This document shows positions 1 through 64,000 of a stretch of 64,000 nt of DNA, piece by piece (position 1 is the first letter of the stretch; each line of letters opens with the position of its first letter). Position numbers and translations under genes: made by a program. A model generated the notes under the pieces. The model ran no database searches, was not told the origin of the DNA, and worked only from the letters and a program-made list of their open reading frames with translations. The DNA is from Fodinibius halophilus (lineage in GTDB: Bacteria; Bacteroidota; Rhodothermia; Balneolales; Balneolaceae). The DNA is taken from assembly GCF_011059105.1 (NCBI RefSeq), contig NZ_JAALLS010000003.1, forward strand, positions 62,001-126,000. The letters are read 5' to 3'.

Positions 1-382
1 GAGCTATTACTGAAATAGCAATAGCACTCCCTGACAAGATAGTAAAAGTATCTCTTCTTTTTTTCTCTGCATACATATCAGATAAAACCGAGGCTACCAG
101 TGGAAAATTAACGCTAAGCCCTTCAAACTTCTCGGTTGAAAAAAACGTTGTTATCTCTCCCTTTTCATTTTTGTAGCTGTACTTTTTATTAAAGTGATAG
201 AAGATACGACCAAAAATCATATCCTTTTCAACTCCACAAGCCTCTGCTACTTCTTCGACCTCTATAGGTACGCGTATACGTGCGATCCTATCAGGTTCTT
301 TTTTAGCGTACCTTCGGAACTCGTCATAATACCTATAGTATATATCTTCGAGTATCTCGAAGTCGGTTGGAATGTTATCCAT
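1..382 (-). CDS. Hypothetical protein, 3' end cut by window edge
   Basis: An open frame runs from an ATG at 380-382 leftwards to the window edge without a stop, giving about 127 visible residues. An in-frame TGA lies six bases upstream of the ATG (between 387 and 391), so this is the first possible start. The protein begins MDNIPTDFEILEDIYY, is rich in charged and aromatic residues, and turns hydrophobic at the very end of what is visible (about residues 113-127), which suggests the start of a transmembrane segment. The cytoplasmic-type N-terminus followed by a membrane segment is all that can be said; I do not recognise the family. The composition looks like a real protein, and the frame is better than any alternative here, but it is incomplete. 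It has the same orientation as the chemotaxis cluster upstream. Confidence 0.65.
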   Translation of the reverse strand, partial: MDNIPTDFEILEDIYYRYYDEFRRYAKKEPDRIARIRVPIEVEEVAEACGVEKDMIFGRIFYHFNKKYSYKNEKGEITTFFSTEKFEGLSVNFPLVASVLSDMYAEKKRRDTFTILSGSAIAISVIA

Positions 383-536
383 GTTATTTCATTTTTATTA
401 TAATTTGTCTTGCTGATATAACAATACCAGCAATTATTCTTTATTACCCGTAAAGAAAAGACAAACACTTGGTGCAACAGTAACACAATTACACCATCCC
501 AAACTACTATTAATATCAGGGAAAAAAGAGACCTTC

Positions 537-956
537 TTAATTCTCAATTCTGAAGGTAACAGGTAAAGAGTATTTAACTTTTACCGCTTTCCCACCTTGT
601 TGACCAGGAGTAAACTTAACATCCTTAATAGCATCAATTGCAGCTTCACCACAACCGCCGCCAATACCTTTCAGTACTTTGGGATCCTGAACGTCTCCAT
701 TTTCATCTACAATAACTTGCAGATAAACACGTCCGGAAATTCCTTTTCTTCGCGCTTCTTTAGGGTAGTCTATTTCTTTATACAGTGCTGGTAGTCCGCC
801 TTTAATTTCCGGCATCTTATCTACTACGGTATACACCTTATCGTCTTGTGCATTTACCGTTGTAGGATTAATCAGCGACCCCACCAAAAAGAGGGCTACC
901 CCTAGTATTATACTTATTCCTAATTGTCGTTTGATATTTTTATATGTACTCATCAT
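537..956 (-). CDS. Periplasmic TonB C-terminal domain protein
   Basis: A signal-anchor or signal peptide (about residues 8-37, ending VNAQ) is followed by a TonB C-terminal domain of about 100 residues. Recognisable features are the YPKEARRKGISGRVYLQVIV stretch, the VDENGDV turn and the final VKYSLPVTFRIEN strand. TonB-C domains contact the TonB box of outer-membrane transporters, but this protein lacks the proline-rich spacer of a true TonB, as do many short Bacteroidota homologues. The frame can be extended upstream to 1082, but I chose the ATG at 954-956 (or the adjacent one at 951-953), because the N-terminal hydrophobic segment then forms a proper signal. It lies 125 bases after a chemoreceptor gene on the same strand and could be cotranscribed. 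Family confident, role unknown. Confidence 0.75.
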   Translation of the reverse strand: MMSTYKNIKRQLGISIILGVALFLVGSLINPTTVNAQDDKVYTVVDKMPEIKGGLPALYKEIDYPKEARRKGISGRVYLQVIVDENGDVQDPKVLKGIGGGCGEAAIDAIKDVKFTPGQQGGKAVKVKYSLPVTFRIEN

Positions 957-1081
957 AACAGTATTTGTTATTTGTTTAAAATTAGCATGTTTAAATTTCT
1001 CCAAAAGGGAGTAAGTTGAAATATTCTTTATTCTCGTTTTTGACTTCGAAAGTTTGTTCGATGGAGTAAACGGCCTCATCA

Positions 1082-3127
1082 TTAGAATCCGTTGAAATTA
1101 GTATCAAAATCCGAATAATCTCCATTACCATTGGCACCGTTCGCTCCATTCGTGTGCTGCTTTTGGGGCTCATCATATCCTGCATCAAAGTCATCATTCA
1201 ATGAACCATTTCCATTATTGCTTCCAGCGGCATCAGAAAAACCATTATCCGACATACCGTCATTATGGTCCATACTAGCTGCTGTCTCTTCCTCAACTCC
1301 GGCCAGCTCTATGAGGCTATCCACAATACTGGTTAACTCATTGGCTTGTGATGAAAGCTGCTCTGCAGAGCTTGCAGACTCTTCGGAACTGGATGCATTA
1401 CTCTGTACATTTTGATCCAGTTCATTCATTACAGAATTCATCTCCTCAATACCTTTCTGCTGTTCCGTAGAAGCCGCAGAAATTTCTGTTACAAACGTAT
1501 TGACGTTATCAACACTTTCCTGGATTTTTTCCAGATTTTCGGATACCTCATTAGCAACCTGGGCTCCACGCTCCGAACTTTCTTGTGAGCTTTCGATAAG
1601 CTCTGAGGTGTTTTTTGCTGCCTCAGCACTGCGTTGGGCCAAATTGCGAACCTCTTCGGCCACTACGGCAAAGCCCTTTCCGGCCTCACCAGCTCGTGCT
1701 GCCTCAACTGCAGCATTTAATGCCAGCAGGTTTGTCTGGAAGGCGATATCATCAATTGTTTTAATAATCTTGGAAGTCTCCAGAGACGATTCTTTAATTT
1801 CTTCCATCGCCTCATCCATACGTTCCATGGCTTCAACACCACTTTGTACACGTGGTTTGGCCTCTTTCATTGCCACCTCAGCCTGCTGCGCATTTTGTGC
1901 AGTTTGCTTAGACTGTGCCGACATCTCTTCAAGCGAAGCGGTGGTTTCTTGTAACCCTGCTGCCTGCTGGTTTGAACTTTCTGCCAACGTCTGACTGGCT
2001 TCACTCATCTGCACGGCCGAATCGTTAACCTGAGTAGCCCCTGAAGACAATCGCTCAATAATTGCACAGAGAGCATGGGAGACCGACTCGCTCATGAAAA
2101 ATCCGAATAGAATTGCTCCTATAACCGCCACAACAACACCAATACTTAAAAACCAAATGGAACCGCTGACCGTAGCCTTTGTTAACGTTCCCTGTTCTTC
2201 TGCCCACTTCTTGGCCTTATCAGACAGCGTGCGCGAATTATTAATAATCTCATCATATGCAGTAAGCTGAACCTTTTCTTGCTGATCTACGGTTTGGCGA
2301 GCTGAAATCATCGCTTTAACCGTTCCGACATTATCATTCAGTACAGCCAGTGCAATGCTCAGTAACATATCCCCTTGCGGGTCGGTAACACCTTCATACA
2401 ACTCCCCCAGATCAGTGCGTAGCTTATCAAAGTTACTAGCGAGGTTAGATAACTGATCCGAATTATTCAGAGCTTCGGATTGCCAGAGCTTGTTCATATT
2501 GTTTAAGAAACGCTTTGTAATATCATCAGCCTTGGCCAATTTCTCTTGGGCTTGCTGTATCGCTTGCGCATCATTCAAACTTTTTATGTTGGATGATGTA
2601 ATAGAAGCATATTCGTCCATATTCGTTACAAACTCCTGCGAACCGGAAGCGGTATTTTTACGATATCCTGATAGCTCCTTTATTGCACTATTAAATAGTG
2701 TTACAGACTCACGGTAACTGGCATATGCTGTTTCTATACTGGAAATGCCTTTTTTGAACTCCTTAATTTCATACTCTTTTGCCAGCTTTTTTCCTCTATT
2801 AATCTCACTGCTTACGCCATCCAACTGACTTACTGCAGTCTTATACAACGTATCATCATAGGTAGCACTATAGCGAGATAGATTATTTCCAACCTTTCGC
2901 ATATCAGTCTCAATGGAATTAGATATATCCCATTCGGCTAAATTTACTTTCGTTAGCTGATCGGTATAATTATTTATCGTATTCAGGGATATTACCGCAG
3001 CCAACCCTACTAAAAAGGTCATCAAAGAACCGCCTGCGACGATAATAAGAATTCGCTTTCCAATCGTACGGCTTTCATTTCCATATCTTGCTACTAAGTC
3101 TCGAACTAGGCTTTTTATATAGTTCAT
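1082..3127 (-). CDS. Methyl-accepting chemotaxis protein with helical-bundle sensor
   Basis: 681 residues. TM1 is about 25-47 and TM2 about 322-345. Between them is a roughly 270-residue all-helical periplasmic region of four-helix-bundle type with no Cache signature. A short HAMP-like segment leads into the cytoplasmic coiled coil, with the highly conserved hairpin tip around 459-500 ([20 protein letters not shown], then [20 protein letters not shown]). After the methylation helices comes a low-complexity Asn/Gly/Asp tail (about 615-675) ending NFNGF. This fits the x-aromatic-x-x-aromatic pattern of the CheR/CheB docking pentapeptide. It binds CheW and CheA to modulate kinase activity; the ligand is unknown. 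A terminator at 3321-3357 separates it from the receptor gene upstream, so it probably has its own promoter in 3128-3320. Confidence 0.95.
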
Positions 3128-3320
3128 ACCATTTGTGTTAACTATTTAAAGAGGATACTGAATATTCTTTCTGCTTTTGTTACTGCTAACTTCAGGAAAT
3201 CATATTTCAATGATTTCAATCAAGTCTATCATACATTCTAAGTGTTATTATCGGTTCTTTATGAAATTTCTTAAGGAATAATTTGCAGAAAGTGATTCAC
3301 CCAAAACGCTTTCAGAACAA

Positions 3321-3357
3321 ATAAAAAAGGTGTCCCTCAATCTAGAGAGACACCTTT
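3321..3357 (-). terminator. Rho-independent terminator after the second chemoreceptor gene
   Basis: Read on the minus strand, AAAGGTGTCTCT pairs with AGGGACACCTTT across a short loop, and the stem is followed by a T-rich run (TTTTTATTT). It lies about 50 bases downstream of the stop codon of the receptor gene at 3408-5120. It should end the main che transcript before the next receptor gene. Confidence 0.85.
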
Positions 3358-3407
3358 AGAAGATTTTACATCTATAAGGGATAGACTATCTCACTCAATG
3401 AATATTA

Positions 3408-5120
3408 TCAAAACCCACTAAAATCGTCATCTTCATCATCAAAAGGGATCAACTCGCTGCCATCGGAAGCGTCAATATTTTCAAACTGGGAAGTAACGGA
3501 ACCGGATTGTTTTTTTGAACTTCCGTTTCCGTTTGTATTCCCATTTGAATATCCGCCGTTGTTGGGAGCAGTATCATTAGAACTAAAATTATTAGAAGCG
3601 GTATTTGACCTGCTCATTCCGTTTTTCTTCATTGTATTGCCAAGCCCCCCTACAAGCTCCGATAGTTCATTTACAATATTACCGAGCTTAGCTGCCTGGG
3701 TAGAAAGCTCTTCGGCCGAACTTGCAGATTCTTCTGAAGCAGAAGCATTGCCTTGCACTACGCCATCCATCTCCGACATCACGGAGTTTATCTGCTGGAT
3801 ACCGGTAGCCTGCTCTTGAGAAGCTGCAGATATCTCAACAACTAACGTACTTACGTCCGACACTTTTTGATCAATTTTCTGCAAATATTCTGATACCTCC
3901 TGAACTACCTCCTGCCCTCTTCGAGAACTTTCCTGAGAGCTTTCAATTAAATCAGAGGTGTTTTGAGCGGCATCGGCACTACGTTGGGCCAGATTTCGAA
4001 CTTCTTCTGCCACTACAGCAAATCCTTTTCCTGCCTCACCGGCTCGTGCTGCCTCAACTGCGGCATTTAAAGCCAACAGATTAGTTTGAAAAGCGATATC
4101 ATCAATCGTTTTAATAATCTTCGAAGTTTCATCAGAAGATTCCCTGATATCTTCCATAGCCCCTTTCATTCGGTCCATAGCTTCTACTCCTTTTTCTACC
4201 ATGGGCTGGGTCTCTTTCATAGTAGTTTCTGCTTCCGCAGAATTTTCGTCTGTCTGTTTAATCTGCGAAGATATCTCTTCTAACGAAGATGTTGTTTCTT
4301 CCAGGCTGGCTGCTTGCTCGCTGGCACTTTCGGCCAACTCTTGGCTTGAGCCCGTAAGTTGAGTAGAAGAATCGTGCACCTTTCTGGCCCCACCGGCAAG
4401 TTTATTAATAATTTCTTTAAGCTTACTGCTGATGGAATTACTGAATAACCATGCTACAAATGCACCGGCACCAATCACAAAAAGTAAGACAATCGCCGAA
4501 TTGCGAATTATAAGGGACCTCGATTCGGATGCAATAGCGTTAACCTCGTTCATGGGGATTCCCGCGAAATAGATTCCTATTATTTCATTGCCTTTTCCTA
4601 TAATAGGATCGTAGGCCGTCAGGTACGATATGCCTAAAATATTAGCTTTACCTATATATAATTCGCGATCCATAACGGGTTTATAGGCATCACTACCGGT
4701 ACCCAAAGTGGTACCAACAGCCCTACTCCCATCTTCTTTTCGAATACTGGTTACAATCCGGGTAAAGTCATTTCCCTTGCGTTTAAAAATGGTAGCGGCA
4801 ACACCATGCCCATTTGCGAATTCATCGATTGTGGTTGAACGGCCGGCGATGGGTTTCTGGTTTTCATCAACAAGCTTGCCACCTGATAATTTAACCTCAC
4901 CAAACTGACTTTTAGAATACGTCTGTAACGAAGTAATATCTCCATTAAGCTTCATACGAAGTGCCTTGTCGGTAAGCCTGCTTAAACTACTATTTGCTGT
5001 AAGAATAGTGATAATTGTCAACAGAAGACCCGTTATTGCGAGCAACGATACTGTCATTACAATAAGTTTCTTCTTTATTGTCCAGTCTTGTACCGTCCCT
5101 ACCTTTTGTTTTATACTCAT
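3408..5120 (-). CDS. Methyl-accepting chemotaxis protein with single Cache sensor
   Basis: 570 residues. TM1 is about 17-41 and TM2 about 205-226. The periplasmic part of about 160 residues has the order expected of a Cache_3/Cache_2-type single domain: a long first helix, then strands carrying [27 protein letters not shown] and [18 protein letters not shown]-like linker and a standard signalling hairpin follow, with [20 protein letters not shown] identical to the neighbouring receptor. The C-terminal tail is Asn/Ser/Gly-rich, then acidic, and ends DFSGF, again fitting the pentapeptide docking consensus. Cache domains of this group often sense small organic acids, but the ligand cannot be inferred here. 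The gene follows cheW by 73 bases and ends in a clear terminator. The start is the ATG at 5118-5120. Confidence 0.95.
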
Positions 5121-5193
5121 AATTCACTCCATAAGATTTTAATATTATTTCCCCGTTGAGCTACAGCTCTCTAATACATGTATTGGTTTAAAA

Positions 5194-5727
5194 TCAGTCT
5201 TGTTCTACAGTAGCTTCAGACTGCTCGCCCGATGAGCTGAGCACAGCCTGTGGTACATCAAATAATACTTTGTGTACTTCGATAATCATTTTAACAGACT
5301 CATTAATCTTACCGATACCTGCTAAATATTCACTCTGCTCACCTGTTCCTACCGATGGTACATCTTCGATATTACCGGTTTCTATGTCTACTACTTCCGA
5401 GACTTTGTCAACCAGTACGCCCATCAAGTACTCTTCATCTTGGATTACGATGATGCAGGTTTCGTCAGTATCTTCAATTTCATTTAATCCAAACCTGGTG
5501 CGCAGGTTCATAACCGGTACAATTTTCCCTCTTAAATTTAATACCCCACGTATGTAAGAAGGCATTTTAGGAACGGGAGTAATAGACATCAACCCGATAA
5601 TTTCCTGTACTTTAAGAATTTCAATTGCATACTCTTCTTCTCCCAAGAAAAAGGTTAAAAACTTTCCTCCTTTTATCTTAGCATCAGATTCTTGTTGTTC
5701 AACTTGTTCGGTCGTTGTTTCACTCAT
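5194..5727 (-). CDS. cheW: Chemotaxis coupling protein CheW
   Basis: Single CheW domain, 177 residues from the ATG at 5725-5727. An upstream ATG at 5751 would only add eight unconserved residues. Typical features are FLTFFLGEEEYAIEILKVQEI, then MPSYIRGVLNLRGKIVPVMN and VDKVSEVVDI. It bridges chemoreceptors to CheA in the polar or lateral arrays. The C-terminal tail (about the last 20 residues) is acidic, Ser/Glu-rich and probably disordered. It sits between cheY and a receptor gene in the same direction. The 174-base leader upstream is longer than other gaps in the cluster and folds into two hairpins. Confidence 0.95.
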   Translation of the reverse strand: MSETTTEQVEQQESDAKIKGGKFLTFFLGEEEYAIEILKVQEIIGLMSITPVPKMPSYIRGVLNLRGKIVPVMNLRTRFGLNEIEDTDETCIIVIQDEEYLMGVLVDKVSEVVDIETGNIEDVPSVGTGEQSEYLAGIGKINESVKMIIEVHKVLFDVPQAVLSSSGEQSEATVEQD

Positions 5728-5760
5728 AGTTACAGAACTTAATTTTCTCAATTATTGTGC

Positions 5761-5822
5761 AACTGGTGCTACTACCCCACCAGTTAATCGTGCTTTGTTA
5801 TATTGCCTTATCCATTAGGCAA
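5761..5822 (-). promoter_or_regulatory. Two hairpins in the leader of cheW
   Basis: The 174-base gap between cheY and cheW contains two perfect inverted repeats. AACTGGTG (5761-5768) pairs with CACCAGTT (5778-5785), and TTGCCT (5803-5808) pairs with AGGCAA (5817-5822). No T-run follows on the minus strand, so they do not look like terminators. They could be an mRNA-processing or stabilising element or part of a leader RNA. The hairpins are seen; any function is inference. Confidence 0.35.
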
Positions 5823-5901
5823 CCTACCTGTATCTTCTTATCGGTAGAATTGTTTTTTTCTTAAACTTTTCACTCCTGTATTATCAAGAGCTTTGGCAAT
5901 G

Positions 5902-6285
5902 TCATGCCAGCTTTTCACGTATAACCTCTAGTATATTGTCGCCCAACTCTTCGGGCGTAAAGGGCTTATGAACAAATACCGTGCCCTGGCTAATAAGCTC
6001 TTCAATACGCCTTTTATTACTTTCATTAGAAACAATAAGAATGGGAAGTGCCTCTATGCTTTCATTTTTTCTGACCACCTTTAACATCTCCATGCCATCC
6101 ATAACGGGCATGCTAATATCCATAATAAGCAGATCTACCGGATGCTCTTTCATCATATCAAGACCTTCTTTGCCATTGCCGGCTTCATAAATATGCACAT
6201 CGTCGATGTCACATATATTGATGGTCTTTTCTATAACCTTACGCATCATTGCACTATCATCAACAATCAAAATTTGGGTAGACAT
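5902..6285 (-). CDS. cheY: CheY-type single-domain response regulator
   Basis: 127-residue receiver domain with all catalytic residues: acidic pair Asp9-Asp10, phospho-acceptor Asp56 (LLIMDISMP), switch Ser86 (ILIVSNES) and Lys107 (HKPFTPEE). There is no output domain, so it signals by protein contact, either to a motor or as a phosphate sink or adaptor. It is closely similar in sequence to the next gene upstream (6353-6739), including the ISMPVMDGMEML/INMPVMDGMEML core, which points to a local duplication. The gap to that gene is 67 bases. Confidence 0.93.
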   Translation of the reverse strand: MSTQILIVDDSAMMRKVIEKTINICDIDDVHIYEAGNGKEGLDMMKEHPVDLLIMDISMPVMDGMEMLKVVRKNESIEALPILIVSNESNKRRIEELISQGTVFVHKPFTPEELGDNILEVIREKLA

Positions 6286-6352
6286 TAGATCTCAAGTTTT
6301 TTTATTAACAGTCAATTACTATAGTATGAACAATGCGCAATATATCGACGGT

Positions 6353-6739
6353 CTATGATATTGTTCGGTTCTGGATAATTCCCATAATTTTTTCCCGTAA
6401 TACTTCGGGGGTAAATGGCTTATGGATAAAAGCGGCACCTTGTCGGCCTATTTCTTCAATACGCCCTTCATTACTTTCTGTTGATACAATGAGGACGGGG
6501 AGATCTTGAGAACACTCACGCTTCCTTACTTCACTGAGCATCTCCATACCATCCATAACGGGCATATTGATATCGATAAACAGCAGGTCCACCAGATGGG
6601 CATCCAACTTTTCCAAGCCTTCTTTTCCATCTCCGGCCTCATAATAATCCGAGACATCAAGACCACACAGATTTATTGTCTTTGTGATCATTTTCCTCAT
6701 TACTGCACTATCGTCTACAATCAGTACATTTAGTGACAT
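6353..6739 (-). CDS. cheY: CheY-type single-domain response regulator (paralogue)
   Basis: 128-residue receiver with Asp9-Asp10, acceptor Asp56 (LLFIDINMP), Ser86 and Lys107 (IHKPFTPE). It is a near paralogue of the 5902-6285 gene and distinct from the third CheY at 12802. One of the pair may be a phosphate sink, as in species with several CheYs; the sequence does not say which. It lies 35 bases after cheB. Confidence 0.93.
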   Translation of the reverse strand: MSLNVLIVDDSAVMRKMITKTINLCGLDVSDYYEAGDGKEGLEKLDAHLVDLLFIDINMPVMDGMEMLSEVRKRECSQDLPVLIVSTESNEGRIEEIGRQGAAFIHKPFTPEVLREKIMGIIQNRTIS

Positions 6740-6774
6740 TTTTCTAAGTCTTATTTGGTTAGTGGTCTGTGAGG

Positions 6775-8296
<1,522 letters not shown>

Positions 8297-8441
8297 TGTG
8301 AACTCCGATCTATATGAACATTTAAAACCAAGTATTAGCCTAAAAAACGTCTTGCAATTTAGTTATCGGCTAGGCTTGACCAGATGTTTAATACAAATTT
8401 TAATTTCTAGTTTGTTGTAATTTTTTCGACAAAAAAGACTA

Positions 8442-8915
8442 TTACTTCATCGGCTTCTTATTAATAGTAATAGACCCATCAGCTAGTCTCAGAGCCATCG
8501 TACGGGCCTTGCCGCCTCCTACATCTTTCTTTTCTATCATAAATCCATTTTTCCAGAGCAACTTTCGAAATACCGTAAAATTTCGCTTCCCGATTTTAAA
8601 AAAATCTTTGTCACCCTTTTTCTTCATACTTGCCCCACCGGCCACTGAAATCTTCAAATTCTTCTTTTGTGCTCCAAGATCATATAGTTGATCAAGAATA
8701 AGCTTCAGCCCGGTATCTACATACATTGCAGGTTTAGACTTGGCTTTATCGGGGTCGGCTTTTGATAAAGGAAGCATTGCATGTAGTATGCCGCCTACAT
8801 TTGCAACCGGATCATATAACGCGACTCCCAAGCAACTTCCCAGTGCATAAGTAATAATTACTTCATTGGCATTAGAAGAAACTTTAAGATCGCTTACACC
8901 TACTACTTTTTTCAT
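8442..8915 (-). CDS. cheD: CheD chemoreceptor glutamine deamidase
   Basis: 157 residues from the ATG at 8913-8915. The catalytic Cys lies in TYALGSCLGVALYD and the His in GGILHAMLP, as in CheD of Thermotoga and Bacillus. GGASM follows in the core. It deamidates receptor glutamines and is usually controlled by CheC-type phosphatases, two of which are encoded in this cluster. A strong GGAGG precedes the gene by ten bases and overlaps the end of cheR; a TTG six bases upstream is a possible alternative start. The C-terminus is basic. Confidence 0.94.
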   Translation of the reverse strand: MKKVVGVSDLKVSSNANEVIITYALGSCLGVALYDPVANVGGILHAMLPLSKADPDKAKSKPAMYVDTGLKLILDQLYDLGAQKKNLKISVAGGASMKKKGDKDFFKIGKRNFTVFRKLLWKNGFMIEKKDVGGGKARTMALRLADGSITINKKPMK

Positions 8916-8929
8916 GAACAATTATCCTC

Positions 8930-9718
8930 CTATATCTTTTTATAAACAGCCGGACACACATTCTTGAGCCCCTTATTTTCACTGGACACACTTTCAGAGT
9001 GTCCTATAAACAGATAACCTCCTGGCTTAAGCATATCCCGAAATCGAGATACCAATCGGCGCTGTGTTTCTCTGTTAAAATAGATCATCACATTTCGACA
9101 CATGATAATGTGGAACGGTCCATTCATCGGCCATTTCTTTTTTAAATTCAGTCGCCCATAGGTAATCATTTTCCGTATATCACTGGTAACCTGAAACTGA
9201 TTCTCACTGACACGTCGGAAATATTTATTGCGAAACTCTGGGGGGATATCCGCTACTTTTTTAGCTGCATATACCCCTCTTTTTCCTATGCGCAGAACTT
9301 CCCTTGACAAGTCAGTTGCTAAAATCTTTACTCTTCCGGGCGATATGCCTTCTTCTTGTAATACCATTGAACAGGTAACCGGCTCTTCTCCTGTAGAACA
9401 GCCCGCCGACCACCACTTTACACTTTGACCATTAATCTGAGGAATTACCTCATCTCTAATAAACTCAAAATGCTGATCTTCCCGGAAGAAACTTGTTTTA
9501 TTTGTCGTGAGCACATCTACCAAAGCCAGAAACTCATTTCCAGACCCATCTTGCTCCAGGTAATTAATGTATTGTGCAAAATCCGACATACCCAGCTTTC
9601 GAATCCGTTTCATTACCCTGGATCGTACCAAGGCCTGTTTCCCTTCGTGCAAATTAATACCACAATACTGGTAGATCTTCTCGCGTATTGTGGTGAATTC
9701 TGACTCTTTTAACTTCAT
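8930..9718 (-). CDS. cheR: CheR chemoreceptor methyltransferase
   Basis: 262 residues. An N-terminal helical domain precedes an AdoMet-binding Rossmann domain with the motif WWSAGCSTGEEP and the later IIMCRNVMIYF and GYLFIGHSES. It methylates glutamates on the receptors encoded nearby. Those receptors end in aromatic pentapeptides that could dock CheR through its beta-subdomain (about residues 165-205). It sits 97 bases after cheA and 14 bases before cheD. Confidence 0.95.
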   Translation of the reverse strand: MKLKESEFTTIREKIYQYCGINLHEGKQALVRSRVMKRIRKLGMSDFAQYINYLEQDGSGNEFLALVDVLTTNKTSFFREDQHFEFIRDEVIPQINGQSVKWWSAGCSTGEEPVTCSMVLQEEGISPGRVKILATDLSREVLRIGKRGVYAAKKVADIPPEFRNKYFRRVSENQFQVTSDIRKMITYGRLNLKKKWPMNGPFHIIMCRNVMIYFNRETQRRLVSRFRDMLKPGGYLFIGHSESVSSENKGLKNVCPAVYKKI

Positions 9719-9815
9719 TTTACTACCCTGTTAGTCAGCCTATATTTGTACAGAGAAGATAAACGAAAGCTACCTCCTCCCCTTTTTTTATGACTGGTTA
9801 TTAAATTTCTTTGCT

Positions 9816-12269
9816 TTAATTCATCATCAATGCAGCTGTATCCAGGATCAGCCCTACGGTCCCATCTCCCAGAATTGCTCCACCAGAAATATGATTCATC
9901 TCTGCAACCATATTGATAGACTTACCTACGAGTTGCTGCTGTCCAATTACTTCATCAACCAAGAGTGCATATTTCTTATTGGCATTTCTGATAGCCAACA
10001 ACGTACCATCGGTTAATGATTTTTTACCTTCATCAATGTTAAAGTGATCGTGCAATCGGATAACAGGTACTGTTTCGCCTCTGATAGAAACCTTTTCCGA
10101 GTTCCCCATTACGGTAAACACATCATCTTTTTGTGCTCTAAAGGCGCGATCGATATTAAGAGTAGGAACGATAAACCGCTGATTGCCTACACGTACTAAC
10201 ATTCCATCTGTAATTGCCAGCGTAAAGGGCAGCTCAATAGTAATTTTGGTCCCTTCTCCAATTTCAGATTCAACATCCACCTTGCCTTTCAGCTCTTCTA
10301 TGGATTTACGTACCACATCCATACCTACTCCTCGCCCCGATAAATCGGTTACCTGATCGGTAGAAGAGAAACCGGGCAAGAAAATGAGATTGTAGATCTC
10401 TTTGTCGGTCAGGTTCTGATCGGGCTCAACCAACCCTTTGTTGATTGCTTTTTCGAGTACTTTCTCTTTGTTAATACCTTTACCATCATCTTCTATTTCA
10501 ATGACAACCTTTCCGCCTTCCTGGGAAGCCCGCAACCAAACAGTGGCCTGATCTGGCTTATCTGTTTTTGCACGTTCTTCCTTTGTTTCGATCCCATGAT
10601 CGATAGCATTACGAACCATATGTACCAGCGGCTCATTAATAATATCAACCATATTACGATCAATCTCGGTATCTTCACCAAACGTCTTGAGCTTCACATC
10701 CTTGCTGGCCTTTCGAGCTAAATCACGAACCAGGCGATTCATCTTGTGGAACGTAGCCTTAAGGGGCACCATCCGCAGTGTAAGACTTGTATCTTGCAGT
10801 TCTCGTAAAATCTTACTTGTATGATTGATCTTCTTTTGCAGATTGGAATGATCAGGAATACTCTCGTCCTGGGCTACTACAGAATGTGCAATAACCAGTT
10901 CTCCAATCATATCAATAAGCTGATCTAAACGGCTTACATTTACCCGAACCGATGACTCTGTTTGAGAATCGTCAGAAGAATTAGGGGCTGCTTTAACTGT
11001 TGCTCCATCATCGGAAGAACCAGCTCCTTGCTTGGTTTCTACTTCTGTAGGCGTTTCATATTGTATACCACCTGCTTCTTCCAGCGCTTTTTCTGGAGCA
11101 ACTTCTGCATCTGCGATATGCTCTAGCACACTGGTTAAACGCTCATAGTTCAGTGGCTTTGGAAAAGTTTCACCGCCTTCAGAAGTCTCAATCACATCGA
11201 GCATGCTATTAATAATATCAATAGCTTCTAATGAGATGTCGGCACAAGCAGTATCGAAATCGATATCTCCGTCCCGGACCATGCTCAACACCGTTTCCAA
11301 ATGGTGCGTAAACTCTGAAATGGGCTGCAATCCCATAAAAGCGGATGTTCCTTTTATGGTGTGGAATGCCCGGAACACTTTATTTACAAGCTCCTCATCA
11401 TCAGGCGACTCCTCGAGGTCAAGCAGCGCACCTTCGGCCATCTCTAACAACTCAGTACATTCGGTAACAAACTCACCGACCATTGCCCCGTCTATTGATT
11501 CCGGTACCGTAAATACTTCTTCCGTTTTCTCTTCCTGCTCCGATCCTGTTTCGGCCGCTTCAGCCTGCTCTACCTCTTCAGTAGACTCATTCCACTGTTC
11601 ATCAGATTCAACTTCTATAGCTTTCTCGGTAAGGTCAGCCAACTTTGCAAGCCATCCCTCTTCAGCATCTCCGGATTTTAGCTGATCAACAATATCTTGA
11701 GCCTTATCCAAGAGCGGCATAGCTTCGTCAGGGATATTCCCCTTAACTCCCTCTATTAAGGCGCTTAATTTTTCTACATATTCTTCAGAAACATCTTCTT
11801 CGTTGAGTCCTAAAATGTATGATGCCAGATCATTAAGCGTACGAGGCTTTGTTTCTTTCTCGTCATCAACATCTTCGGCGGCCTGCTCTTCTTCTAACTC
11901 AATCAACGTATCGGCGGACTCTTTGCCTCCCGATAATGCTTCGTCAAGATCATCATAGGCCTTCTCAAAAACCTCAACCTCTATATCTCCATCCTCAACC
12001 AAATATTCACGGATGGTATTAACAGCTTGCATTGTTGAGGTTTTTACACTCATGAAGAATTCATCTTCTTCATAGAGATAACGTAACCCTTTCCAGGCAA
12101 CGTCTATGAGCCTTTGGAGCTGACCGGGATCATCCTCAAAAGTAGAAATAAACTCCTCAAACTGAGCTCCGGCCACAGCAACATTATCCCTGTCTGCCGG
12201 CCAAACATCAGCCAGCGCCCGAATAATTTTTTCTAACTCTTGTATTCTTTCTTCTTTTAAGCTACTCAT
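9816..12269 (-). CDS. cheA: Chemotaxis histidine kinase CheA with long N-terminal extension
   Basis: 817 residues. The phospho-accepting HPt domain is not at the start but at about 258-365, with His303 in AFHTIKGTSAFMGL. Before it are about 115 residues of predicted helix (1-115) and a second acidic helical segment (140-225), neither matching a standard CheA domain. After the HPt comes an acidic linker, then the dimerisation helices (VNVSRLDQLIDMIGELVIAH), the kinase domain (HMVRNAIDHGIE N-box; DDGKGIN; GRGVGMDVV) and a C-terminal CheW-like domain. No obvious P2 CheY-docking domain is seen. It phosphorylates the CheYs and CheB in this cluster. The nearest upstream gene is CheX-like, 12 bases away. 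Confidence 0.95.
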   Translation of the reverse strand: MSSLKEERIQELEKIIRALADVWPADRDNVAVAGAQFEEFISTFEDDPGQLQRLIDVAWKGLRYLYEEDEFFMSVKTSTMQAVNTIREYLVEDGDIEVEVFEKAYDDLDEALSGGKESADTLIELEEEQAAEDVDDEKETKPRTLNDLASYILGLNEEDVSEEYVEKLSALIEGVKGNIPDEAMPLLDKAQDIVDQLKSGDAEEGWLAKLADLTEKAIEVESDEQWNESTEEVEQAEAAETGSEQEEKTEEVFTVPESIDGAMVGEFVTECTELLEMAEGALLDLEESPDDEELVNKVFRAFHTIKGTSAFMGLQPISEFTHHLETVLSMVRDGDIDFDTACADISLEAIDIINSMLDVIETSEGGETFPKPLNYERLTSVLEHIADAEVAPEKALEEAGGIQYETPTEVETKQGAGSSDDGATVKAAPNSSDDSQTESSVRVNVSRLDQLIDMIGELVIAHSVVAQDESIPDHSNLQKKINHTSKILRELQDTSLTLRMVPLKATFHKMNRLVRDLARKASKDVKLKTFGEDTEIDRNMVDIINEPLVHMVRNAIDHGIETKEERAKTDKPDQATVWLRASQEGGKVVIEIEDDGKGINKEKVLEKAINKGLVEPDQNLTDKEIYNLIFLPGFSSTDQVTDLSGRGVGMDVVRKSIEELKGKVDVESEIGEGTKITIELPFTLAITDGMLVRVGNQRFIVPTLNIDRAFRAQKDDVFTVMGNSEKVSIRGETVPVIRLHDHFNIDEGKKSLTDGTLLAIRNANKKYALLVDEVIGQQQLVGKSINMVAEMNHISGGAILGDGTVGLILDTAALMMN

Positions 12270-12281
12270 TGTAATACACTT

Positions 12282-12788
12282 TTATTTAGATTCACTCAGT
12301 ACCATCGTAAGCCAAAATTCTGAGTTTGCACTCACAAACTTCATCTTTTTCGTTGGCGGCTTATTGGGCATAAACAAAGTAAGATCACTACCCCTGGTTG
12401 CTGTTGGAAGCGAAGACTGCCCCCGAAAACCAACTTTTTCTACATTTGCTGCCACATCACCGGCAAGAATATTTGAGATCTCTCCAATAAGATCCCCCAT
12501 ATCATCACTTTTAAACGGCAAAGGCATACCAATAAAAACCTCAGAAAAATAGAGGGCTGTTTCTTTTGGAATAGCCAACATGAGCGAAAGCGTATGCTCT
12601 GAGTTAAAAACTGTTACATTTCCTATTATCCCATTTAGCGCGCTATCATCACTGGCCTCATCTACGAAAGAAAGTTCTTCCCCGATAATCGATCCAAATG
12701 TGTTAATAACAGACTCCTGCACTTTCTCTACCATCTCAGCAGGAATCTCATCTAAATCATCTATCCTATCTAATGTTTCAATACTCAT
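12282..12788 (-). CDS. Second CheX-like chemotaxis phosphatase
   Basis: 168 residues. The CheC/CheX signature helix GDLIGEISNILAGDVAAN has the Glu-x-x-Asn phosphatase pair. Other features are an early VQESVINTFGSIIGEEL helix and a C-terminal strand EFWLTMVLSESK. It is clearly related in plan to the gene at 7820-8296 but diverged from it. It lies directly between cheY (13 bases upstream) and cheA (12 bases downstream), which suggests that it acts on the CheY encoded beside it. It lacks the second catalytic helix of CheC. Confidence 0.82.
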   Translation of the reverse strand: MSIETLDRIDDLDEIPAEMVEKVQESVINTFGSIIGEELSFVDEASDDSALNGIIGNVTVFNSEHTLSLMLAIPKETALYFSEVFIGMPLPFKSDDMGDLIGEISNILAGDVAANVEKVGFRGQSSLPTATRGSDLTLFMPNKPPTKKMKFVSANSEFWLTMVLSESK

Positions 12789-12801
12789 TTATCTATTGTT
12801 T

Positions 12802-13251
12802 TTAAGAGTTGAGAATACCTTGAAAGAAACTTTTGTCTTCTTCCTCGTCTTCACCTTCTGTAGCGATATTACCATCATCATCAAAATAATCGCTAATCGC
12901 TTTATGCATTTTATCTGCAGTAAAAGGCTTTGTTATATATTCGTTTGCCCCACCTTCGTTTAGAGCTTTATCTACTTTACCCATGGACTTTTCAGCCGTC
13001 ACCATAATAATGGGAATATGTTCATTCCCTTCGGCTCGTACAGCCTGTGAAAACTCAACTCCCGTCATATTGGGCATATTCCAATCAACAAACATGATTT
13101 CGATCTCTTCATTAAACTTGCTCAAAGCATCTTCTCCATCCTTTGCTTCGACATATTCAAAATCCGCGATCATTAGTTGATTGAGGGCCCGCTTTACGGC
13201 ACTTCTCATTATCTTTGAATCGTCAACAACCAGCGCTTTTATATTAGCCAT
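12802..13251 (-). CDS. cheY: CheY response regulator, first gene of the che cluster
   Basis: 149 residues: a receiver with Asp10-Asp11, acceptor Asp56 (IMFVDWNMPNMTG), Thr85 (IIMVTAEKS) and Lys108 (YITKPFTADK). A roughly 25-residue acidic C-terminal extension ends FFQGILNS. The DWNMP motif and the Thr/Lys pattern are those of classical motor CheY proteins, so of the three CheYs here this is the best candidate for the main output. A GGAG lies about eight bases before the ATG. It begins the leftward che run; the promoter should lie in 13252-13500. Confidence 0.94.
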   Translation of the reverse strand: MANIKALVVDDSKIMRSAVKRALNQLMIADFEYVEAKDGEDALSKFNEEIEIMFVDWNMPNMTGVEFSQAVRAEGNEHIPIIMVTAEKSMGKVDKALNEGGANEYITKPFTADKMHKAISDYFDDDGNIATEGEDEEEDKSFFQGILNS

Positions 13252-13757
13252 TACTTACTCCGATCTTCTTTGTTTTTGTAATGAAATGTGAACAATGGTG
13301 GCGCGCACCACATTATTTTTGGGGTAAAATTTTCAAAACCCTGAAACAACTCACCATCAGTCCCATTATCACGTACTATCTTGTACATGGTGCGCCTGAC
13401 CGATTTACTTATCGTCATAAAACCATATTTCTTAAGTACCTGTGTTATTATTTTTCTGAACTGCCGGTAATCGAAAGAGAATGGACAATTATAGTATAGG
13501 CATCCTGCCCTGGAGGGTATACATGCAATTTTACCTTATATGCATGATTCTTTCTTCTAGAAAAGCGGAATACTGCCGGCCCAATGATAACGGATAAATT
13601 TTCCGGCACATATTTACAGGGTATCTTACTGTAGTATATAAAGGAAGCTTTTAGGAATACATTACAAAAAAAACGATATACTAAAGTTTGTCTCTTTGAA
13701 ACCGATAAATATTATAGTAGATAATTTTCATGGCACTATGCCATAGCCAACTACATT
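13252..13757. other. Intergenic region between che cluster and divergent gene
   Basis: Contains the leader of cheY and the start region of the rightward gene at 13758. GCGCACCA at 13303-13310 is repeated inverted as TGGTGCGC at 13388-13395, and there is a small TACAG/CTGTA inverted repeat near 13617-13636. A 72-codon open frame at 13281-13499 on the plus strand has no visible domain and I do not call it a gene. No RNA gene was recognised. Confidence 0.5.
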
Positions 13758-14213
13758 ATGTTACCGCGTTCATCACAAACAAATATCGAAACCGGAGTTA
13801 CTCCTGCTGAAAGTATACGGCATCTTCAGGAGTACGGACCCGAAGCTTCCTCTGAAAACTCCACGTTTCCGAAAATTGACAAAGATGAGTCTGATAATAA
13901 CAGTGAACATGGAAAAGATGACGCGCAAACACACTTTAGCAATACAGAAAGTAACAGCAGTTCCGATTTTACTGCATTACTTCCCAATAGTGAATTTAAA
14001 GAGATCTTAGGTGAGTTATTTGTAACGAGCCACAAACAACTTTTTGATGCCCAATATGAAATAAGAAATAACAAGAAAAACGAAACAGAATCTTTCGATG
14101 CGCTAACGGAGGCCAGCGCAAACAAAATACAAACCCTCCGAAAACACCGTTACCAACTGCAAATTGTATATCATAACACTCCAAAAGGAGATCAATATGA
14201 TATGGTCTTGTAA
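13758..14213 (+). CDS. Hypothetical small soluble protein
   Basis: 151 residues with no signal peptide or membrane segment. The first half (to about residue 75) is rich in Ser, Asn, Asp and Glu and probably disordered. The second half looks helical and charged (EFKEILGELFVTSHKQLFDAQY region, then a basic stretch KIQTLRKHRYQLQ). I do not recognise a family. It converges with the DHp-only gene (33 bases between the ends) and is flanked by chemotaxis and hybrid-kinase genes, so a signalling role is possible but unproven. The start at 13758 is the first ATG; later starts are possible. Confidence 0.5.
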   Translation: MLPRSSQTNIETGVTPAESIRHLQEYGPEASSENSTFPKIDKDESDNNSEHGKDDAQTHFSNTESNSSSDFTALLPNSEFKEILGELFVTSHKQLFDAQYEIRNNKKNETESFDALTEASANKIQTLRKHRYQLQIVYHNTPKGDQYDMVL

Positions 14214-14245
14214 TGAATTACATAGCCTCGAAGGCTACCTCATTA

Positions 14246-14668
14246 CTAGCTTGCACGACGGTTTTTCTTGATCTCTTCTAATATGAGCTCATCGATATCA
14301 TTTTGATCTGAATCTTCTTCAAACGCTTCGTAGAGATCTTCAATGATTTCGCTTAACTCTCCTACCCCTTCTTCGATCTTGGCCCTATACTTTTCAAGCT
14401 TAACAGTATCACCGCCTTTTTCAAGGAAAAGCTTCATAAGCTCCAAATACCCTGAAATTGCACTTATCGGCGACATCGCCTTATGCATATTCTTTTGTAC
14501 CAGCCGTTTCTGTAGCTTGTATACCGCTTCTAGCTTATCTTTCTCCCCATCTACTGCCTTCGGTGCAAGCACCGGGTAAATATTACTGCCCTCATTACCT
14601 AACCCCTTTTTATATATGTCAGATCTGTTTTCTGCTACTGTAACCGATTCTTCGTGTGTACTTTCCAT
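14246..14668 (-). CDS. Stand-alone histidine-kinase dimerisation (DHp/HisKA-like) protein
   Basis: 140 residues. An unstructured N-terminus of about 45 residues is followed by a helix, then NMHKAMSPISAISGYLELMK. This resembles the H-box helix of HisKA domains (His-x-x-x-x-Pro followed by a G-Y-L-E-L pattern). A second helix, GVGELSEIIEDLYEAFEED, completes a two-helix hairpin. There is no ATPase domain, receiver or membrane segment, and the protein ends about 35 residues later. It could be a phosphotransfer protein in the manner of Spo0B/ChpT-like or HPt proteins, or a decoy dimerisation partner for the hybrid kinase divergently encoded at 14958. Fold match is moderate; function is inference. 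Confidence 0.6.
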   Translation of the reverse strand: MESTHEESVTVAENRSDIYKKGLGNEGSNIYPVLAPKAVDGEKDKLEAVYKLQKRLVQKNMHKAMSPISAISGYLELMKLFLEKGGDTVKLEKYRAKIEEGVGELSEIIEDLYEAFEEDSDQNDIDELILEEIKKNRRAS

Positions 14669-14957
14669 TGGTAAAACCTTCTTTGGATATATTGAACAAT
14701 TCCTACTTCTACCCCTTAGTTAATATTAAAATGAGCAGAACTATTTCCTGATTCTGCACTATCCTAAACGCTTACTAAAAATATATTAATTTCTCTTAAC
14801 ATTAAAAAATCTTAATATTAATTTTGATTCCTTCCCCCTAACACCTTATTCTACTTTTAAAATAAGGTTTTGTGCTTTCGGTAAATAAATACTAAAGGGA
14901 TAAGAAATGGCTAGGTCTAAATAATTGTTATACTCCCACATTTTTCTCGTATTTTAA

Positions 14958-17003
14958 ATGACGGCGCTAAGTAGGGATATTTATTCTATGCTTGGAACAC
15001 TCCAACTGCTTATTACTAATATTGATGACCGCTACCTCTCTACTATTACAGAGGTACTCGGCAGTGGAGAATTTGAACCTGTTTGCCATACTGCTAACGG
15101 AGAAGAGGAAATAAACCTGGCATTGAACTCAGATAAGGCGTGGGATCTGATTATTATTTCAGAAATCGATGACAGCCATCAATTTCCCACGCTAACCTCA
15201 ATAGCAGACACCCATCCGGAAATACCCATTGTATTTTTTACTACTGCCGATATAACCGATGTGGTTCAACATGTAATGGCTCAGGGAGCAAAAGATTGCG
15301 TATCTCCCCACGACCTTGAACGGCTGCTCCCCATTATTGAGCGAGAGCTGGCTCGAAAAAAAGTGCACAACAATTATGTGCAAGCTCTACAACGGAAAGA
15401 GATTCTCTCTTCCATTATCGAATCGAGCACCGAAGAGGTATACCTATTTAACAGCAAAACACTTCTCTGTTATTATGCCAACAACAGAGCAATACAAAAG
15501 AGTGGCTACTCTGAGCAGGAAGTTCACAAAATTACTCCATCTGACCTATATGCCGAATATTCGCCCGAGTATTTTAAGCAACTAATCGTACCCCTGCTCG
15601 AAAAGCGACAAAAATCTATTTCAATCTGTACCAATATCAAACGAAAAGCAGGGGTTGTGTATCCGGCCGAAACACACCTCCGTCTTATTGAGAGCTCAGG
15701 AAGCCGGTTTATACTCTCTACCAATAAAGATATCAGTGGCTTATGGTATAAAATCCAAAAATTGAAACGACAACGAAATCTCACAAAAAAATATATCCGG
15801 AAAAACAGTCGCAAAGCCGACTTTCTGGCCGACGCTGCTCATGATATGCGAACCAGTATTAACTCTATCATGTTGTCTAACAAACTACTGGCAAAGCAAA
15901 ACTCCGAAGATCCCGAAAAAGGTGTTGATAGATTTATTAATGCTATATACCACTCAGGGAGTCACTTACTTAATTATATAGATGAGTTTTTTGCTTCGCC
16001 GGATAAAGAACTGGATGAAAGCGAAGTCAAGAAAGAACCGGTAAATATCCCCTCTTTCAGTAACAATGTTTACCAGACGTTTGCTGCTATTGCAGACAAA
16101 AAAGGTATGAACTTTAACTATGAAGTATCAGACTTCAACCATGAAAAACTCAACACGAACCCGACATATTTAAAACGCATTTTAAAGAACTTATTATCCA
16201 ATGCATTTAAATATACCGAAAAGGGCAATGTCAGCTTTACGGTATATGCCCCCACCCGGCAAGAGCTGGAAAAAATAAACTTCAGTGGCGAACATGCCGT
16301 TGCTTTTAAAGTAAAAGACACCGGAATCGGTATTCCGGAATCGCAGCAAAGTCAAATATTTGAACGCTATACCAGGTGTGAACACCCTAATGCTTCTGAA
16401 ATATCAAGCGGTTCCGGACTGGGTTTAAGCATCTGCAAAGAATTGACCCAAGCCTTAGATGGAAAAATAGATATGGAGAGTAAAGTGGGTATTGGAAGTA
16501 CCTTTACCCTTTACTTGCCTGTTAAAAAACCATTGCGTTTAGACAAAGTAGTAGATTACCCCGGCAAAAAAAGCCCCATTACCCAGACATCAGAGTTTTT
16601 CACGAATGGCAACAAGTCAGATAAAACCATTCTTATTATTGATGACAGCATGGTGCATAACCTTGCGATCAAAGAGTTACTCAGCTTTACATTTAACAAC
16701 TGTATCACTACCACCTCAAAAACCAAGGGATATCAGATATTAAAACGTGAATCTATCGATTGTATCATCCTCGATTATATATTAGTAGATTCCGATAGTA
16801 TTGAAATGGCAAAATACCTTAAAAACCATCAATTATATTCGCATATCCCTATCATTATCTATACCGGCAAAATATTGAAAAGCAAAGAACTTGAAAGAGT
16901 TCAGCGATATACCGATGCCGTAGTTAAAAAGAATACTGAAAGCCATAAAAAGCTTATTACAACTATCCATTCGTGCCTGGGCTCCAATGCGTCTATAAGC
17001 TGA
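14958..17003 (+). CDS. Soluble hybrid sensor histidine kinase (pseudo-REC, PAS, HisKA, HATPase, REC)
   Basis: 681 residues, no membrane segment. Domains in order: a receiver-like fold (about 12-135) in which the phospho-acceptor position reads IIISEIDD instead of the usual Asp; a PAS domain (about 150-265); and HisKA with the phospho-His in DFLADAAHDMRTSINS (about 300). Next come HATPase_c with LLSNAFKYTEKG (N box), DTGIGIPE and GSGLGLSICKEL, and a C-terminal receiver with an intact acceptor in CIILDYILVDSD (about 605). The kinase probably phosphorylates its own C-terminal receiver, then passes phosphate to an HPt-like protein. The DHp-only protein encoded divergently is a candidate partner. 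An in-frame ATG ten codons further in is an alternative start. Confidence 0.9.
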   Translation: MTALSRDIYSMLGTLQLLITNIDDRYLSTITEVLGSGEFEPVCHTANGEEEINLALNSDKAWDLIIISEIDDSHQFPTLTSIADTHPEIPIVFFTTADITDVVQHVMAQGAKDCVSPHDLERLLPIIERELARKKVHNNYVQALQRKEILSSIIESSTEEVYLFNSKTLLCYYANNRAIQKSGYSEQEVHKITPSDLYAEYSPEYFKQLIVPLLEKRQKSISICTNIKRKAGVVYPAETHLRLIESSGSRFILSTNKDISGLWYKIQKLKRQRNLTKKYIRKNSRKADFLADAAHDMRTSINSIMLSNKLLAKQNSEDPEKGVDRFINAIYHSGSHLLNYIDEFFASPDKELDESEVKKEPVNIPSFSNNVYQTFAAIADKKGMNFNYEVSDFNHEKLNTNPTYLKRILKNLLSNAFKYTEKGNVSFTVYAPTRQELEKINFSGEHAVAFKVKDTGIGIPESQQSQIFERYTRCEHPNASEISSGSGLGLSICKELTQALDGKIDMESKVGIGSTFTLYLPVKKPLRLDKVVDYPGKKSPITQTSEFFTNGNKSDKTILIIDDSMVHNLAIKELLSFTFNNCITTTSKTKGYQILKRESIDCIILDYILVDSDSIEMAKYLKNHQLYSHIPIIIYTGKILKSKELERVQRYTDAVVKKNTESHKKLITTIHSCLGSNASIS

Positions 17004-17311
17004 CCAATATATTCAAAATTTACGGTACAAATAGCCAGTAGGCATTTAGTCATTGGATTCACTCACTAATAAACAATCTATACTCCCTTGTCATCCCGGA
17101 CTTAATCCGGCATCTCGTAGTGATATCAATGCTAATGTTCTGCTAAACGTTACCGGGCTTTATAGATTCTGATCTGTCAGCTGACGAACAGGATAACTCA
17201 CAACTTTTTGAGTAACAACCGCGTTATTTCGGGGACAATCGTTGCACCCCTTGCTACATTTCATTTTCTTGTGAGTTATTTTATAACATCTACTCGCACT
17301 ATATCGACCGT
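17004..17311. other. Intergenic region with one interspersed repeat
   Basis: Nothing coding is seen. At 17089-17118 there is a copy of the TTGTCATCC...GGCATCTCG repeat, followed by TAGTGATATCAATGCTAATG. This extends its similarity to the copy starting near 45575. The remainder (17160-17311) shows no terminator or RNA gene that I recognise. Confidence 0.5.
17089..17118 (+). repeat. Short interspersed repeat of the TCATCC/GGATCTCG family
   Basis: Begins TTGTCATCCCGGACTTAAT and ends CCGGCATCTCG, with CCGGA/TCCGG forming a small internal stem. Related copies lie at 45575-45656 (an inverted pair) and 62239-62372. Elements of this kind are common between genes in several bacterial phyla; mobility is not shown here. 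Confidence 0.6.
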
Positions 17312-17860
17312 ATGAACAAAGCTTTTTTTCTGGATCGCGACGGAACCATCAATGTTGATTATAACTATGTGCACACCCCCGAGGAATGGACCTGGTGTGA
17401 TGGAGCCATAAAGGCGCTACGGTGGATGAATACTAATGATTTCAAAATTATTATAGTCACCAACCAATCGGGAATAGCACGGGGACGCTATACCGAGGAA
17501 AAAGTACAAACACTCCACCGGTGGGTTGATGCTGAGCTGGCTAAGAAAGATATCTCTATCGACGACTGGTACTATGCCGCCCACCATCCCAAGCATGACC
17601 CCAACCGTCAATTTGAGCCCAATGATCGAAAGCCGGGAACTGGCATGTTTGAAAAAGCAGCTACAAAGCATAATATTGATTTTAGTAAATCATATATGGC
17701 AGGAGACAAAGTCAGTGACCTCAAGCCCGCTATTGAATTGGGAATTACCCCATTTTTTATCCGGTCGCGGCACGAGCCCAACCAAGACAAACGATGGTTA
17801 AAAGAACACCATATTTCAACCTTTGATAACATTCAAAATGTAATAAATACTCTTTCTTAA
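17312..17860 (+). CDS. HAD-family histidinol/heptose-bisphosphate phosphatase (GmhB-like)
   Basis: 182 residues of the HisB-N/GmhB group. Motif I is [10 protein letters not shown], motif [14 protein letters not shown], the lysine region DRKPGTGMF and motif [18 protein letters not shown]. Canonical GmhB has a zinc loop with three cysteines and a histidine; here the loop reads [12 protein letters not shown] and no cysteine is present, so zinc binding is probably lost. It most likely dephosphorylates a sugar phosphate, with ADP-heptose synthesis for lipopolysaccharide as one possibility. It is followed ten bases later by another HAD gene, suggesting an operon. Family confident, substrate uncertain. 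Confidence 0.82.
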
Positions 17861-17870
17861 ATATATCGAT

Positions 17871-18584
17871 ATGATCTCAATTGACTTTTGGAATACCTTG
17901 GTACAGGCCGAAACCGGCGGCAGTAAACGGCGTGAGGTACGCATTAATGCTCTCAGGGAGATAGCTCAAAATTATACTGATAGCCTTTCCTCGCAATCAT
18001 TTGATGATGCAAAAAACGCAGCGGCCAAAGAGTTTGATCGTATCTGGCTTAACCAGCAACGTACCCCGACAACTGATGAATTAGTCTCCAACATTCTCAA
18101 GCACCTTGAAATCCCTGCAACCGAAAAAGAACAACAGTACTTAACAAAAAAGTTTGAAGAATCGCTATGGCAGGGACCACCCAACTTAGCTACCGGTGTT
18201 TCAGAAATTGTACCCAAGCTTGCTGAACATTATCCTTTAACTCTCATTTCGGATACGATGTACTCGCCCGGCCGGGTTCTACGTGCATATTTAAAAAAAC
18301 AGGGGCTGTTCCCCTATTTCGACCACTTTGTATTTAGTGATGAAACAGGATTTAGCAAACCCAATCCCAAAGCGTATCTTCAGGCCTTAGAAGCAACAGA
18401 AAGTTCTGCTGCCCGATCTTGGCATATCGGAGACTTAATAGAAACGGATATTACCGGAGCCAAAGAGGTAGGTATGAAGGCTATTCTTTTCACTAGCTTT
18501 AAAAGCTATGGAGATGCTCCCCTAAATCCCCAGCCAGATTTTATCTGCAAAAGTTGGGGGGACATAGCCGAAACCCTTCTTTAA
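17871..18584 (+). CDS. HAD-superfamily hydrolase
   Basis: 237 residues. Motif I reads IDFWNTLV, so the nucleophile Asp is present but the usual second Asp is Asn. Motif II is [10 protein letters not shown], motif III the lysine in [13 protein letters not shown], and motif [22 protein letters not shown] helical cap lies between motifs I and II (about 20-100). The HADs of subfamily I with this plan include phosphoglycolate and other small-molecule phosphatases. The Asp-to-Asn change could lower turnover or favour another reaction. It shares an operon with the GmhB-like gene upstream. Confidence 0.85.
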
Positions 18585-18634
18585 ATCCCTCTTAAAGATT
18601 TGCACCCACAATAATTATGCGATAATCCCAAAAA

Positions 18635-18659
18635 ATGATTACCCTTAAAACGTAATCAT
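18635..18659. promoter_or_regulatory. Inverted repeat just upstream of the PD40 protein gene
   Basis: ATGATTAC (18635-18642) and GTAATCAT (18652-18659) form a perfect 8-base inverted repeat with a nine-base spacer, 17 bases before the ATG at 18677. It could be an operator or a leader hairpin. There is no adjacent regulator gene to match it with. Confidence 0.35.
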
Positions 18660-18676
18660 AATAAAGGGAGTGCATT

Positions 18677-19690
18677 ATGAAGCGGATATTCACGATCTTC
18701 CTATTATTCGTACTTCAAAGTACGGCTTTCTGCCAATCTACTAAAGCAGACTCGGCAACATACCTGCATCCGTACTGGTCACCAGACGGCAACCAGATTG
18801 CTTTTGCTTCATCTCTCAATGGAAATTTTGATATATATGTTTTTAACCTCAACACATTTGAAATTGAAAACATAAGCAAACACCCCGCTAACGATTACTA
18901 CCCGTCGTGGTCTCCCCGCGGACGGCACGTCGCTTATTTTTCGGAACGCAAACGTGAACACCATTATGATATGAGCTACATCGGTAAAGAGGGTGAACAA
19001 TTTCCCATTAGCTCGGCTCGCAGTGGTGATCTACCTTCATGGTCGCCGGATGGCCAAAATGTACTTTACCATTCAAGTGAAGATGGTGACATGGACATTT
19101 ATTTACGCGACCATTTTACTAATGACATGCGCAAACTCACCTTTAGTGATTCTACGGATGTCTACCCATTTTTCTCGCCCGATGGCAATCAAATCTTATT
19201 CCTCTCTAACCGGGATGGGAATATGGAGATCTATACCATGGAACCGGATGGCCGGAACCAAACCCGCCTTACGTACTCGCCCCATTCCTATGAAGTTGAC
19301 CCTATCTGGTCGCCGGACGGGAAACAGATCGCCTTTGCCTCTGATCGGTACAGAAACTTTGACCTCTACATTATGGATGCAGACGGGTCTAACCAAACTC
19401 GATTAACTACCGATTCGCACTTTGACCTTAGCCCTCAATGGTCTCCTGACGGCAATCAATTGGTTTTCACTTCTGACCGCGAAGGGGACTTTAATATATA
19501 TACCATAAAAAAAGACGGTAGCGATCTCACCCAATTAACCTATCATTCTGCAAAAGACTTTTACCCCTCATGGTCCCCGGATGGTAGTAAAATCATCTTT
19601 TGTTCCAACAGGTCAGGCACCAGCAAAATCTATATTATGGATCATAATGGGGAAAACATGCGAAAAATACAGATACTTCGGCACCAGTAA
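18677..19690 (+). CDS. Periplasmic TolB-like beta-propeller (PD40 repeat) protein
   Basis: 337 residues. A cleavable signal peptide (about 1-19, ending AFCQ) is followed by six or seven PD40/WD40-like repeats with the recurring core SWSPDG..I.F.S.R.G...IY.M..DG. Examples are PYWSPDGNQIAF near residue 35 and PSWSPDGSKIIF near 300. It resembles the C-terminal propeller of TolB without TolB's N-terminal domain. Such proteins act as periplasmic protein-binding scaffolds. The gene stands alone between the HAD pair and the sigma factor. A GGGAG lies eight bases before the ATG. Confidence 0.88.
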   Translation: MKRIFTIFLLFVLQSTAFCQSTKADSATYLHPYWSPDGNQIAFASSLNGNFDIYVFNLNTFEIENISKHPANDYYPSWSPRGRHVAYFSERKREHHYDMSYIGKEGEQFPISSARSGDLPSWSPDGQNVLYHSSEDGDMDIYLRDHFTNDMRKLTFSDSTDVYPFFSPDGNQILFLSNRDGNMEIYTMEPDGRNQTRLTYSPHSYEVDPIWSPDGKQIAFASDRYRNFDLYIMDADGSNQTRLTTDSHFDLSPQWSPDGNQLVFTSDREGDFNIYTIKKDGSDLTQLTYHSAKDFYPSWSPDGSKIIFCSNRSGTSKIYIMDHNGENMRKIQILRHQ

Positions 19691-19693
19691 TCC

Positions 19694-19735
19694 CGGCTAT
19701 GAACATTCTAAGCCGTATTTTTCCTGTTTTTTTAA
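19694..19735 (+). terminator. Weak candidate terminator after the PD40 gene
   Basis: CGGCT (19694-19698) and AGCCG (19711-19715) form a short stem, followed by TATTTTTCC and a run of T residues up to about 19733. The stem is only five pairs, so the call is tentative. Confidence 0.35.
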
Positions 19736-19798
19736 ATTTGTCCTTTCTTGTAATAAATGGGGTATGCTTTGGTACTAATAGGGTAAACAACCCATACA

Positions 19799-20311
19799 AT
19801 GACTGAACAAAAACAGGAAAAAATATTTAAGCACTGGCTGGATAACCATAAAGCCCTACTCTTTAAAGTAGTGCGTGCTTATGCTTTTAGCCCGAAAGAC
19901 CATGACGATCTCTTTCAAGAGATCGCCATTCAGGTGTGGCGATCGATTCCGAATTTCAAAAAAAATTCTGCCGTTACTACCTGGCTGTATCGCATTGCCT
20001 TGAATACTGCTATGAAATGGACCCGCAAGGAAACCAAGCACCATGATGGTCATTCCTCTTTTGATGATTTCTGGCACCTCCTCCATAAAAAGGAGACTGA
20101 CCTAGATCCCCGGCTCGACTGGCTGTACGAGCAGATCTCACAACTTGATAAAATTGACCGATCAATAACATTATTGATGCTTGACGGCTTCAGCTATAAA
20201 GAGATGAGCCACATTCTGGGATTAAGTGTTTCACATATCGGGGTTAAGATCCATCGCATCAAAAAACATCTTATAAGCCTATCGGAGGATTATGAACACC
20301 ATGAAATTTGA
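19799..20311 (+). CDS. ECF-type RNA polymerase sigma factor
   Basis: 170 residues. Region 2 is about 12-80 (DHDDLFQEIAIQVWRSIPNF and TTWLYRIALNTA), and region 4 about 115-165 (DRSITLLMLDGFSYKEMSHI, LGLSVSHIGVKIHRIKKHL). It directs RNA polymerase to a specific regulon. Its last 20 bases overlap the start of the next gene, which encodes a membrane protein, so the pair is probably translationally coupled. No classical anti-sigma (zinc-finger or FecR type) lies beside it. Confidence 0.92.
   Translation: MTEQKQEKIFKHWLDNHKALLFKVVRAYAFSPKDHDDLFQEIAIQVWRSIPNFKKNSAVTTWLYRIALNTAMKWTRKETKHHDGHSSFDDFWHLLHKKETDLDPRLDWLYEQISQLDKIDRSITLLMLDGFSYKEMSHILGLSVSHIGVKIHRIKKHLISLSEDYEHHEI
20284..20288 (+). promoter_or_regulatory. 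Ribosome binding site inside the end of the sigma factor gene
   Basis: GGAGG lies within the sigma factor coding sequence, three bases before the ATG at 20292 and twelve before the ATG at 20301 (MKFENL). The wider spacing may favour the second ATG, so the membrane protein could begin at residue four of the longer form. Confidence 0.5.
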
Positions 20312-20891
20312 AAATCTACAACAAATCTGGGACCAACAAAACGAGGAAACGATGTACGCCATAAACCAAGAAGCCTTACATGACCTGATTATTTCAAAAA
20401 AACATAAAAGCCGGAATATTTTAAATTTTAGCGAATGGGCTAATATACTGGCAAATATCGGCGCCGGTGGTTTTATGTTATACATGACGCTCATAGGTAA
20501 AAATCTTAATACCCCCTTTTTAATTCTCGGCTGCATGATGGTAGCAATGGGGATGTTTGTATTTTTCAGCAGATTTAAAAGAAATCGCAAAGCAGATAAT
20601 TTTGACCAAACAATAGTTGGCGAACTGGAAGAAGCGTTAGCCGACAGCCAATCCCAGGTTCAGCTATCACAACTTTTGCGGTGGTATCTTCTGCCTATCA
20701 GTATACTAGTTCTGTTAGGTCTTGGCCTTAGCAATGTCTTCAACATCCTTTTCTTCTCATTGGCTGTAGTTGTATTTGCCGCCACGTACTGGTTTTCACA
20801 ATGGGAACATCAATGCTACGTAAATCGCCGTGATGAACTGCGGGGATTGCTAGATACCTTGGAAAAGCCTGATCCTTCAGGTCAGGACTAA
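20292..20891 (+). CDS. Multi-pass membrane protein coupled to the ECF sigma factor
   Basis: 199 residues. A cytoplasmic N-terminus (about 1-45, KFENLQQIWDQQNEETMYAI) is followed by two membrane segments (about 48-68 and 74-92), a charged loop rich in Glu/Gln (95-130), two more segments (about 130-165), and a charged C-terminus. The gene overlaps the sigma factor by 20 bases. Position is typical of a membrane anti-sigma factor, but no known anti-sigma motif is visible. The N-terminal LQQIWDQQ pattern occurs in other membrane proteins encoded beside ECF sigmas in Bacteroidota-like genomes. Role as sigma regulator is inference. Confidence 0.8.
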   Translation: MNTMKFENLQQIWDQQNEETMYAINQEALHDLIISKKHKSRNILNFSEWANILANIGAGGFMLYMTLIGKNLNTPFLILGCMMVAMGMFVFFSRFKRNRKADNFDQTIVGELEEALADSQSQVQLSQLLRWYLLPISILVLLGLGLSNVFNILFFSLAVVVFAATYWFSQWEHQCYVNRRDELRGLLDTLEKPDPSGQD

Positions 20892-21159
20892 CCACAAACG
20901 CAGTAAGTCAACCAAAAGAAACGACCATTCCCAAATACACCACAGTTACCCTCTTATTAAATTGTTATAAAACCAGTAATTTTTACGGCGATCACAAGCC
21001 CGTAAATAATTCAGCTAATAGACTGAATTTCTTGCCATCGATTTGTTATATTAAGCGCTCAAATTAGGAAGTACTTCAGACTTTGTTATGGGCTTTAGTA
21101 ATACGCCCTGAGTTTTACGAGCTTAACTGTTGTAATTATTAACCACACAGATTGTTGTT
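20892..21159. other. Leader region of sucC
   Basis: No gene is seen. TTTACGG (20982-20988) pairs with CCGTAAA (21000-21006), but no T-run follows, so it is not a clear terminator. The sucC promoter presumably lies in the AT-rich stretch 21020-21120; I could not assign -33/-7 boxes with confidence. Confidence 0.4.
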
Positions 21160-22365
21160 ATGAAAATCCACGAGTTTCAAGCGAAAGATATTTTAAAAGA
21201 GTATAACGTAGCGGTACCGGCCGGCGTTGCAGCAACAGAAGTTGATACAGCTGTACAGGCGGCAAAAGAAATGAAAGAAAATGGCGCTACTCTCTTTGTA
21301 GTAAAAGCCCAAATCCATGCCGGGGGACGCGGTAAAGGGAAAACAAAAGAAAGCGGCGTTAGCGGTGTTATTCTCTGTGATACTATTGAAGAAGTTCGCG
21401 AAGCAGCTGAATCTCTGCTCGGTGATACGCTTGTTACCGTTCAAACCGGCGAAGAAGGTCAAAAGGTTCAGCGTATCTACGTAACAGACGGTGTGGATAT
21501 AGAACAGGAGTTTTACCTCGGAATCCTGCTCGACCGCTCTCGAAGCCAAAATGTAATTATGGTATCGACAGAAGGCGGCGTTGAAATTGAAAAAGTTGCT
21601 GAAGAGACTCCTGAAAAGATTGTTAAGGAATGGGTTGAGCCGGGCATGGACCTGCAACACAACCAAGCTCGCCACCTCGCTTTTGCACTCGGTCTTGAAG
21701 GCGATGCTTTTAAAAAGGCTGTGAAATTTATCATGGCGCTGTATAACTGCTACCTGGAAACCGATGCCAACATGGTTGAGATCAACCCGCTGGTACTAAC
21801 ACCCGGTGGTGATGTAATGGCACTGGATGCAAAAATGACCTTCGATGATAACGCATTGTATCGCCACAGCGAAATTGAAGAACTGCGCGATAAGTCAGAA
21901 GAGAATCCCGTTGAGCTGGAAGCTTCTGAATTTGGCTTGAATTATATTAAGCTCGATGGAAATGTCGGATGCATGGTGAATGGTGCTGGTTTGGCCATGG
22001 CTACGATGGACATCATTAAGCTATCCGGTGGTGAACCAGCAAACTTCTTGGATGTAGGCGGTAGCGCCAATGTTGAAACCGTCAAAAACGGCTTCCGCAT
22101 TATCCTTGAAGATGAGAACGTAAAGGCCATTCTCATTAACATCTTCGGCGGTATTGTCCGATGCGATCGTGTTGCCAACGGTGTTATTGAAGCTGTTAAA
22201 GATCCTGAGATTGCTAAGAAGGTTGAAAATGTACCCATTATTGTACGTCTGCAAGGTACCAATGCCGAAGAAGCAAAAGAGATTATCGACAATTCTGATC
22301 TGAATGTAATCTCTGCAGTACTACTCAAAGAAGCTGCTGAAGAAGTTTCTAAAGTACTTGCCTAA
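21160..22365 (+). CDS. sucC: Succinyl-CoA synthetase (ADP-forming) beta subunit
   Basis: 401 residues. The N-terminal ATP-grasp domain (MKIHEFQAKDILKEYNV, then VVKAQIHAGGRGKGKTKESG) binds the nucleotide. The C-terminal CoA-ligase domain carries GNVGCMVNGAGLAMATMD, NFLDVGGSANVETV and ILINIFGGIVRCD. It forms succinate and CoA with ATP from succinyl-CoA in the TCA cycle, with the alpha subunit SucD, which is not adjacent. It stands as a single-gene unit with a strong terminator just after it. Confidence 0.97.
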   Translation: MKIHEFQAKDILKEYNVAVPAGVAATEVDTAVQAAKEMKENGATLFVVKAQIHAGGRGKGKTKESGVSGVILCDTIEEVREAAESLLGDTLVTVQTGEEGQKVQRIYVTDGVDIEQEFYLGILLDRSRSQNVIMVSTEGGVEIEKVAEETPEKIVKEWVEPGMDLQHNQARHLAFALGLEGDAFKKAVKFIMALYNCYLETDANMVEINPLVLTPGGDVMALDAKMTFDDNALYRHSEIEELRDKSEENPVELEASEFGLNYIKLDGNVGCMVNGAGLAMATMDIIKLSGGEPANFLDVGGSANVETVKNGFRIILEDENVKAILINIFGGIVRCDRVANGVIEAVKDPEIAKKVENVPIIVRLQGTNAEEAKEIIDNSDLNVISAVLLKEAAEEVSKVLA

Positions 22366-22394
22366 CAGAAGGTAGTTTATCACACTTATATAAG

Positions 22395-22427
22395 CCTGTC
22401 GGATTCATTTCCCGGCAGGTTTTTTTT
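22395..22427 (+). terminator. Rho-independent terminator after sucC
   Basis: CCTGTCGG (22395-22402) pairs with CCGGCAGG (22412-22419), with one G-U pair, and is followed by eight T residues. It is 30 bases after the sucC stop and touches the stop codon of the converging EamA gene. Confidence 0.93.
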
Positions 22428-23313
22428 ATTTCTTTTTTTTGGAGGAACCGAGGTAAATTGCCCCTAATACAATAGCCGCACCTACATATTCCAGGGCCGT
22501 TGTTGGGCGATCAAAGATGAGAATATCCCACATAAACGCTAAGGCCGGCTGTAGTAACAGGGCTAATCCCGCTACCGAGGCATTCACCTGGGGCAATCCC
22601 TTAGAAATAAAAACCCACCCAAGAGCCTGGCCCATTATGCCCAGCCCCAGCAAGGCAGCCCACGTTTGAAGATCCGGTATACTAAAATGGGCCTCGGGCT
22701 CTACCAGAACCGTAATTCCTAAAAACACAGAGGCCAGCAAACAGATCCAGGTCATATTGGCAAAAAGAGAGTAGCGCAATTTTTGCTCCTCTGATTGTGA
22801 TCTTCTGAGCGTCAAAATGTATAGAGCATAGCAAAGAGCCGTCAGTAGTCCATATACAACACCTAACTTTACAGCCCCACCTTGCTCGCCCCATCCGGTT
22901 CTTACAATAAGAAACAACCCGATAACGGCTATTGGAATAGCCACCATCAAGCGCCAGCCAAGGTGCTCTTTCAAGAACCACACAGCCAGCACGGCAACAA
23001 AGAAAACCTGCATATTACCCAGGATCGTAGCCAACCCGGGACCTACAAAAAGAATACTTCGATGCCAGAAAAACAGGTCTAAGCTAAACAGAAAGGCACA
23101 CAGAAGTGGAATAGCCAGGCTTTTTATCCCATACCACAATCGTTCTCTGCGAATAAGGGAGACCCCCAACAAAATAATACCGCCAAAAAGCATGCGGTAA
23201 AAGGCCGAAACAGTAGGCCCTACGTGAGCCAATTCCACTAATACCGAGGTAAAACTGACCATTGCCGCGCCGAAAATAATATAGGCGAGTGCATGAATAT
23301 TGGATGATCTCAT
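22426..23313 (-). CDS. EamA/DMT-family membrane transporter
   Basis: 295 residues with about ten hydrophobic segments arranged as two EamA repeats of five. The first repeat starts AYIIFGAAMVSFTSVLVELA and contains FYRMLFGGIILLG. The second ends ALAFMWDILIFDRPTTALEY followed by VGAAIVLGAIYLG. Proteins of this drug/metabolite transporter group export small metabolites or take them up; the substrate cannot be deduced. It is 34 bases upstream of bshA's stop side and on the same strand as bshA, so the order bshA-then-EamA is reversed: bshA is the downstream gene in coordinates but upstream in transcription. Confidence 0.88.
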   Translation of the reverse strand: MRSSNIHALAYIIFGAAMVSFTSVLVELAHVGPTVSAFYRMLFGGIILLGVSLIRRERLWYGIKSLAIPLLCAFLFSLDLFFWHRSILFVGPGLATILGNMQVFFVAVLAVWFLKEHLGWRLMVAIPIAVIGLFLIVRTGWGEQGGAVKLGVVYGLLTALCYALYILTLRRSQSEEQKLRYSLFANMTWICLLASVFLGITVLVEPEAHFSIPDLQTWAALLGLGIMGQALGWVFISKGLPQVNASVAGLALLLQPALAFMWDILIFDRPTTALEYVGAAIVLGAIYLGSSKKKK

Positions 23314-23347
23314 TTAGTAAAAAGCCAGGAGTAAAATCGCCTATTAA

Positions 23348-24493
23348 TTATGCTATCTGCTTGTGCATCTCACTTTTGCACTGCTCGTAATAGTTCTCGT
23401 ACTGCGTGATAATTTTACTCATCTCAAACTCTTCGGCCTGCTTACGTGCCTGCTGCGACATCTTTTGGTGCAACTCTTCATTAGATAAAATATCAACCGC
23501 ATATGAGCCCATGCAATCGATATCATCGAGATCACAAAGGTAGCCCGTTTCTCCGTGAATATTCACTTCGGGCAAGCCGCCTATGTTAGAACTGATAACC
23601 GGCACGCTGCAGCTCATCGCTTCCAGTGCCGCCAGCCCAAAAGTCTCGGATCCGGAAGGGATTAAAAACAGATCTGCAATGGAAAGAATATCTTCAACCT
23701 GATCTTGCTTGCCAAGAAAACGAACATGTCCGCAGATCCCAAGCTCACGACAGCGTTGTTCGGCACGTTGGCGATCGGGACCATCCCCCACCAGTAACAG
23801 TTTTGCTTCAATACCGTTTTTTAGTACCCGTTCAAAAACACTTACGACCTCTGGCACTCGCTTTACCTCCCGAAAGTTTGATACGTGGACTACCACTTTC
23901 TCATCATTGGGACAGATCGCTTTTTTGAAATGGTTTTTATCAGATTTCTTAAACCGATCCAGGTCAATAAAGTTGGGTATAACTTCAATATCTTTCTTGA
24001 TATCGAAGCGTTCGTAGGTTTCATCACGCAGATACTCCGAGACGGCCGTCACTCCATCACTTTGATTAATAGAAAAATCGACCACACTTTTGTAACTGGG
24101 ATCACTTCCTACAATCGTAATATCGGTACCATGGAGCGTGGTTATTAAGGGTACATCAACTGCCTTTTCACCTAAAATTTGCTTCGCCAGGTATGCGCTG
24201 GTGGCATGAGGGATAGCATAATGTACATGCAGCACATCGATCTTTTCATATTCGATAAGGTTAGCCATCTGATTGGCCAGCGCCAAGTCATAAGGCGGAT
24301 ATTCAAACAATGGGTAGGTATTCATGTTCACTTCGTGATACGAAATATTAGTTCGAAACGTATCGAGCCGGGCCGGCCTGTCATAACTTAAGATGTGAAC
24401 ATTATGTTCGCGTTGTGCTAAACCTTTTGCTAATTCAGTAGCAACCACTCCGCTACCGCCAAAGGTGGGGTAACAAACAATTCCAATATTCAT
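23348..24493 (-). CDS. bshA: N-acetylglucosaminyl-L-malate synthase, bacillithiol pathway
   Basis: 381 residues, GT4-type glycosyltransferase. It starts MNIGIVCYPTFGGSGVVATE, typical of BshA, with HVHYAIPHATSAYLA and TTLHGTDITIVGSDPSY. The C-terminal nucleotide-sugar half has PSGSETFGLAALEAMSCSVP with the E-x7-E motif. It transfers GlcNAc from UDP-GlcNAc to L-malate, the first step of bacillithiol synthesis. BshB and BshC are not in this window. The low-molecular-weight thiol fits the Bacteroidota-like assignment and may matter for the quinone-detoxification genes at 47-49 kb. Transcribed leftwards into the EamA gene with 34 bases between. Confidence 0.93.
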   Translation of the reverse strand: MNIGIVCYPTFGGSGVVATELAKGLAQREHNVHILSYDRPARLDTFRTNISYHEVNMNTYPLFEYPPYDLALANQMANLIEYEKIDVLHVHYAIPHATSAYLAKQILGEKAVDVPLITTLHGTDITIVGSDPSYKSVVDFSINQSDGVTAVSEYLRDETYERFDIKKDIEVIPNFIDLDRFKKSDKNHFKKAICPNDEKVVVHVSNFREVKRVPEVVSVFERVLKNGIEAKLLLVGDGPDRQRAEQRCRELGICGHVRFLGKQDQVEDILSIADLFLIPSGSETFGLAALEAMSCSVPVISSNIGGLPEVNIHGETGYLCDLDDIDCMGSYAVDILSNEELHQKMSQQARKQAEEFEMSKIITQYENYYEQCKSEMHKQIA

Positions 24494-24709
24494 GCTTTAT
24501 ATTTTTTTAAATCGTTTAATTCTAAAACGCCTTTTACCTGTAAATATTGTCAGATGTTATGAGCAACAAAAAAATGAACCTCCTCATTTCCGACAATGCT
24601 ATATTAGGTGCAAAGGGAGTTATCTATTATATTATAGGCTTTTAAGTATTTGCTTAAAAGAGTACCGATAACAGCTTAGTTGTCTTAACCTAAAAATAGC
24701 ACTTTACCT

Positions 24710-25477
24710 ATGGCAGGTCATTCCAAATGGTCAAATATAAAGCATAAGAAGGCCAAAGAAGACAAAAAAAGGAACAAACTTTTTAATAAGCATCTGCGCG
24801 AAATTTCTGTAGCAGCCCGCGAAGGTGGCGGTGACCCTGAAATGAACCCACGTCTCGATACTGCTATTGAGAACGCAAAGAGCGATAACGTGCCCAAAGA
24901 TAATATTGAACGAGCTATTAAAAAGGGCACCGGTGAACTTGACGAAGGCGACGGTGCTTATGAAGATGCCACCTATGAAGGTTATGGGCCGGGCGGCATT
25001 GCTTTTTTTATTGAGGTTACTACGAACAATTACAACCGTACCGTTGGCAGCATTCGACATATCTTTACTTCCCTCGGCGGTAATCTCGGGACGGATGGCT
25101 CAGTCGATTACCTTTTTGAACAAAAAGGAATGATCCGTATTAAAAAGGATGAGCACGATGTGGACGAAGAAGAGTTTATGCTTGAAGCTATTGATGCCGG
25201 TGCCGAAGATATCGATGCCGATGGCGAGTTCTTTAATGTAACGACCGGCCGCGAGTCGATGTACGAGGTGCGAGATGAGTTAGAAGATCTTGACTACGAA
25301 ATTGAATCTGCAGAACTTATTCGTATCCCCATGACCGAAGTTAAGGTTGAACCTGATGTGGCAGAGTCTAACTTTAAGCTTATGAATAAGTTTGAAGACG
25401 ACGATGATGTCTCTAATGTTTTTACTAATATGAAGATGGATGAAGAGACATTGGCTATTGCTGAACAAATGGACTAA
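24710..25477 (+). CDS. YebC/PmpR family transcriptional and translational regulator
   Basis: 255 residues. The start MAGHSKWSNIKHKKAKEDKK is the family hallmark, followed by the three-domain YebC fold (PRLDTAIENAKSDNVPKDNI, GYGPGGIAFFIEVTTNNYNR, LGTDGSVDYLFEQKG). Members act as DNA-binding regulators or as factors easing translation through proline stretches. It is divergent from bshA and followed 62 bases later by the batC gene on the same strand. Confidence 0.95.
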   Translation: MAGHSKWSNIKHKKAKEDKKRNKLFNKHLREISVAAREGGGDPEMNPRLDTAIENAKSDNVPKDNIERAIKKGTGELDEGDGAYEDATYEGYGPGGIAFFIEVTTNNYNRTVGSIRHIFTSLGGNLGTDGSVDYLFEQKGMIRIKKDEHDVDEEEFMLEAIDAGAEDIDADGEFFNVTTGRESMYEVRDELEDLDYEIESAELIRIPMTEVKVEPDVAESNFKLMNKFEDDDDVSNVFTNMKMDEETLAIAEQMD

Positions 25478-25539
25478 ATTTTACAATTTCGATTGTCATT
25501 TTTCGTTATGCTATCTCATTGAAATCAGATGACGTTGCT

Positions 25540-26274
25540 ATGAAATATTTTCTCACTTTTGTACTTGCACTATTCCTTGTAGCAGCCTCCGTTGAAGATG
25601 CTCGAAAAGCCAACGAGGCCTATGAAAATGAAAACTACAAAGAAGCTATAACACTGTATAAAAAGGCTATTGATGCCAACCCTGAAAACGCAAAGCTTTA
25701 CTTTAATCTGGCTAATGCCCAAGCCAAAGCCGGTAAAACAAAAGAGGCTATACGCACTTTTGAGCAATACAAGTCGATGACAGATACTCCCAAAGAGCGA
25801 GCCAAAGCAAATTATAACATCGGCAATGTACTCTCAAAGATGAAGAAATGGGATAAAGCTGTTGATTATTATAAAAAGTCGCTTCGTTACATGAGCGATG
25901 ATGCTGATGCCAAACATAATTTTGAATTGGCTAAAAAGAAGAAAAAAGAGCAGGACGAAAAAAAGAAACAACAAAAGAAGCAGAATAAGAAAAACCAGAA
26001 GAACCAAGACAAGAATAAAAAGCAGCAAAACAAACAAAACCAGCAGAACAAGAATAACGACCAGAACAATCAACAAAATCAACAGCAAAAAAATAAGCAA
26101 AATCAACAGAACCAAGAGCAGCAAAAGAAGAAACAGCAGCGCCCTCAGAAAGTGAGTAAAGCCGAGGCCGAGAAGATTCTTAAAGCCCTGGAACAAAAAG
26201 AGAAAGATCTGCTAAAAAAATTCAGGAAAAAGAAAACGAAGTCCAGTAAGAGTAAGAATGAAAAAGATTGGTAA
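25540..26274 (+). CDS. batC: BatC-like TPR protein with Lys/Gln/Asn-rich tail
   Basis: 244 residues from the ATG at 25540, which gives a signal peptide MKYFLTFVLALFLVAAS; a TTG 21 bases upstream would spoil it. Two or three TPR motifs follow (about 20-120: YKEAITLYKKAIDANPENAK, then AKANYNIGNVLSKMKKWDKA and VDYYKKSLRY). Residues about 125-210 are an extreme low-complexity stretch of Lys, Gln and Asn, and a basic C-terminal helix closes the protein. In bat operons this protein accompanies the von Willebrand domain proteins BatA/BatB in a periplasmic complex. It overlaps batD by 17 bases. The low-complexity tail is probably disordered and varies between species. Confidence 0.85.
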   Translation: MKYFLTFVLALFLVAASVEDARKANEAYENENYKEAITLYKKAIDANPENAKLYFNLANAQAKAGKTKEAIRTFEQYKSMTDTPKERAKANYNIGNVLSKMKKWDKAVDYYKKSLRYMSDDADAKHNFELAKKKKKEQDEKKKQQKKQNKKNQKNQDKNKKQQNKQNQQNKNNDQNNQQNQQQKNKQNQQNQEQQKKKQQRPQKVSKAEAEKILKALEQKEKDLLKKFRKKKTKSSKSKNEKDW

Positions 26275-28036
26275 GCAACTTAGCGTAATAGTATTTCTGC
26301 TTCCACTGCTGGGCCTACTCCCCAAACAGGCACTAGCCCAATCTGATGTCTCTGTTGATGCCAGCGTTTCGGAAACGACTATTTATACCGGTGAACGTGT
26401 CGGCTTCTCCATAGAGATAAGCGGTAGCTTTAATAACGTATCCCGGCCCAAGCTTCCGGAATTTGAAGGCCTCCGTTTACTCAGCAATAATCCCTCCACT
26501 TCGCGCAGCTACAGCTTTGTTAATGGCAAAAGTAGTACTACCTATACCTACAGCTATTATTTAGTAGCTCAAAACAAAGGGCAACAGCGTATCCCTCCCG
26601 CCACCGTCACTATTGATGGTGAAGAGTATAACACCGATCCCATTAATGTAAAAATTGTAGACCGTAATACGTCTGCAAACTCTTCGAAATCGGAGAAGCC
26701 TGATATTTTTTTAAAACTTGAGGTCTCTGACCTAAAACCGGTTACCGGACAGCAGATAATCACGGATGTGGTTTTGTTCTTTAAGGATGGTCTCGAAGTA
26801 AGCTCTTACCAGCAAGTACCCGGCTGGAAAGCGGAAGGATTCTGGAAGGAACAGCTTCAAAACACCCGCCGCCCAAAAGCGACCTCAACAATTATCGATG
26901 GTATCCGGTATCGCAAAGCACGACTGCTACAGTTTTCGCTCTTCCCTACCAAAGCAGGAAAACTCGAAATTAGTCCCTACAAAATTATAGTCTCGGTACG
27001 ATCTACCAAATCACGTAACGATCCTTTCAGCAGTTTCTTTAGCGGCTTTGGCAATAATCAACGCCAAATAGAACTAACCAGCGACCCTCTTGAAGTTGAC
27101 GTAAAATCGTTGCCCAGTACCGAAAACAGTGATTACCTGGGCGCCGTAGGCTCTTTTAATATATCACGAAAAATTAGTACTAATACAGCTACTGTTGGTG
27201 AATCCATAGAACTTACAACCAACATCGAAGGAACCGGCAATGTACCACTTATTACTAAGCCGGAATATGAACTTCCCGATGGCCTTGAAGTTTATGATCC
27301 ACAACAGGGTTCTGCACTTAACCGCAGCAATAGTCGTATTAGCGGAAGTAAAACATTTACTGATGTCTTTGTAGCGCGTTCTCCGGGCGATTATACCATC
27401 CCCGAAAAAACGGTCTCCTATTTTAATCCCACCCAAAATGATTTTATCACTAAGACCCTTCCTGCTTTAAGCTTTAATGTAAAAGAGAACCCAAATAAAA
27501 TAACTGCAGCAAGTAATACACAGGCCTTTCCCGTACGCCCTGTTACCGGTCTTGCCTCATGGGTTAGTCCGCGATCCTCTTCTTTAATATCTCATTGGTG
27601 GTTTTGGATGGGAATTATATTACCCCTCGCAGTCTTAGGCGTTGCATATTGGCAGAAATCTTATATCGAAAAAATGAATAACGATCAGGCATTCGCCCGC
27701 TCTCAAAAGGCCACCGACAAAGCGATGGAACGCCTCGACAAAACTATTACACTATCAGAAGAGGGCAACATCAAACAAGCCTACAACATGCTTCAAAAAG
27801 CCCTTACCGGTTTTATCAGTGATCGCCTTACCTTGCCCGAAGCCGGCCTTTCAAATGCCGACTATATTGAAGCGTTAAAGGAGGAAGATATTGATGAAAA
27901 CCTGATCAAAAATATTCGCATGCTGCTCGACAAGTGTGCGTCTATCAGCTATGCACCTGATACAACCCATGAATACCTGAAGTCTCATGTGGGCCTTGCC
28001 GAGAGCACCCTCGAAAAATTGAAAAAAGTATTATAA
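26258..28036 (+). CDS. batD: BatD family membrane protein
   Basis: 592 residues: signal peptide (about 1-27, ending ALAQ), then a long periplasmic region of beta-sandwich domains. Its early part reads VDASVSETTIYTGERVGFSI, with the later GQQIITDVVLFFKDGLEVSS and TVGESIELTTNIEGTGNVPL. A single membrane segment follows at about 448-468 (WWFWMGIILPLAVLGVAYW), then a cytoplasmic helical C-terminus. It matches BatD (oxygen-tolerance family) of Bacteroides and Leptospira bat operons. It overlaps batC and is followed after two bases by batE. Confidence 0.9.
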   Translation: MKKIGKQLSVIVFLLPLLGLLPKQALAQSDVSVDASVSETTIYTGERVGFSIEISGSFNNVSRPKLPEFEGLRLLSNNPSTSRSYSFVNGKSSTTYTYSYYLVAQNKGQQRIPPATVTIDGEEYNTDPINVKIVDRNTSANSSKSEKPDIFLKLEVSDLKPVTGQQIITDVVLFFKDGLEVSSYQQVPGWKAEGFWKEQLQNTRRPKATSTIIDGIRYRKARLLQFSLFPTKAGKLEISPYKIIVSVRSTKSRNDPFSSFFSGFGNNQRQIELTSDPLEVDVKSLPSTENSDYLGAVGSFNISRKISTNTATVGESIELTTNIEGTGNVPLITKPEYELPDGLEVYDPQQGSALNRSNSRISGSKTFTDVFVARSPGDYTIPEKTVSYFNPTQNDFITKTLPALSFNVKENPNKITAASNTQAFPVRPVTGLASWVSPRSSSLISHWWFWMGIILPLAVLGVAYWQKSYIEKMNNDQAFARSQKATDKAMERLDKTITLSEEGNIKQAYNMLQKALTGFISDRLTLPEAGLSNADYIEALKEEDIDENLIKNIRMLLDKCASISYAPDTTHEYLKSHVGLAESTLEKLKKVL

Positions 28037-28038
28037 CT

Positions 28039-28821
28039 GTGATCACTGCAAACTGTCGAACATACTTATTACTGGTACTTTTATTTTCCTGCACGCTATC
28101 AGTCTCCCACGCACAACAGAGTCCACAGGCTATTTTTGACCGGGCAAACAATGAATTAAACGATGGCAATTATTCTAAAGCCCTCTCACTATATAAAACC
28201 CTGGAAGCCCAAAATGATTATTCAGGTGCTCTATTTTTAAATATGGGCATCGCATATCAGCGAATAGACTCTTTGGGGATGTCTAAGTACTACCTGTTTA
28301 AAGCCTCTCGTTTTGAAGAGACTGAGGAAAAAGCGATCAAATCACTCGAATTTTTAGAATCCCAGTTCAGTCATCAGTCTGCAGTGCTTCCAAAATTTCC
28401 CTGGGATGTCGCAACCGATTGGCTTCGTCATAATATCGGGGCTTCAACCATTCTCCTTATCGGCATTATTTTCCTTAACCTGGGGATACTTGCATTTGTA
28501 AGTCACTGGTTTTTTGACTGGTACCCAAATTATCTGCGTCTTTCCGGTCTCTCAACACTTATCCTATCACTCTTACTTATTACCTGCAGCTTTTATACTG
28601 ATTATGTGAGTAACCGGTACAGTAAAGCTGTTATGGTAACTGATAAGGTACCGGTTGTTGAGCAACCCGACAATAATGCCCCATTAGTGAGCCAGGCCTT
28701 TGAAGGCTATACCTTTACTGTTGACCACTATCGCAGCCAATCAACAGAGGGCTGGTCGTATGTACGTATGAGCAATGGGCTGTATGGATGGATTCCCAAC
28801 AGTGAGATACGTATACTCTAG
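28039..28821 (+). CDS. batE: BatE-like TPR and SH3 domain membrane protein
   Basis: 260 residues from a GTG start at 28039, two bases after batD. A signal peptide ends at about SHAQ (residue 26). TPR-like repeats follow (ANNELNDGNYSKALSLYKTL, AYQRIDSLGMSKYYLFKASR), then two membrane segments (about 135-155 and 168-190) and a bacterial SH3-type C-terminus (VVEQPDNNAPLVSQAFEGYT, then GWSYVRMSNGLYGWIPNSEI). This is the BatE layout. It is the last gene of the bat cluster; batA, batB and moxR do not lie upstream. Confidence 0.88.
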   Translation: MITANCRTYLLLVLLFSCTLSVSHAQQSPQAIFDRANNELNDGNYSKALSLYKTLEAQNDYSGALFLNMGIAYQRIDSLGMSKYYLFKASRFEETEEKAIKSLEFLESQFSHQSAVLPKFPWDVATDWLRHNIGASTILLIGIIFLNLGILAFVSHWFFDWYPNYLRLSGLSTLILSLLLITCSFYTDYVSNRYSKAVMVTDKVPVVEQPDNNAPLVSQAFEGYTFTVDHYRSQSTEGWSYVRMSNGLYGWIPNSEIRIL

Positions 28822-28915
28822 CCTTAAATGGCAGTACAAGAGATTATTAGTAGTAGTAAGAATTTTTAGTAGGCATAACGATAATATGCTAACATTTTAA
28901 ATTTGATATATATCT

Positions 28916-30289
28916 ATGTCCAACGTAGCTGATTACATCGATTACAATAAAGAACATTTTAAATCAGAGTTGTTCGATTTCCTTCGCATCCCGAGCATCA
29001 GCACTGATTCTGAATACAAAAATGACGTTAAGGATGCGGCCAACTATATCCACAACAAATTAAGTTCACTAGACCTTGACCGTACGGAAATCTTTGAAAC
29101 AGATGGCAACCCCATTGTATATGGTGAACTAACAACCGACGAATCGCAACCCACGGTATTGGTGTATGGGCACTACGACGTACAGCCGCCCGATCCGCTG
29201 GACCTTTGGGACACACCGCCTTTTGAACCCACGGTAAGGGATGGCGATATTTATGCACGCGGAGCCAGTGATGACAAGGGACAGTCCTTTACCCATGTAA
29301 AAGCCTTGGAAGCTTACCAACAGACTGATACGGATTTCCCTGTCAATATTAAATTCATTTTTGAAGGCGAAGAAGAGATTGGCTCTCCACACCTGGTACC
29401 ATTTATTGAAGAGCACAAAGATCTGCTGGAATGTGATATGGTACTGATCTCCGATACGGCCATGTTTGCAGAAGATACCCCTTCAATTACTTATGGACTT
29501 CGCGGACTAGCCTATATGGAAATCCATGTTCAAGGGCCAAATCGAGATTTACATTCGGGTGTGTACGGCGGGGCCGTTGATAATCCCGCAAATGTACTTA
29601 CAGAAATTATTGCCCAGCTCAAAGATGACGATGGGGTAATTCAGATCGACGGCTTTTATGATGACGTAATCGAATTGACCGAAGAAGAACGAGAAGCGTA
29701 TAAAAAGCTGCCTTTTGACAAAGAAGAATACAAAGAGAATTTAGGTCTTAATGGACTCCGTGGAGAAAAGGGGTACAACACCCTGGAGCGCACCTCGGCC
29801 CGCCCCACTCTGGATGTTAACGGCCTGTGGAGTGGATACCAGGGCGAAGGAGCTAAAACCGTACTACCTGCAAAAGCCGGTGCAAAAGTAAGTATGCGCT
29901 TGGTCCCTGACCAAGACCCAAAGAAAATTGCAAAGCTCTTCAAAAAGCAAGTAGAATCACTAGCCCCCGATACGGTAACGGTTGAAGTCGAAGAACATCA
30001 TGGTGGGCATCCGGCTATTACTGACCTGTCCTTTTACGGACTGCAAGCTGCGGCTGATGCTTTTGAAGCCATTTATGACAAAGAGCCGTTCTTTACACGC
30101 GAAGGCGGATCTATTCCTATTGTAGCCGACTTCCAAAAAGTGTTGGGAGCGCAGTCTATCTTAATGGGCTTTGGGCTTAATAGTGATGCAATTCATTCAC
30201 CGAACGAAAAGTTTGCTCTCAAAGATTTCTATCGGGGCATTCATACATCCGCCAAATTCTTTGAACTGCTGCCCGAACATACCTCATAA
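28916..30289 (+). CDS. M20-family metallopeptidase (dipeptidase)
   Basis: 457 residues, cytoplasmic. Di-zinc ligands are recognisable in LVYGHYDVQPPDP, YARGASDDKGQ and FEGEEEIGSPHL, with a dimerisation lid beginning near HSGVYGGAVDNP and the final ligand His in SDAIHSPNEKF. It hydrolyses dipeptides or acyl-amino acids; the closest relatives I recall are annotated as Xaa-dipeptidases of the carnosinase group. It is a single-gene unit ended by a GAAA-loop terminator. Confidence 0.94.
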   Translation: MSNVADYIDYNKEHFKSELFDFLRIPSISTDSEYKNDVKDAANYIHNKLSSLDLDRTEIFETDGNPIVYGELTTDESQPTVLVYGHYDVQPPDPLDLWDTPPFEPTVRDGDIYARGASDDKGQSFTHVKALEAYQQTDTDFPVNIKFIFEGEEEIGSPHLVPFIEEHKDLLECDMVLISDTAMFAEDTPSITYGLRGLAYMEIHVQGPNRDLHSGVYGGAVDNPANVLTEIIAQLKDDDGVIQIDGFYDDVIELTEEEREAYKKLPFDKEEYKENLGLNGLRGEKGYNTLERTSARPTLDVNGLWSGYQGEGAKTVLPAKAGAKVSMRLVPDQDPKKIAKLFKKQVESLAPDTVTVEVEEHHGGHPAITDLSFYGLQAAADAFEAIYDKEPFFTREGGSIPIVADFQKVLGAQSILMGFGLNSDAIHSPNEKFALKDFYRGIHTSAKFFELLPEHTS

Positions 30290-30311
30290 AATATTAACTC
30301 GTTATATTAAA

Positions 30312-30347
30312 AGTGTCGTAGAGCGAAAGCTCTTCGGCACTTTTTTT
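30312..30347 (+). terminator. Rho-independent terminator after the M20 peptidase gene
   Basis: AGTGTCGTAGAGC pairs with GCTCTTCGGCACT across a GAAA tetraloop, with one G-U and one mismatch, followed by seven T residues. Confidence 0.92.
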
Positions 30348-30409
30348 ATTAATCCCTTTAAACTTCATCTTGCAGCAAAAAACATAGCCCCAAACTAAAA
30401 CGCTTCTAT

Positions 30410-31891
30410 CTACAGCTCGTAGCTAATCGGTTCATCTTCTTTGAAATCGTAAAGGGTCAGTTCACGCAAATTATACCACCCAGTCCAAAATGATCGGAGT
30501 GCACGAATGTACGCACGTCGGGCAGAATCTTTTTCATCCTGAGCTATAAACAGGTTGGTAATATCAATTTTGCCAATCTTATATCTATTTTGGGCAACCT
30601 GATACCGGCGTTGTGCAATGGTATCGGCCTTGGCGGCAAGCAACACCTGCCCGCGCAGCTGTAAAAACTGGCTAACGGTATAATCAACCTGTTGCATAAA
30701 CTGCCTGCGCTGAAATTGCACACTATTTGCTACTTCGCGCTGTTGATTGCGGGCTGCATTAACCTGCGCTTTTTGCTTACCCCAGTTAAAGATAGGAACA
30801 TCGAAACCAAGCGTCACAAACTGCCTGTTTTCAGCCCTGTCATACAAGTCAGCAAAGTCTCTGGCTGTTTGATTCAGACCGTAGTTTACGTTGAGTGTAG
30901 CACTGAGCCCCGCTTCGCTCTTTGCTTGCGCCAACGAGCGATCTGCTTGTATCTCGTTTAACTTATAATTTAGTGACTCGCTATTATTCTTAAGGGCAAG
31001 TTGTCTCGCTTTTTCAATATTAACTGAAATCTTAGGTGGTTCTTTAGGATCACGCAGTTTCAATTGGGTATCTGTGGAATATCCCAGCAGAATTTTAAAT
31101 TCATTTAGCGTCCGTTCGTATTCAATACGCGCCGTTGTTAGGTTCGACTCTGCATTTCGCAAAGCTAACTCAGTCTGCAACAAGTCATTTTCAGCAATAC
31201 TCCCCACCTTATACCGCCCTTTGGATATCTGATATACCGAATCGTTCTGCGTGACATTCAGCTTAGCATTCTGGAGGTTTATTTTTGCCAGGTACACATC
31301 AAAAAATCGTTGTGTAACAGTTTTGGCAATATTCTCCATCTCTTCAACATATTCTTTTTGAGCGATTTCGTACTGGAGCGTCTCCGTTTTCTTGCGCCAT
31401 TTCAAGTTGTTGAATTGAAATATCGGCTGGCGTAACCCTACTACCATGGGCGTACTTTGCCAAAGGTAGGTGTTTTCACCTTCGAAAATGCCTAATCGGG
31501 TTAGCCCTGAAGACAACGAAAGAGTACCTCCCGTTGGCAAAATATTTTGCTCTACCGCAATGGATGCCGATGCCTCGGACTGTGTCCGAGAAGAAAATGT
31601 CACCTCCCCGTTGTCAAGCACATTCGAAAAAATTGACTTGTCATAATTGGGGGCATCACCCGTCAATGAAATACTCGGCAGCAGGTCGGCCTTGTACGAT
31701 TTATACTGCCACCTATTCGATATTAAAGCATAACGGGCAGCACTGGACACCGCGCTCTGCTCTTGGGCAATTTCAATGCACTGCTCCAATGTTAAACTAC
31801 CCAGATCATTTGAGGATTGTGCTCGTGCCCTTATGGAAATTACAAGTAGGATTACAAAAACGTATGTGAATCGTGTAATAATATTATTCAT
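30410..31891 (-). CDS. TolC-family outer-membrane efflux protein
   Basis: 493 residues from the ATG at 31889-31891, which gives a signal peptide ending at about RARAQ. This ATG overlaps the end of the permease gene by eight bases (CATGAATAA), an indication of translational coupling; the longer frame to 31957 is not needed. Two OEP repeats are visible: SSLTLEQCIEIAQ-like start (LTLEQCIEIAQEQSA), EYVEEMENIAKTVTQRFFDV, and second-half RRFMQQVDYTVSQFLQLRGQ. It forms the trimeric outer-membrane channel of the efflux set with the HlyD adaptor and FtsX permease encoded upstream. Confidence 0.93.
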   Translation of the reverse strand: MNNIITRFTYVFVILLVISIRARAQSSNDLGSLTLEQCIEIAQEQSAVSSAARYALISNRWQYKSYKADLLPSISLTGDAPNYDKSIFSNVLDNGEVTFSSRTQSEASASIAVEQNILPTGGTLSLSSGLTRLGIFEGENTYLWQSTPMVVGLRQPIFQFNNLKWRKKTETLQYEIAQKEYVEEMENIAKTVTQRFFDVYLAKINLQNAKLNVTQNDSVYQISKGRYKVGSIAENDLLQTELALRNAESNLTTARIEYERTLNEFKILLGYSTDTQLKLRDPKEPPKISVNIEKARQLALKNNSESLNYKLNEIQADRSLAQAKSEAGLSATLNVNYGLNQTARDFADLYDRAENRQFVTLGFDVPIFNWGKQKAQVNAARNQQREVANSVQFQRRQFMQQVDYTVSQFLQLRGQVLLAAKADTIAQRRYQVAQNRYKIGKIDITNLFIAQDEKDSARRAYIRALRSFWTGWYNLRELTLYDFKEDEPISYEL

Positions 31892-33236
31892 GTCGTAAAG
31901 CATGTACTGGATCTTGTTCTGCTGCACGCTGGGCGGGGAAATAACCAAAAACCACACCTATCGCCATTGCAACACCAAATGAAATTAAAATGGACATTAA
32001 TGTGACAATTGTAACAATACCTGCTGCCAGCTCAATAATATAACTGAAGGAAATTCCCACGATAATCCCAATAACACCTCCCGTTACACTTATTGCTAAT
32101 GCTTCGGTTAAGAACTGGAGCTGGATATCCTGCTTTTGAGCTCCCACGGCAAGACGGACTCCAATCTCTCGATAGCGTTCAACCACTGATGCCAACATAA
32201 TATTCATAATGCCAATACCTCCGACAAGTAGCGAAATGGAGGCTATTGAAGCGAGGACTATGTTGAAGATCTCTTGGGTCCGTCGTTCCTGCTGTAACAG
32301 CAATTCGGGGACAACCACCTCAAAGTCGACTACTGCATTATGACGTCGTTTTAACATCCGTCGTACGACATCAGCAATAGGCACACTATATTTAGTATCA
32401 CTAACCTGTACTATTAGTTTATCGATCTGATGGTAGTTTACGGCTTGGGTCGTCCCATTAGATTGTTCGTCATTATCTCTGTCGTTACGTTCGGCTGCGG
32501 CTTTTTTTATCTCCTGTCCGGTAACCATTGCTCTATTTTTAAAACGAAGAAGGGCTGTAGTCGCAGGGACAAAAATATCGAGGTTGTAATTTCTGATCCC
32601 CAAATTCTCAATATTTTCTGTACTAACCTCACGCTTTTCAAGAACGCCGATCACAGTTAACCAAACATTACCGGCCTTAATCTTTTTGCCAATAGGGTTT
32701 TGTCCTGCAAAAAACTTGGTCTTCACATCAGAACCAATCACACAAACCCGGTTAGATTCTTTCATATGGATCTCTGAAAAGCCACTTCCATAATCGACCT
32801 GAAAATTATTGATCCCAAAATAGGTCTCATTAACCCCTACCAATTTTCCCGATCGCAAGCGACCGTCACGGATAAAAGAAGTCTCATAAATTATCTCAGG
32901 ACTCACAGCCTCAATATGTGGAATCTGTTGTTTAATACTTGCCATATCTTCCAGGCTAAGTCCCGGCGAAAATTTATTCTGCTTCTTTTTTATTGTCGAT
33001 TGATTCCCGACCTCCTCATCAACTTGTTTCACCACCGGTTCAACAATCACATTATTAGTACCAAGCAGCTTCATCTGGCTCAACACTTCTTCTTGTGCAC
33101 CACGCCCAATTGCCAACATTGCAATAACAGAAGCCACACCAAATATGATACCCAAAGAGGTAAGGAAGGAGCGCATTTTATTTTGGCGAATCGCATCAAG
33201 AGCGATATCCAGGTTATATAATATGATCTGCAGCAA
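31884..33236 (-). CDS. MacB-type ABC transporter permease (FtsX family)
   Basis: 450 residues. TM1 is at about 21-42 (RSFLTSLGIIFGVASVIAML), followed by a long periplasmic MacB_PCD domain. Three C-terminal membrane segments follow (about 325-440), with the FtsX signatures IFNIVLASIASISLLVGGIG and ERYREIGVRLAVGAQK. It has no ATP-binding domain, and no ATPase gene is adjacent. The tripartite efflux pump must recruit its ATPase from elsewhere. It is 34 bases downstream of the adaptor gene and overlaps the TolC-family gene. Confidence 0.92.
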   Translation of the reverse strand: MLQIILYNLDIALDAIRQNKMRSFLTSLGIIFGVASVIAMLAIGRGAQEEVLSQMKLLGTNNVIVEPVVKQVDEEVGNQSTIKKKQNKFSPGLSLEDMASIKQQIPHIEAVSPEIIYETSFIRDGRLRSGKLVGVNETYFGINNFQVDYGSGFSEIHMKESNRVCVIGSDVKTKFFAGQNPIGKKIKAGNVWLTVIGVLEKREVSTENIENLGIRNYNLDIFVPATTALLRFKNRAMVTGQEIKKAAAERNDRDNDEQSNGTTQAVNYHQIDKLIVQVSDTKYSVPIADVVRRMLKRRHNAVVDFEVVVPELLLQQERRTQEIFNIVLASIASISLLVGGIGIMNIMLASVVERYREIGVRLAVGAQKQDIQLQFLTEALAISVTGGVIGIIVGISFSYIIELAAGIVTIVTLMSILISFGVAMAIGVVFGYFPAQRAAEQDPVHALRHE

Positions 33237-33269
33237 AATATCTGTCTTTATTATTAATTAAATAGCCTA

Positions 33270-34625
33270 TTAATTGCTCCCTTTCACTGGCCGGGTGGTT
33301 CTCTTCTTCGCCGAATTATCCCCGGATTCTGCCTCATCCTTTTGTTGTTTATATTTCTTCAATACCTCCTGTGACAAATACTCTTTTTTAATATTGGTCG
33401 TATCAGCAGGCGTGGACAGGTACAGCTGATCGGTAGAAGAAATTCCTTCGTGGATAATTGCACTATTCTCATTCATTAGTCCCAATACCACCTGTTGCAT
33501 AACAGGGGCTAAGCCCTCACGCTTAAATACAAAATTAGTAGAATCCCGGGTATGAATAGTTTCCAGCGGAACATACAAAGTACTATCCACAGAATTGATA
33601 CGAATAGTGTTACTGGTTGTCATGGCGGGGCGCAGCGTCGTATCAGACTCATTCACTTCAATAATTACTTCAAAAACCTTAGAATCTGCATTGGGTCGCT
33701 GCTCCCCAATATTCGCAACACTTGTAACAGTGCCGGTTAACTTTTTATCCGGCATAGCATCTAAGCCAATATCCACCTTTTGACCTTTACGCACTTTTTG
33801 AATATCGACTTCATTTACATAGGTCACTGAGTTCATCACACTAAAATCAGGAAGTTTCGCCACCACCGGGTCCCAGGCACTAATGGAGCTCCCCTCTGTT
33901 ACTTTAGACCCATCACGACGACTCCGTTTATATATTACCATTCCCTTTTCCGGAGCATAAATGGTAAAATCTTTCATAATATCACGAATACGCTGTACTT
34001 CACGTTCCTCCTGTTTGAGATCCGCCTCAATTTCTTTGAGCTGCACTTCGGCTTGCCGTACTTCTGTTTTATAGTTCTTTCGGGCTTGCTTTAATTTTCG
34101 CTTAGCTCGTTCATAATCGATCTCAACCTGACGCTGAACAGCGGGGGACTCATATTTTGATTGCTCTACCGCAATTTCTGCCTCCTCTAAAGCATACTCA
34201 AGATTGATCAGGTTATCTCGTGCTTTTGAAAGAGTAAGCGTACTATCGAGTTGGGAACTTTCGTATTCCGACTCGGCCTCTTGCAGCTCTAACTGAGCAT
34301 CCTGCAGGCTACTGGTAATTTCAGAACGATCCAACTCAGCTACAAAATCTCCTTTTTCAACCATAGTTCCTTCTGGAACCAATCGTTGAACAGGCACACT
34401 GAAAATTCGAAACTCACGCATGCCTTCAGGACCGCGAATACTGGTCGAATTCTTAGCTCGAAGTTCCCCAGTTGTAGAAACTTCTACGGTAAAGGGACCC
34501 CGTTTAGGTGATGCGAAAAGATTTTTTTCTTCTCCTGATTCACTCCCAAAAAACCACCAGAATGTAACTAAAAATACTAATGCGCCTCCCAAATAGATAA
34601 ACTTTCTTTCTTTGATAAAACTCAT
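33270..34625 (-). CDS. HlyD/MacA-type periplasmic adaptor subunit
   Basis: 451 residues. An N-terminal membrane anchor (about 8-28), a split lipoyl domain (VEVSTTGELRAKNSTSIRG; later IYAPEKGMVIYKR), a long alpha-hairpin coiled coil (about 100-205), and beta-barrel and membrane-proximal domains (VRKGQKVDIGLDAMPDKKLT). A C-terminal tail is Lys/Ser/Thr-rich. It links the inner-membrane permease to the outer-membrane channel. It is first of the three-gene efflux operon. The substrate may be a macrolide-like compound, a peptide or a lipoprotein, but is not deducible. Confidence 0.92.
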   Translation of the reverse strand: MSFIKERKFIYLGGALVFLVTFWWFFGSESGEEKNLFASPKRGPFTVEVSTTGELRAKNSTSIRGPEGMREFRIFSVPVQRLVPEGTMVEKGDFVAELDRSEITSSLQDAQLELQEAESEYESSQLDSTLTLSKARDNLINLEYALEEAEIAVEQSKYESPAVQRQVEIDYERAKRKLKQARKNYKTEVRQAEVQLKEIEADLKQEEREVQRIRDIMKDFTIYAPEKGMVIYKRSRRDGSKVTEGSSISAWDPVVAKLPDFSVMNSVTYVNEVDIQKVRKGQKVDIGLDAMPDKKLTGTVTSVANIGEQRPNADSKVFEVIIEVNESDTTLRPAMTTSNTIRINSVDSTLYVPLETIHTRDSTNFVFKREGLAPVMQQVVLGLMNENSAIIHEGISSTDQLYLSTPADTTNIKKEYLSQEVLKKYKQQKDEAESGDNSAKKRTTRPVKGSN

Positions 34626-34904
34626 ATACTATGACTGTTCCAATTTTAAAAATACTGTAAAACGATTCTGTACGCAGGCAATTATCATCTTAAGTTACCA
34701 CGACACAGAACCACATATTATCGTGATAGTATTGCTTACTTACAAACACTGATAAAGTAATTACGAAAATAAAAAGAGGTTGTTATACAATAGGCTCTCT
34801 TTTGAAGAGTTTTTACAATCTGGTTAAAACTTGTATTAACCCCGATCGATAAGTAAGACCATGAAATCACTTAACAGAACAATATTCCCAAGCCCACTTA
34901 ATAG

Positions 34905-35159
34905 TTAAACAGCTGAAAAATGGTCCTTGATATATGCTAGAAGACCACCCGGAATATCAACTTTCCTTTTTGGGGTAAAATGAGAATCAAGGATTAATGC
35001 AAGAAGGGGACCGCAAATAAAGTACCCCATTACAAAGGGAGTATCATATCCTAAAGCCCAAAACTGACCGATAGCAATTCCTGCGAGAAATAAATTCAGA
35101 AGATTGGTTAAACGAACCCACTTGGGAGCTTTTTTACGATCAGGTACGGTAAGCTTCAT
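34905..35159 (-). CDS. Small inner-membrane protein, unknown
   Basis: 84 residues. Two membrane segments (about 18-38 and 42-60: NLLNLFLAGIAIGQFWALGY, FVMGYFICGPLLALILDSHF) are followed by a basic then hydrophobic C-terminus. I do not recognise a family. It lies 32 bases after panD on the same strand, so cotranscription with panCD is likely; any part in pantothenate metabolism is a guess. The start at 35159 gives MKLTVPDRKKAPKW. Confidence 0.6.
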   Translation of the reverse strand: MKLTVPDRKKAPKWVRLTNLLNLFLAGIAIGQFWALGYDTPFVMGYFICGPLLALILDSHFTPKRKVDIPGGLLAYIKDHFSAV

Positions 35160-35191
35160 AACTTGATTTGTTTACGACTCGCTAACACTAT

Positions 35192-35629
35192 TTAATCATT
35201 ATCTGTATCGGTAATAACAGTATTGTCTGCTACTCCTGTCTCAAGATCATACTTGGTTGCATATTCGGTTTCATCAACCACTGTTTTGGGATCATTATTC
35301 TCATCAACAATAACAACCGTTGGCTTAAACTCTTCCGCTTCTTCAGGGGTCATTTCGGCATAGGAAATAATGATAACACGATCACCGATCTCTGTCTTAC
35401 GAGCAGCTGCACCATTTAAACAACAAACACGCGATCCCGCCTCTCCTGGAATAGTATACGTTTCAAGACGTTCTCCATTAGTAATATTTACGACCTGAAC
35501 TTTCTCGTAGGGAAGGAGATCTGCCTTATCCAGCAGTTCTTTGTCAATAGTTATGCTTCCCTCATAATGAAGGTTTGCCTCTGTTACCTTCATCTGGTGT
35601 AACTTCGATTTAAACATTGTAAGCTTCAT
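35192..35629 (-). CDS. panD: Aspartate 1-decarboxylase precursor
   Basis: 145 residues. The start [15 protein letters not shown] aligns with the family start (MIRTMLQGKLHRV in E. coli). The self-cleavage site is Gly-Ser in [10 protein letters not shown], at about residues 25-26, which yields the pyruvoyl group. [20 protein letters not shown] and [13 protein letters not shown] complete the enzyme. It makes beta-alanine from aspartate for pantothenate and CoA. The C-terminus is about 20 residues longer than usual and acidic. It follows panC by eight bases, forming a panC-panD unit. Confidence 0.95.
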
Positions 35630-35637
35630 GGTCGTAT

Positions 35638-36486
35638 CTACTTTTCTATAATACAGTTATCTATTAAACGTGTTTCTCCCAAATAAACGGCTCCGGCCAA
35701 TATATATTTATTATTATCCTCAGTATTCTTCACTGGAGCCATTGTATTGAATGAAAACAGGTTAAGATAATCAATTTTAAAACCTTTTGCTTCCAATTCA
35801 TTTTTCTGATGTTCCAGCAACAATTGGATGTTAGTTGCTCCGTCCTTAATCTGTTTACCCACATATTGTAACGAACGATACAGACCGGGGGCTAGCTTTC
35901 GCTGTTCAGCATCCAGATAAGCATTTCTGCTACTCAGTGCCAATCCATCATTAGCCCGCTTTATCGGGCCCATTACCAATTCTACATCATGGTTAAACTC
36001 CTTAACCATCTGCTGCAAAATGCGGAACTGCTGGATATCCTTTTGCCCAAATACAGCTATATCGGGCTCTATGATGTTGAATAACTTATTTACGATAAGC
36101 AGGATTCCCTCAAAAAAGCCGGGCCGTGAACCTCCATCCATATATTTATTAAGCTCATCAACTTCGATACTCAAAAATTGTCGACCTGTATACATAATAT
36201 CATCAGAAGGAGCAAAGACAGCAGAAATACCTTCTTCTCTGCACTTAACCAGATCATCTTCCAATTCTCGGGGATACTCTTCAAAATCCTCGTCAGGAGC
36301 AAACTGCTCGGGATTCACATAAATAGAAGCAATAACTTCATCGGCATGTTTTTGTGCGAGACGAAATAACGAAAGGTGCCCTTCATGGAGGGCTCCCATC
36401 GTAGGGACAAAGCCTATCGTTTTACCATCTTGCTTTAGGGATTTCACCCTCTTACGTATGTCATCGATGCTTTTTATTGCTTCCAT
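35638..36486 (-). CDS. panC: Pantothenate synthetase
   Basis: 282 residues of usual length. The HIGH-like ATP motif is seen in [14 protein letters not shown], with [39 protein letters not shown] and [19 protein letters not shown]. It joins pantoate and beta-alanine with ATP. Beta-alanine comes from panD, which follows it. A UUCG-loop terminator of the upstream E2 gene separates it, so panC must have its own promoter in about 36487-36500, or arise by readthrough. Confidence 0.96.
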
Positions 36487-36494
36487 AATAGCCC

Positions 36495-36528
36495 AAAAAA
36501 TAAGGGTTTAGCGAACTAAACCCTTATT
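36495..36528 (-). terminator. Rho-independent terminator of the E2 acyltransferase gene
   Basis: On the minus strand, AATAAGGGTTTAG pairs perfectly with CTAAACCCTTATT across a TTCG tetraloop, followed by a T-run. It lies about 30 bases after the E2 stop and only a few bases before panC, so it could also set panC readthrough. Confidence 0.92.
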
Positions 36529-36559
36529 CATAATAATTCAGAATTATATTTCGGCTGTA

Positions 36560-38314
36560 CTATACTGCCCGATTGGGATCAAAGTTCTCAAGCAGTTCTT
36601 TTACGCGATTGAGGAATGCTCCGCCGTGCGCGCCATCAACAATACGGTGATCGTAACTCATGGAGAGATACATCATATGACGGATCGCAATAACATCGCC
36701 CTCATCCGTTTCACGGACAACAGGGCGTTTTTCGATAGCGCCCGTTCCAATAATTGCAACCTGGGGTTGGTTAATAATAGGAGTACCCATAAGGTTTCCT
36801 ACACTTCCGTAGTTGGTCAGCGTTATGGTACCGCCTACCAGATCATCCGGACTCAAGTTCTTATTCCGTGCCTTGATAGCCAAATCCTTAACTGATCGGG
36901 CCAAGCCTACCAGGTTCTTTTCTTGTGCATGCTTAATTACGGGAACAATAAGTCCGCCTTTTCCGCCTTCGCCCAGCGCTACCGCCAGACCAAAGTTAAT
37001 ATCGCGCTTCAGTATAATTTCATCATTCTCCTCATCAACAGAACTGTTAATTAATGGAAATTCACGAATTGCCTGGATCATTTTCTCAATAAAGAGCGGC
37101 GTGTAGGTCAACTTAATGCCTGCCCGATCCTGGAACTTATGCTTATTTGCTTCGCGCCAGCGGACCAAGTTTGTGACATCGACCTCAGAGAAAGTGGTTA
37201 CATGTGCAGATGTCTGCTTAGAGCGAACCATATGCTCGGCAATCATCTTACGCATACGATCCATTTTGATACGCTCTACATTTTCGGCGGGACGTTGAAT
37301 ATCGAGCTCCCCGGCAGAAATAGAACGTTGTTCACCTTGAGAAGGTGTTTTCTTTGTACTTGGTTTGCTAAGTTCACTTGCAGCTTGCTGTGTTGCAGCT
37401 GGCTGAGCTTTTCCGGCTTTACGATCCTCAAGATAGGCCATCACATCCTCTTTGGATACGCGCCCGCCTTGCCCGGATCCTTCAATACTTTCCAGTTCTT
37501 CCTGGGAGATCCCTTCTTCCTTCGCGATAGATCGAACCAGTGGAGAATAAAACCGTCCGTCACTACCAATTCGCTGCGGTTCCGTTCCGCCGCCTGATGG
37601 AGCACCATCAGAAGAAGTAGAAGTCGGCTCAGGCTGAGAAGTGGATTCGGTTTCAGCCGTTGCTTGCTTACTTTCTTGTTTTGTACCTGCGCTTGACGCA
37701 GTAGCAGACGAACCTGAAGCGACCTTTCCTGTTGCAATAACGGCAATGGCCTGTCCCACCTCAATAGTATCGCCTTCTTCGGCCAGCTTTTCTACAAGCG
37801 TTCCGGCCTGTGGCGAAGGAACTTCAGAGTCTACCTTGTCCGTTGAAATCTCAAGAAGGGTTTCATCCTCTTCTACTTTATCACCGATCTCTTTGGTCCA
37901 TTCAATAATGGTCCCTTCCATTACCGACTCACCCATCTGGGGCATTTCTACCTCAATACGCTCGCCCTCTTCTTCAGAGCTATCGTCAGCAGCAGGCTGC
38001 TCTGCTTCTTGCTCGGCAGGCTCTTCATCAGCTTCCTGTGTGCTACCGCCGCCAGAAGTATCTACAGCATCAGCATCTGTTTCAATAATTGCAATTGCCT
38101 GTCCTACTTCAATAGTGTCGCCTTCTTCGGCTAACATTTCTACGAGCGTCCCAGCCTGGGGCGAGGGAACTTCAGAATCCACTTTATCAGTGGAAATTTC
38201 CAGAAGAGTTTCATCTTCTTCAACAGTATCACCGATATCTTTCGACCACTCGATGACAGTTCCTTCCATTACCGATTCGCCCATTTGGGGCATTTCTACT
38301 TCAACTCTGGCCAT
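36560..38314 (-). CDS. 2-oxoacid dehydrogenase E2 acyltransferase with two lipoyl domains
   Basis: 584 residues. Two nearly identical lipoyl domains lie at about 1-80 and 120-200, each with the lipoyl lysine in EISTDKVDSEVPSPQAG, joined by acidic Glu/Ala-rich linkers. A peripheral subunit-binding domain (SPLVRSIAKEEGISQEELES, about 255-295) follows. The catalytic domain (about 350-584) has the HxxxD motif in SYDHRIVDGAHGG and NYGSVGNLMGTPIINQPQ. It transfers acyl groups to CoA in a pyruvate, branched-chain or 2-oxoglutarate dehydrogenase complex. Which complex is uncertain, as E1 and E3 genes are not adjacent. The DNA of the two lipoyl domains is still highly similar. Confidence 0.94.
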   Translation of the reverse strand: MARVEVEMPQMGESVMEGTVIEWSKDIGDTVEEDETLLEISTDKVDSEVPSPQAGTLVEMLAEEGDTIEVGQAIAIIETDADAVDTSGGGSTQEADEEPAEQEAEQPAADDSSEEEGERIEVEMPQMGESVMEGTIIEWTKEIGDKVEEDETLLEISTDKVDSEVPSPQAGTLVEKLAEEGDTIEVGQAIAVIATGKVASGSSATASSAGTKQESKQATAETESTSQPEPTSTSSDGAPSGGGTEPQRIGSDGRFYSPLVRSIAKEEGISQEELESIEGSGQGGRVSKEDVMAYLEDRKAGKAQPAATQQAASELSKPSTKKTPSQGEQRSISAGELDIQRPAENVERIKMDRMRKMIAEHMVRSKQTSAHVTTFSEVDVTNLVRWREANKHKFQDRAGIKLTYTPLFIEKMIQAIREFPLINSSVDEENDEIILKRDINFGLAVALGEGGKGGLIVPVIKHAQEKNLVGLARSVKDLAIKARNKNLSPDDLVGGTITLTNYGSVGNLMGTPIINQPQVAIIGTGAIEKRPVVRETDEGDVIAIRHMMYLSMSYDHRIVDGAHGGAFLNRVKELLENFDPNRAV

Positions 38315-38509
38315 CGTTACTCAGATTAAATCATTAAAATTTCCGGATAGAATATCCTTATCAAAAATAGTGCTGTTTAAGTTGTGCAAAACAGCCCTCA
38401 AAGATCACAATAAATGGGATTAGATCAAAATGATTAGCAAGAGCAAACAACAATTTAAATAACCAATTAGTTAACACTAGATATTCTTCTTAATGCTTTT
38501 AGCATGTTA

Positions 38510-38842
38510 CTATGCCAAGAGACGCCAGAGCAGAAGGATACAACTTGCGGTAAATAAAATGCCAAAAATTGGGAAAATATGATCTGCCAGCCAATCCGGT
38601 AAAAATATATCAGCTACAGAACCAACCTCTGCCCCCTGGTCTTCGGCAAAAACGGTTAAGGGACAGCGCCAGTTATTAAGCATGAGTGCCAGCAATTCGA
38701 TTACAGCAATACCAAATGCGATCCATGTTAACACGGTAATATGATCCAATATTGCGGTAATTAATACATAGATGGTGCTGATGCCAATCAGAAAGAAGAG
38801 CAAGGAATGAATAAACTTTATGTAGAAGACGGTCTTTGACAT
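38510..38842 (-). CDS. Small membrane protein, DUF2784-like
   Basis: 110 residues. Membrane segments at about 8-28, 35-55 and 88-107 flank a conserved-looking loop LNNWRCPLTVFAEDQGAEVG and FLPDWLADHIFPIFGILF. The CPLT motif and plan resemble DUF2784-type proteins. Function unknown. It lies alone between the E2 gene and the trans-sulfuration enzyme, both on the same strand, with a gap of about 50 bases to the latter. Confidence 0.7.
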   Translation of the reverse strand: MSKTVFYIKFIHSLLFFLIGISTIYVLITAILDHITVLTWIAFGIAVIELLALMLNNWRCPLTVFAEDQGAEVGSVADIFLPDWLADHIFPIFGILFTASCILLLWRLLA

Positions 38843-38891
38843 TTTTCGCTCTTTACGTCTGGTATATACTGCCTAACTTCTTTTTACGAGA

Positions 38892-40010
38892 TTATACAAG
38901 AGCCTGATCCAGATCTTCCAGCAGATCATCGGCGTGTTCCAATCCTACACTAATGCGAATTAAGTTTTTAGGGGTGATGGAATCTTCTCCCTCACTGCTT
39001 CGGCGATGCTCCCAGGTACTTTCCACTCCTCCCAAACTCGTAGCACGACCGATAAGCTTTGATCGTCCCACGATATCAATTGCATCATCGGCATCACCGT
39101 CAACCAAAAAAGAGATCATACCCCCAAAATCAGTCATCTGCTTTTCGGCAACTTCATGCCCGGCATGGGTAGCTAATCCGGGATAAAATACTTTTTCTAC
39201 CTTGTGATGATTCTGTAAAAAGCGAGCCAACAATTCTGCATTTTCATTGTGGCCTCGCATGCGATAAGGCAACGTCCGCGTACTACGAGCCAGCATCCAG
39301 CAATCATCAGGCGAAGGCACCGCGCCCCCTACCCGCTGGACCATTCTTATTTTCTCAAAAATACCGTCTTGTTCAGCACTTACAATCGCACCTCCCAGGA
39401 TATCACTGTGTCCTCCAAAATATTTTGTAGTGGAGTGCAATACAAGGTCAGATCCCAGGTCGAGAGGCTTTTGGTTGATGGGTGTTGGCCAGGTATTATC
39501 AACACAAACTAATGCTCCATTTTCATGTGCCAGACTTGTAATCGCTCCAATATCCATAATATTCATCATCGGGTTTGAAGGCGTCTCTACCCAAATAAGC
39601 TTCGTATCACCGGTAATATGAGCTTTTATATTCTGCAGATCCGTCATATCAATAAAATCCGCCTTTAGCCCCCATGGCTGCATCAGCTCTTTAACCAGTT
39701 TACGATTTCCGGCATATACATCTTCCGGAATAATAATATGATTACCCGGCTCCAGCGCCTGAAAAACCGCTGAAGCTGCTGCTACTCCTGATGAAAAAGC
39801 TGCTGCCGCTTCTCCATCTTCCATCACCTTTAACACATGCTCCCACTGTACTCTATTGGGATTATCCAACCGGGTATAGTGCCAGTCATCCTCAGACCGT
39901 CCCTCTTTATCAAGTTCATATACTGTGGATCGATGAACGGGCGGCACGATATCGGGATTCTGATTAACTACCTCCATGGCAGCATGAATAGCTTTGGTCT
40001 TGGTATGCAT
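38892..40010 (-). CDS. Cys/Met-metabolism PLP enzyme (trans-sulfuration family)
   Basis: 372 residues. The PLP lysine is in LVLHSTTKYFGGHSDILGG, with the PLP-phosphate contacts YTRLDNPNRVQWE and SSGVAAASAVFQAL, and VCVDNTWPTP for the aspartate. The C-terminus carries the usual LIRISVGLEHADDLLEDL. The group includes cystathionine gamma-synthase, beta-lyase and gamma-lyase; the exact reaction cannot be assigned. The start MHTKTKAIHA is typical. Confidence 0.92.
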   Translation of the reverse strand: MHTKTKAIHAAMEVVNQNPDIVPPVHRSTVYELDKEGRSEDDWHYTRLDNPNRVQWEHVLKVMEDGEAAAAFSSGVAAASAVFQALEPGNHIIIPEDVYAGNRKLVKELMQPWGLKADFIDMTDLQNIKAHITGDTKLIWVETPSNPMMNIMDIGAITSLAHENGALVCVDNTWPTPINQKPLDLGSDLVLHSTTKYFGGHSDILGGAIVSAEQDGIFEKIRMVQRVGGAVPSPDDCWMLARSTRTLPYRMRGHNENAELLARFLQNHHKVEKVFYPGLATHAGHEVAEKQMTDFGGMISFLVDGDADDAIDIVGRSKLIGRATSLGGVESTWEHRRSSEGEDSITPKNLIRISVGLEHADDLLEDLDQALV

Positions 40011-40093
40011 TGTATGTTGGGGCTTAATTTAGTTTATAAACCAAAAATAAGTTACTAATATCACTACTGATGTGAATTAAACGATTTTAGCCA

Positions 40094-41096
40094 TTGAAGA
40101 CAATATTTCCGGACATTTTTTACCAGCCATATCCTTGTGACCTCTCCCATACCCAAAAGGCAAAGTCAACTTTCGTAATTTCATTTTTTGTTTTTGCCTT
40201 TTTGTTTCTCTTTGCACCTTTTGGCCTTGCCGAGCTGGACATTAACTATCGACTTTATATATGCCTGGGATACGGTTGTACATCTGCAGCTGCAATAGCT
40301 CTTAATTATTATCTAATTCAACCCGTACTCCCCAACCTTTTTAAAGAATCAACATGGACAGTCGGGTATCAAATCTTATGGATCGGTTGGATACTTTTCA
40401 CTATCAGTATCTTCAATAGTATTTATTCGGCCTGGGTCGAGACTGCTCCATTCTCCTTTTCCCAATTACTAATATCAATTTTTTATGTCGCGCTTGTCGG
40501 CATTTTTCCTGTTACTGCTCTTATTCTAGTTGACTATTTACGGCTGTACCGGAAACATGCCAACCGCGCCGAAGAGCTGCAGCATAAACTTTCAGCACTT
40601 TCCTCTGCAAATGGAAATACTTTGACATTCATTTCTGAAAATAAAAACGAACGGCTTCAACTAAAACCAGATGAGCTTCTGTATCTGACCTCCGCAGACA
40701 ATTATGTAGAGATTGTATATCGAATAAATTCGGATTTAAAAAGGAGCCTGCTACGCGGTACATTAAAAGGTTTTGAAGATCAACTCAAAGAAACGGGAGT
40801 CATCCGATGCCATCGTTCCTATATCGTTATATCTCTCACAAGTCGTCAATATTTCGGGGAACGCTCAAGGCTACTCTTTAAAACTTCGTGGCACCGATTT
40901 TTTTGTTCCGGTCTCCCGTTCTTATGCTGATCAGATTTCATCCAACAAAAATGGAGTTGGGGGTTATCTCTTGGCTGGGATATTCGCCCCACGCCTTCAC
41001 CTTCCTTTGTGCTCCGAACTAATCTGCGTTACACTCCTTTTTTATCACTTCCAACACAGGTTGGCAGCCAACTTTGGTTCGATCACCTGGAAGTAG
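40094..41096 (+). pseudogene. Frameshifted four-TM LytTR-family transcription regulator
   Basis: The first frame (40094-40930) gives four membrane segments (about 25-45, 54-76, 92-112 and 122-150), a coiled-coil linker and the first part of a LytTR DNA-binding domain (LQLKPDELLYLTSADNYVEI, then RCHRSYIV). It then degenerates and stops. The rest of the LytTR domain is in the +1 frame from about 40839 (VVNISGNAQGYSLKLRGTDF, FVPVSRSYADQI). The simplest reading is a single extra base in GTTATATCTCTCACAA, expected GTTAATCTCTCACAA. If real, the regulator is inactive. The true C-terminus cannot be fixed because the second frame continues to 41096 with unrelated residues. Confidence 0.75.
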
Positions 41097-41137
41097 ATTT
41101 TATTCAGGTCGTCATATATCCGCAGAGAATATTATAA
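40976..41137 (+). pseudogene. Possible gene remnant between two pseudogenes
   Basis: A 53-codon open stretch starts WDIRPTPSPSFVLRTN and ends FDHLEVDFIQVVIYPQRIL before a stop at 41135-41137. It has no start codon and looks protein-like, perhaps the C-terminal remnant of a lost gene, but could be chance. I do not recognise a family. Confidence 0.2.
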
Positions 41138-41170
41138 ATATCATACACTAACGCTGAAAATCCACACCAT

Positions 41171-41849
41171 ATGACTTCATTCTTTTTAGCAACTCATATT
41201 CTATCGGGATTCACTGCCTTGGTAAGCGGAGTATTTGCCCTCTTTCAAGAAAAGGTGGAAAGCGTCATGTGATGGCAGGTCAACTCTATGTTGGAAGTAT
41301 AACGGCCGTTACTGCCACTTCGTTATATCTATCGATTGTTCGCCCCAATATGTTTTTGCTGCTCATAAGTATCTTCAGTTTCTATCTGACGTGGAGTGGT
41401 TTCCGGGCAATTCACTGGAAGAACAAACCGATGGGCACCATTCCTTATATCTTCAACCTGGTATTAACCGGAGCCGTAGCTCTGTCAGGCCTCGCTATGA
41501 TAGGACTCCCGGTCGCCGTTTGGTCAGGAATGGAATTCCCATCAGTTATTAGTAGATTCGACACCGTATTATTGGCCTTTGGCCTTATCAATACCACCAT
41601 GTCGGCTTTTGATCTGATTAATCTTTATCGTCCTGCTCACAACAGTAAATTTTGGTAGTTGTATCAACATATAGGAAGAATGGGAGGAGCTTTTATAGCA
41701 ACGGTAACCGCCTTTCTTGTGGTTAACGTCCATTTTTACCCCAACTGCTTGTCTGGCTAGCTCCCGCCATTATCGGTTCTCCACTGATTGGATGGGACAT
41801 TCAAAAATACAAATCAAAACTAAGTGGTTCGTCAACACTAATGAACTAG
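41171..41849 (+). pseudogene. DUF2306-like membrane protein with three lesions
   Basis: Three frames together give one protein. Starting at the ATG at 41171: FFLATHILSGFTALVSGVFA; then, after a one-base loss in an A-run near 41250, KGGKRHVMAGQLYVGSITAV, LSIVRPNMFLLLISIFSFYL and more to NSKFW. A TAG at 41656-41658 interrupts (probably a former TGG) before LYQHIGRMGGAFIATVTAFL. A one-base loss in a T-run near 41738 is followed by LPQLLVWLAPAIIGSPLIGW and a stop at 41847. The HILSG start, the H-x-x-G-Q/K-x-Y pattern and TM pattern fit DUF2306-type proteins. Two lesions are homopolymer losses and could be sequencing error; the TAG is not. Confidence 0.8.
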
Positions 41850-41870
41850 CTGATGAAAAGTACCCTCCTT

Positions 41871-41940
41871 AACCCCTTTGGGATAAAGGAGAAAGAATCT
41901 TAAGGATATATATGTGGGACGATTTGGCAAATCGTCCAGC
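41871..41940 (-). repeat. Palindromic repeat, copy 1
   Basis: The core at 41917-41937 is a perfect inverted repeat: GGACGATTTG, a single G, then CAAATCGTCC. Upstream of it is CCCTTTGGGATAAAGG followed by AGAAAGAATCTTAAGGATAT, shared with copy 2. Confidence 0.75.
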
Positions 41941-42146
41941 ACACAATCTTTGCTAGTTTTTAGACTACCAGCAACATAACTATTGTCAAACGATAAGTTG
42001 GATATGGGAGAGGAAACACCATTAGTGACCCAAAAGGTTTTGTTGCAAAAGTTCTCTCGGCCAAAGGGAACTGCACCTACGCAGACCTCCCGGAAATTTC
42101 GCCTGCCGATAATAAACCTCTGGGCTGGCTTGTGGATACTCTTTTT

Positions 42147-42216
42147 GGCCCTTTTGGGGTAAGGCAGAAGGAACCTTAAGGATAAATATAGTGGACGATT
42201 TGGCAAATCGTCCCAC
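42147..42216 (-). repeat. Palindromic repeat, copy 2
   Basis: The core at 42193-42213 is identical to copy 1. It is preceded by CCCTTTTGGGGTAAGGCAGA and AGGAACCTTAAGGATAAATA, so the similarity covers about 70 bases in the same orientation, 276 bases from copy 1. Strand assignment is arbitrary. Confidence 0.75.
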
Positions 42217-42415
42217 ATACTGTCTTTTTTGGCTTCATAAATCAGCGGCAGTAGCAAAGTAAATATGATTGCAAAGCTGTGGCACAAGCACCCTTGCTCG
42301 TGCAAATAAAAAACCTAGGCCAAGTTTGACTACCCAACTCCCTCTCGACAATTAGATACTAGCCATGCTCAACAAAAAGTTACCACAGTTGAGAAAAATT
42401 GATAAGATCTATTCA

Positions 42416-42507
42416 ATCCTCCTGTCCTCCTTCTCCAAGGAGGAACTTTTTAAGGCAACTAACCCCACAGTCCCTCTTGGAGAAGAGGGATTTAGGGAGA
42501 TTGACTA
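42416..42507 (+). repeat. TCCTCCTT/AAGGAGGA hairpin repeat, copy 1
   Basis: Contains the inverted repeat TCCTCCTT-CTCC-AAGGAGGA (42425-42444), then CAGTCCCTCTTGGAGAAGAG and GATTTAGGGAGATTGACTAA. A second copy lies at 43166-43268. A perfect relative of the hairpin is at 45871-45891. Confidence 0.65.
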
Positions 42508-42569
42508 ATGAACCACTACAGCCAATTCACCTTCCTTTTATCAAGAAAAACTTATTTATTAGTTTTAAC

Positions 42570-42950
42570 ATGCATCTAAGAGAAATGAGTAAAAACAGAT
42601 CTCACTACAACAAGGACCATAAAGAATTAGCCAGAAAACTTCGGAAAGACGGCACCAGAGGGGAGACTATTCTTTGGAATGAGGTTTTGAAAGCCAAAAA
42701 GATTCATGGATATCAGTTTAATCGACAATTCTGTATTGATAATTATATCGTTGATTTTATATCTCGAAAACTTAAGCTAATTATCGAAGTGGATGGTTAT
42801 TCTCATAGATTTAAACACAAAGAAGATAAACTTCGGGATAAGAACTTGTCATAACTTGGGTATATCGTTGTACGAATTTCTGAAAAAGAAGTCCGAAACG
42901 ACCTAGACAACATAATTCGAATACTAGAAAGGCATCTGTCTGATGTATGA
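42570..42950 (+). pseudogene. DUF559/VSR-like endonuclease-domain protein with internal stop
   Basis: From the ATG at 42570 (or 42585, MSKNRSHYNKDH): ELARKLRKDGTRGETILWNE, FNRQFCIDNYIVDFISRKLK and LIIEVDGYSHRFKHKEDKLR. This is the start of the DUF559 fold, which belongs to the restriction-endonuclease-like superfamily (RET-LLW, D-F-x10-E-V/x-D-G-x-x-H). A TAA at 42852-42854 then interrupts, but the same frame continues LGYIVVRISEKEVRNDLDNI IRILERHL to a TGA at 42948-42950, the expected family C-terminus. A single substitution at the TAA would restore about 127 residues. As it stands it lacks the last core strands and is probably inactive. It lies among repeats, as DUF559 genes often do. Confidence 0.82.
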
Positions 42951-42983
42951 AGTTTGCTCTTTAGATACTACGCGAACTAAAAA

Positions 42984-43034
42984 GGGAGACTGCCGCGGTC
43001 TTCCGAAAAATCACCGGAATCCCTCGCAGTGACG
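42984..43034 (-). repeat. TCATTGCGAG-type interspersed repeat, inverted copy
   Basis: Read on the minus strand it begins GTCACTGCGAGGGATTCCGG and ends CGCGGCAGTCTCCC. It pairs in inverted orientation with the copy at 43063-43113, 28 bases away. Confidence 0.65.
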
Positions 43035-43062
43035 CTGCTTTTAAATCATTAAAACCAACGGC

Positions 43063-43113
43063 TGTCATTGCGAGAAGTGCCGTGGGTTGGCGGGACGACA
43101 CGGCAATCTCCCC
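43063..43113 (+). repeat. TCATTGCGAG-type interspersed repeat, direct copy
   Basis: Begins GTCATTGCGAGAAGTGCCGT and ends ACACGGCAATCTCCCC; GTGCCGT/ACGGCA pair internally. Repeats with the TCATTGCGAG and GGCAATC ends occur in many bacterial genomes. Confidence 0.7.
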
Positions 43114-43165
43114 GAAGAAACTGACTAATGCATGAAAGGTGCCCTTTATCCTACTACTATGCCCT

Positions 43166-43268
43166 AATCCTCCTGTCCTCCTTCTCCAAGAAGGAACTCC
43201 TTAAATTAGGTTTCAACCAAAGTCCCTCTTAGAGCCGTGACCGACTGCCGGTGGTAAGAGGAATTTAG
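43166..43268 (+). repeat. TCCTCCTT/AAGGAGGA hairpin repeat, copy 2 with an insertion
   Basis: The first 35 bases nearly match copy 1 at 42416. AGTCCCTCTTAGAG is then interrupted by about 21 bases (CCGTGACCGACTGCCGGTGG onwards) before AAGAGGAATTTAG resumes. Confidence 0.6.
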
Positions 43269-43345
43269 CTTGCACTACAAAGCCTTGTGCATAGTAGAGC
43301 GGCAAAACAAGATTATAAACACAACTCTATCAGTTTTTATCTGTA

Positions 43346-44578
43346 CTAATCTGTGGCCCTTATCACTTTAATCCGTTCCAACACCGGCGGGTGCGAATAA
43401 TTCAAGAACACATAAAAAGGATGTGGAGTAAGGTTCGACAAGTTGTCTTTCGATAGCTTCTTGAGAGCCTCAACCATCGGTTCTTTGCGAAAGGTCGTAG
43501 CTGCAAAATTATCTGCCTCAAATTCGTACTTGCGCGAAAGCACCTGCATAAATATCGACACAATCATGTCAATAGGGGCATAGAGCATCCCAAAGAAAAT
43601 AAGTCCGACATACACTGACATCTGCTCCATATAAAAAGCATCATACAAGCCTTCCGAATTAAGAAAAATGGAAAGCAGAAAGAACATAATGCCCGTCTGC
43701 GCAATGCTGATTACCATATTTTTAATAATATGCTTTTTCTTATAGTGCCCGATCTCATGAGCCAGCACGGCCACCAGCTCATCTTCCGTATGATTTTCAA
43801 TCAGGGTATCATACAGTGCAATGCGCTTATTCTTACCGAAACCGGTAAAAAAGGCATTGGATTTACTGCTTCGTTTTGAACCATCCATTACGTACACCCC
43901 CTCAAGGGCAAAGTTCACCTTATCGGCATACTCTCGAATCTTCTGTCGGAGTTCACCTTCTTCAAGGGGATCAAAATCATTAAACAGAGGCATTATCCAG
44001 GTGGGGGCTACGAACTGTATAAACAACGTAAAGGCTGTTACTGCTCCCCAGGCATAGAGCCATGCATACTGGTCGATATAGGTAAAGAACGCCAACAGGC
44101 CGGCAAGCAGCGGGCCGCCAAGTAGAATTCCTAATCCCAACCCTTTCAAAAGATCCAGAACAAACGTTTTAGGAGTTGTCTTATTAAATCCGAAGCGTTC
44201 CTCAATCACAAAAGTAGAATACAGACTAAAAGGAAGTGACAAAATGCTTTTGGCCAACAATAACATCCCGATATAAGTTAAACCGGTCCAGATGGTGCCC
44301 AATTCCCAGCCACGAACAATTTCATCCAGCCAGTTGAATCCTCCGGCAAACCAGAAAACCAGCAACAAAACCAGGTTAAAGCTGGAAGTTAACAACCCAA
44401 ACTTTGTCTTTACTTTAGTATACTCTTGCGACTTTTCGTACGTCTCTTCATCATAGACATCGCTGAACTCCTCCGGTAAACTTTTTTCCAACGATTTTAG
44501 GTTATAAAAGTCCGCTGCAAGGTTAAGCACGAAATCAATAAGCAGCGTTGCTAATATGATGATTGCAAAAATATTCAT
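43346..44578 (-). CDS. M48-family metallopeptidase, CAAX prenyl protease type
   Basis: 410 residues with about seven membrane segments. The zinc motif HExxH is in VAVLAHEIGHYKKKH (about residue 280), with the third ligand Glu in SRKYEFEADNFA (about 350). The N-terminal half carries FVIEERFGFNKTTPKTFVLD and the SKRSSKSNAFFTGFGKNKRI sequence conserved in Ste24-type proteases. Bacterial members degrade misfolded membrane proteins or process secreted peptides. It is intact despite the flanking repeats. Start at 44578, MNIFAIIILATLLIDF. Confidence 0.93.
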   Translation of the reverse strand: MNIFAIIILATLLIDFVLNLAADFYNLKSLEKSLPEEFSDVYDEETYEKSQEYTKVKTKFGLLTSSFNLVLLLVFWFAGGFNWLDEIVRGWELGTIWTGLTYIGMLLLAKSILSLPFSLYSTFVIEERFGFNKTTPKTFVLDLLKGLGLGILLGGPLLAGLLAFFTYIDQYAWLYAWGAVTAFTLFIQFVAPTWIMPLFNDFDPLEEGELRQKIREYADKVNFALEGVYVMDGSKRSSKSNAFFTGFGKNKRIALYDTLIENHTEDELVAVLAHEIGHYKKKHIIKNMVISIAQTGIMFFLLSIFLNSEGLYDAFYMEQMSVYVGLIFFGMLYAPIDMIVSIFMQVLSRKYEFEADNFAATTFRKEPMVEALKKLSKDNLSNLTPHPFYVFLNYSHPPVLERIKVIRATD

Positions 44579-44749
44579 CTTCTATAGGGTATATATATGA
44601 TCAGAAATCCTGTGAACTTACAATTAACAAAAGTACAAATTATTATTAGGCTATGTAAGATTATCAATACTATGATTTTCCTGTAAGTAGCTTATGTTAT
44701 AACCTCAGATGAAAATAAATCTATTAATCTTAAAAACATCTGCTTTAGT

Positions 44750-45472
44750 ATGAATTCTGACTTTACTAATCGACATATCATCGTCACCGGAGGAGCGGGT
44801 GCCCTGGGCTCAGCCGTCGTACAATTGTTACTTAATGAGGGGGCTAAATGTAGTATACCCTGCTATAATACAACCGAAGAAGAAACTTTTAGACTGCGTA
44901 ATCACGCCAATATTTTTACCAAAGCGAACATTGACCTTACCAATGAAGAGCAAACCCAAACTTTTTATGATGATGCTATAGCACAGCAAGGGCCCCTTTG
45001 GGCTTCCATTCATATTGCAGGCGGATTTGGAATGGGGAATATTGAAGATACACCAATGAGTGATTTTAACAAACAGCTGCAACTCAATACCGTAACCTGC
45101 TACAATAGTTGTCGGGCTGCAGTGCAACGAATAAGGGAATCAAATTATACCGGGGGACGCATTGTCAATATTGCTGCACGACCTGCAGTGGAACCGCGCC
45201 AAGGAAAGGGGATGACCGCTTACACCGTATCCAAAGCCGGCGTTGCCGCCCTTACCCAATCCCTCGCTGCCGAAGTAATTGAAGATGATATTACCGTCAA
45301 TGCTATTGCTCCATCTATTATTGATACCCCACAAAACCGCAATAACATGACCAACGCAAACTATGAAGATTGGCCCAAACCCAACCAACTGGCACAACAG
45401 ATTGCTTACTTGGTATCGCCGGAAAATGAAGTGACTCGCGGGGGCGTTATTCCTGTTTACGGTAAAAGTTAG
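44750..45472 (+). CDS. Short-chain dehydrogenase/reductase
   Basis: 240 residues. The nucleotide motif is VTGGAGALGSAVV (Gly-rich, NAD(P)), then HIAGGFGMGN for NNAG, and the catalytic pair in TAYTVSKAGVAALTQ (Tyr-x-x-x-Lys). The usual catalytic Ser region reads GGRIVNIAARPAVEP, so the Ser appears to be Ala. VNAIAPSIIDTPQNR follows. Substrate unknown. It is divergent from the M48 gene with a 171-base region between, where its promoter must lie. Confidence 0.9.
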   Translation: MNSDFTNRHIIVTGGAGALGSAVVQLLLNEGAKCSIPCYNTTEEETFRLRNHANIFTKANIDLTNEEQTQTFYDDAIAQQGPLWASIHIAGGFGMGNIEDTPMSDFNKQLQLNTVTCYNSCRAAVQRIRESNYTGGRIVNIAARPAVEPRQGKGMTAYTVSKAGVAALTQSLAAEVIEDDITVNAIAPSIIDTPQNRNNMTNANYEDWPKPNQLAQQIAYLVSPENEVTRGGVIPVYGKS

Positions 45473-45574
45473 CTCACATTTTTTTGTTGTAGCTCTGTTC
45501 TGGCCCCATCTTGTTCTGAGGCTGTCCATAGGGGAAAAGACTTTTTTTGGGGGCTTTGCGAAACTAGTCACATC

Positions 45575-45656
45575 TTGTCATGCGGAACTTGTTTCAGCAT
45601 CTCATATACAGTTATTAGCATTAAAACCGAGATCCTGAACTGAATTCAGGATGACA
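45575..45656. repeat. Inverted pair of TCATCC/GGATCTCG-family repeats
   Basis: TTGTCATGCGGAACTTGTTT, then CAGCATCTCATATACAGTTA and TTAGCATTAAAA. The inverted partner at 45628-45656 reads, on the minus strand, GTCATCCTGAATTCAGTTCA then GGATCTCGG. The first part resembles the copy at 17089 over about 50 bases. Confidence 0.65.
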
Positions 45657-45870
45657 TTACCGAGTTTTGCAAAGCTCCCTTTCTATAAGTAACAGCTGGA
45701 AGTTCGGCTGGGATTCTAAGAAAGGTTATGAAGCTTTTAAAATCAGCACATATTATTGACAGGCGTCCCTGGGATAGGCCAGATGTGGGTCAGCACGCCG
45801 GTAGTAAAGACTTGGGATTTTCGACCTTTAACCAGCCCAATTCCCCGTTATTTTTCAACCTCCTCTTGGT

Positions 45871-45891
45871 CTCCTCCTTCATAAGGAGGAG
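45871..45891. repeat. Perfect CTCCTCCTT/AAGGAGGAG hairpin
   Basis: Nine-base perfect arms around CAT. It is followed by AAATGAATG and preceded by CCTCCTCTTGGT, as part of a longer element related to those at 42416 and 43166. Confidence 0.7.
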
Positions 45892-46214
45892 AAATGAATG
45901 TGCCATCTTCATAGGCTACAACAACAATAAAATATAGAACCCTGCTTTAGATGTATTGGGTTATAAATTTAGCACCTAACTCATAGTAAAGTCCCCCTCC
46001 TTATCATGTATAGGCCGGGGACACGGGTGGTTGCCAAACCACAACTCTATGAACTTCTTTATAAAGAGGAGAAATTTTTGATGGCAATTTAAGAACCATC
46101 ACTAAAGCACTGGAAATACCAGCTACCCGAGCTTAATGGCTTAAACTGCACAGAAATAATATGAACCGCTTGGTGGAAGGCCTCGGGGAATTTCCTGGGA
46201 TATTACTTCATCTT

Positions 46215-46988
46215 TCACTTACTAGTTGAACTCAGGGTACTGAAAGATTCTTTGGCAGAGCGATATCCAATTTCGATCATTTCTGCTGTGTTTTCAGTAT
46301 CAGTTCGACTGAACTTTCCCAAATCAGGCTGAATGATGAGATCAATATCAAGGGGATTTACATGTGCCAAGTGAGAAAGGGCGATCTCGAGCGTATTATT
46401 CAGTATTCCTAAAATATTATTTGGTTGTTCATACTCCCGCCTGGCACCTAAATCTACGCCAATAATATAATCCGCTTCAAAAGCTTGTAAAGCAGATACC
46501 GGTACGCTCTCTTTCAACCCACCATCAACCAAAAGGCGACCGTGATACCGAACCGGCTCAAAAAGCACCGGAATACAAGTGCTCGCCTTCACCGCATCCG
46601 AGACATCCCCCTCATCAATAATCAGCTTCTCACCTGTGGAAATATCGGTGCCAATAACAGCCAAAGGGATATCAGCCTCTTCAAACGTAACATTTCCCAA
46701 ATGGTTATCCAGCATCATTCCCAGTTCGTTATTGGTTAACAATCCCATTTTTGAAAGGGCAATACCCGACACATCCGGCCAGTCCAGGTCCAGAGCAATA
46801 CTTTCAATCTCATCCACCGGCATCCCAAAGGCATATAAAGCGCTGACCATAGCCCCGATACTTGTTCCTGCCAGGTAATCAATGTTTATTTCTAACTCCT
46901 CCATGGCACGAAGCACTCCCACGTGAGCTGCGCCCAACGCAGCACCGCCTCCCAAGGCCAAACCAATAGAACTGTCATTCTCAGTCAT
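46215..46988 (-). CDS. Patatin-like phospholipase (RssA-type)
   Basis: 257 residues. The oxyanion hole is GLALGGGAALGAAHVGVLRA, the nucleophile Ser is in LAGTSIGAMVSALYAFGMP, and the catalytic Asp is in LLVDGGLKESVPVSAL. These three make the patatin Ser-Asp dyad. It hydrolyses lipid acyl esters in the cytoplasm or at the inner membrane. It is divergent from the mhqO-like genes, with 166 bases between the starts. Length matches the short bacterial RssA group. Confidence 0.93.
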   Translation of the reverse strand: MTENDSSIGLALGGGAALGAAHVGVLRAMEELEINIDYLAGTSIGAMVSALYAFGMPVDEIESIALDLDWPDVSGIALSKMGLLTNNELGMMLDNHLGNVTFEEADIPLAVIGTDISTGEKLIIDEGDVSDAVKASTCIPVLFEPVRYHGRLLVDGGLKESVPVSALQAFEADYIIGVDLGARREYEQPNNILGILNNTLEIALSHLAHVNPLDIDLIIQPDLGKFSRTDTENTAEMIEIGYRSAKESFSTLSSTSK

Positions 46989-47132
46989 AAATAATATTCT
47001 CTTTATCTGAATTCTTTTTAGTCCAAATTCTGTTCCAATTTAAGATGATAACTTTCAATATTACACTTACTTTAAGGTACCGAATTTCAGTAGTACCAAG
47101 AAGGTGCAAAATGTAATTCAATTTATAAATAA

Positions 47133-47150
47133 AAAGTTAAACTGAACTTT
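47133..47150. promoter_or_regulatory. Candidate operator upstream of the dioxygenase operon
   Basis: AAAGTT (47133-47138) and AACTTT (47145-47150) form an inverted repeat with a six-base spacer, ending four bases before the ATG at 47155. MarR regulators bind palindromes of this size, and a MarR gene lies 4.5 kb downstream. The repeat is seen; the link is inference. Confidence 0.3.
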
Positions 47151-47154
47151 CTCT

Positions 47155-48081
47155 ATGTCTCACCAAGGCATCCATCACATTACTGCCGTGGCCGGCGATC
47201 CCAAAGAAAATCACAAATTTTATACACAGGTGCTGGGCTTGCGAATGGTTAAAAAAACGGTCAATTTTGACGATCCTTCGGTTTACCACCTTTACTATGG
47301 CAACGAAACGGGCGAACCGGGTACCATCCTAACATTCTTTCCCTGGGAACACTTGAAAGACGGAGAACCGGATGCAGGACAGGTGGTGGCTGTATCGTTT
47401 TCTATTCCAACAACTTCAAAATCATTTTGGCTGCACCATCTCGAAGAACAGAAAATCGACTTTGAAGATCCTTTTGAACGATTTGGCAAAGAAGTAATTG
47501 GACTGCAAGATCCACACGGTTTACACTTGGAACTGGTATTGGATCCCGTGGCAGATAAGGCAGAGGGCTGGGAAGATGGACCCATTCCGGCTCGACACAC
47601 CATTCGTGGCATCCACGGCGCTACCCTGGCCGAAGATAATTATGCAGGAACAGGTCGATTGCTTGAAGAGGATCTGGGTTTTGAACTCACCAATCAGTTT
47701 GAAAACCGGTACCTATATGAATCAAAAGCTGAATTTGGATCAACGATAGAGATTATTGATCAGTTTCCCCTCAATGGCAAACCGGGCAAAGGCACCGTAC
47801 ACCATATTGCCTTTCGCGCCGAAGATGAAGAAGAACAGGAACGGTACCGGAAAAAGTTATTGAACAAAGGATATTACCTCACGGAAGTGAAAGATCGAGA
47901 TTACTTTAAATCGGTCTATTTCCACGAACCGGGCGGCATTCTTTTTGAAATTGCAACGGATCCACCCGGTTTTACCTGCGATGAAGATGTTGCTAAGCTG
48001 GGACAATCACTTCAATTACCCGATTGGCTGGAACATGAACGAACTGATATTGAGCAAGATCTACCCTCTTTAACTGCTTAA
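47155..48081 (+). CDS. MhqO-like ring-cleaving dioxygenase (VOC family)
   Basis: 308 residues with two vicinal-oxygen-chelate modules. The first starts GIHHITAVAGDPKENHKFYT and contains GLRMVKKTVNFDDP; the second starts TIRGIHGATLAEDNYAGTGR, with the metal-binding Glu region GGILFEIATDPPGF. Bacillus MhqO/MhqA/MhqE proteins of this type are induced by hydroquinones and open quinol rings. It is 12 bases before a paralogue with which it shares about half of its residues, and forms an operon with the hydrolase at 49033. The exact substrate is inferred from family and context. Confidence 0.88.
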   Translation: MSHQGIHHITAVAGDPKENHKFYTQVLGLRMVKKTVNFDDPSVYHLYYGNETGEPGTILTFFPWEHLKDGEPDAGQVVAVSFSIPTTSKSFWLHHLEEQKIDFEDPFERFGKEVIGLQDPHGLHLELVLDPVADKAEGWEDGPIPARHTIRGIHGATLAEDNYAGTGRLLEEDLGFELTNQFENRYLYESKAEFGSTIEIIDQFPLNGKPGKGTVHHIAFRAEDEEEQERYRKKLLNKGYYLTEVKDRDYFKSVYFHEPGGILFEIATDPPGFTCDEDVAKLGQSLQLPDWLEHERTDIEQDLPSLTA

Positions 48082-48093
48082 CTTATTGCTACC

Positions 48094-49026
48094 ATGTCTG
48101 AACACCGCGGAATTCATCACATTTCTGTCACTGCCAGCGATCCCCAAGCCAATTATGATTTTTATGTAAAAAAGCTGGGGATGCGAATGGTTAAGAAAAC
48201 GGTAAACCAAGATGACCCCACGAAATATCACCTTTTCTATGCCAATGCCGAGGGGAGCCCGGGCTCTAGCCTGACCTTCTTTCCATGGCCCAATGCCCGG
48301 GAAGGGATCAACGGAACCGGGGAAGCTACTGCTATATCGCTGGCAGTGCCAAAAGATTCTTTATCCTATTGGCAAGAACATCTTAAAGAACAGAAGATTC
48401 CTTTCAGCGGTCCTATTAGCCGCTATAATAAACAGCACCTCTCTTTTAAAGATCCGGATGGCCTACAGCTTCACCTGGTTTTTGATGACCTTCTCTCAGA
48501 TCCCAAAGGCTGGGAGAAATCACCGGTCCCTACCGAACATCAGATACAAGGATTCTGGAGCACTACCTTGGAGGTAGCTAACACTGAGCATACAGAAAAC
48601 GTATTGACCTCCATTTTGGGATTTGAAAAAGATAGCTCTGAAAAGAACGCAACGCTCTATAAAAGCAAGAGCACACTCGGAAAAACCATCATTCTCAAAC
48701 AAACCCCGGCAAGGCAAGGACAAAATGGGGCGGGCATTGTCCACCACCTGGCCTTCCAAACTGAGGATAAAGAAGATCTGAAAAAGCTGCGTCACGAGGT
48801 ACTGCGATATGGCCTTCAACCGACAGAAATTACTGATCGCCATTTCTTTAAGTCTGTTTACTTTCGACTGCCAAACGGACTGCTTTTTGAAATGGCTACT
48901 AGCGGACCGGGCTATTTTGTGAATTCTGATTTTGATGCCGACCAAGCCGAAAAACTAGAACTGCCCCCGTGGTATCGCTCGCAACGAGACGAGATAGAAG
49001 CGGCCCTGCCAACTCTTAAAACCTAG
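48094..49026 (+). CDS. MhqO-like ring-cleaving dioxygenase, paralogue
   Basis: 310 residues. Same two-module plan: GIHHISVTASDPQANYDFYV, GMRMVKKTVNQDDP, and at the end GLLFEMATSGPGYFVNS. It arose by tandem duplication with the 47155 gene but has diverged strongly in the second module, so the two may take different quinols. The hydrolase gene starts seven bases after its stop. Confidence 0.88.
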   Translation: MSEHRGIHHISVTASDPQANYDFYVKKLGMRMVKKTVNQDDPTKYHLFYANAEGSPGSSLTFFPWPNAREGINGTGEATAISLAVPKDSLSYWQEHLKEQKIPFSGPISRYNKQHLSFKDPDGLQLHLVFDDLLSDPKGWEKSPVPTEHQIQGFWSTTLEVANTEHTENVLTSILGFEKDSSEKNATLYKSKSTLGKTIILKQTPARQGQNGAGIVHHLAFQTEDKEDLKKLRHEVLRYGLQPTEITDRHFFKSVYFRLPNGLLFEMATSGPGYFVNSDFDADQAEKLELPPWYRSQRDEIEAALPTLKT

Positions 49027-49032
49027 CATCCT

Positions 49033-49701
49033 ATGTCCCTTTTTCGCGTAGATCCCGACAACCCATTCAACGGGCCTCACCAACAAAATATGCAGGTAGT
49101 TACGGGCGGCCTATCTCCTAACGATGCCTCCATGGCAATGATTTTGACCCATGGACGGGGAGCATCGGCACAAAGTATGATGCTCTTTGCTGATGAATTT
49201 GAACGAGATGATATCCACTACCGGGCCATACAAGCAAGGCGTCACACTTGGTATCCCCGATCTTTTCTGGCACCCCGGGAGAACAATCAGCCCGGAATCT
49301 CCAGCGGACTGCAAGCTATTTATAATCAAATTAGCGAACTCAATAAAGCTGGAATTAATACTGACCATATCGCCCTGCTGGGATTCTCACAAGGTGCTTG
49401 CCTTACCACCGAATTTGCGGCCCGTCACCCACAACGTTTTGGGGCAATCATTGGATTTAGCGGTGGATTAATTGGCGACATGATTGACGAGGCCGCTTAT
49501 GAAGGAGACTTAAAAGAAACACCGGTTTTCCTGGGATGCAGCAACGTTGACCCCCATATCCCCCAAAAAAGAGTGGAAGATACCGCCCGCATCTTACAGC
49601 AGTTGAATGCAGATGTAACAAAGAAAATCTACAAGGGAATGGGCCATACGGTCAATGAGGATGAGATCAAAGAAGTAAACAAAATATTAGAAAGCATATA
49701 G
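49033..49701 (+). CDS. MhqD-like alpha/beta hydrolase
   Basis: 222 residues. Nucleophile elbow GFSQGACLTTEFAARHP (Ser), preceded by ILTHGRGASAQSMMLFA, with the catalytic Asp region VFLGCSNVDPHIP and His in YKGMGHTVNEDEI. It belongs to the carboxylesterase/phospholipase group that includes MhqD, encoded with MhqO in Firmicutes. Probably hydrolyses a ring-opening product or glutathione/bacillithiol-type conjugate; the latter is a guess. Last gene of the detoxification operon, 30 bases from the end of the converging OLD-family gene. Confidence 0.88.
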   Translation: MSLFRVDPDNPFNGPHQQNMQVVTGGLSPNDASMAMILTHGRGASAQSMMLFADEFERDDIHYRAIQARRHTWYPRSFLAPRENNQPGISSGLQAIYNQISELNKAGINTDHIALLGFSQGACLTTEFAARHPQRFGAIIGFSGGLIGDMIDEAAYEGDLKETPVFLGCSNVDPHIPQKRVEDTARILQQLNADVTKKIYKGMGHTVNEDEIKEVNKILESI

Positions 49702-49731
49702 TTTACATACTGTATAATTACTCATTTTATC

Positions 49732-51540
49732 TTAGAACTTCTTTCTAAGTATATCTATCAATTTTTTAATATTTTCTTTGGACTCATCATCTATATCAAT
49801 TCCACCATTTAGTACTTTCTCATAGAATAACTTTGCGTTAAGTACCTTATCCGTTTTTTTTGCTATCGTTGAATTCTTTTTTCTTTTATCATATTTGCCT
49901 GTCTCTAATATTGCCGAATGATATAGATCTTTACTTAAAACATCTTCAATTGCTGCATTTGCCAATGGTATTTTACCTATCATATCTTTAGTTGTGCACT
50001 CCCAATCCTTATCTAACTTCTTTTTTGCTTCTTTATATCCATTATCATTATCGAACAGATAATATATATCACAACCCCAGCCTTGGAGAATAGTTCCAAC
50101 ATGTGGCATATTAGTAGCCCCACCCCCATGAATTATATTGACTGAATTCTCATTCATAATTTTCATAAAAGCATTTAAATAATAGTAGTCAGAAGGACCT
50201 TCAACAATTATATTATTAATCTTATCAACATTACTTATTCCATCATTTATACCTAACCCTATTGTTGTTAAAACTGGCGTTAATGTTTCTTTATCCGAAA
50301 CCTTATGTAATTTATTAGATATTGTAGTATTATTATTTTCTTTCAAAACAGCTCTAACTCTATGCAACCTATCATTACTAATCAAATAAGGGGAATGTGT
50401 TGAAAAAAGAATTTGTGAAGGCAAATCATTCAATCTCTTGATGATATCTTTCTGTGCTTTAGCATGTAAATAAAGACCAGGTTCATCTATCAAAATTATA
50501 TTATCGTACTCTTCTTTTGTCTTCGCAGATACCAAAATATAAAAAGATAAATACCACTGTTTTCCCTTACTCCTCATGCTGGGCTTAAAATGCTCATTTT
50601 CTTCAGAAATAAAGAACAAGACTGTATCACTATCCCATTCTATTAAAACCTCTGACTGATCTTGTTTCCAATATTTTTGAAGCTCTTCATTGAATTCTAT
50701 ATTTAATCTTTTTTTATGATTAACCTTCTGTAGGTTCCCTCCTGACTTTATTAAACTTGTATCAATATCAGAAATTTTCTCAAATGCTTTAATCCATTTA
50801 CTATTTGATAAATTATCGATTTCAATCTCATTAGGTAAGATATCATCAAAAGATTTAAATAAAACGAAATATGGCACATAGTGCGCAAGCTCAGTCGCAT
50901 ATCTTAAATCATCGTTATCATTTTTATTAATCTTGAGTAAGCTAATCAACTCATTAACTTCTTGGGTTAAAGTATTTACATTGCTAACATGACTATTGTT
51001 ATTTAATTGATTAGTATATTGCTTGAATCTCTTTATTGAATCTTCAAGATTGTTATAAATGACCTCAGGAAGTTTAACTTCAGCCTGTCTTGACACATTT
51101 TCATCATGCAATATGTTAATCTCACTAGTTTTCTTTTCTATATCTTCCCTAACTTTATATCGTGCCTTTTTAATTTCTAATAATCCTATTTGGCGCAAGA
51201 ATTCTTCATCCAAAAAATAATTTGATGAAAAATCTTTTGTCAAAGTCAGCTCCAATTCATTTTTGGACAACTCTTTAATCTCTTCTGTTACTTTAAAGGT
51301 AGGAAGCTCTTCATGACCAATTCTTAGGGTAAGCTCAATTCTCGGTTCTCCATCTTTATGTACCGGTATATGATCTTCAGAGAATTCTTTATCTACGTTA
51401 AAGCACTCCAATGCTTCAAGAACATTAGACTTTCCTGACTCATTTTTTCCTGCTAAAATCGTTAAATCCCTTGACAAATAGCATTCCCCTGAATCAATAA
51501 TTGATTTAAAATTAAAGATTCTAAAACTAATTAACTCCAT
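49732..51540 (-). CDS. OLD-family ATPase with TOPRIM nuclease domain
   Basis: 602 residues. The N-terminal ABC/SMC-like ATPase half has Walker A at 31-39 (GKNESGKSN), a coiled-coil insertion (about 125-200), and Walker B IILIDEPGLYLHAKAQ followed by LFSTHSPYLIS. The C-terminal TOPRIM domain begins NIIVEGPSDYYYLNAFMKI and has the DxD pair in IYYLFDNDNGYKEAK. This is the class 1 OLD (overcoming lysogenization defect) plan; no UvrD-like helicase sits beside it, so it is not a Gabija pair. Such nucleases often serve in phage defence. It is markedly more AT-rich than neighbours and splits the quinone operon from its likely MarR regulator, a sign of acquisition. Function as defence is inference. 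Confidence 0.88.
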   Translation of the reverse strand: MELISFRIFNFKSIIDSGECYLSRDLTILAGKNESGKSNVLEALECFNVDKEFSEDHIPVHKDGEPRIELTLRIGHEELPTFKVTEEIKELSKNELELTLTKDFSSNYFLDEEFLRQIGLLEIKKARYKVREDIEKKTSEINILHDENVSRQAEVKLPEVIYNNLEDSIKRFKQYTNQLNNNSHVSNVNTLTQEVNELISLLKINKNDNDDLRYATELAHYVPYFVLFKSFDDILPNEIEIDNLSNSKWIKAFEKISDIDTSLIKSGGNLQKVNHKKRLNIEFNEELQKYWKQDQSEVLIEWDSDTVLFFISEENEHFKPSMRSKGKQWYLSFYILVSAKTKEEYDNIILIDEPGLYLHAKAQKDIIKRLNDLPSQILFSTHSPYLISNDRLHRVRAVLKENNNTTISNKLHKVSDKETLTPVLTTIGLGINDGISNVDKINNIIVEGPSDYYYLNAFMKIMNENSVNIIHGGGATNMPHVGTILQGWGCDIYYLFDNDNGYKEAKKKLDKDWECTTKDMIGKIPLANAAIEDVLSKDLYHSAILETGKYDKRKKNSTIAKKTDKVLNAKLFYEKVLNGGIDIDDESKENIKKLIDILRKKF

Positions 51541-51640
51541 GACAAATAACTTTGATTACAAATTAAAAATACACTCTTAATAAAGAGTATGTATAAAAAA
51601 CATTTTGATAATGTCTCCCTAATAAAAATTCTGATCAAAC

Positions 51641-52069
51641 CTACTCCATGGCTTCCAGGGCTTTGTCGATCATCTCTGATAGTACTTTTACGTAACGGTC
51701 TCCCAACTGCTCGCTCTGCAGACTATTAAGGCTTCTCCATTTATCCTTAACTTCCTGGGCAACGCGTCCCCCCTTTGCTGTTGAAACAACGGATGTAGCA
51801 CGTCCTTTCGATTCCCGCTCAACCAGTTCGCGCCGCTCCAGCTTTTGCACCAGTCGTGTTATGGTAGAAGGCTTAAGGTGCAGGCGCTCTGCCAATTTGC
51901 TCGGCTGTATCCCCGGATCATTTTGAACCAATAGTAATAATAGCGCATGCGACGATGATAACCCTACCGAAGCAAAGACCTCATCGGCTTGTCGCGTAAG
52001 CTTTCGGGAAAAAGCTGCTGCTAAGAAAAAGAGATTCCCTTCAAGAATGTCATCGTTGTTTTCTGCCAT
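51641..52069 (-). CDS. MarR-family transcription regulator
   Basis: 142 residues. Winged helix: LLLLVQNDPGIQPSKLAERL, HLKPSTITRLVQKLERRELV and ERESKGRATSVV, flanked by the dimerisation helices. MarR proteins repress detoxification genes and release DNA on binding or oxidation by quinones and other ligands; MhqR is the known example for mhqO/mhqD. A Cys redox switch is not obvious: no cysteine is seen in the sequence. Separated from the mhqO-like operon only by the OLD gene. Confidence 0.88.
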   Translation of the reverse strand: MAENNDDILEGNLFFLAAAFSRKLTRQADEVFASVGLSSSHALLLLLVQNDPGIQPSKLAERLHLKPSTITRLVQKLERRELVERESKGRATSVVSTAKGGRVAQEVKDKWRSLNSLQSEQLGDRYVKVLSEMIDKALEAME

Positions 52070-52194
52070 AACAATTATTTTGGCTGTGCATGCAAATCAA
52101 TATAGTGATCCATGAGAATTTTAAAAACAAATCCCACTACAAACCGATTCCTTTGTACAAAAAAACGGATCAACCGTTCTATCCCGGGCACCTA

Positions 52195-54657
52195 TTACTC
52201 TATATCGATATCCCAGATCCGCTCACAATAATCACGAATGGAACGATCAGAAGAAAAGTGTCCCATCTTCGCAACATTTAAAATTGCCTTTTTATTCCAG
52301 TCGAAACTATTTCGGTAATTCTCTTCTACCTCCTTCTGCTTGTCGATATATTGTCGGAAGTCTGCCAGTACCATAAAATAGTCGCCCTGGCTAAGTAAAG
52401 CATTGGTGATAGGGTGAAAAAGGTCCGGAGTTTCGGGGGTGAAATATCCCTCATGTATCTGGTCTACCACCTTCTTTAGCTCTTCATCCTCCTCGTATAT
52501 CTCCTGTGGATGATAACCACTGTTGCGCACCTCTTTAATTTCATCCACGGTGTGCCCGAAAATAAAAATATTTTCATTCCCCACCTGTTCACGGATTTCA
52601 ATATTTGCCCCATCCAGTGTACCAATCGTTAGCGCGCCGTTGAGGGCAAACTTCATATTCCCCGTGCCCGAAGCTTCCATTCCTGCTGTAGAGATCTGTT
52701 CAGAAAGATTGGCGGCAGGAATCATCTTTTCGGCCAGCGACACACTATAATCCGGTAGAAAAAGCACCTTTAGCTTAGGTGCCACATCCGGATCATTATT
52801 AATAACCTCGGCTACACTGTTAATCAATTTGATATGCAGCTTGGCCATCGTATAGCCCGGAGCCGCTTTACCAGCAAAAAGCAGTGTTCGTGGCGCAACA
52901 TCTGCATTGGGATTTTTCTTCAGCCTGTTATATAGCGCGATGGCATGCATAATAGCCATTAACTGACGCTTATACTCATGGATCCTTTTGATCTGGATGT
53001 CAAAAATAGAGTGGGGATCTACCTGCACGCCCATCGTCTTTTTAATATAGCCGGCCAGCTGTTGCTTATTACGAAGTTTGATCTCTTTAAACTGCTCCTG
53101 AAATTCTTCATCGCCGGCAAACTTCTCCAGCTGCTGCAGCTGTTCTAAATTTGTAACCCAATCACTGCCAATATTATCAGAAATAAGTTCCGATAATTCT
53201 CTGTTACACTGCCGCAGCCATCGGCGGGGGGTAATGCCGTTTGTTACGTTGGTAAACTTTTGGGGAAAGTGGTCGCTAAAATCACTGAAAATAGTTTTCT
53301 TCATCAGCGAGCTGTGCAACTTCGAGACCCCGTTTACTTTTTTCGCCCCCACAATTCCAAGGTGGCCCATCCGTACGCGCGACTCCATCTCATTACTAAT
53401 AATCCGCATATCGTTCTTCTTGCTGTTCGCGCTACGATCACCGCTTACCTCAATAGTATTCAAAAAACGACGATCAATCTCGCGAATAATCTGTGTATGT
53501 CGAGGAAGCAAATTTGACATCAACGACAGTGGCCACTTCTCCAGTGCCTCCGGCATTAACGTATGATTGGTATAGTTGATCGTCTTTGTCGTAATCTCCC
53601 AGGCCGGTATCCATTCCAAACCCTCTTCGTCCATCAGCACACGCATCAACTCCGGAATCGCCAGGTTCGGATGCGTGTCGTTACATTGAATCGCCATCTG
53701 TTCGGGAATCTTAGACAGGTCTGAAAACTGCTTTTTAAAGCGCACCATGGCATCCTGCAGCGAAGCCGAGACTAAAAAATACTCCTGTTTCAGCCGCAGC
53801 TCCTGTCCCTTGAATACCTTGTCATTGGGATACAACACGCGCGAGATATTCTCTTCCAGCAGATTGTTGCGTACTGCATCAATATAATCTCCCTGGTTAA
53901 AGCTTTTAAGATCAAAGCCTTCATCAGACGTTGCCTTCCACAGACGCAAGTGGTTAACCACATCATTTTGATAACCGGGAATAGGGGTATCATAGGCCAG
54001 TGCTGTCACGTTATGGGTATTCACCCAGTCAAAATGGAGGCGCCCGTTGCTATCCTCATGGGCCGTAGCCTCTCCATAAAAACGAACCCGGTATTTCTTC
54101 TTGGGACGCACTACGCTCCACGGGTATCCATACTGCAACCACATGTCGGGCTTCTCTACCTGCCAACCGTTTTCAATATCCTGATCAAAAATACCGTAGT
54201 CGTATCGAATGCCATAGCCCAGCGCCGGTACGCCCAGGGTAGCCATCGAATCCAGGAAACATGCGGCCAGCCGCCCCAGCCCCCCGTTACCGAGCCCGGC
54301 ATCAGCTTCGGCTTCGCGCACCTTATCATAATCAAGCCCCAAATCTTCAATCGCCTCGGCCACCACATCCTGCACTCCCAGATTAATGAGCATATTATCC
54401 ATCAGCCGCCCAATAAGATACTCCATCGACAGGTAGTACACCCGCTTCGACTTTTGGGCATAATAGCTTTGCTGGGTGTTAATCCACCGATCATGCAGGC
54501 GATCCATAACAGCCATTACCACACTTCTATAATGGTCCCACTCTGTGGATGAAAACTTATCTTTAGCCAATGTATAATGAAGATGCTGATGGATATCTTC
54601 GCGAAAGGCATCCACATCCATTCCCGTACGGGGGTTGTGCGAGGTGTCTGAAGGCAT
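52195..54657 (-). CDS. glgP: Glycogen/starch phosphorylase
   Basis: 820 residues from the ATG at 54655-54657; a TTG 15 bases upstream is less likely. Features are VYYLSMEYLIGRLMDNMLIN, GLGNGGLGRLAACFLDSMAT, YGIFDQDIENGWQVE and the PLP-binding lysine (about 669) in EASGTGNMKFALNGALTIGT. It releases glucose-1-phosphate from glycogen. The full length suggests an active GT35 enzyme. Monocistronic; no other glycogen gene is in the window. Confidence 0.97.
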   Translation of the reverse strand: MPSDTSHNPRTGMDVDAFREDIHQHLHYTLAKDKFSSTEWDHYRSVVMAVMDRLHDRWINTQQSYYAQKSKRVYYLSMEYLIGRLMDNMLINLGVQDVVAEAIEDLGLDYDKVREAEADAGLGNGGLGRLAACFLDSMATLGVPALGYGIRYDYGIFDQDIENGWQVEKPDMWLQYGYPWSVVRPKKKYRVRFYGEATAHEDSNGRLHFDWVNTHNVTALAYDTPIPGYQNDVVNHLRLWKATSDEGFDLKSFNQGDYIDAVRNNLLEENISRVLYPNDKVFKGQELRLKQEYFLVSASLQDAMVRFKKQFSDLSKIPEQMAIQCNDTHPNLAIPELMRVLMDEEGLEWIPAWEITTKTINYTNHTLMPEALEKWPLSLMSNLLPRHTQIIREIDRRFLNTIEVSGDRSANSKKNDMRIISNEMESRVRMGHLGIVGAKKVNGVSKLHSSLMKKTIFSDFSDHFPQKFTNVTNGITPRRWLRQCNRELSELISDNIGSDWVTNLEQLQQLEKFAGDEEFQEQFKEIKLRNKQQLAGYIKKTMGVQVDPHSIFDIQIKRIHEYKRQLMAIMHAIALYNRLKKNPNADVAPRTLLFAGKAAPGYTMAKLHIKLINSVAEVINNDPDVAPKLKVLFLPDYSVSLAEKMIPAANLSEQISTAGMEASGTGNMKFALNGALTIGTLDGANIEIREQVGNENIFIFGHTVDEIKEVRNSGYHPQEIYEEDEELKKVVDQIHEGYFTPETPDLFHPITNALLSQGDYFMVLADFRQYIDKQKEVEENYRNSFDWNKKAILNVAKMGHFSSDRSIRDYCERIWDIDIE

Positions 54658-54756
54658 TGTCTGTAAACCCAATTATTGTATTTGTTAATTGGGTAATTAA
54701 ATGCGAATACAGTAAAAATAAAAATCGAGCTTAAAAAGAAGTGCAAATCCCTTTTT

Positions 54757-54794
54757 AAAAAATAGCTGGTGCAAACTCAATATTGCACCAGCTA
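54757..54794 (-). terminator. Rho-independent terminator of the surface-lipoprotein array
   Basis: On the minus strand, TAGCTGGTGCAA pairs perfectly with TTGCACCAGCTA across eight bases, followed by six T residues. It lies about 40 bases after the stop of the last lipoprotein gene. Confidence 0.88.
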
Positions 54795-54833
54795 TACAAT
54801 GGGACTGTTAAAATTCAGTAACCCAGTTTATTA

Positions 54834-56363
54834 CTACGAGCCCGGGCAGGTACCCCATTCAGGTTTATTACTCTCTGTAAGTGGACTTCCTGCGGAGAAG
54901 TTAGAAGGTTCTGAAGAAATATTAGATACACACCAGCTGCTAATATCCTGATTAAAAGATGCTGCATCTTCGAACATTGAAGTCATGCTCGTTACATTGC
55001 TCACGTCCCAGTTGGCAATATTTCTATTAAAGGAATCTGCATGCTCAAACATACTGCTCATAAATTCAACACTGCTTACATTCCAACTACTGATATTTCC
55101 ATTGAAGGTATCAGCCCCAGCAAACATTGACCGCATATCTGTAACACTGCTAACATTCCAATTGCTGAGATCTCTATTAAATGAATTTGCCCCATAAAAC
55201 ATATCCTGCATATCCGTTACTTTGCTCACATCCCAGCCACTGATGTCTGAGTTAAAGGAAGACGTTTCACTAAACATATTCTCCATATTCGTTACATTGC
55301 TTACATTCCAACCACTAATATCTCCATTAAAGGCTGAAGCCTGATTAAACATGTTATCCATGTCTGTAACAGACGAGACATTCCAGCTACTAATATCTCC
55401 ATTGAAAGTACTATTTCGCTCAAACATTCTACTCATTTTCGTTACACTGCTGACATCCCAACTGGTGAGATCTCTATTAAAAGCTGTGGCTTCATAAAAC
55501 ATCTCACTCATATCTACTACATTACTCACACCCCAGTTGCTGAGATCTCTGTCAAAGGAAGTTGCACGGAAAAACATAGCACTCATATCGGTTACACTGC
55601 TCACATCCCAATGACTAATATCACCATTGAAAGTATCCTCACTACCAAACATACCACTCATGTCCGTTACTCCACTCGTACAGGTTGTTTCGGCATTGGA
55701 AGTAGTAATCTGGGATTTGCTGCGTTTGGTATAAGTAACGCCATCCACTTCTCCGGTGTCACCCACACTGGCATCCTCACACTTTACTGTCACTCCGTTT
55801 TCAGCCAAATAAAATGGAGATTGCTCTTTAAACACAGCCATTACTTCTTTGGCCCCATCCATCGTAATTTGCTGGGGATTTTCACTGCCGGTTAGATCTT
55901 TGGTCCACTCTACAAACTCCCAGCCGGTAGCAGGATTGGCCGTCAATTTCACAACAGTACCGTGCTCGTAATCTGTGGATTTTTGTTGAACGATTTCCTC
56001 ATTTACTGATCCATCACCATCTGTGGTAACGGCAAGCTCATAGCTTTTTACTTTAAAGTTGGCTGTAATAGAATAATCTTGATCTACTGTCAATGACAAC
56101 GGATTGTCAGAACTCTCTACATCGCCGGTCCAGCTGGTAAACATATATTCTTCGTTGGCATTGGCATCAATCTCAATTTCTTCCCCTTCATCATAGGTGT
56201 TTGAACCTGAGGGAGAGATCGATCCCCCTTCGGTAGAAGACAGATCAACCGTGTAGGTGGTTGTTTCGCCTTCATCTCCCGGACCGGTCCCCGAATCGCC
56301 GCACGCGGCCAACATGAATCCTGTAAATAAAAGTGTGATAAGTAGTTTGGTTAGTCGTCTCAT
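54834..56363 (-). CDS. BspA-like surface lipoprotein, DUF285 repeats
   Basis: 509 residues. Lipoprotein signal peptide with the lipobox LAAC (Cys21), then GDSGTGPGDEGE linker. Two InlB-type B-repeats follow (about 38-180: [40 protein letters not shown]). A Cys-containing joint (VTVKCEDASVGDTGEVDGVT, then TTCTSGVTDMSGMF) leads to ten copies of a 25-residue repeat with the core FNxDISxWDVSSVTDM (DUF285/PARCEL). The end is WCVSNISSEPSNF and WGTCPGS, with two Cys that may close a disulfide. Anchored in the outer membrane or periplasm, probably for adhesion or binding. Last of three paralogues. Confidence 0.9.
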   Translation of the reverse strand: MRRLTKLLITLLFTGFMLAACGDSGTGPGDEGETTTYTVDLSSTEGGSISPSGSNTYDEGEEIEIDANANEEYMFTSWTGDVESSDNPLSLTVDQDYSITANFKVKSYELAVTTDGDGSVNEEIVQQKSTDYEHGTVVKLTANPATGWEFVEWTKDLTGSENPQQITMDGAKEVMAVFKEQSPFYLAENGVTVKCEDASVGDTGEVDGVTYTKRSKSQITTSNAETTCTSGVTDMSGMFGSEDTFNGDISHWDVSSVTDMSAMFFRATSFDRDLSNWGVSNVVDMSEMFYEATAFNRDLTSWDVSSVTKMSRMFERNSTFNGDISSWNVSSVTDMDNMFNQASAFNGDISGWNVSNVTNMENMFSETSSFNSDISGWDVSKVTDMQDMFYGANSFNRDLSNWNVSSVTDMRSMFAGADTFNGNISSWNVSSVEFMSSMFEHADSFNRNIANWDVSNVTSMTSMFEDAASFNQDISSWCVSNISSEPSNFSAGSPLTESNKPEWGTCPGS

Positions 56364-56435
56364 TATGATATTCTTAGTTTTTTTAGTGGATTAAGCCGGC
56401 CTTTTTACGGCTGGCAAATAATTATCAATTGTTTT

Positions 56436-57704
56436 CTATGTACCGGGACAAGTTCCCCACTCCGGTTCATTACTATCTTCAAGCGCACTGAATGATGAAA
56501 AACCACCGGGCTCTGATGTGAAATTTGATACACACCAGCCGCTGAGATCTTGGTTAAAAGATGTAGCATTATAAAACATCGTCTCCATATCTGTAACTCC
56601 CGAGACATCCCAATCGCCTATATCTCTATTGAAGCCCTCAGCATCGGCAAACATAGTGTTCATATCGGTTACATTAGACACATCCCAGTTACTGATCTCC
56701 CCGTTAAAGTTGATAGCATCATGAAACATATCACTCATATCTTCCACACCGGATACATCCCAACTGTTGAGATCCTGATTAAACGCCTCGGCACCTTGAA
56801 ACATGCGCTTCATACTTTCTACACTACTTACATCATCTCCCCAGCTGTCGATATCCTGATTGAAAGAAGTAGCATTCCAAAACATCGCACTCATATCCGT
56901 CACGCTGCTGACATCCCAGTTGCTCAAGTCACCATTAAAGGCAGTAGCATCCATAAACATAGATCCCATATACAAAACACCAGAGACATCCCAACTGCTG
57001 ATATCCCCACTAAAGGCCTCGGCACCTTGAAACATTTTAAGCATATTCGTAGCACTAGACACATCCCAGTGGCTGATATCCTGGTTAAAAGACTTAGCAT
57101 CATGAAATATAGCAGTCATAGTTGTAACACTGCTGACATCCCAACTGCTAATATCTTCGTTGAAATCCACAGAGTCCCGAAAAACATAACTCAAATCCGT
57201 AATATCACTTGTGCAAGTGGTAGAGGCATTATCTGTGGTAATCTGATCGGCAATGCGCTTAGTGTAAGTGACATCATCTACCGTACCGGTATCGCCAACG
57301 CCGGCGTCTTCACACTTGATAGTCACACCGTTTTCGGCCATATAAAATTTTGCTTGTTCCTCTTCGAAGACGGCCGTTACCTCTTTAGACTCGTCAATGG
57401 TAATCTGTTGGGGATTCTCTGTTCCTGTCATATCTCCTTGCCACTCCACAAAGATCCAGCCGCTGGCGGCCTCGGCGGTTAGTTCTACAGTTTCTCCTTC
57501 ATCATAGGGGCCATCGGCTGACCGAGAAACAGCCCCCCCTTCTGATGGCGTTACGGTGATATCCATGCTGTAGGTGGTTGTTTCACCTCCATCGTTGTCT
57601 CCATTACCGTCATTGCCGGGACCGGTGCCGGAATCGCCGCACGCAGCCAACATGAATCCTGTGAATACAAGTGTAGTAAGTAGTGTGGTTAGTCGTCTCA
57701 TCAT
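56436..57704 (-). CDS. BspA-like surface lipoprotein, DUF285 repeats (second copy)
   Basis: 422 residues. LAAC lipobox at Cys22, then one InlB-type B-repeat (about 45-115: ITVTPSEGGAVSRSADGPYD, then WIFVEWQGDMTGTENPQQIT). The Cys joint VTIKCEDAGVGDTGTVDDVT follows, with nine repeats (FNQDISHWDVSSATNM-type) and a C-terminus WCVSNFTSEPGGFSSF, WGTCPGT. One repeat has an insert (SFNQDIDSWGDDVSS). It is the shortest of the three. Signal-peptide DNA is nearly identical to that of its neighbours, which points to recent duplication of the module. Confidence 0.9.
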   Translation of the reverse strand: MMRRLTTLLTTLVFTGFMLAACGDSGTGPGNDGNGDNDGGETTTYSMDITVTPSEGGAVSRSADGPYDEGETVELTAEAASGWIFVEWQGDMTGTENPQQITIDESKEVTAVFEEEQAKFYMAENGVTIKCEDAGVGDTGTVDDVTYTKRIADQITTDNASTTCTSDITDLSYVFRDSVDFNEDISSWDVSSVTTMTAIFHDAKSFNQDISHWDVSSATNMLKMFQGAEAFSGDISSWDVSGVLYMGSMFMDATAFNGDLSNWDVSSVTDMSAMFWNATSFNQDIDSWGDDVSSVESMKRMFQGAEAFNQDLNSWDVSGVEDMSDMFHDAINFNGEISNWDVSNVTDMNTMFADAEGFNRDIGDWDVSGVTDMETMFYNATSFNQDLSGWCVSNFTSEPGGFSSFSALEDSNEPEWGTCPGT

Positions 57705-57780
57705 GATTTTTTTTCATTCCTTTTAAATTTTTTTCCGGGATGACCAATCCTTGATTGGTTGGTCATCCTGTTTGCATATT

Positions 57781-60700
57781 CTACTTATTGGAACATGCGT
57801 TTGTGCTCCCCCAATTCGGGAGTTTGACACTGCCTTCAAAACCGGCACCGGCATCAAACTCAGTGGGCTTTGTACCAAACTGACTCACACACCAACCGTT
57901 TAGATTTTGATCAAAGTCTACAGCGCCCTTAAACATTTTATCCATATTATTTACGCCTGACACATCCCAGGCTCCTATATATGTATTGAAGTTTATAGCG
58001 TCCCTAAACATGTTACCCATATTTTCCACACTGTTAACATTCCAGTCTCCGATATCCTGGTTGAACAATGTAGCACCAGTAAACATACTCTCCATACTTG
58101 CAACATTACTGACGTCCCAATCACTGATATCTTGGTTAAAGGATGAGGCATTCTTAAACATTCCATCCATATTCGTGACACTGGAGACATCCCAATCGGC
58201 GACATCTCCATTGAAGGCCGTAGCATCTTTAAACATATCCCGCATACTTGTAACATTACTGACGTCGTCCCAGCCAGAGAAGCCTCCTAAATCTTGATTG
58301 AACGAACTAGCACCTTCAAACATACTTGACATACTCTCTACCTTGCTAACATCCCAGTGACCAACATCCCCATTGAAGGCTGTAGCATTTTTAAACATGC
58401 CCCTCATATTTGTTACGTTACTGATGTCTTCCCAGCCCAAGATGCCTCCCAAATCTTGGTTGAATGAACTGGCACCGTCAAACATACGAACCATACTTTC
58501 TACACTACTGACATCCCAACTTCTGATATCCTGATTAAATGAACTGGCACCAACAAACATCCGGTTCATTTTCGTTACACTACTGACGTTCCAATCAGCA
58601 ATATCCCCGTTGAAAGCTGTAGCGCCCCAAAACATGTTACTCATATTTTCCACACTGCTGACATTCCAGTCTCCGATATCCTGGTTGAATGATGTAGCAC
58701 CACTGAACATTCCCACCATATCGGTAACATTACTAACATCCCAGGTGGCTATATCCTGGTTAAAGGATGAGGCATCACTAAACATATTATTCATTACCGT
58801 GACGCTTCGCACATCCCAGCTGCCAATATCCCCATTAAAAGCTTTAGCTTCCCAAAACATAGTACGCATAGAGGTGACACTGCTAACATCCCAGCTGCCA
58901 ATGTCTTGGTTGAAGGCTGTAGCTTCATAAAACATACTTCGCATAGAGGTCACATTGCTCACGTCCCATCCACTGATATCTTGGTTAAAATTGATTACGT
59001 AGGAGAACATGTCTCGCATAGAGGTCACATTACTCACGTCCCATCTTCCTATATCCTGATTAAACCTAACTGGATTACTATAACTCCCACCAAATAAATC
59101 ACTCATATCAGTTATAAGCGTGGTACATACCGCAGTTAGATCTTCGCCGTTGCTTATCTTTTGCTCCAGCAACGTTCGGTCCACGGCTTCATATTCTTTG
59201 CCGTATGAATCTCCGTTTAATATACCTTTCTGGCCGGGTTCGGCTTCGGGACATACAACGGTCACCCCATTTTTCGCCAGATAGAACAGGGGCTCAAAAA
59301 CCGCCGTCACCTCTTTGGGGTTATCAACGGTAATTTCGGCAGGATTACTGCTACCCGTCAAATCCCCCTGCCATTCCACAAATCGCCAACCGTCTGCAGG
59401 CTCGGCCGTCAGCTGCACCGAAGTACCGTGCGTATAACCTTTGGCCTTGACTTCTTCTTCGGTTACCGAACCTTCGCCATCGGTATTCACCGTCAGATCA
59501 TAGCTTTTTTCCTCAAAGACTGCTGTAATGCTTTTGTCCGCATCCATCGTAAATTCGGTCGTCGGTTGCGTACCATACAGATCGCCGGTCCATTCGACGA
59601 ACTCCCAGCCGTCCGCAGGATCTGCCGTCAGCGTCACAGTTGTCCCCGGTTCGTATTCGCTCTGGTCCGGATTCTTGGTCACCAATCCCTGACCTGTTGT
59701 CGATAGGGACAGATGTACCGGACTCTTTTCAAAGACGGCGGTTACCGTTTTAGAAGAACCCACCGTAATTTCGGCAGGATTACTGCTACCCGTCAAATCC
59801 CCCTGCCATTCCACAAATCGCCAACCGTCTGCAGGCTCGGCCGTCAGCTGCACCGAAGTACCGTGCGTATAACTTTTGGACTTCACTTCTTCTTCGGTTA
59901 CCAAACCTTCTCCATCGGTATTCACCGTCAGATCATAGCTTTTTTCTTCAAATACCGCCATGATATCTTTCTCTGAATTCACCGTAACTTCCATCGTGGG
60001 ATGAGAACCTGAAATCTCACCGCCCCATTCCTTAAAAGCCCAACCATCTGCCGGTGAAGCCGTCAAGGTAACCGTTGAGCCATATTCATATTCAGTCTGG
60101 TCCGGATCTTTGGCAACAGATCCTTTGCCCGCCGTATTTAAGTTCAAAGAAAACGTCTCTCTTTCGAACACGGCTGTTACTGCCTTGGCCGTATCTACGG
60201 TAATTTGAGCAGGGATACTGGAGCCTGTTAAATCTCCTTTCCACTGCACAAACTCCCACCCCTCGGCCGCATTGGGAGTCAATTCTACGACATCCCCATA
60301 TTCATAAGCTTTGGCTTTCGATACCACCTTCTCAGAAACGGCCCCACTTCCTTCGGTTGTTACTGCCAGTTCATAACTTTTCTTCTCAAAAACCGCCGTT
60401 ATCTCTTTGGGATCATCAACCGTAATTTGAGTGGGGTTTTCAGTAGCTGTTGTGTCTCCTTTCCATTCAACAAACTTATACCCTTTGGCCGGTGTGGCAA
60501 CCAGTTCTACTGCCGTACCGTCTTCGTATTCATTCGACTTCTGCTGTAACACCTTTTCCTGGATTGAACCTTCTCCTTCCACGTTGGTACTCAACTCATA
60601 ATTTTTGGGCTCAAAGTTTGCGGTAAGATTAAAATCTTGGTCCACCGTCAACGGCAGTGGATTTACATTCCCTTCCATATCTCCGGTCCAGCCGGCAAAA

Positions 60701-60954
60701 ACATAGCCATCTTCCGGGTTGGCCAATAACTGTATTTCTTTTCCTTCTTCATACTTTCCTTCTGTCGATGGGGATACCGTTCCGGCATCTGTTGGGGTCG
60801 TTTCGACCGAAACCGCGTAAGTTGCAACTTCCTCCTTTTCATTATTCCCATTATTTTCATCGGGATCAGGTCCCGTGCCCGAATCGCTGCATGCGGCCAA
60901 CATGAATCCTGTAAATACAAGTAGGATAAGTAGTGTGGTTAGTCGTCTCATCAT
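57781..60954 (-). CDS. Large BspA-like surface lipoprotein, seven InlB repeats and about 16 DUF285 repeats
   Basis: 1057 residues. LAAC lipobox at Cys22, then about seven InlB-type B-repeats (about 45-560) of about 70 residues, each with a GWxFVEWxGDLTGS core and ending TAVFE. Repeats five and seven ([13 protein letters not shown]...) are nearly identical, in DNA as well. A variant Cys joint ([20 protein letters not shown]) leads to about 16 copies of the DUF285 repeat ([16 protein letters not shown] type), two with inserts [10 protein letters not shown] and [10 protein letters not shown]. The C-terminus is [14 protein letters not shown] and ends [10 protein letters not shown], lacking the WGTCPG form. 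First and largest gene of the array, preceded by 280 bases of gene-free DNA. Likely extended, cell-surface binding protein. Confidence 0.9.
59331..59517 (-). repeat. Long direct repeat within the large lipoprotein gene, copy 1
   Basis: 187 bases nearly identical to 59766-59952 (copy 2). The offset of 435 bases equals 145 codons, two InlB-type repeats, so a two-repeat unit has been duplicated in frame. Confidence 0.85.
59766..59952 (-). repeat. Long direct repeat within the large lipoprotein gene, copy 2
   Basis: See 59331-59517. Only a few differences are visible, all near the AAAGGCC/TTGGACTT and ACCGAACC/ACCAAACC positions. Confidence 0.85.
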
Positions 60955-61240
60955 GATATTATTTTTAGTATAACTTAAAGTTCGCCGACACTTTCGAAAT
61001 TAGTCTGTAAACTTTACTGAAAAGGCATTGGTAATTCCTGTTCAAGACTAGTTTTAATCGCTCTCTGTTATTATATACGTGATAGGAATAAAAAATCCCT
61101 CATTTTCATCCGGATGAGATATTTTTTCTCTTCCAAATCGAAAAGGAGGGGAGGAAAGTGGTAAAGTTTTACTGCCTGGTACGTTTATAACTATTGAAAG
61201 CCGGGCGACTTCAAAAGCTCAAAACGGAGAGAAACAATTA
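60955..61240. other. Intergenic region upstream of the lipoprotein array
   Basis: 286 bases between the start of the large lipoprotein gene and the stop of ispE. It should contain the array promoter. No gene, RNA or clear terminator was recognised. Confidence 0.4.
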
Positions 61241-62116
61241 TTATCCCTTTCGGTAGATTCCATAATCCGGTTCAAAGCCGGGACGGGTTAAACTCGCAGG
61301 CAGGTCAAGCTCAAGAAATCCCTGGTAGGCGTTGGTTGCAACAAAATCCTGCTCAAAAATACCGTAGACTGCAGAACCACTGCCCGTCATAGAAGCATAG
61401 ATGGCACCGAACTCATACATCTGGTCTTTAAGATTTCCCGATACATGAATGCGAGGGAACACCGCCTGCTCCAGGTCATTGAACAAGGTATACTGCCACT
61501 CATCAATAGGCTCTTCGGTAAGCGTCTTTTTGAGATCAAAATCGGGATCCGGGTTGGGCACACAATATTTATAGGCCTCAGCCGTACTGCTCTGTTTATT
61601 GGGATAACATGCCACAATCCAATGATTGGGCTGGATATCCAGCTCTTCGATTTCATGGCCAATACCTTTGCCAATCCCCGTCTTACCCTTAATAAAGAAG
61701 GGCACATCCGCCCCGATATTACGACTCAGGTCAATAAGCTCATCATCACTGAGTCCCATCTCTTCAATTTTGTTAAGCATCCGCAGCGTCAAAGCAGCGT
61801 TACTGCTTCCACCTCCTAGCCCTGCTCCTGTTGGAATACGTTTATCAACCCGAATCAGGTAATTGTTTTTGAGCCCCACATACCGATCCAGGGCCGCAAT
61901 GGCTTTATTAATCAGGTTACTGCCATCGGTAGGGATCTCCTCATCGCTCAGCTCAAGCTTCATCTCCGGTGCCTGGCGAACCTCAAAACGATCGCGCCAC
62001 TCCAGAAAACAGAAGCCCGTTTCAATAGCGTGATAGCCCGTTGGCAAGCGATCCAAAACATGCAGACCTAGGTTTATTTTTGCGTACGAATCAGCAATCC
62101 AGATTTCGTTAGACAT
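61241..62116 (-). CDS. ispE: 4-diphosphocytidyl-2-C-methyl-D-erythritol kinase
   Basis: 291 residues of the GHMP kinase family. The ATP loop is IPTGAGLGGGSSNAALTLRM, preceded by SYAKINLGLHVLDRLPTGYH, and the C-terminal SMTGSGSAVYGIFE glycine loop follows. It phosphorylates CDP-ME in the MEP isoprenoid pathway. The pathway's other genes are not in the window. An in-frame start MSNEIWIADSYAKINLG is natural. It lies in a region with repeats on its upstream side. Confidence 0.95.
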   Translation of the reverse strand: MSNEIWIADSYAKINLGLHVLDRLPTGYHAIETGFCFLEWRDRFEVRQAPEMKLELSDEEIPTDGSNLINKAIAALDRYVGLKNNYLIRVDKRIPTGAGLGGGSSNAALTLRMLNKIEEMGLSDDELIDLSRNIGADVPFFIKGKTGIGKGIGHEIEELDIQPNHWIVACYPNKQSSTAEAYKYCVPNPDPDFDLKKTLTEEPIDEWQYTLFNDLEQAVFPRIHVSGNLKDQMYEFGAIYASMTGSGSAVYGIFEQDFVATNAYQGFLELDLPASLTRPGFEPDYGIYRKG

Positions 62117-62439
62117 CTTTATACATTCTTTTGAAACCCTGAGGGTCTCGTGGTTAAATAGTAGAAATTATGTTTGCAACAAATCAAAAAATACCTGGAG
62201 TTATTGTATAATTATTTTGGCTCCAAAACCTGCACTTTGATGCGGAATCTCGAGATCCTGAAAGAGATACTTCGACAAGCCAACCTATGCTAAGGTGTAA
62301 TCTACCGAAACCCTTAGGTGTAGGTATGGCTTCGGCTGATAAACTCAGTACATGGTTCAGGATGACATCAAGCCTTATGACTTATCTACACTATGTTAAC
62401 CAACATTTTTAATGTTACCTGACCAATAACAAATAACTA
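62117..62439. other. Intergenic region with a diverged interspersed repeat
   Basis: 323 bases. From 62239 the sequence ATGCGGAATCTCGAGATCCT, then GAAAGAGATACTTCGACAAG continues, interrupted by about 70 bases, to GGTTCAGGATGACATCA at 62355-62371. No coding frame or RNA gene is supported. Confidence 0.55.
62239..62372. repeat. Diverged copy of the TCATCC/GGATCTCG repeat
   Basis: GAGATCCTGAAAGAGATACT and TTCGACAAGCC, with GGTTCAGGATGACATCA at the far end; the internal sequence does not match the other copies. It belongs to the family seen at 17089 and 45575. Confidence 0.55.
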
Positions 62440-63852
62440 TTAACTAACATACTCGTCTTTAATCTCCAGCATATAATTATAGGCAGCCTCATGCTCGTTT
62501 GGAATCTCCCCGTCTAATATGGCCTCTTTAATTGCATCCTTAATATCACCAATAACAGGACCGGGAGAGATATCCAGTGCATCCATAATTTCATCACCGC
62601 TTATCGGGTTGGTCCAATTACGCATGCGATCTTTCTCTTCTACGCGCTGAATTTTCTCTTCCACGCGATCAAAGTTCTGGTTATACCGTTTTACCTTGTA
62701 ATCGTTCTTGCTGGTAATGTCGGCACGGCACAACAGCATGAGATCCTCGATATCATCACCCGCCTCATAAATAAGGCGGCGTACCGCACTGTCGGTCACC
62801 TCATCAGAAACCAACGCAATAGGCCGCAGGTGTAGCCGCACGAGCTTTCGCACGTAACGCATCCGCTCATCCAACGGTAACCCCAGTCGACGAAAAATTC
62901 CTTTAACCCAGTGTGCCCCAAGCGCATCGTGTCCATGAAAGGTCCAGCCGGTGCCCGGCTCAAACTTTTGCGTAGCCGGTTTGGCAATATCGTGCATGAT
63001 TGCCGCCCAGCGCAGCCATAAATCACCGCCCTTTTTGGCAACATTATCAAGCACCTTTAAGGTGTGCCAAAAATTATCTTTATGACGAACTCCACGCACC
63101 TCTTTGACCCCGTGCAGCTTTACCAGTTCAGGGAAAAAGTGATGTAGCAATCCAGTCTTAAACAGATGAGCAAAGCCGATAGAAGGTTTCGGGGCCATCA
63201 CAATCTTATTGAGCTCTTCGATAATCCGCTCTTTAGAAATAATTTCAATGCGGTCGGCCATCTCCTCAATGCCGCGATAGGTCTGCGACTCAATATCAAA
63301 CTGCAGCTGTGTGGCAAACCGAATGGCCCGCATCATGCGCAACGGATCATCATCAAAGGTCTTAAGCGGATCTACCGGGGTTCGGATGAGCTGCTTTTTC
63401 AGATCCTGTATTCCCTCAAAGGGATCAATAAGCTGGCCGAAGTTGTCTTTGTTGAGCGACCATGAAAGGGCATTAATAGTAAAGTCACGGCGCAGCTGAT
63501 CGTCTTCCAGCGTACCATCTTCCACAATAGGCTTGCGAGAGTCGCGGCTGTAACTCTCCTTGCGTGCGCCAACAAACTCAAGATCCATATTCTCATATCG
63601 AATATGTGCGGTCCCGAACTGCTTAAAAACAGATAAATTATCGGCACCCAGTCGTTCAGAAATCTCTTTTGCCAGCTCGATTCCCGACCCTATAGTCACG
63701 AAATCGATATCCTGCTCGTCGGCATCTTTAGTCCTGTTCAGGTAAAAATCACGTACATAGCCACCTACCACATACACATCCTGGCCTACGGCTTCTCCGG
63801 CCTCGGATATAACTTCAAATACTTCTTGGTGTTGCTCAGGGATATCTTCCAC
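62440..63852 (-). CDS. CCA-adding-type tRNA nucleotidyltransferase with HD domain
   Basis: 470 residues. The nucleotidyltransferase domain is VYVVGGYVRDFYLNRTKDAD, then DIDFVTIGSGIELAKEISER, and LRRDFTINALSWSLNKDNFG. A tRNA-binding middle (AIRFATQLQFDIESQTYRGI, RIEIISKERIIEELNKI) follows. An HD domain at about 255-370 (WLRWAAIMHDIAKPATQKFE, FHGHDALGAHWVKGIFRRL) may act as phosphohydrolase or in repair. It adds or repairs the 3' CCA of tRNA, with poly(A) polymerase as the alternative. Start MEDIPEQHQEVF. Confidence 0.92.
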   Translation of the reverse strand: MEDIPEQHQEVFEVISEAGEAVGQDVYVVGGYVRDFYLNRTKDADEQDIDFVTIGSGIELAKEISERLGADNLSVFKQFGTAHIRYENMDLEFVGARKESYSRDSRKPIVEDGTLEDDQLRRDFTINALSWSLNKDNFGQLIDPFEGIQDLKKQLIRTPVDPLKTFDDDPLRMMRAIRFATQLQFDIESQTYRGIEEMADRIEIISKERIIEELNKIVMAPKPSIGFAHLFKTGLLHHFFPELVKLHGVKEVRGVRHKDNFWHTLKVLDNVAKKGGDLWLRWAAIMHDIAKPATQKFEPGTGWTFHGHDALGAHWVKGIFRRLGLPLDERMRYVRKLVRLHLRPIALVSDEVTDSAVRRLIYEAGDDIEDLMLLCRADITSKNDYKVKRYNQNFDRVEEKIQRVEEKDRMRNWTNPISGDEIMDALDISPGPVIGDIKDAIKEAILDGEIPNEHEAAYNYMLEIKDEYVS

Positions 63853-63973
63853 GGGCCCTTTCTTTGTTCAATAATTACTAGTCTGAAAATGAGCGTAAAA
63901 ATAAGAACAAAAACGCTTGCTTTCAGGTATTCTTTGCTTAATCTTTTAGCCAACTGATCACCAACATATTACC

Positions 63974-64000
63974 GTGGAAAGATCACCGGCAAAAAAAGCG
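63974..64000 (+). CDS. Possible start of a rightward gene at the window edge
   Basis: A GTG at 63974 opens a frame (MERSPAKKA) that runs to the window edge. Only nine codons are visible, so it may be chance. It would be divergent from the nucleotidyltransferase gene. Confidence 0.15.

Follow-up and report, generated by a model that had tools for sequence, protein, structure and literature searches.

The three genes at positions 54834-60954 of the window (the whole 64,000-nucleotide stretch of Fodinibius halophilus DNA analysed here) probably encode ligand-binding or adhesive surface lipoproteins that form an operon of three and evolve slowly by birth, death and shuffling. From our point of view, three secreted, lipid-anchored surface proteins would be made from one transcript, and in each of them a stalk that consists of between one and seven B-repeats could hold a solenoid away from the membrane, with a reach that is adjustable through the number of repeats, and the solenoid itself may be used for attachment or for the binding of glycans or other cells. 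On an evolutionary scale, whole genes would be gained and lost at a permissive location flanked by ispE and glgP, blocks of repeats would be duplicated or deleted in frame, and the leaders would be homogenised among the members of the array.

The anatomy of the array agrees exactly with the original prediction, which had placed three open reading frames on the same strand over exactly this span and had counted 2, 1 and 7 B-repeats and about 10, 9 and 16 PARCEL repeats, figures that an independent unit count reproduced. The first gene of the array, lp3 (57781-60954, minus strand), encodes a protein of 1057 aa with 7 B-repeats and 16 PARCEL units; lp2 (56436-57704, minus strand) encodes 422 aa with 1 B-repeat and 9 units, and lp1 (54834-56363, minus strand), the protein whose structure was predicted, 509 aa with 2 B-repeats and 10 units. 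A Pfam search finds B-repeats (PF18998, unit of about 73 residues) in 2, 1 and 7 stretches of lp1, lp2 and lp3, with scores of 99, 54 and 319 bits that exceed the curated cut-off of 23.6. The C-terminal repeats match PF03382 above its curated cut-off (DUF285; E-values of 1e-105, 3e-104 and 1e-180, respectively), and the NCBIfam model TIGR02167 ('PARCEL repeat') lies above its curated cut-off in all three proteins. The repeat pattern is hence far beyond chance, with E-values down to 1e-180. Counted unit by unit on the translation, nearly all PARCEL units have 25 residues and a few have 27-29, so that lp1-lp3 are DUF285/PARCEL proteins both by the two models and by their tandem 25-residue units. 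Each protein is built in the order leader, B-repeat stalk and a C-terminal domain in which the PARCEL units are enclosed by two caps. No other DUF285 match was found elsewhere in the Fodinibius genome (4.19 Mb, 98.6% complete).

The leaders of lp3 (60868-60954; signal peptide plus lipobox, [11 protein letters not shown]), lp2 (57618-57704) and lp1 (56280-56363), all on the minus strand, had been described as near-identical lipoprotein signals, and this is borne out by a DNA identity of 86-89% and a canonical lipobox, LAAC, in 3/3 leaders. The motif fits [LVI][ASTVI][GAS]C near residue 22, after an n- and an h-region, and the common leader reads [17 protein letters not shown][GS]DSGTGP, ending in C[GS]DSGTGP. 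As such, lp1-lp3 are predicted bacterial lipoproteins, for which we infer lipidation, sorting to the outer membrane and a location on the outer surface. The spacing between the genes is only 76 and 72 nt, and a strong terminator-like hairpin with a 13 bp stem and a T tail, identified by consensus match only, follows lp1 (54762-54795, minus strand), with none between the array genes. Judging from the short gaps and from the single strong hairpin, which is located behind the last gene, the array is probably one operon that is read in the order lp3-lp2-lp1, with the hairpin as its likely end.

What the C-terminal domain may look like was addressed by structure prediction, as had been proposed together with the original prediction. 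A prediction from the single sequence was poor (mean pLDDT 56.5), and an AlphaFold2 model of lp1 based on a 33-row alignment of the window proteins and their viral-contig relatives was used instead; its pLDDT is about 91-98 over the PARCEL units and their caps, and most of the B-repeats reach about 72-85. VIA-align matches the model to leucine-rich repeat (LRR) structures, among them SHOC2, LRR proteins of Leptospira and internalins, with Z up to 19.0 and an rmsd of 3.4 over 278 residues. The top PDB rows of a Foldseek search are LRR proteins as well (E of 3e-3 at best), and against predicted viral DUF285 proteins the same program gives an E-value of 4e-24; by sequence search, no solved structure relevant to DUF285 was found. 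The PARCEL domain is thus confidently predicted to be an LRR-type solenoid, with the proviso that repeat solenoids match each other easily.

Within the 25-residue unit, positions 1, 4, 5, 11, 18, 20 and 23 are nearly invariant and form a hydrophobic framework; positions 2, 3, 6, 7, 9, 10, 17 and 25 are variable, and it is the polar positions that vary. With a constant framework and varying polar positions, the solenoid most likely carries a changeable binding surface, and a binding role of lp1-lp3 is probable. One could also imagine that the proteins are structural components of the cell envelope or a matrix, in which repeat length sets the reach and no specific ligand is involved. The variable length of the stalk would suit such a role, as would the giant DUF285 ORFs of 6500-7500 aa that occur in other Balneolaceae; however, the caps are conserved and the variable positions follow a strong pattern, which points to a recognition surface, and we regard a purely structural role as quite unlikely.

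The history of the array can be read from a comparison with related species, each represented by one genome. In G001, another Fodinibius species, the counterpart of lp3 is o10024 (L098:10024-11985): the first 338 residues are collinear, and beyond this point lp3 has three B-repeats more as well as additional PARCEL units, so that the two proteins differ by 7 versus 4 B-repeats and by 16 versus 9 PARCEL units. The counterpart of lp2, assigned by the identity of the body, is o8448 (L098:8448-9953), with 12 PARCEL units compared to 9 in lp2. The existence of these counterparts implies that members of the array predate the split of the species and that repeat number has changed since. In a tree of the non-repetitive caps, lp3 groups with o10024 (support 100/99) and apart from lp1 and lp2, and its caps belong to an older subfamily distinct from theirs; a recent triplication of one gene was rejected on the same grounds. 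The original prediction had read the different repeat numbers of the three genes as repeat-driven variation between copies. What stands of this is that repeat number is labile between species and that members of the array recombine, and what does not is the notion that a single gene was copied recently and that the copies then changed in repeat count, as the caps fall into separate subfamilies. Between species counterparts, dN/dS is 0.08-0.14, values that are approximate because dS is near saturation; they indicate that the proteins are kept under purifying selection and speak against decay.

The array occupies a variable site (54673-61240) between ispE (61241-62116) and glgP, the gene for a glycogen/maltodextrin phosphorylase (52195-54672, minus strand), which adjoins it; in other species the same site contains a pseudogene, other cargo or nothing. 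The IspE protein itself shows 81-86% identity to those of Fodinibius/Aliifodinibius and 63% to that of Gracilimonas. In the closest sister species, G006, IspE is 98% identical and most of the compared neighbour genes are in the same order, and no PARCEL gene was found in its ispE-glgP interval of 623 nt. The gap there contains a broken lipoprotein fragment, a pseudogene of another family, which matches lipoproteins of 395-399 aa elsewhere in the genus that, on our reading of their sequence, are of the PD40/TolB-like repeat type. The alignment of this site between G006 and the window is limited to some 50 nt directly ahead of glgP, so the exact ends of an insertion could not be defined. In species G004 the site is occupied by a single B-repeat/PARCEL lipoprotein whose leader is unrelated, and in other species by an MFS-type transporter, by a gene in the opposite orientation or by nothing.

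Elsewhere in the genus, the array is found at different positions. The array of G001 has five genes; it is located downstream of ispE-glgP, about 13 kb beyond glgP, and ends beside the counterpart of an SDR gene (44750 in the window); in G005 two array genes, and in G010 a fragment of one, are located between the counterparts of this SDR gene and of a patatin gene (46215). The window's own SDR-patatin interval (45473-46214) contains no PARCEL relics. An array at the orthologous site throughout the genus was accordingly rejected, as G006 and other relatives have no PARCEL genes there. The gain and loss of the array and the differing cargo and positions among relatives show that the ispE-glgP locus is a permissive, fast-turnover spot on the scale of species.

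The same comparison bears on whether the proteins could capture nutrients or glycans in concert with the neighbouring phosphorylase, as one might suppose from glgP being adjacent and on the same strand. The association is, however, not conserved, since the array is elsewhere in G001 and G005 and glgP follows ispE in most relatives with no PARCEL genes in between, and neither SusC/SusD nor a glycoside hydrolase was found among the scanned neighbours. Among the explanations we considered, this one is the least probable, and we retain the view of more general adhesive or ligand-binding lipoproteins.

The original prediction had considered a free-living aquatic or saline lineage a less expected place for PARCEL repeats. 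This view has to be given up: DUF285 is present in 10/12 genomes of the genus, in 67/92 Balneolaceae genomes and in 53/296 genomes drawn from the phylum, and the study that coined the term PARCEL already included the hyperhalophile Salinibacter ruber among the hosts, reported many Global Ocean Sampling ORFs with PARCELs and stressed their punctate distribution (Roske et al., 2010; PMC2996958). The B-repeats are common in the family as well (36/39 sampled Balneolaceae genomes). PARCEL-type matches are widespread across phage, plasmid and viral-contig records, and on Salinibacter plasmids and in some phages they are annotated as 'BspA family leucine-rich repeat surface protein'. A scan of viral contigs with the single lp2 protein as query found no relative, whereas the alignment as query found hundreds, which means that absence in single-sequence scans tells little. 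In summary, DUF285 proteins have a wide distribution that covers bacteria, phages and algal viruses, and lp1-lp3 are ordinary members of this family, composed of modules that are common in such bacteria.

Such a distribution also raises the question whether one should see in the PARCEL tract mainly a palindromic coding element that spreads as a selfish or mobile unit and sits in lipoproteins by chance. Horizontal spread and dyad symmetry have both been proposed for PARCEL DNA (Roske et al., 2010; PMC2996958), and the many matches in phage, plasmid and viral-contig records as well as the differing array positions among relatives would be in line with this idea. Dyad symmetry is described as a frequent property of PARCEL DNA and does not define the protein family. 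In the 28 PARCEL units tested, the best-centre complementarity of 0.39-0.48 was not above that of codon-shuffled controls, in a test that is simpler than the published MEME search (Roske et al., 2010) and leaves room for weaker or longer-range symmetry. Further, no mobile-element gene is present among the scanned neighbours, the G+C content of the genes resembles that of their surroundings, and the proteins are under purifying selection. A mainly selfish element is hence very unlikely, and surface proteins are the reading we continue with.

Within the array, leaders and bodies have partly separate histories. The leader DNA of lp1-lp3 is 86-89% identical, whereas the first B-repeats share only 51-62%. 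In its leader, lp2 has more positions in common with lp1 (75/84, 89%) than with its counterpart o8448 (61/84, 73%; Fisher p 0.01), and for the body the relation is reversed, with 144/303 (48%) to lp1 and 263/357 (74%) to o8448 (p 6e-12). The body of lp3 shows this contrast clearly as well (p 7e-6), but for its leader the difference is not significant. A comparable mosaic exists in G001, where o8448 and o12078 are 85% identical over 496 nt that begin about 250 nt upstream and end at codon 80, with no collinear match beyond. Since the leaders are alike within the array and the bodies match the counterparts of another species, gene conversion or shuffling among the array genes is the best explanation of the conflict, although selection on signal sequences may contribute to the likeness of the leaders.

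Whether the locus also varies rapidly is a different matter. The original prediction had assumed that the array might act as a locus for surface variation, and in its strict form this would be a contingency locus, with frequent changes of repeat number and of the combination of leader and body inside a single population. Some properties point in this direction, namely the differing repeat numbers of species counterparts, the mosaic leaders, and a run of seven G early in lp2; the 64 kb contain two runs of this kind, and the one in lp2 is not preserved as such in the counterpart. The best candidate is an exact direct repeat of 109 bp in lp3 (59330-59438 and 59765-59873), whose copies are 435 bp apart and stem from the duplication of two B-repeat units, and which could give rise to in-frame losses or gains of 145 residues; this duplication (59330-59873) is the most likely site of further in-frame expansion or deletion. 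A second duplication, spaced by 624 bp, lies inside the PARCEL tract of lp3 (58018-58775), with exact matches of 29, 19 and 16 bp that all have this spacing and two units that are 88% identical. Against frequent change, the mean DNA identity of PARCEL units is only 62% within and 60% between genes, the maximum of 88% being reached by one pair, and most B-repeats are 42-64% identical, so that both are poor substrates for slippage or frequent recombination. The array contains no simple-sequence repeat array, and the repeats B5 and B7 of lp3 have 86% nucleotide identity and a dS of 0.32, because of which their duplication is not fresh. Rapid variation could occur, mainly at the 435-bp duplication of lp3, the one segment that seems liable to recombine, and a contingency locus is rather unlikely. 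A broader version, in which a free-living halophile maintains a locus of shuffling lipoprotein cassettes, with recombined leaders and bodies, in-frame expansion of two-unit blocks and nearby sites that differ by species, would imply ongoing surface variation in natural populations that face no host immune system; we consider it doubtful.

Adhesive or ligand-binding lipoproteins with a slow turnover hence remain the preferred reading, and the value of the array is that of a useful example rather than a surprise, as it unites a relic at the site in a sister species, an array at another site, a change of counts, mosaics and the prediction of an LRR-type fold. It represents a natural series of one architecture with differing lengths of stalk and solenoid and with traceable counterparts in a related array, and is as such suited to the questions what the PARCEL domain binds and how repeat number evolves.

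Among known systems, LppQ and LppC of Mycoplasma mycoides and relatives (PF03382, TIGR02167) have tandem 25-residue units behind a lipoprotein leader in common with lp1-lp3, as well as a variable unit number, a unique sequence per unit and several genes per genome; the proteins studied here differ in that they occur in a Gram-negative halophile, have a B-repeat stalk between leader and units and show no detected dyad symmetry of the kind described for PARCEL DNA (Roske et al., 2010). The PARCEL lipoproteins of the Mbov_0838 family (NF045896) align strongly over the PARCEL tract, but the scores of 231, 252 and 416 bits lie below the family's cut-off of 500 bits. Database matches of the lp1-lp3 kind carry the name of BspA, and a solenoid of LRR type is predicted here. 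In BspA proper (TpLRR), the repeat unit has about 23 residues, compared to 25 in lp1-lp3, and LRR_5 is not among the Pfam families listed for the latter at E <= 1e-3. The Listeria internalins InlA, InlB and InlF combine LRRs with B-repeats and thus resemble lp1-lp3 in joining an LRR-type binding domain to such repeats. The LRR sequence class is a different one, no host is known for lp1-lp3, and the order is reversed, from a lipid anchor through the B-repeats to the C-terminal repeat domain, so that lp1-lp3 look like an internalin turned around, with an adjustable reach.

A run of seven G residues on the coding strand falls at codon 56 of lp2 (window 57533-57539), one of the three lipoprotein genes of the array, and one could imagine it as a slippage site. 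Since the same stretch reads GGTGG in the lp2 counterpart of G001, another species of the genus, the run is, from our point of view, a possible but weak candidate for such a role.

In the closest sister species, G006, a PD40/TolB-like SxSTGP lipoprotein is represented by a broken fragment in the gap between ispE and glgP (G006:C2:105592-105777; loci L204 and L084). The interval between the SDR and patatin genes, which in the window is an intergenic stretch with palindromic repeats (CCTGAACTGAATTCAGGATGACA...; 45473-46214), is occupied by PARCEL genes or a fragment in two further related species (G005 and G010) and is reduced to a few nucleotides in G006. Elsewhere in the window, a gene encoding an AAA_15 domain and an OLD-like TOPRIM nuclease (49732-51540, minus strand), possibly an anti-phage gene, is flanked by esterase and marR genes; these two directly adjoin in G006, where no match to the AAA_15/TOPRIM gene was found.

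DUF285-like repeats are encoded in at least 574 stretches of IMG/VR contigs (loci L125-L203), and 43 records of Synechococcus phages also contain matches. Virus collections are rich in this domain. Within the Balneolaceae, giant DUF285 ORFs of 6500-7500 aa are present in four other genomes (G012, G015, G018 and G040; loci L112-L114). The giant ORF of G015, as well as the non-lipoprotein DUF285 proteins of G014, G021 and G039, ends in a C-terminal motif that resembles a type IX secretion sorting tail.
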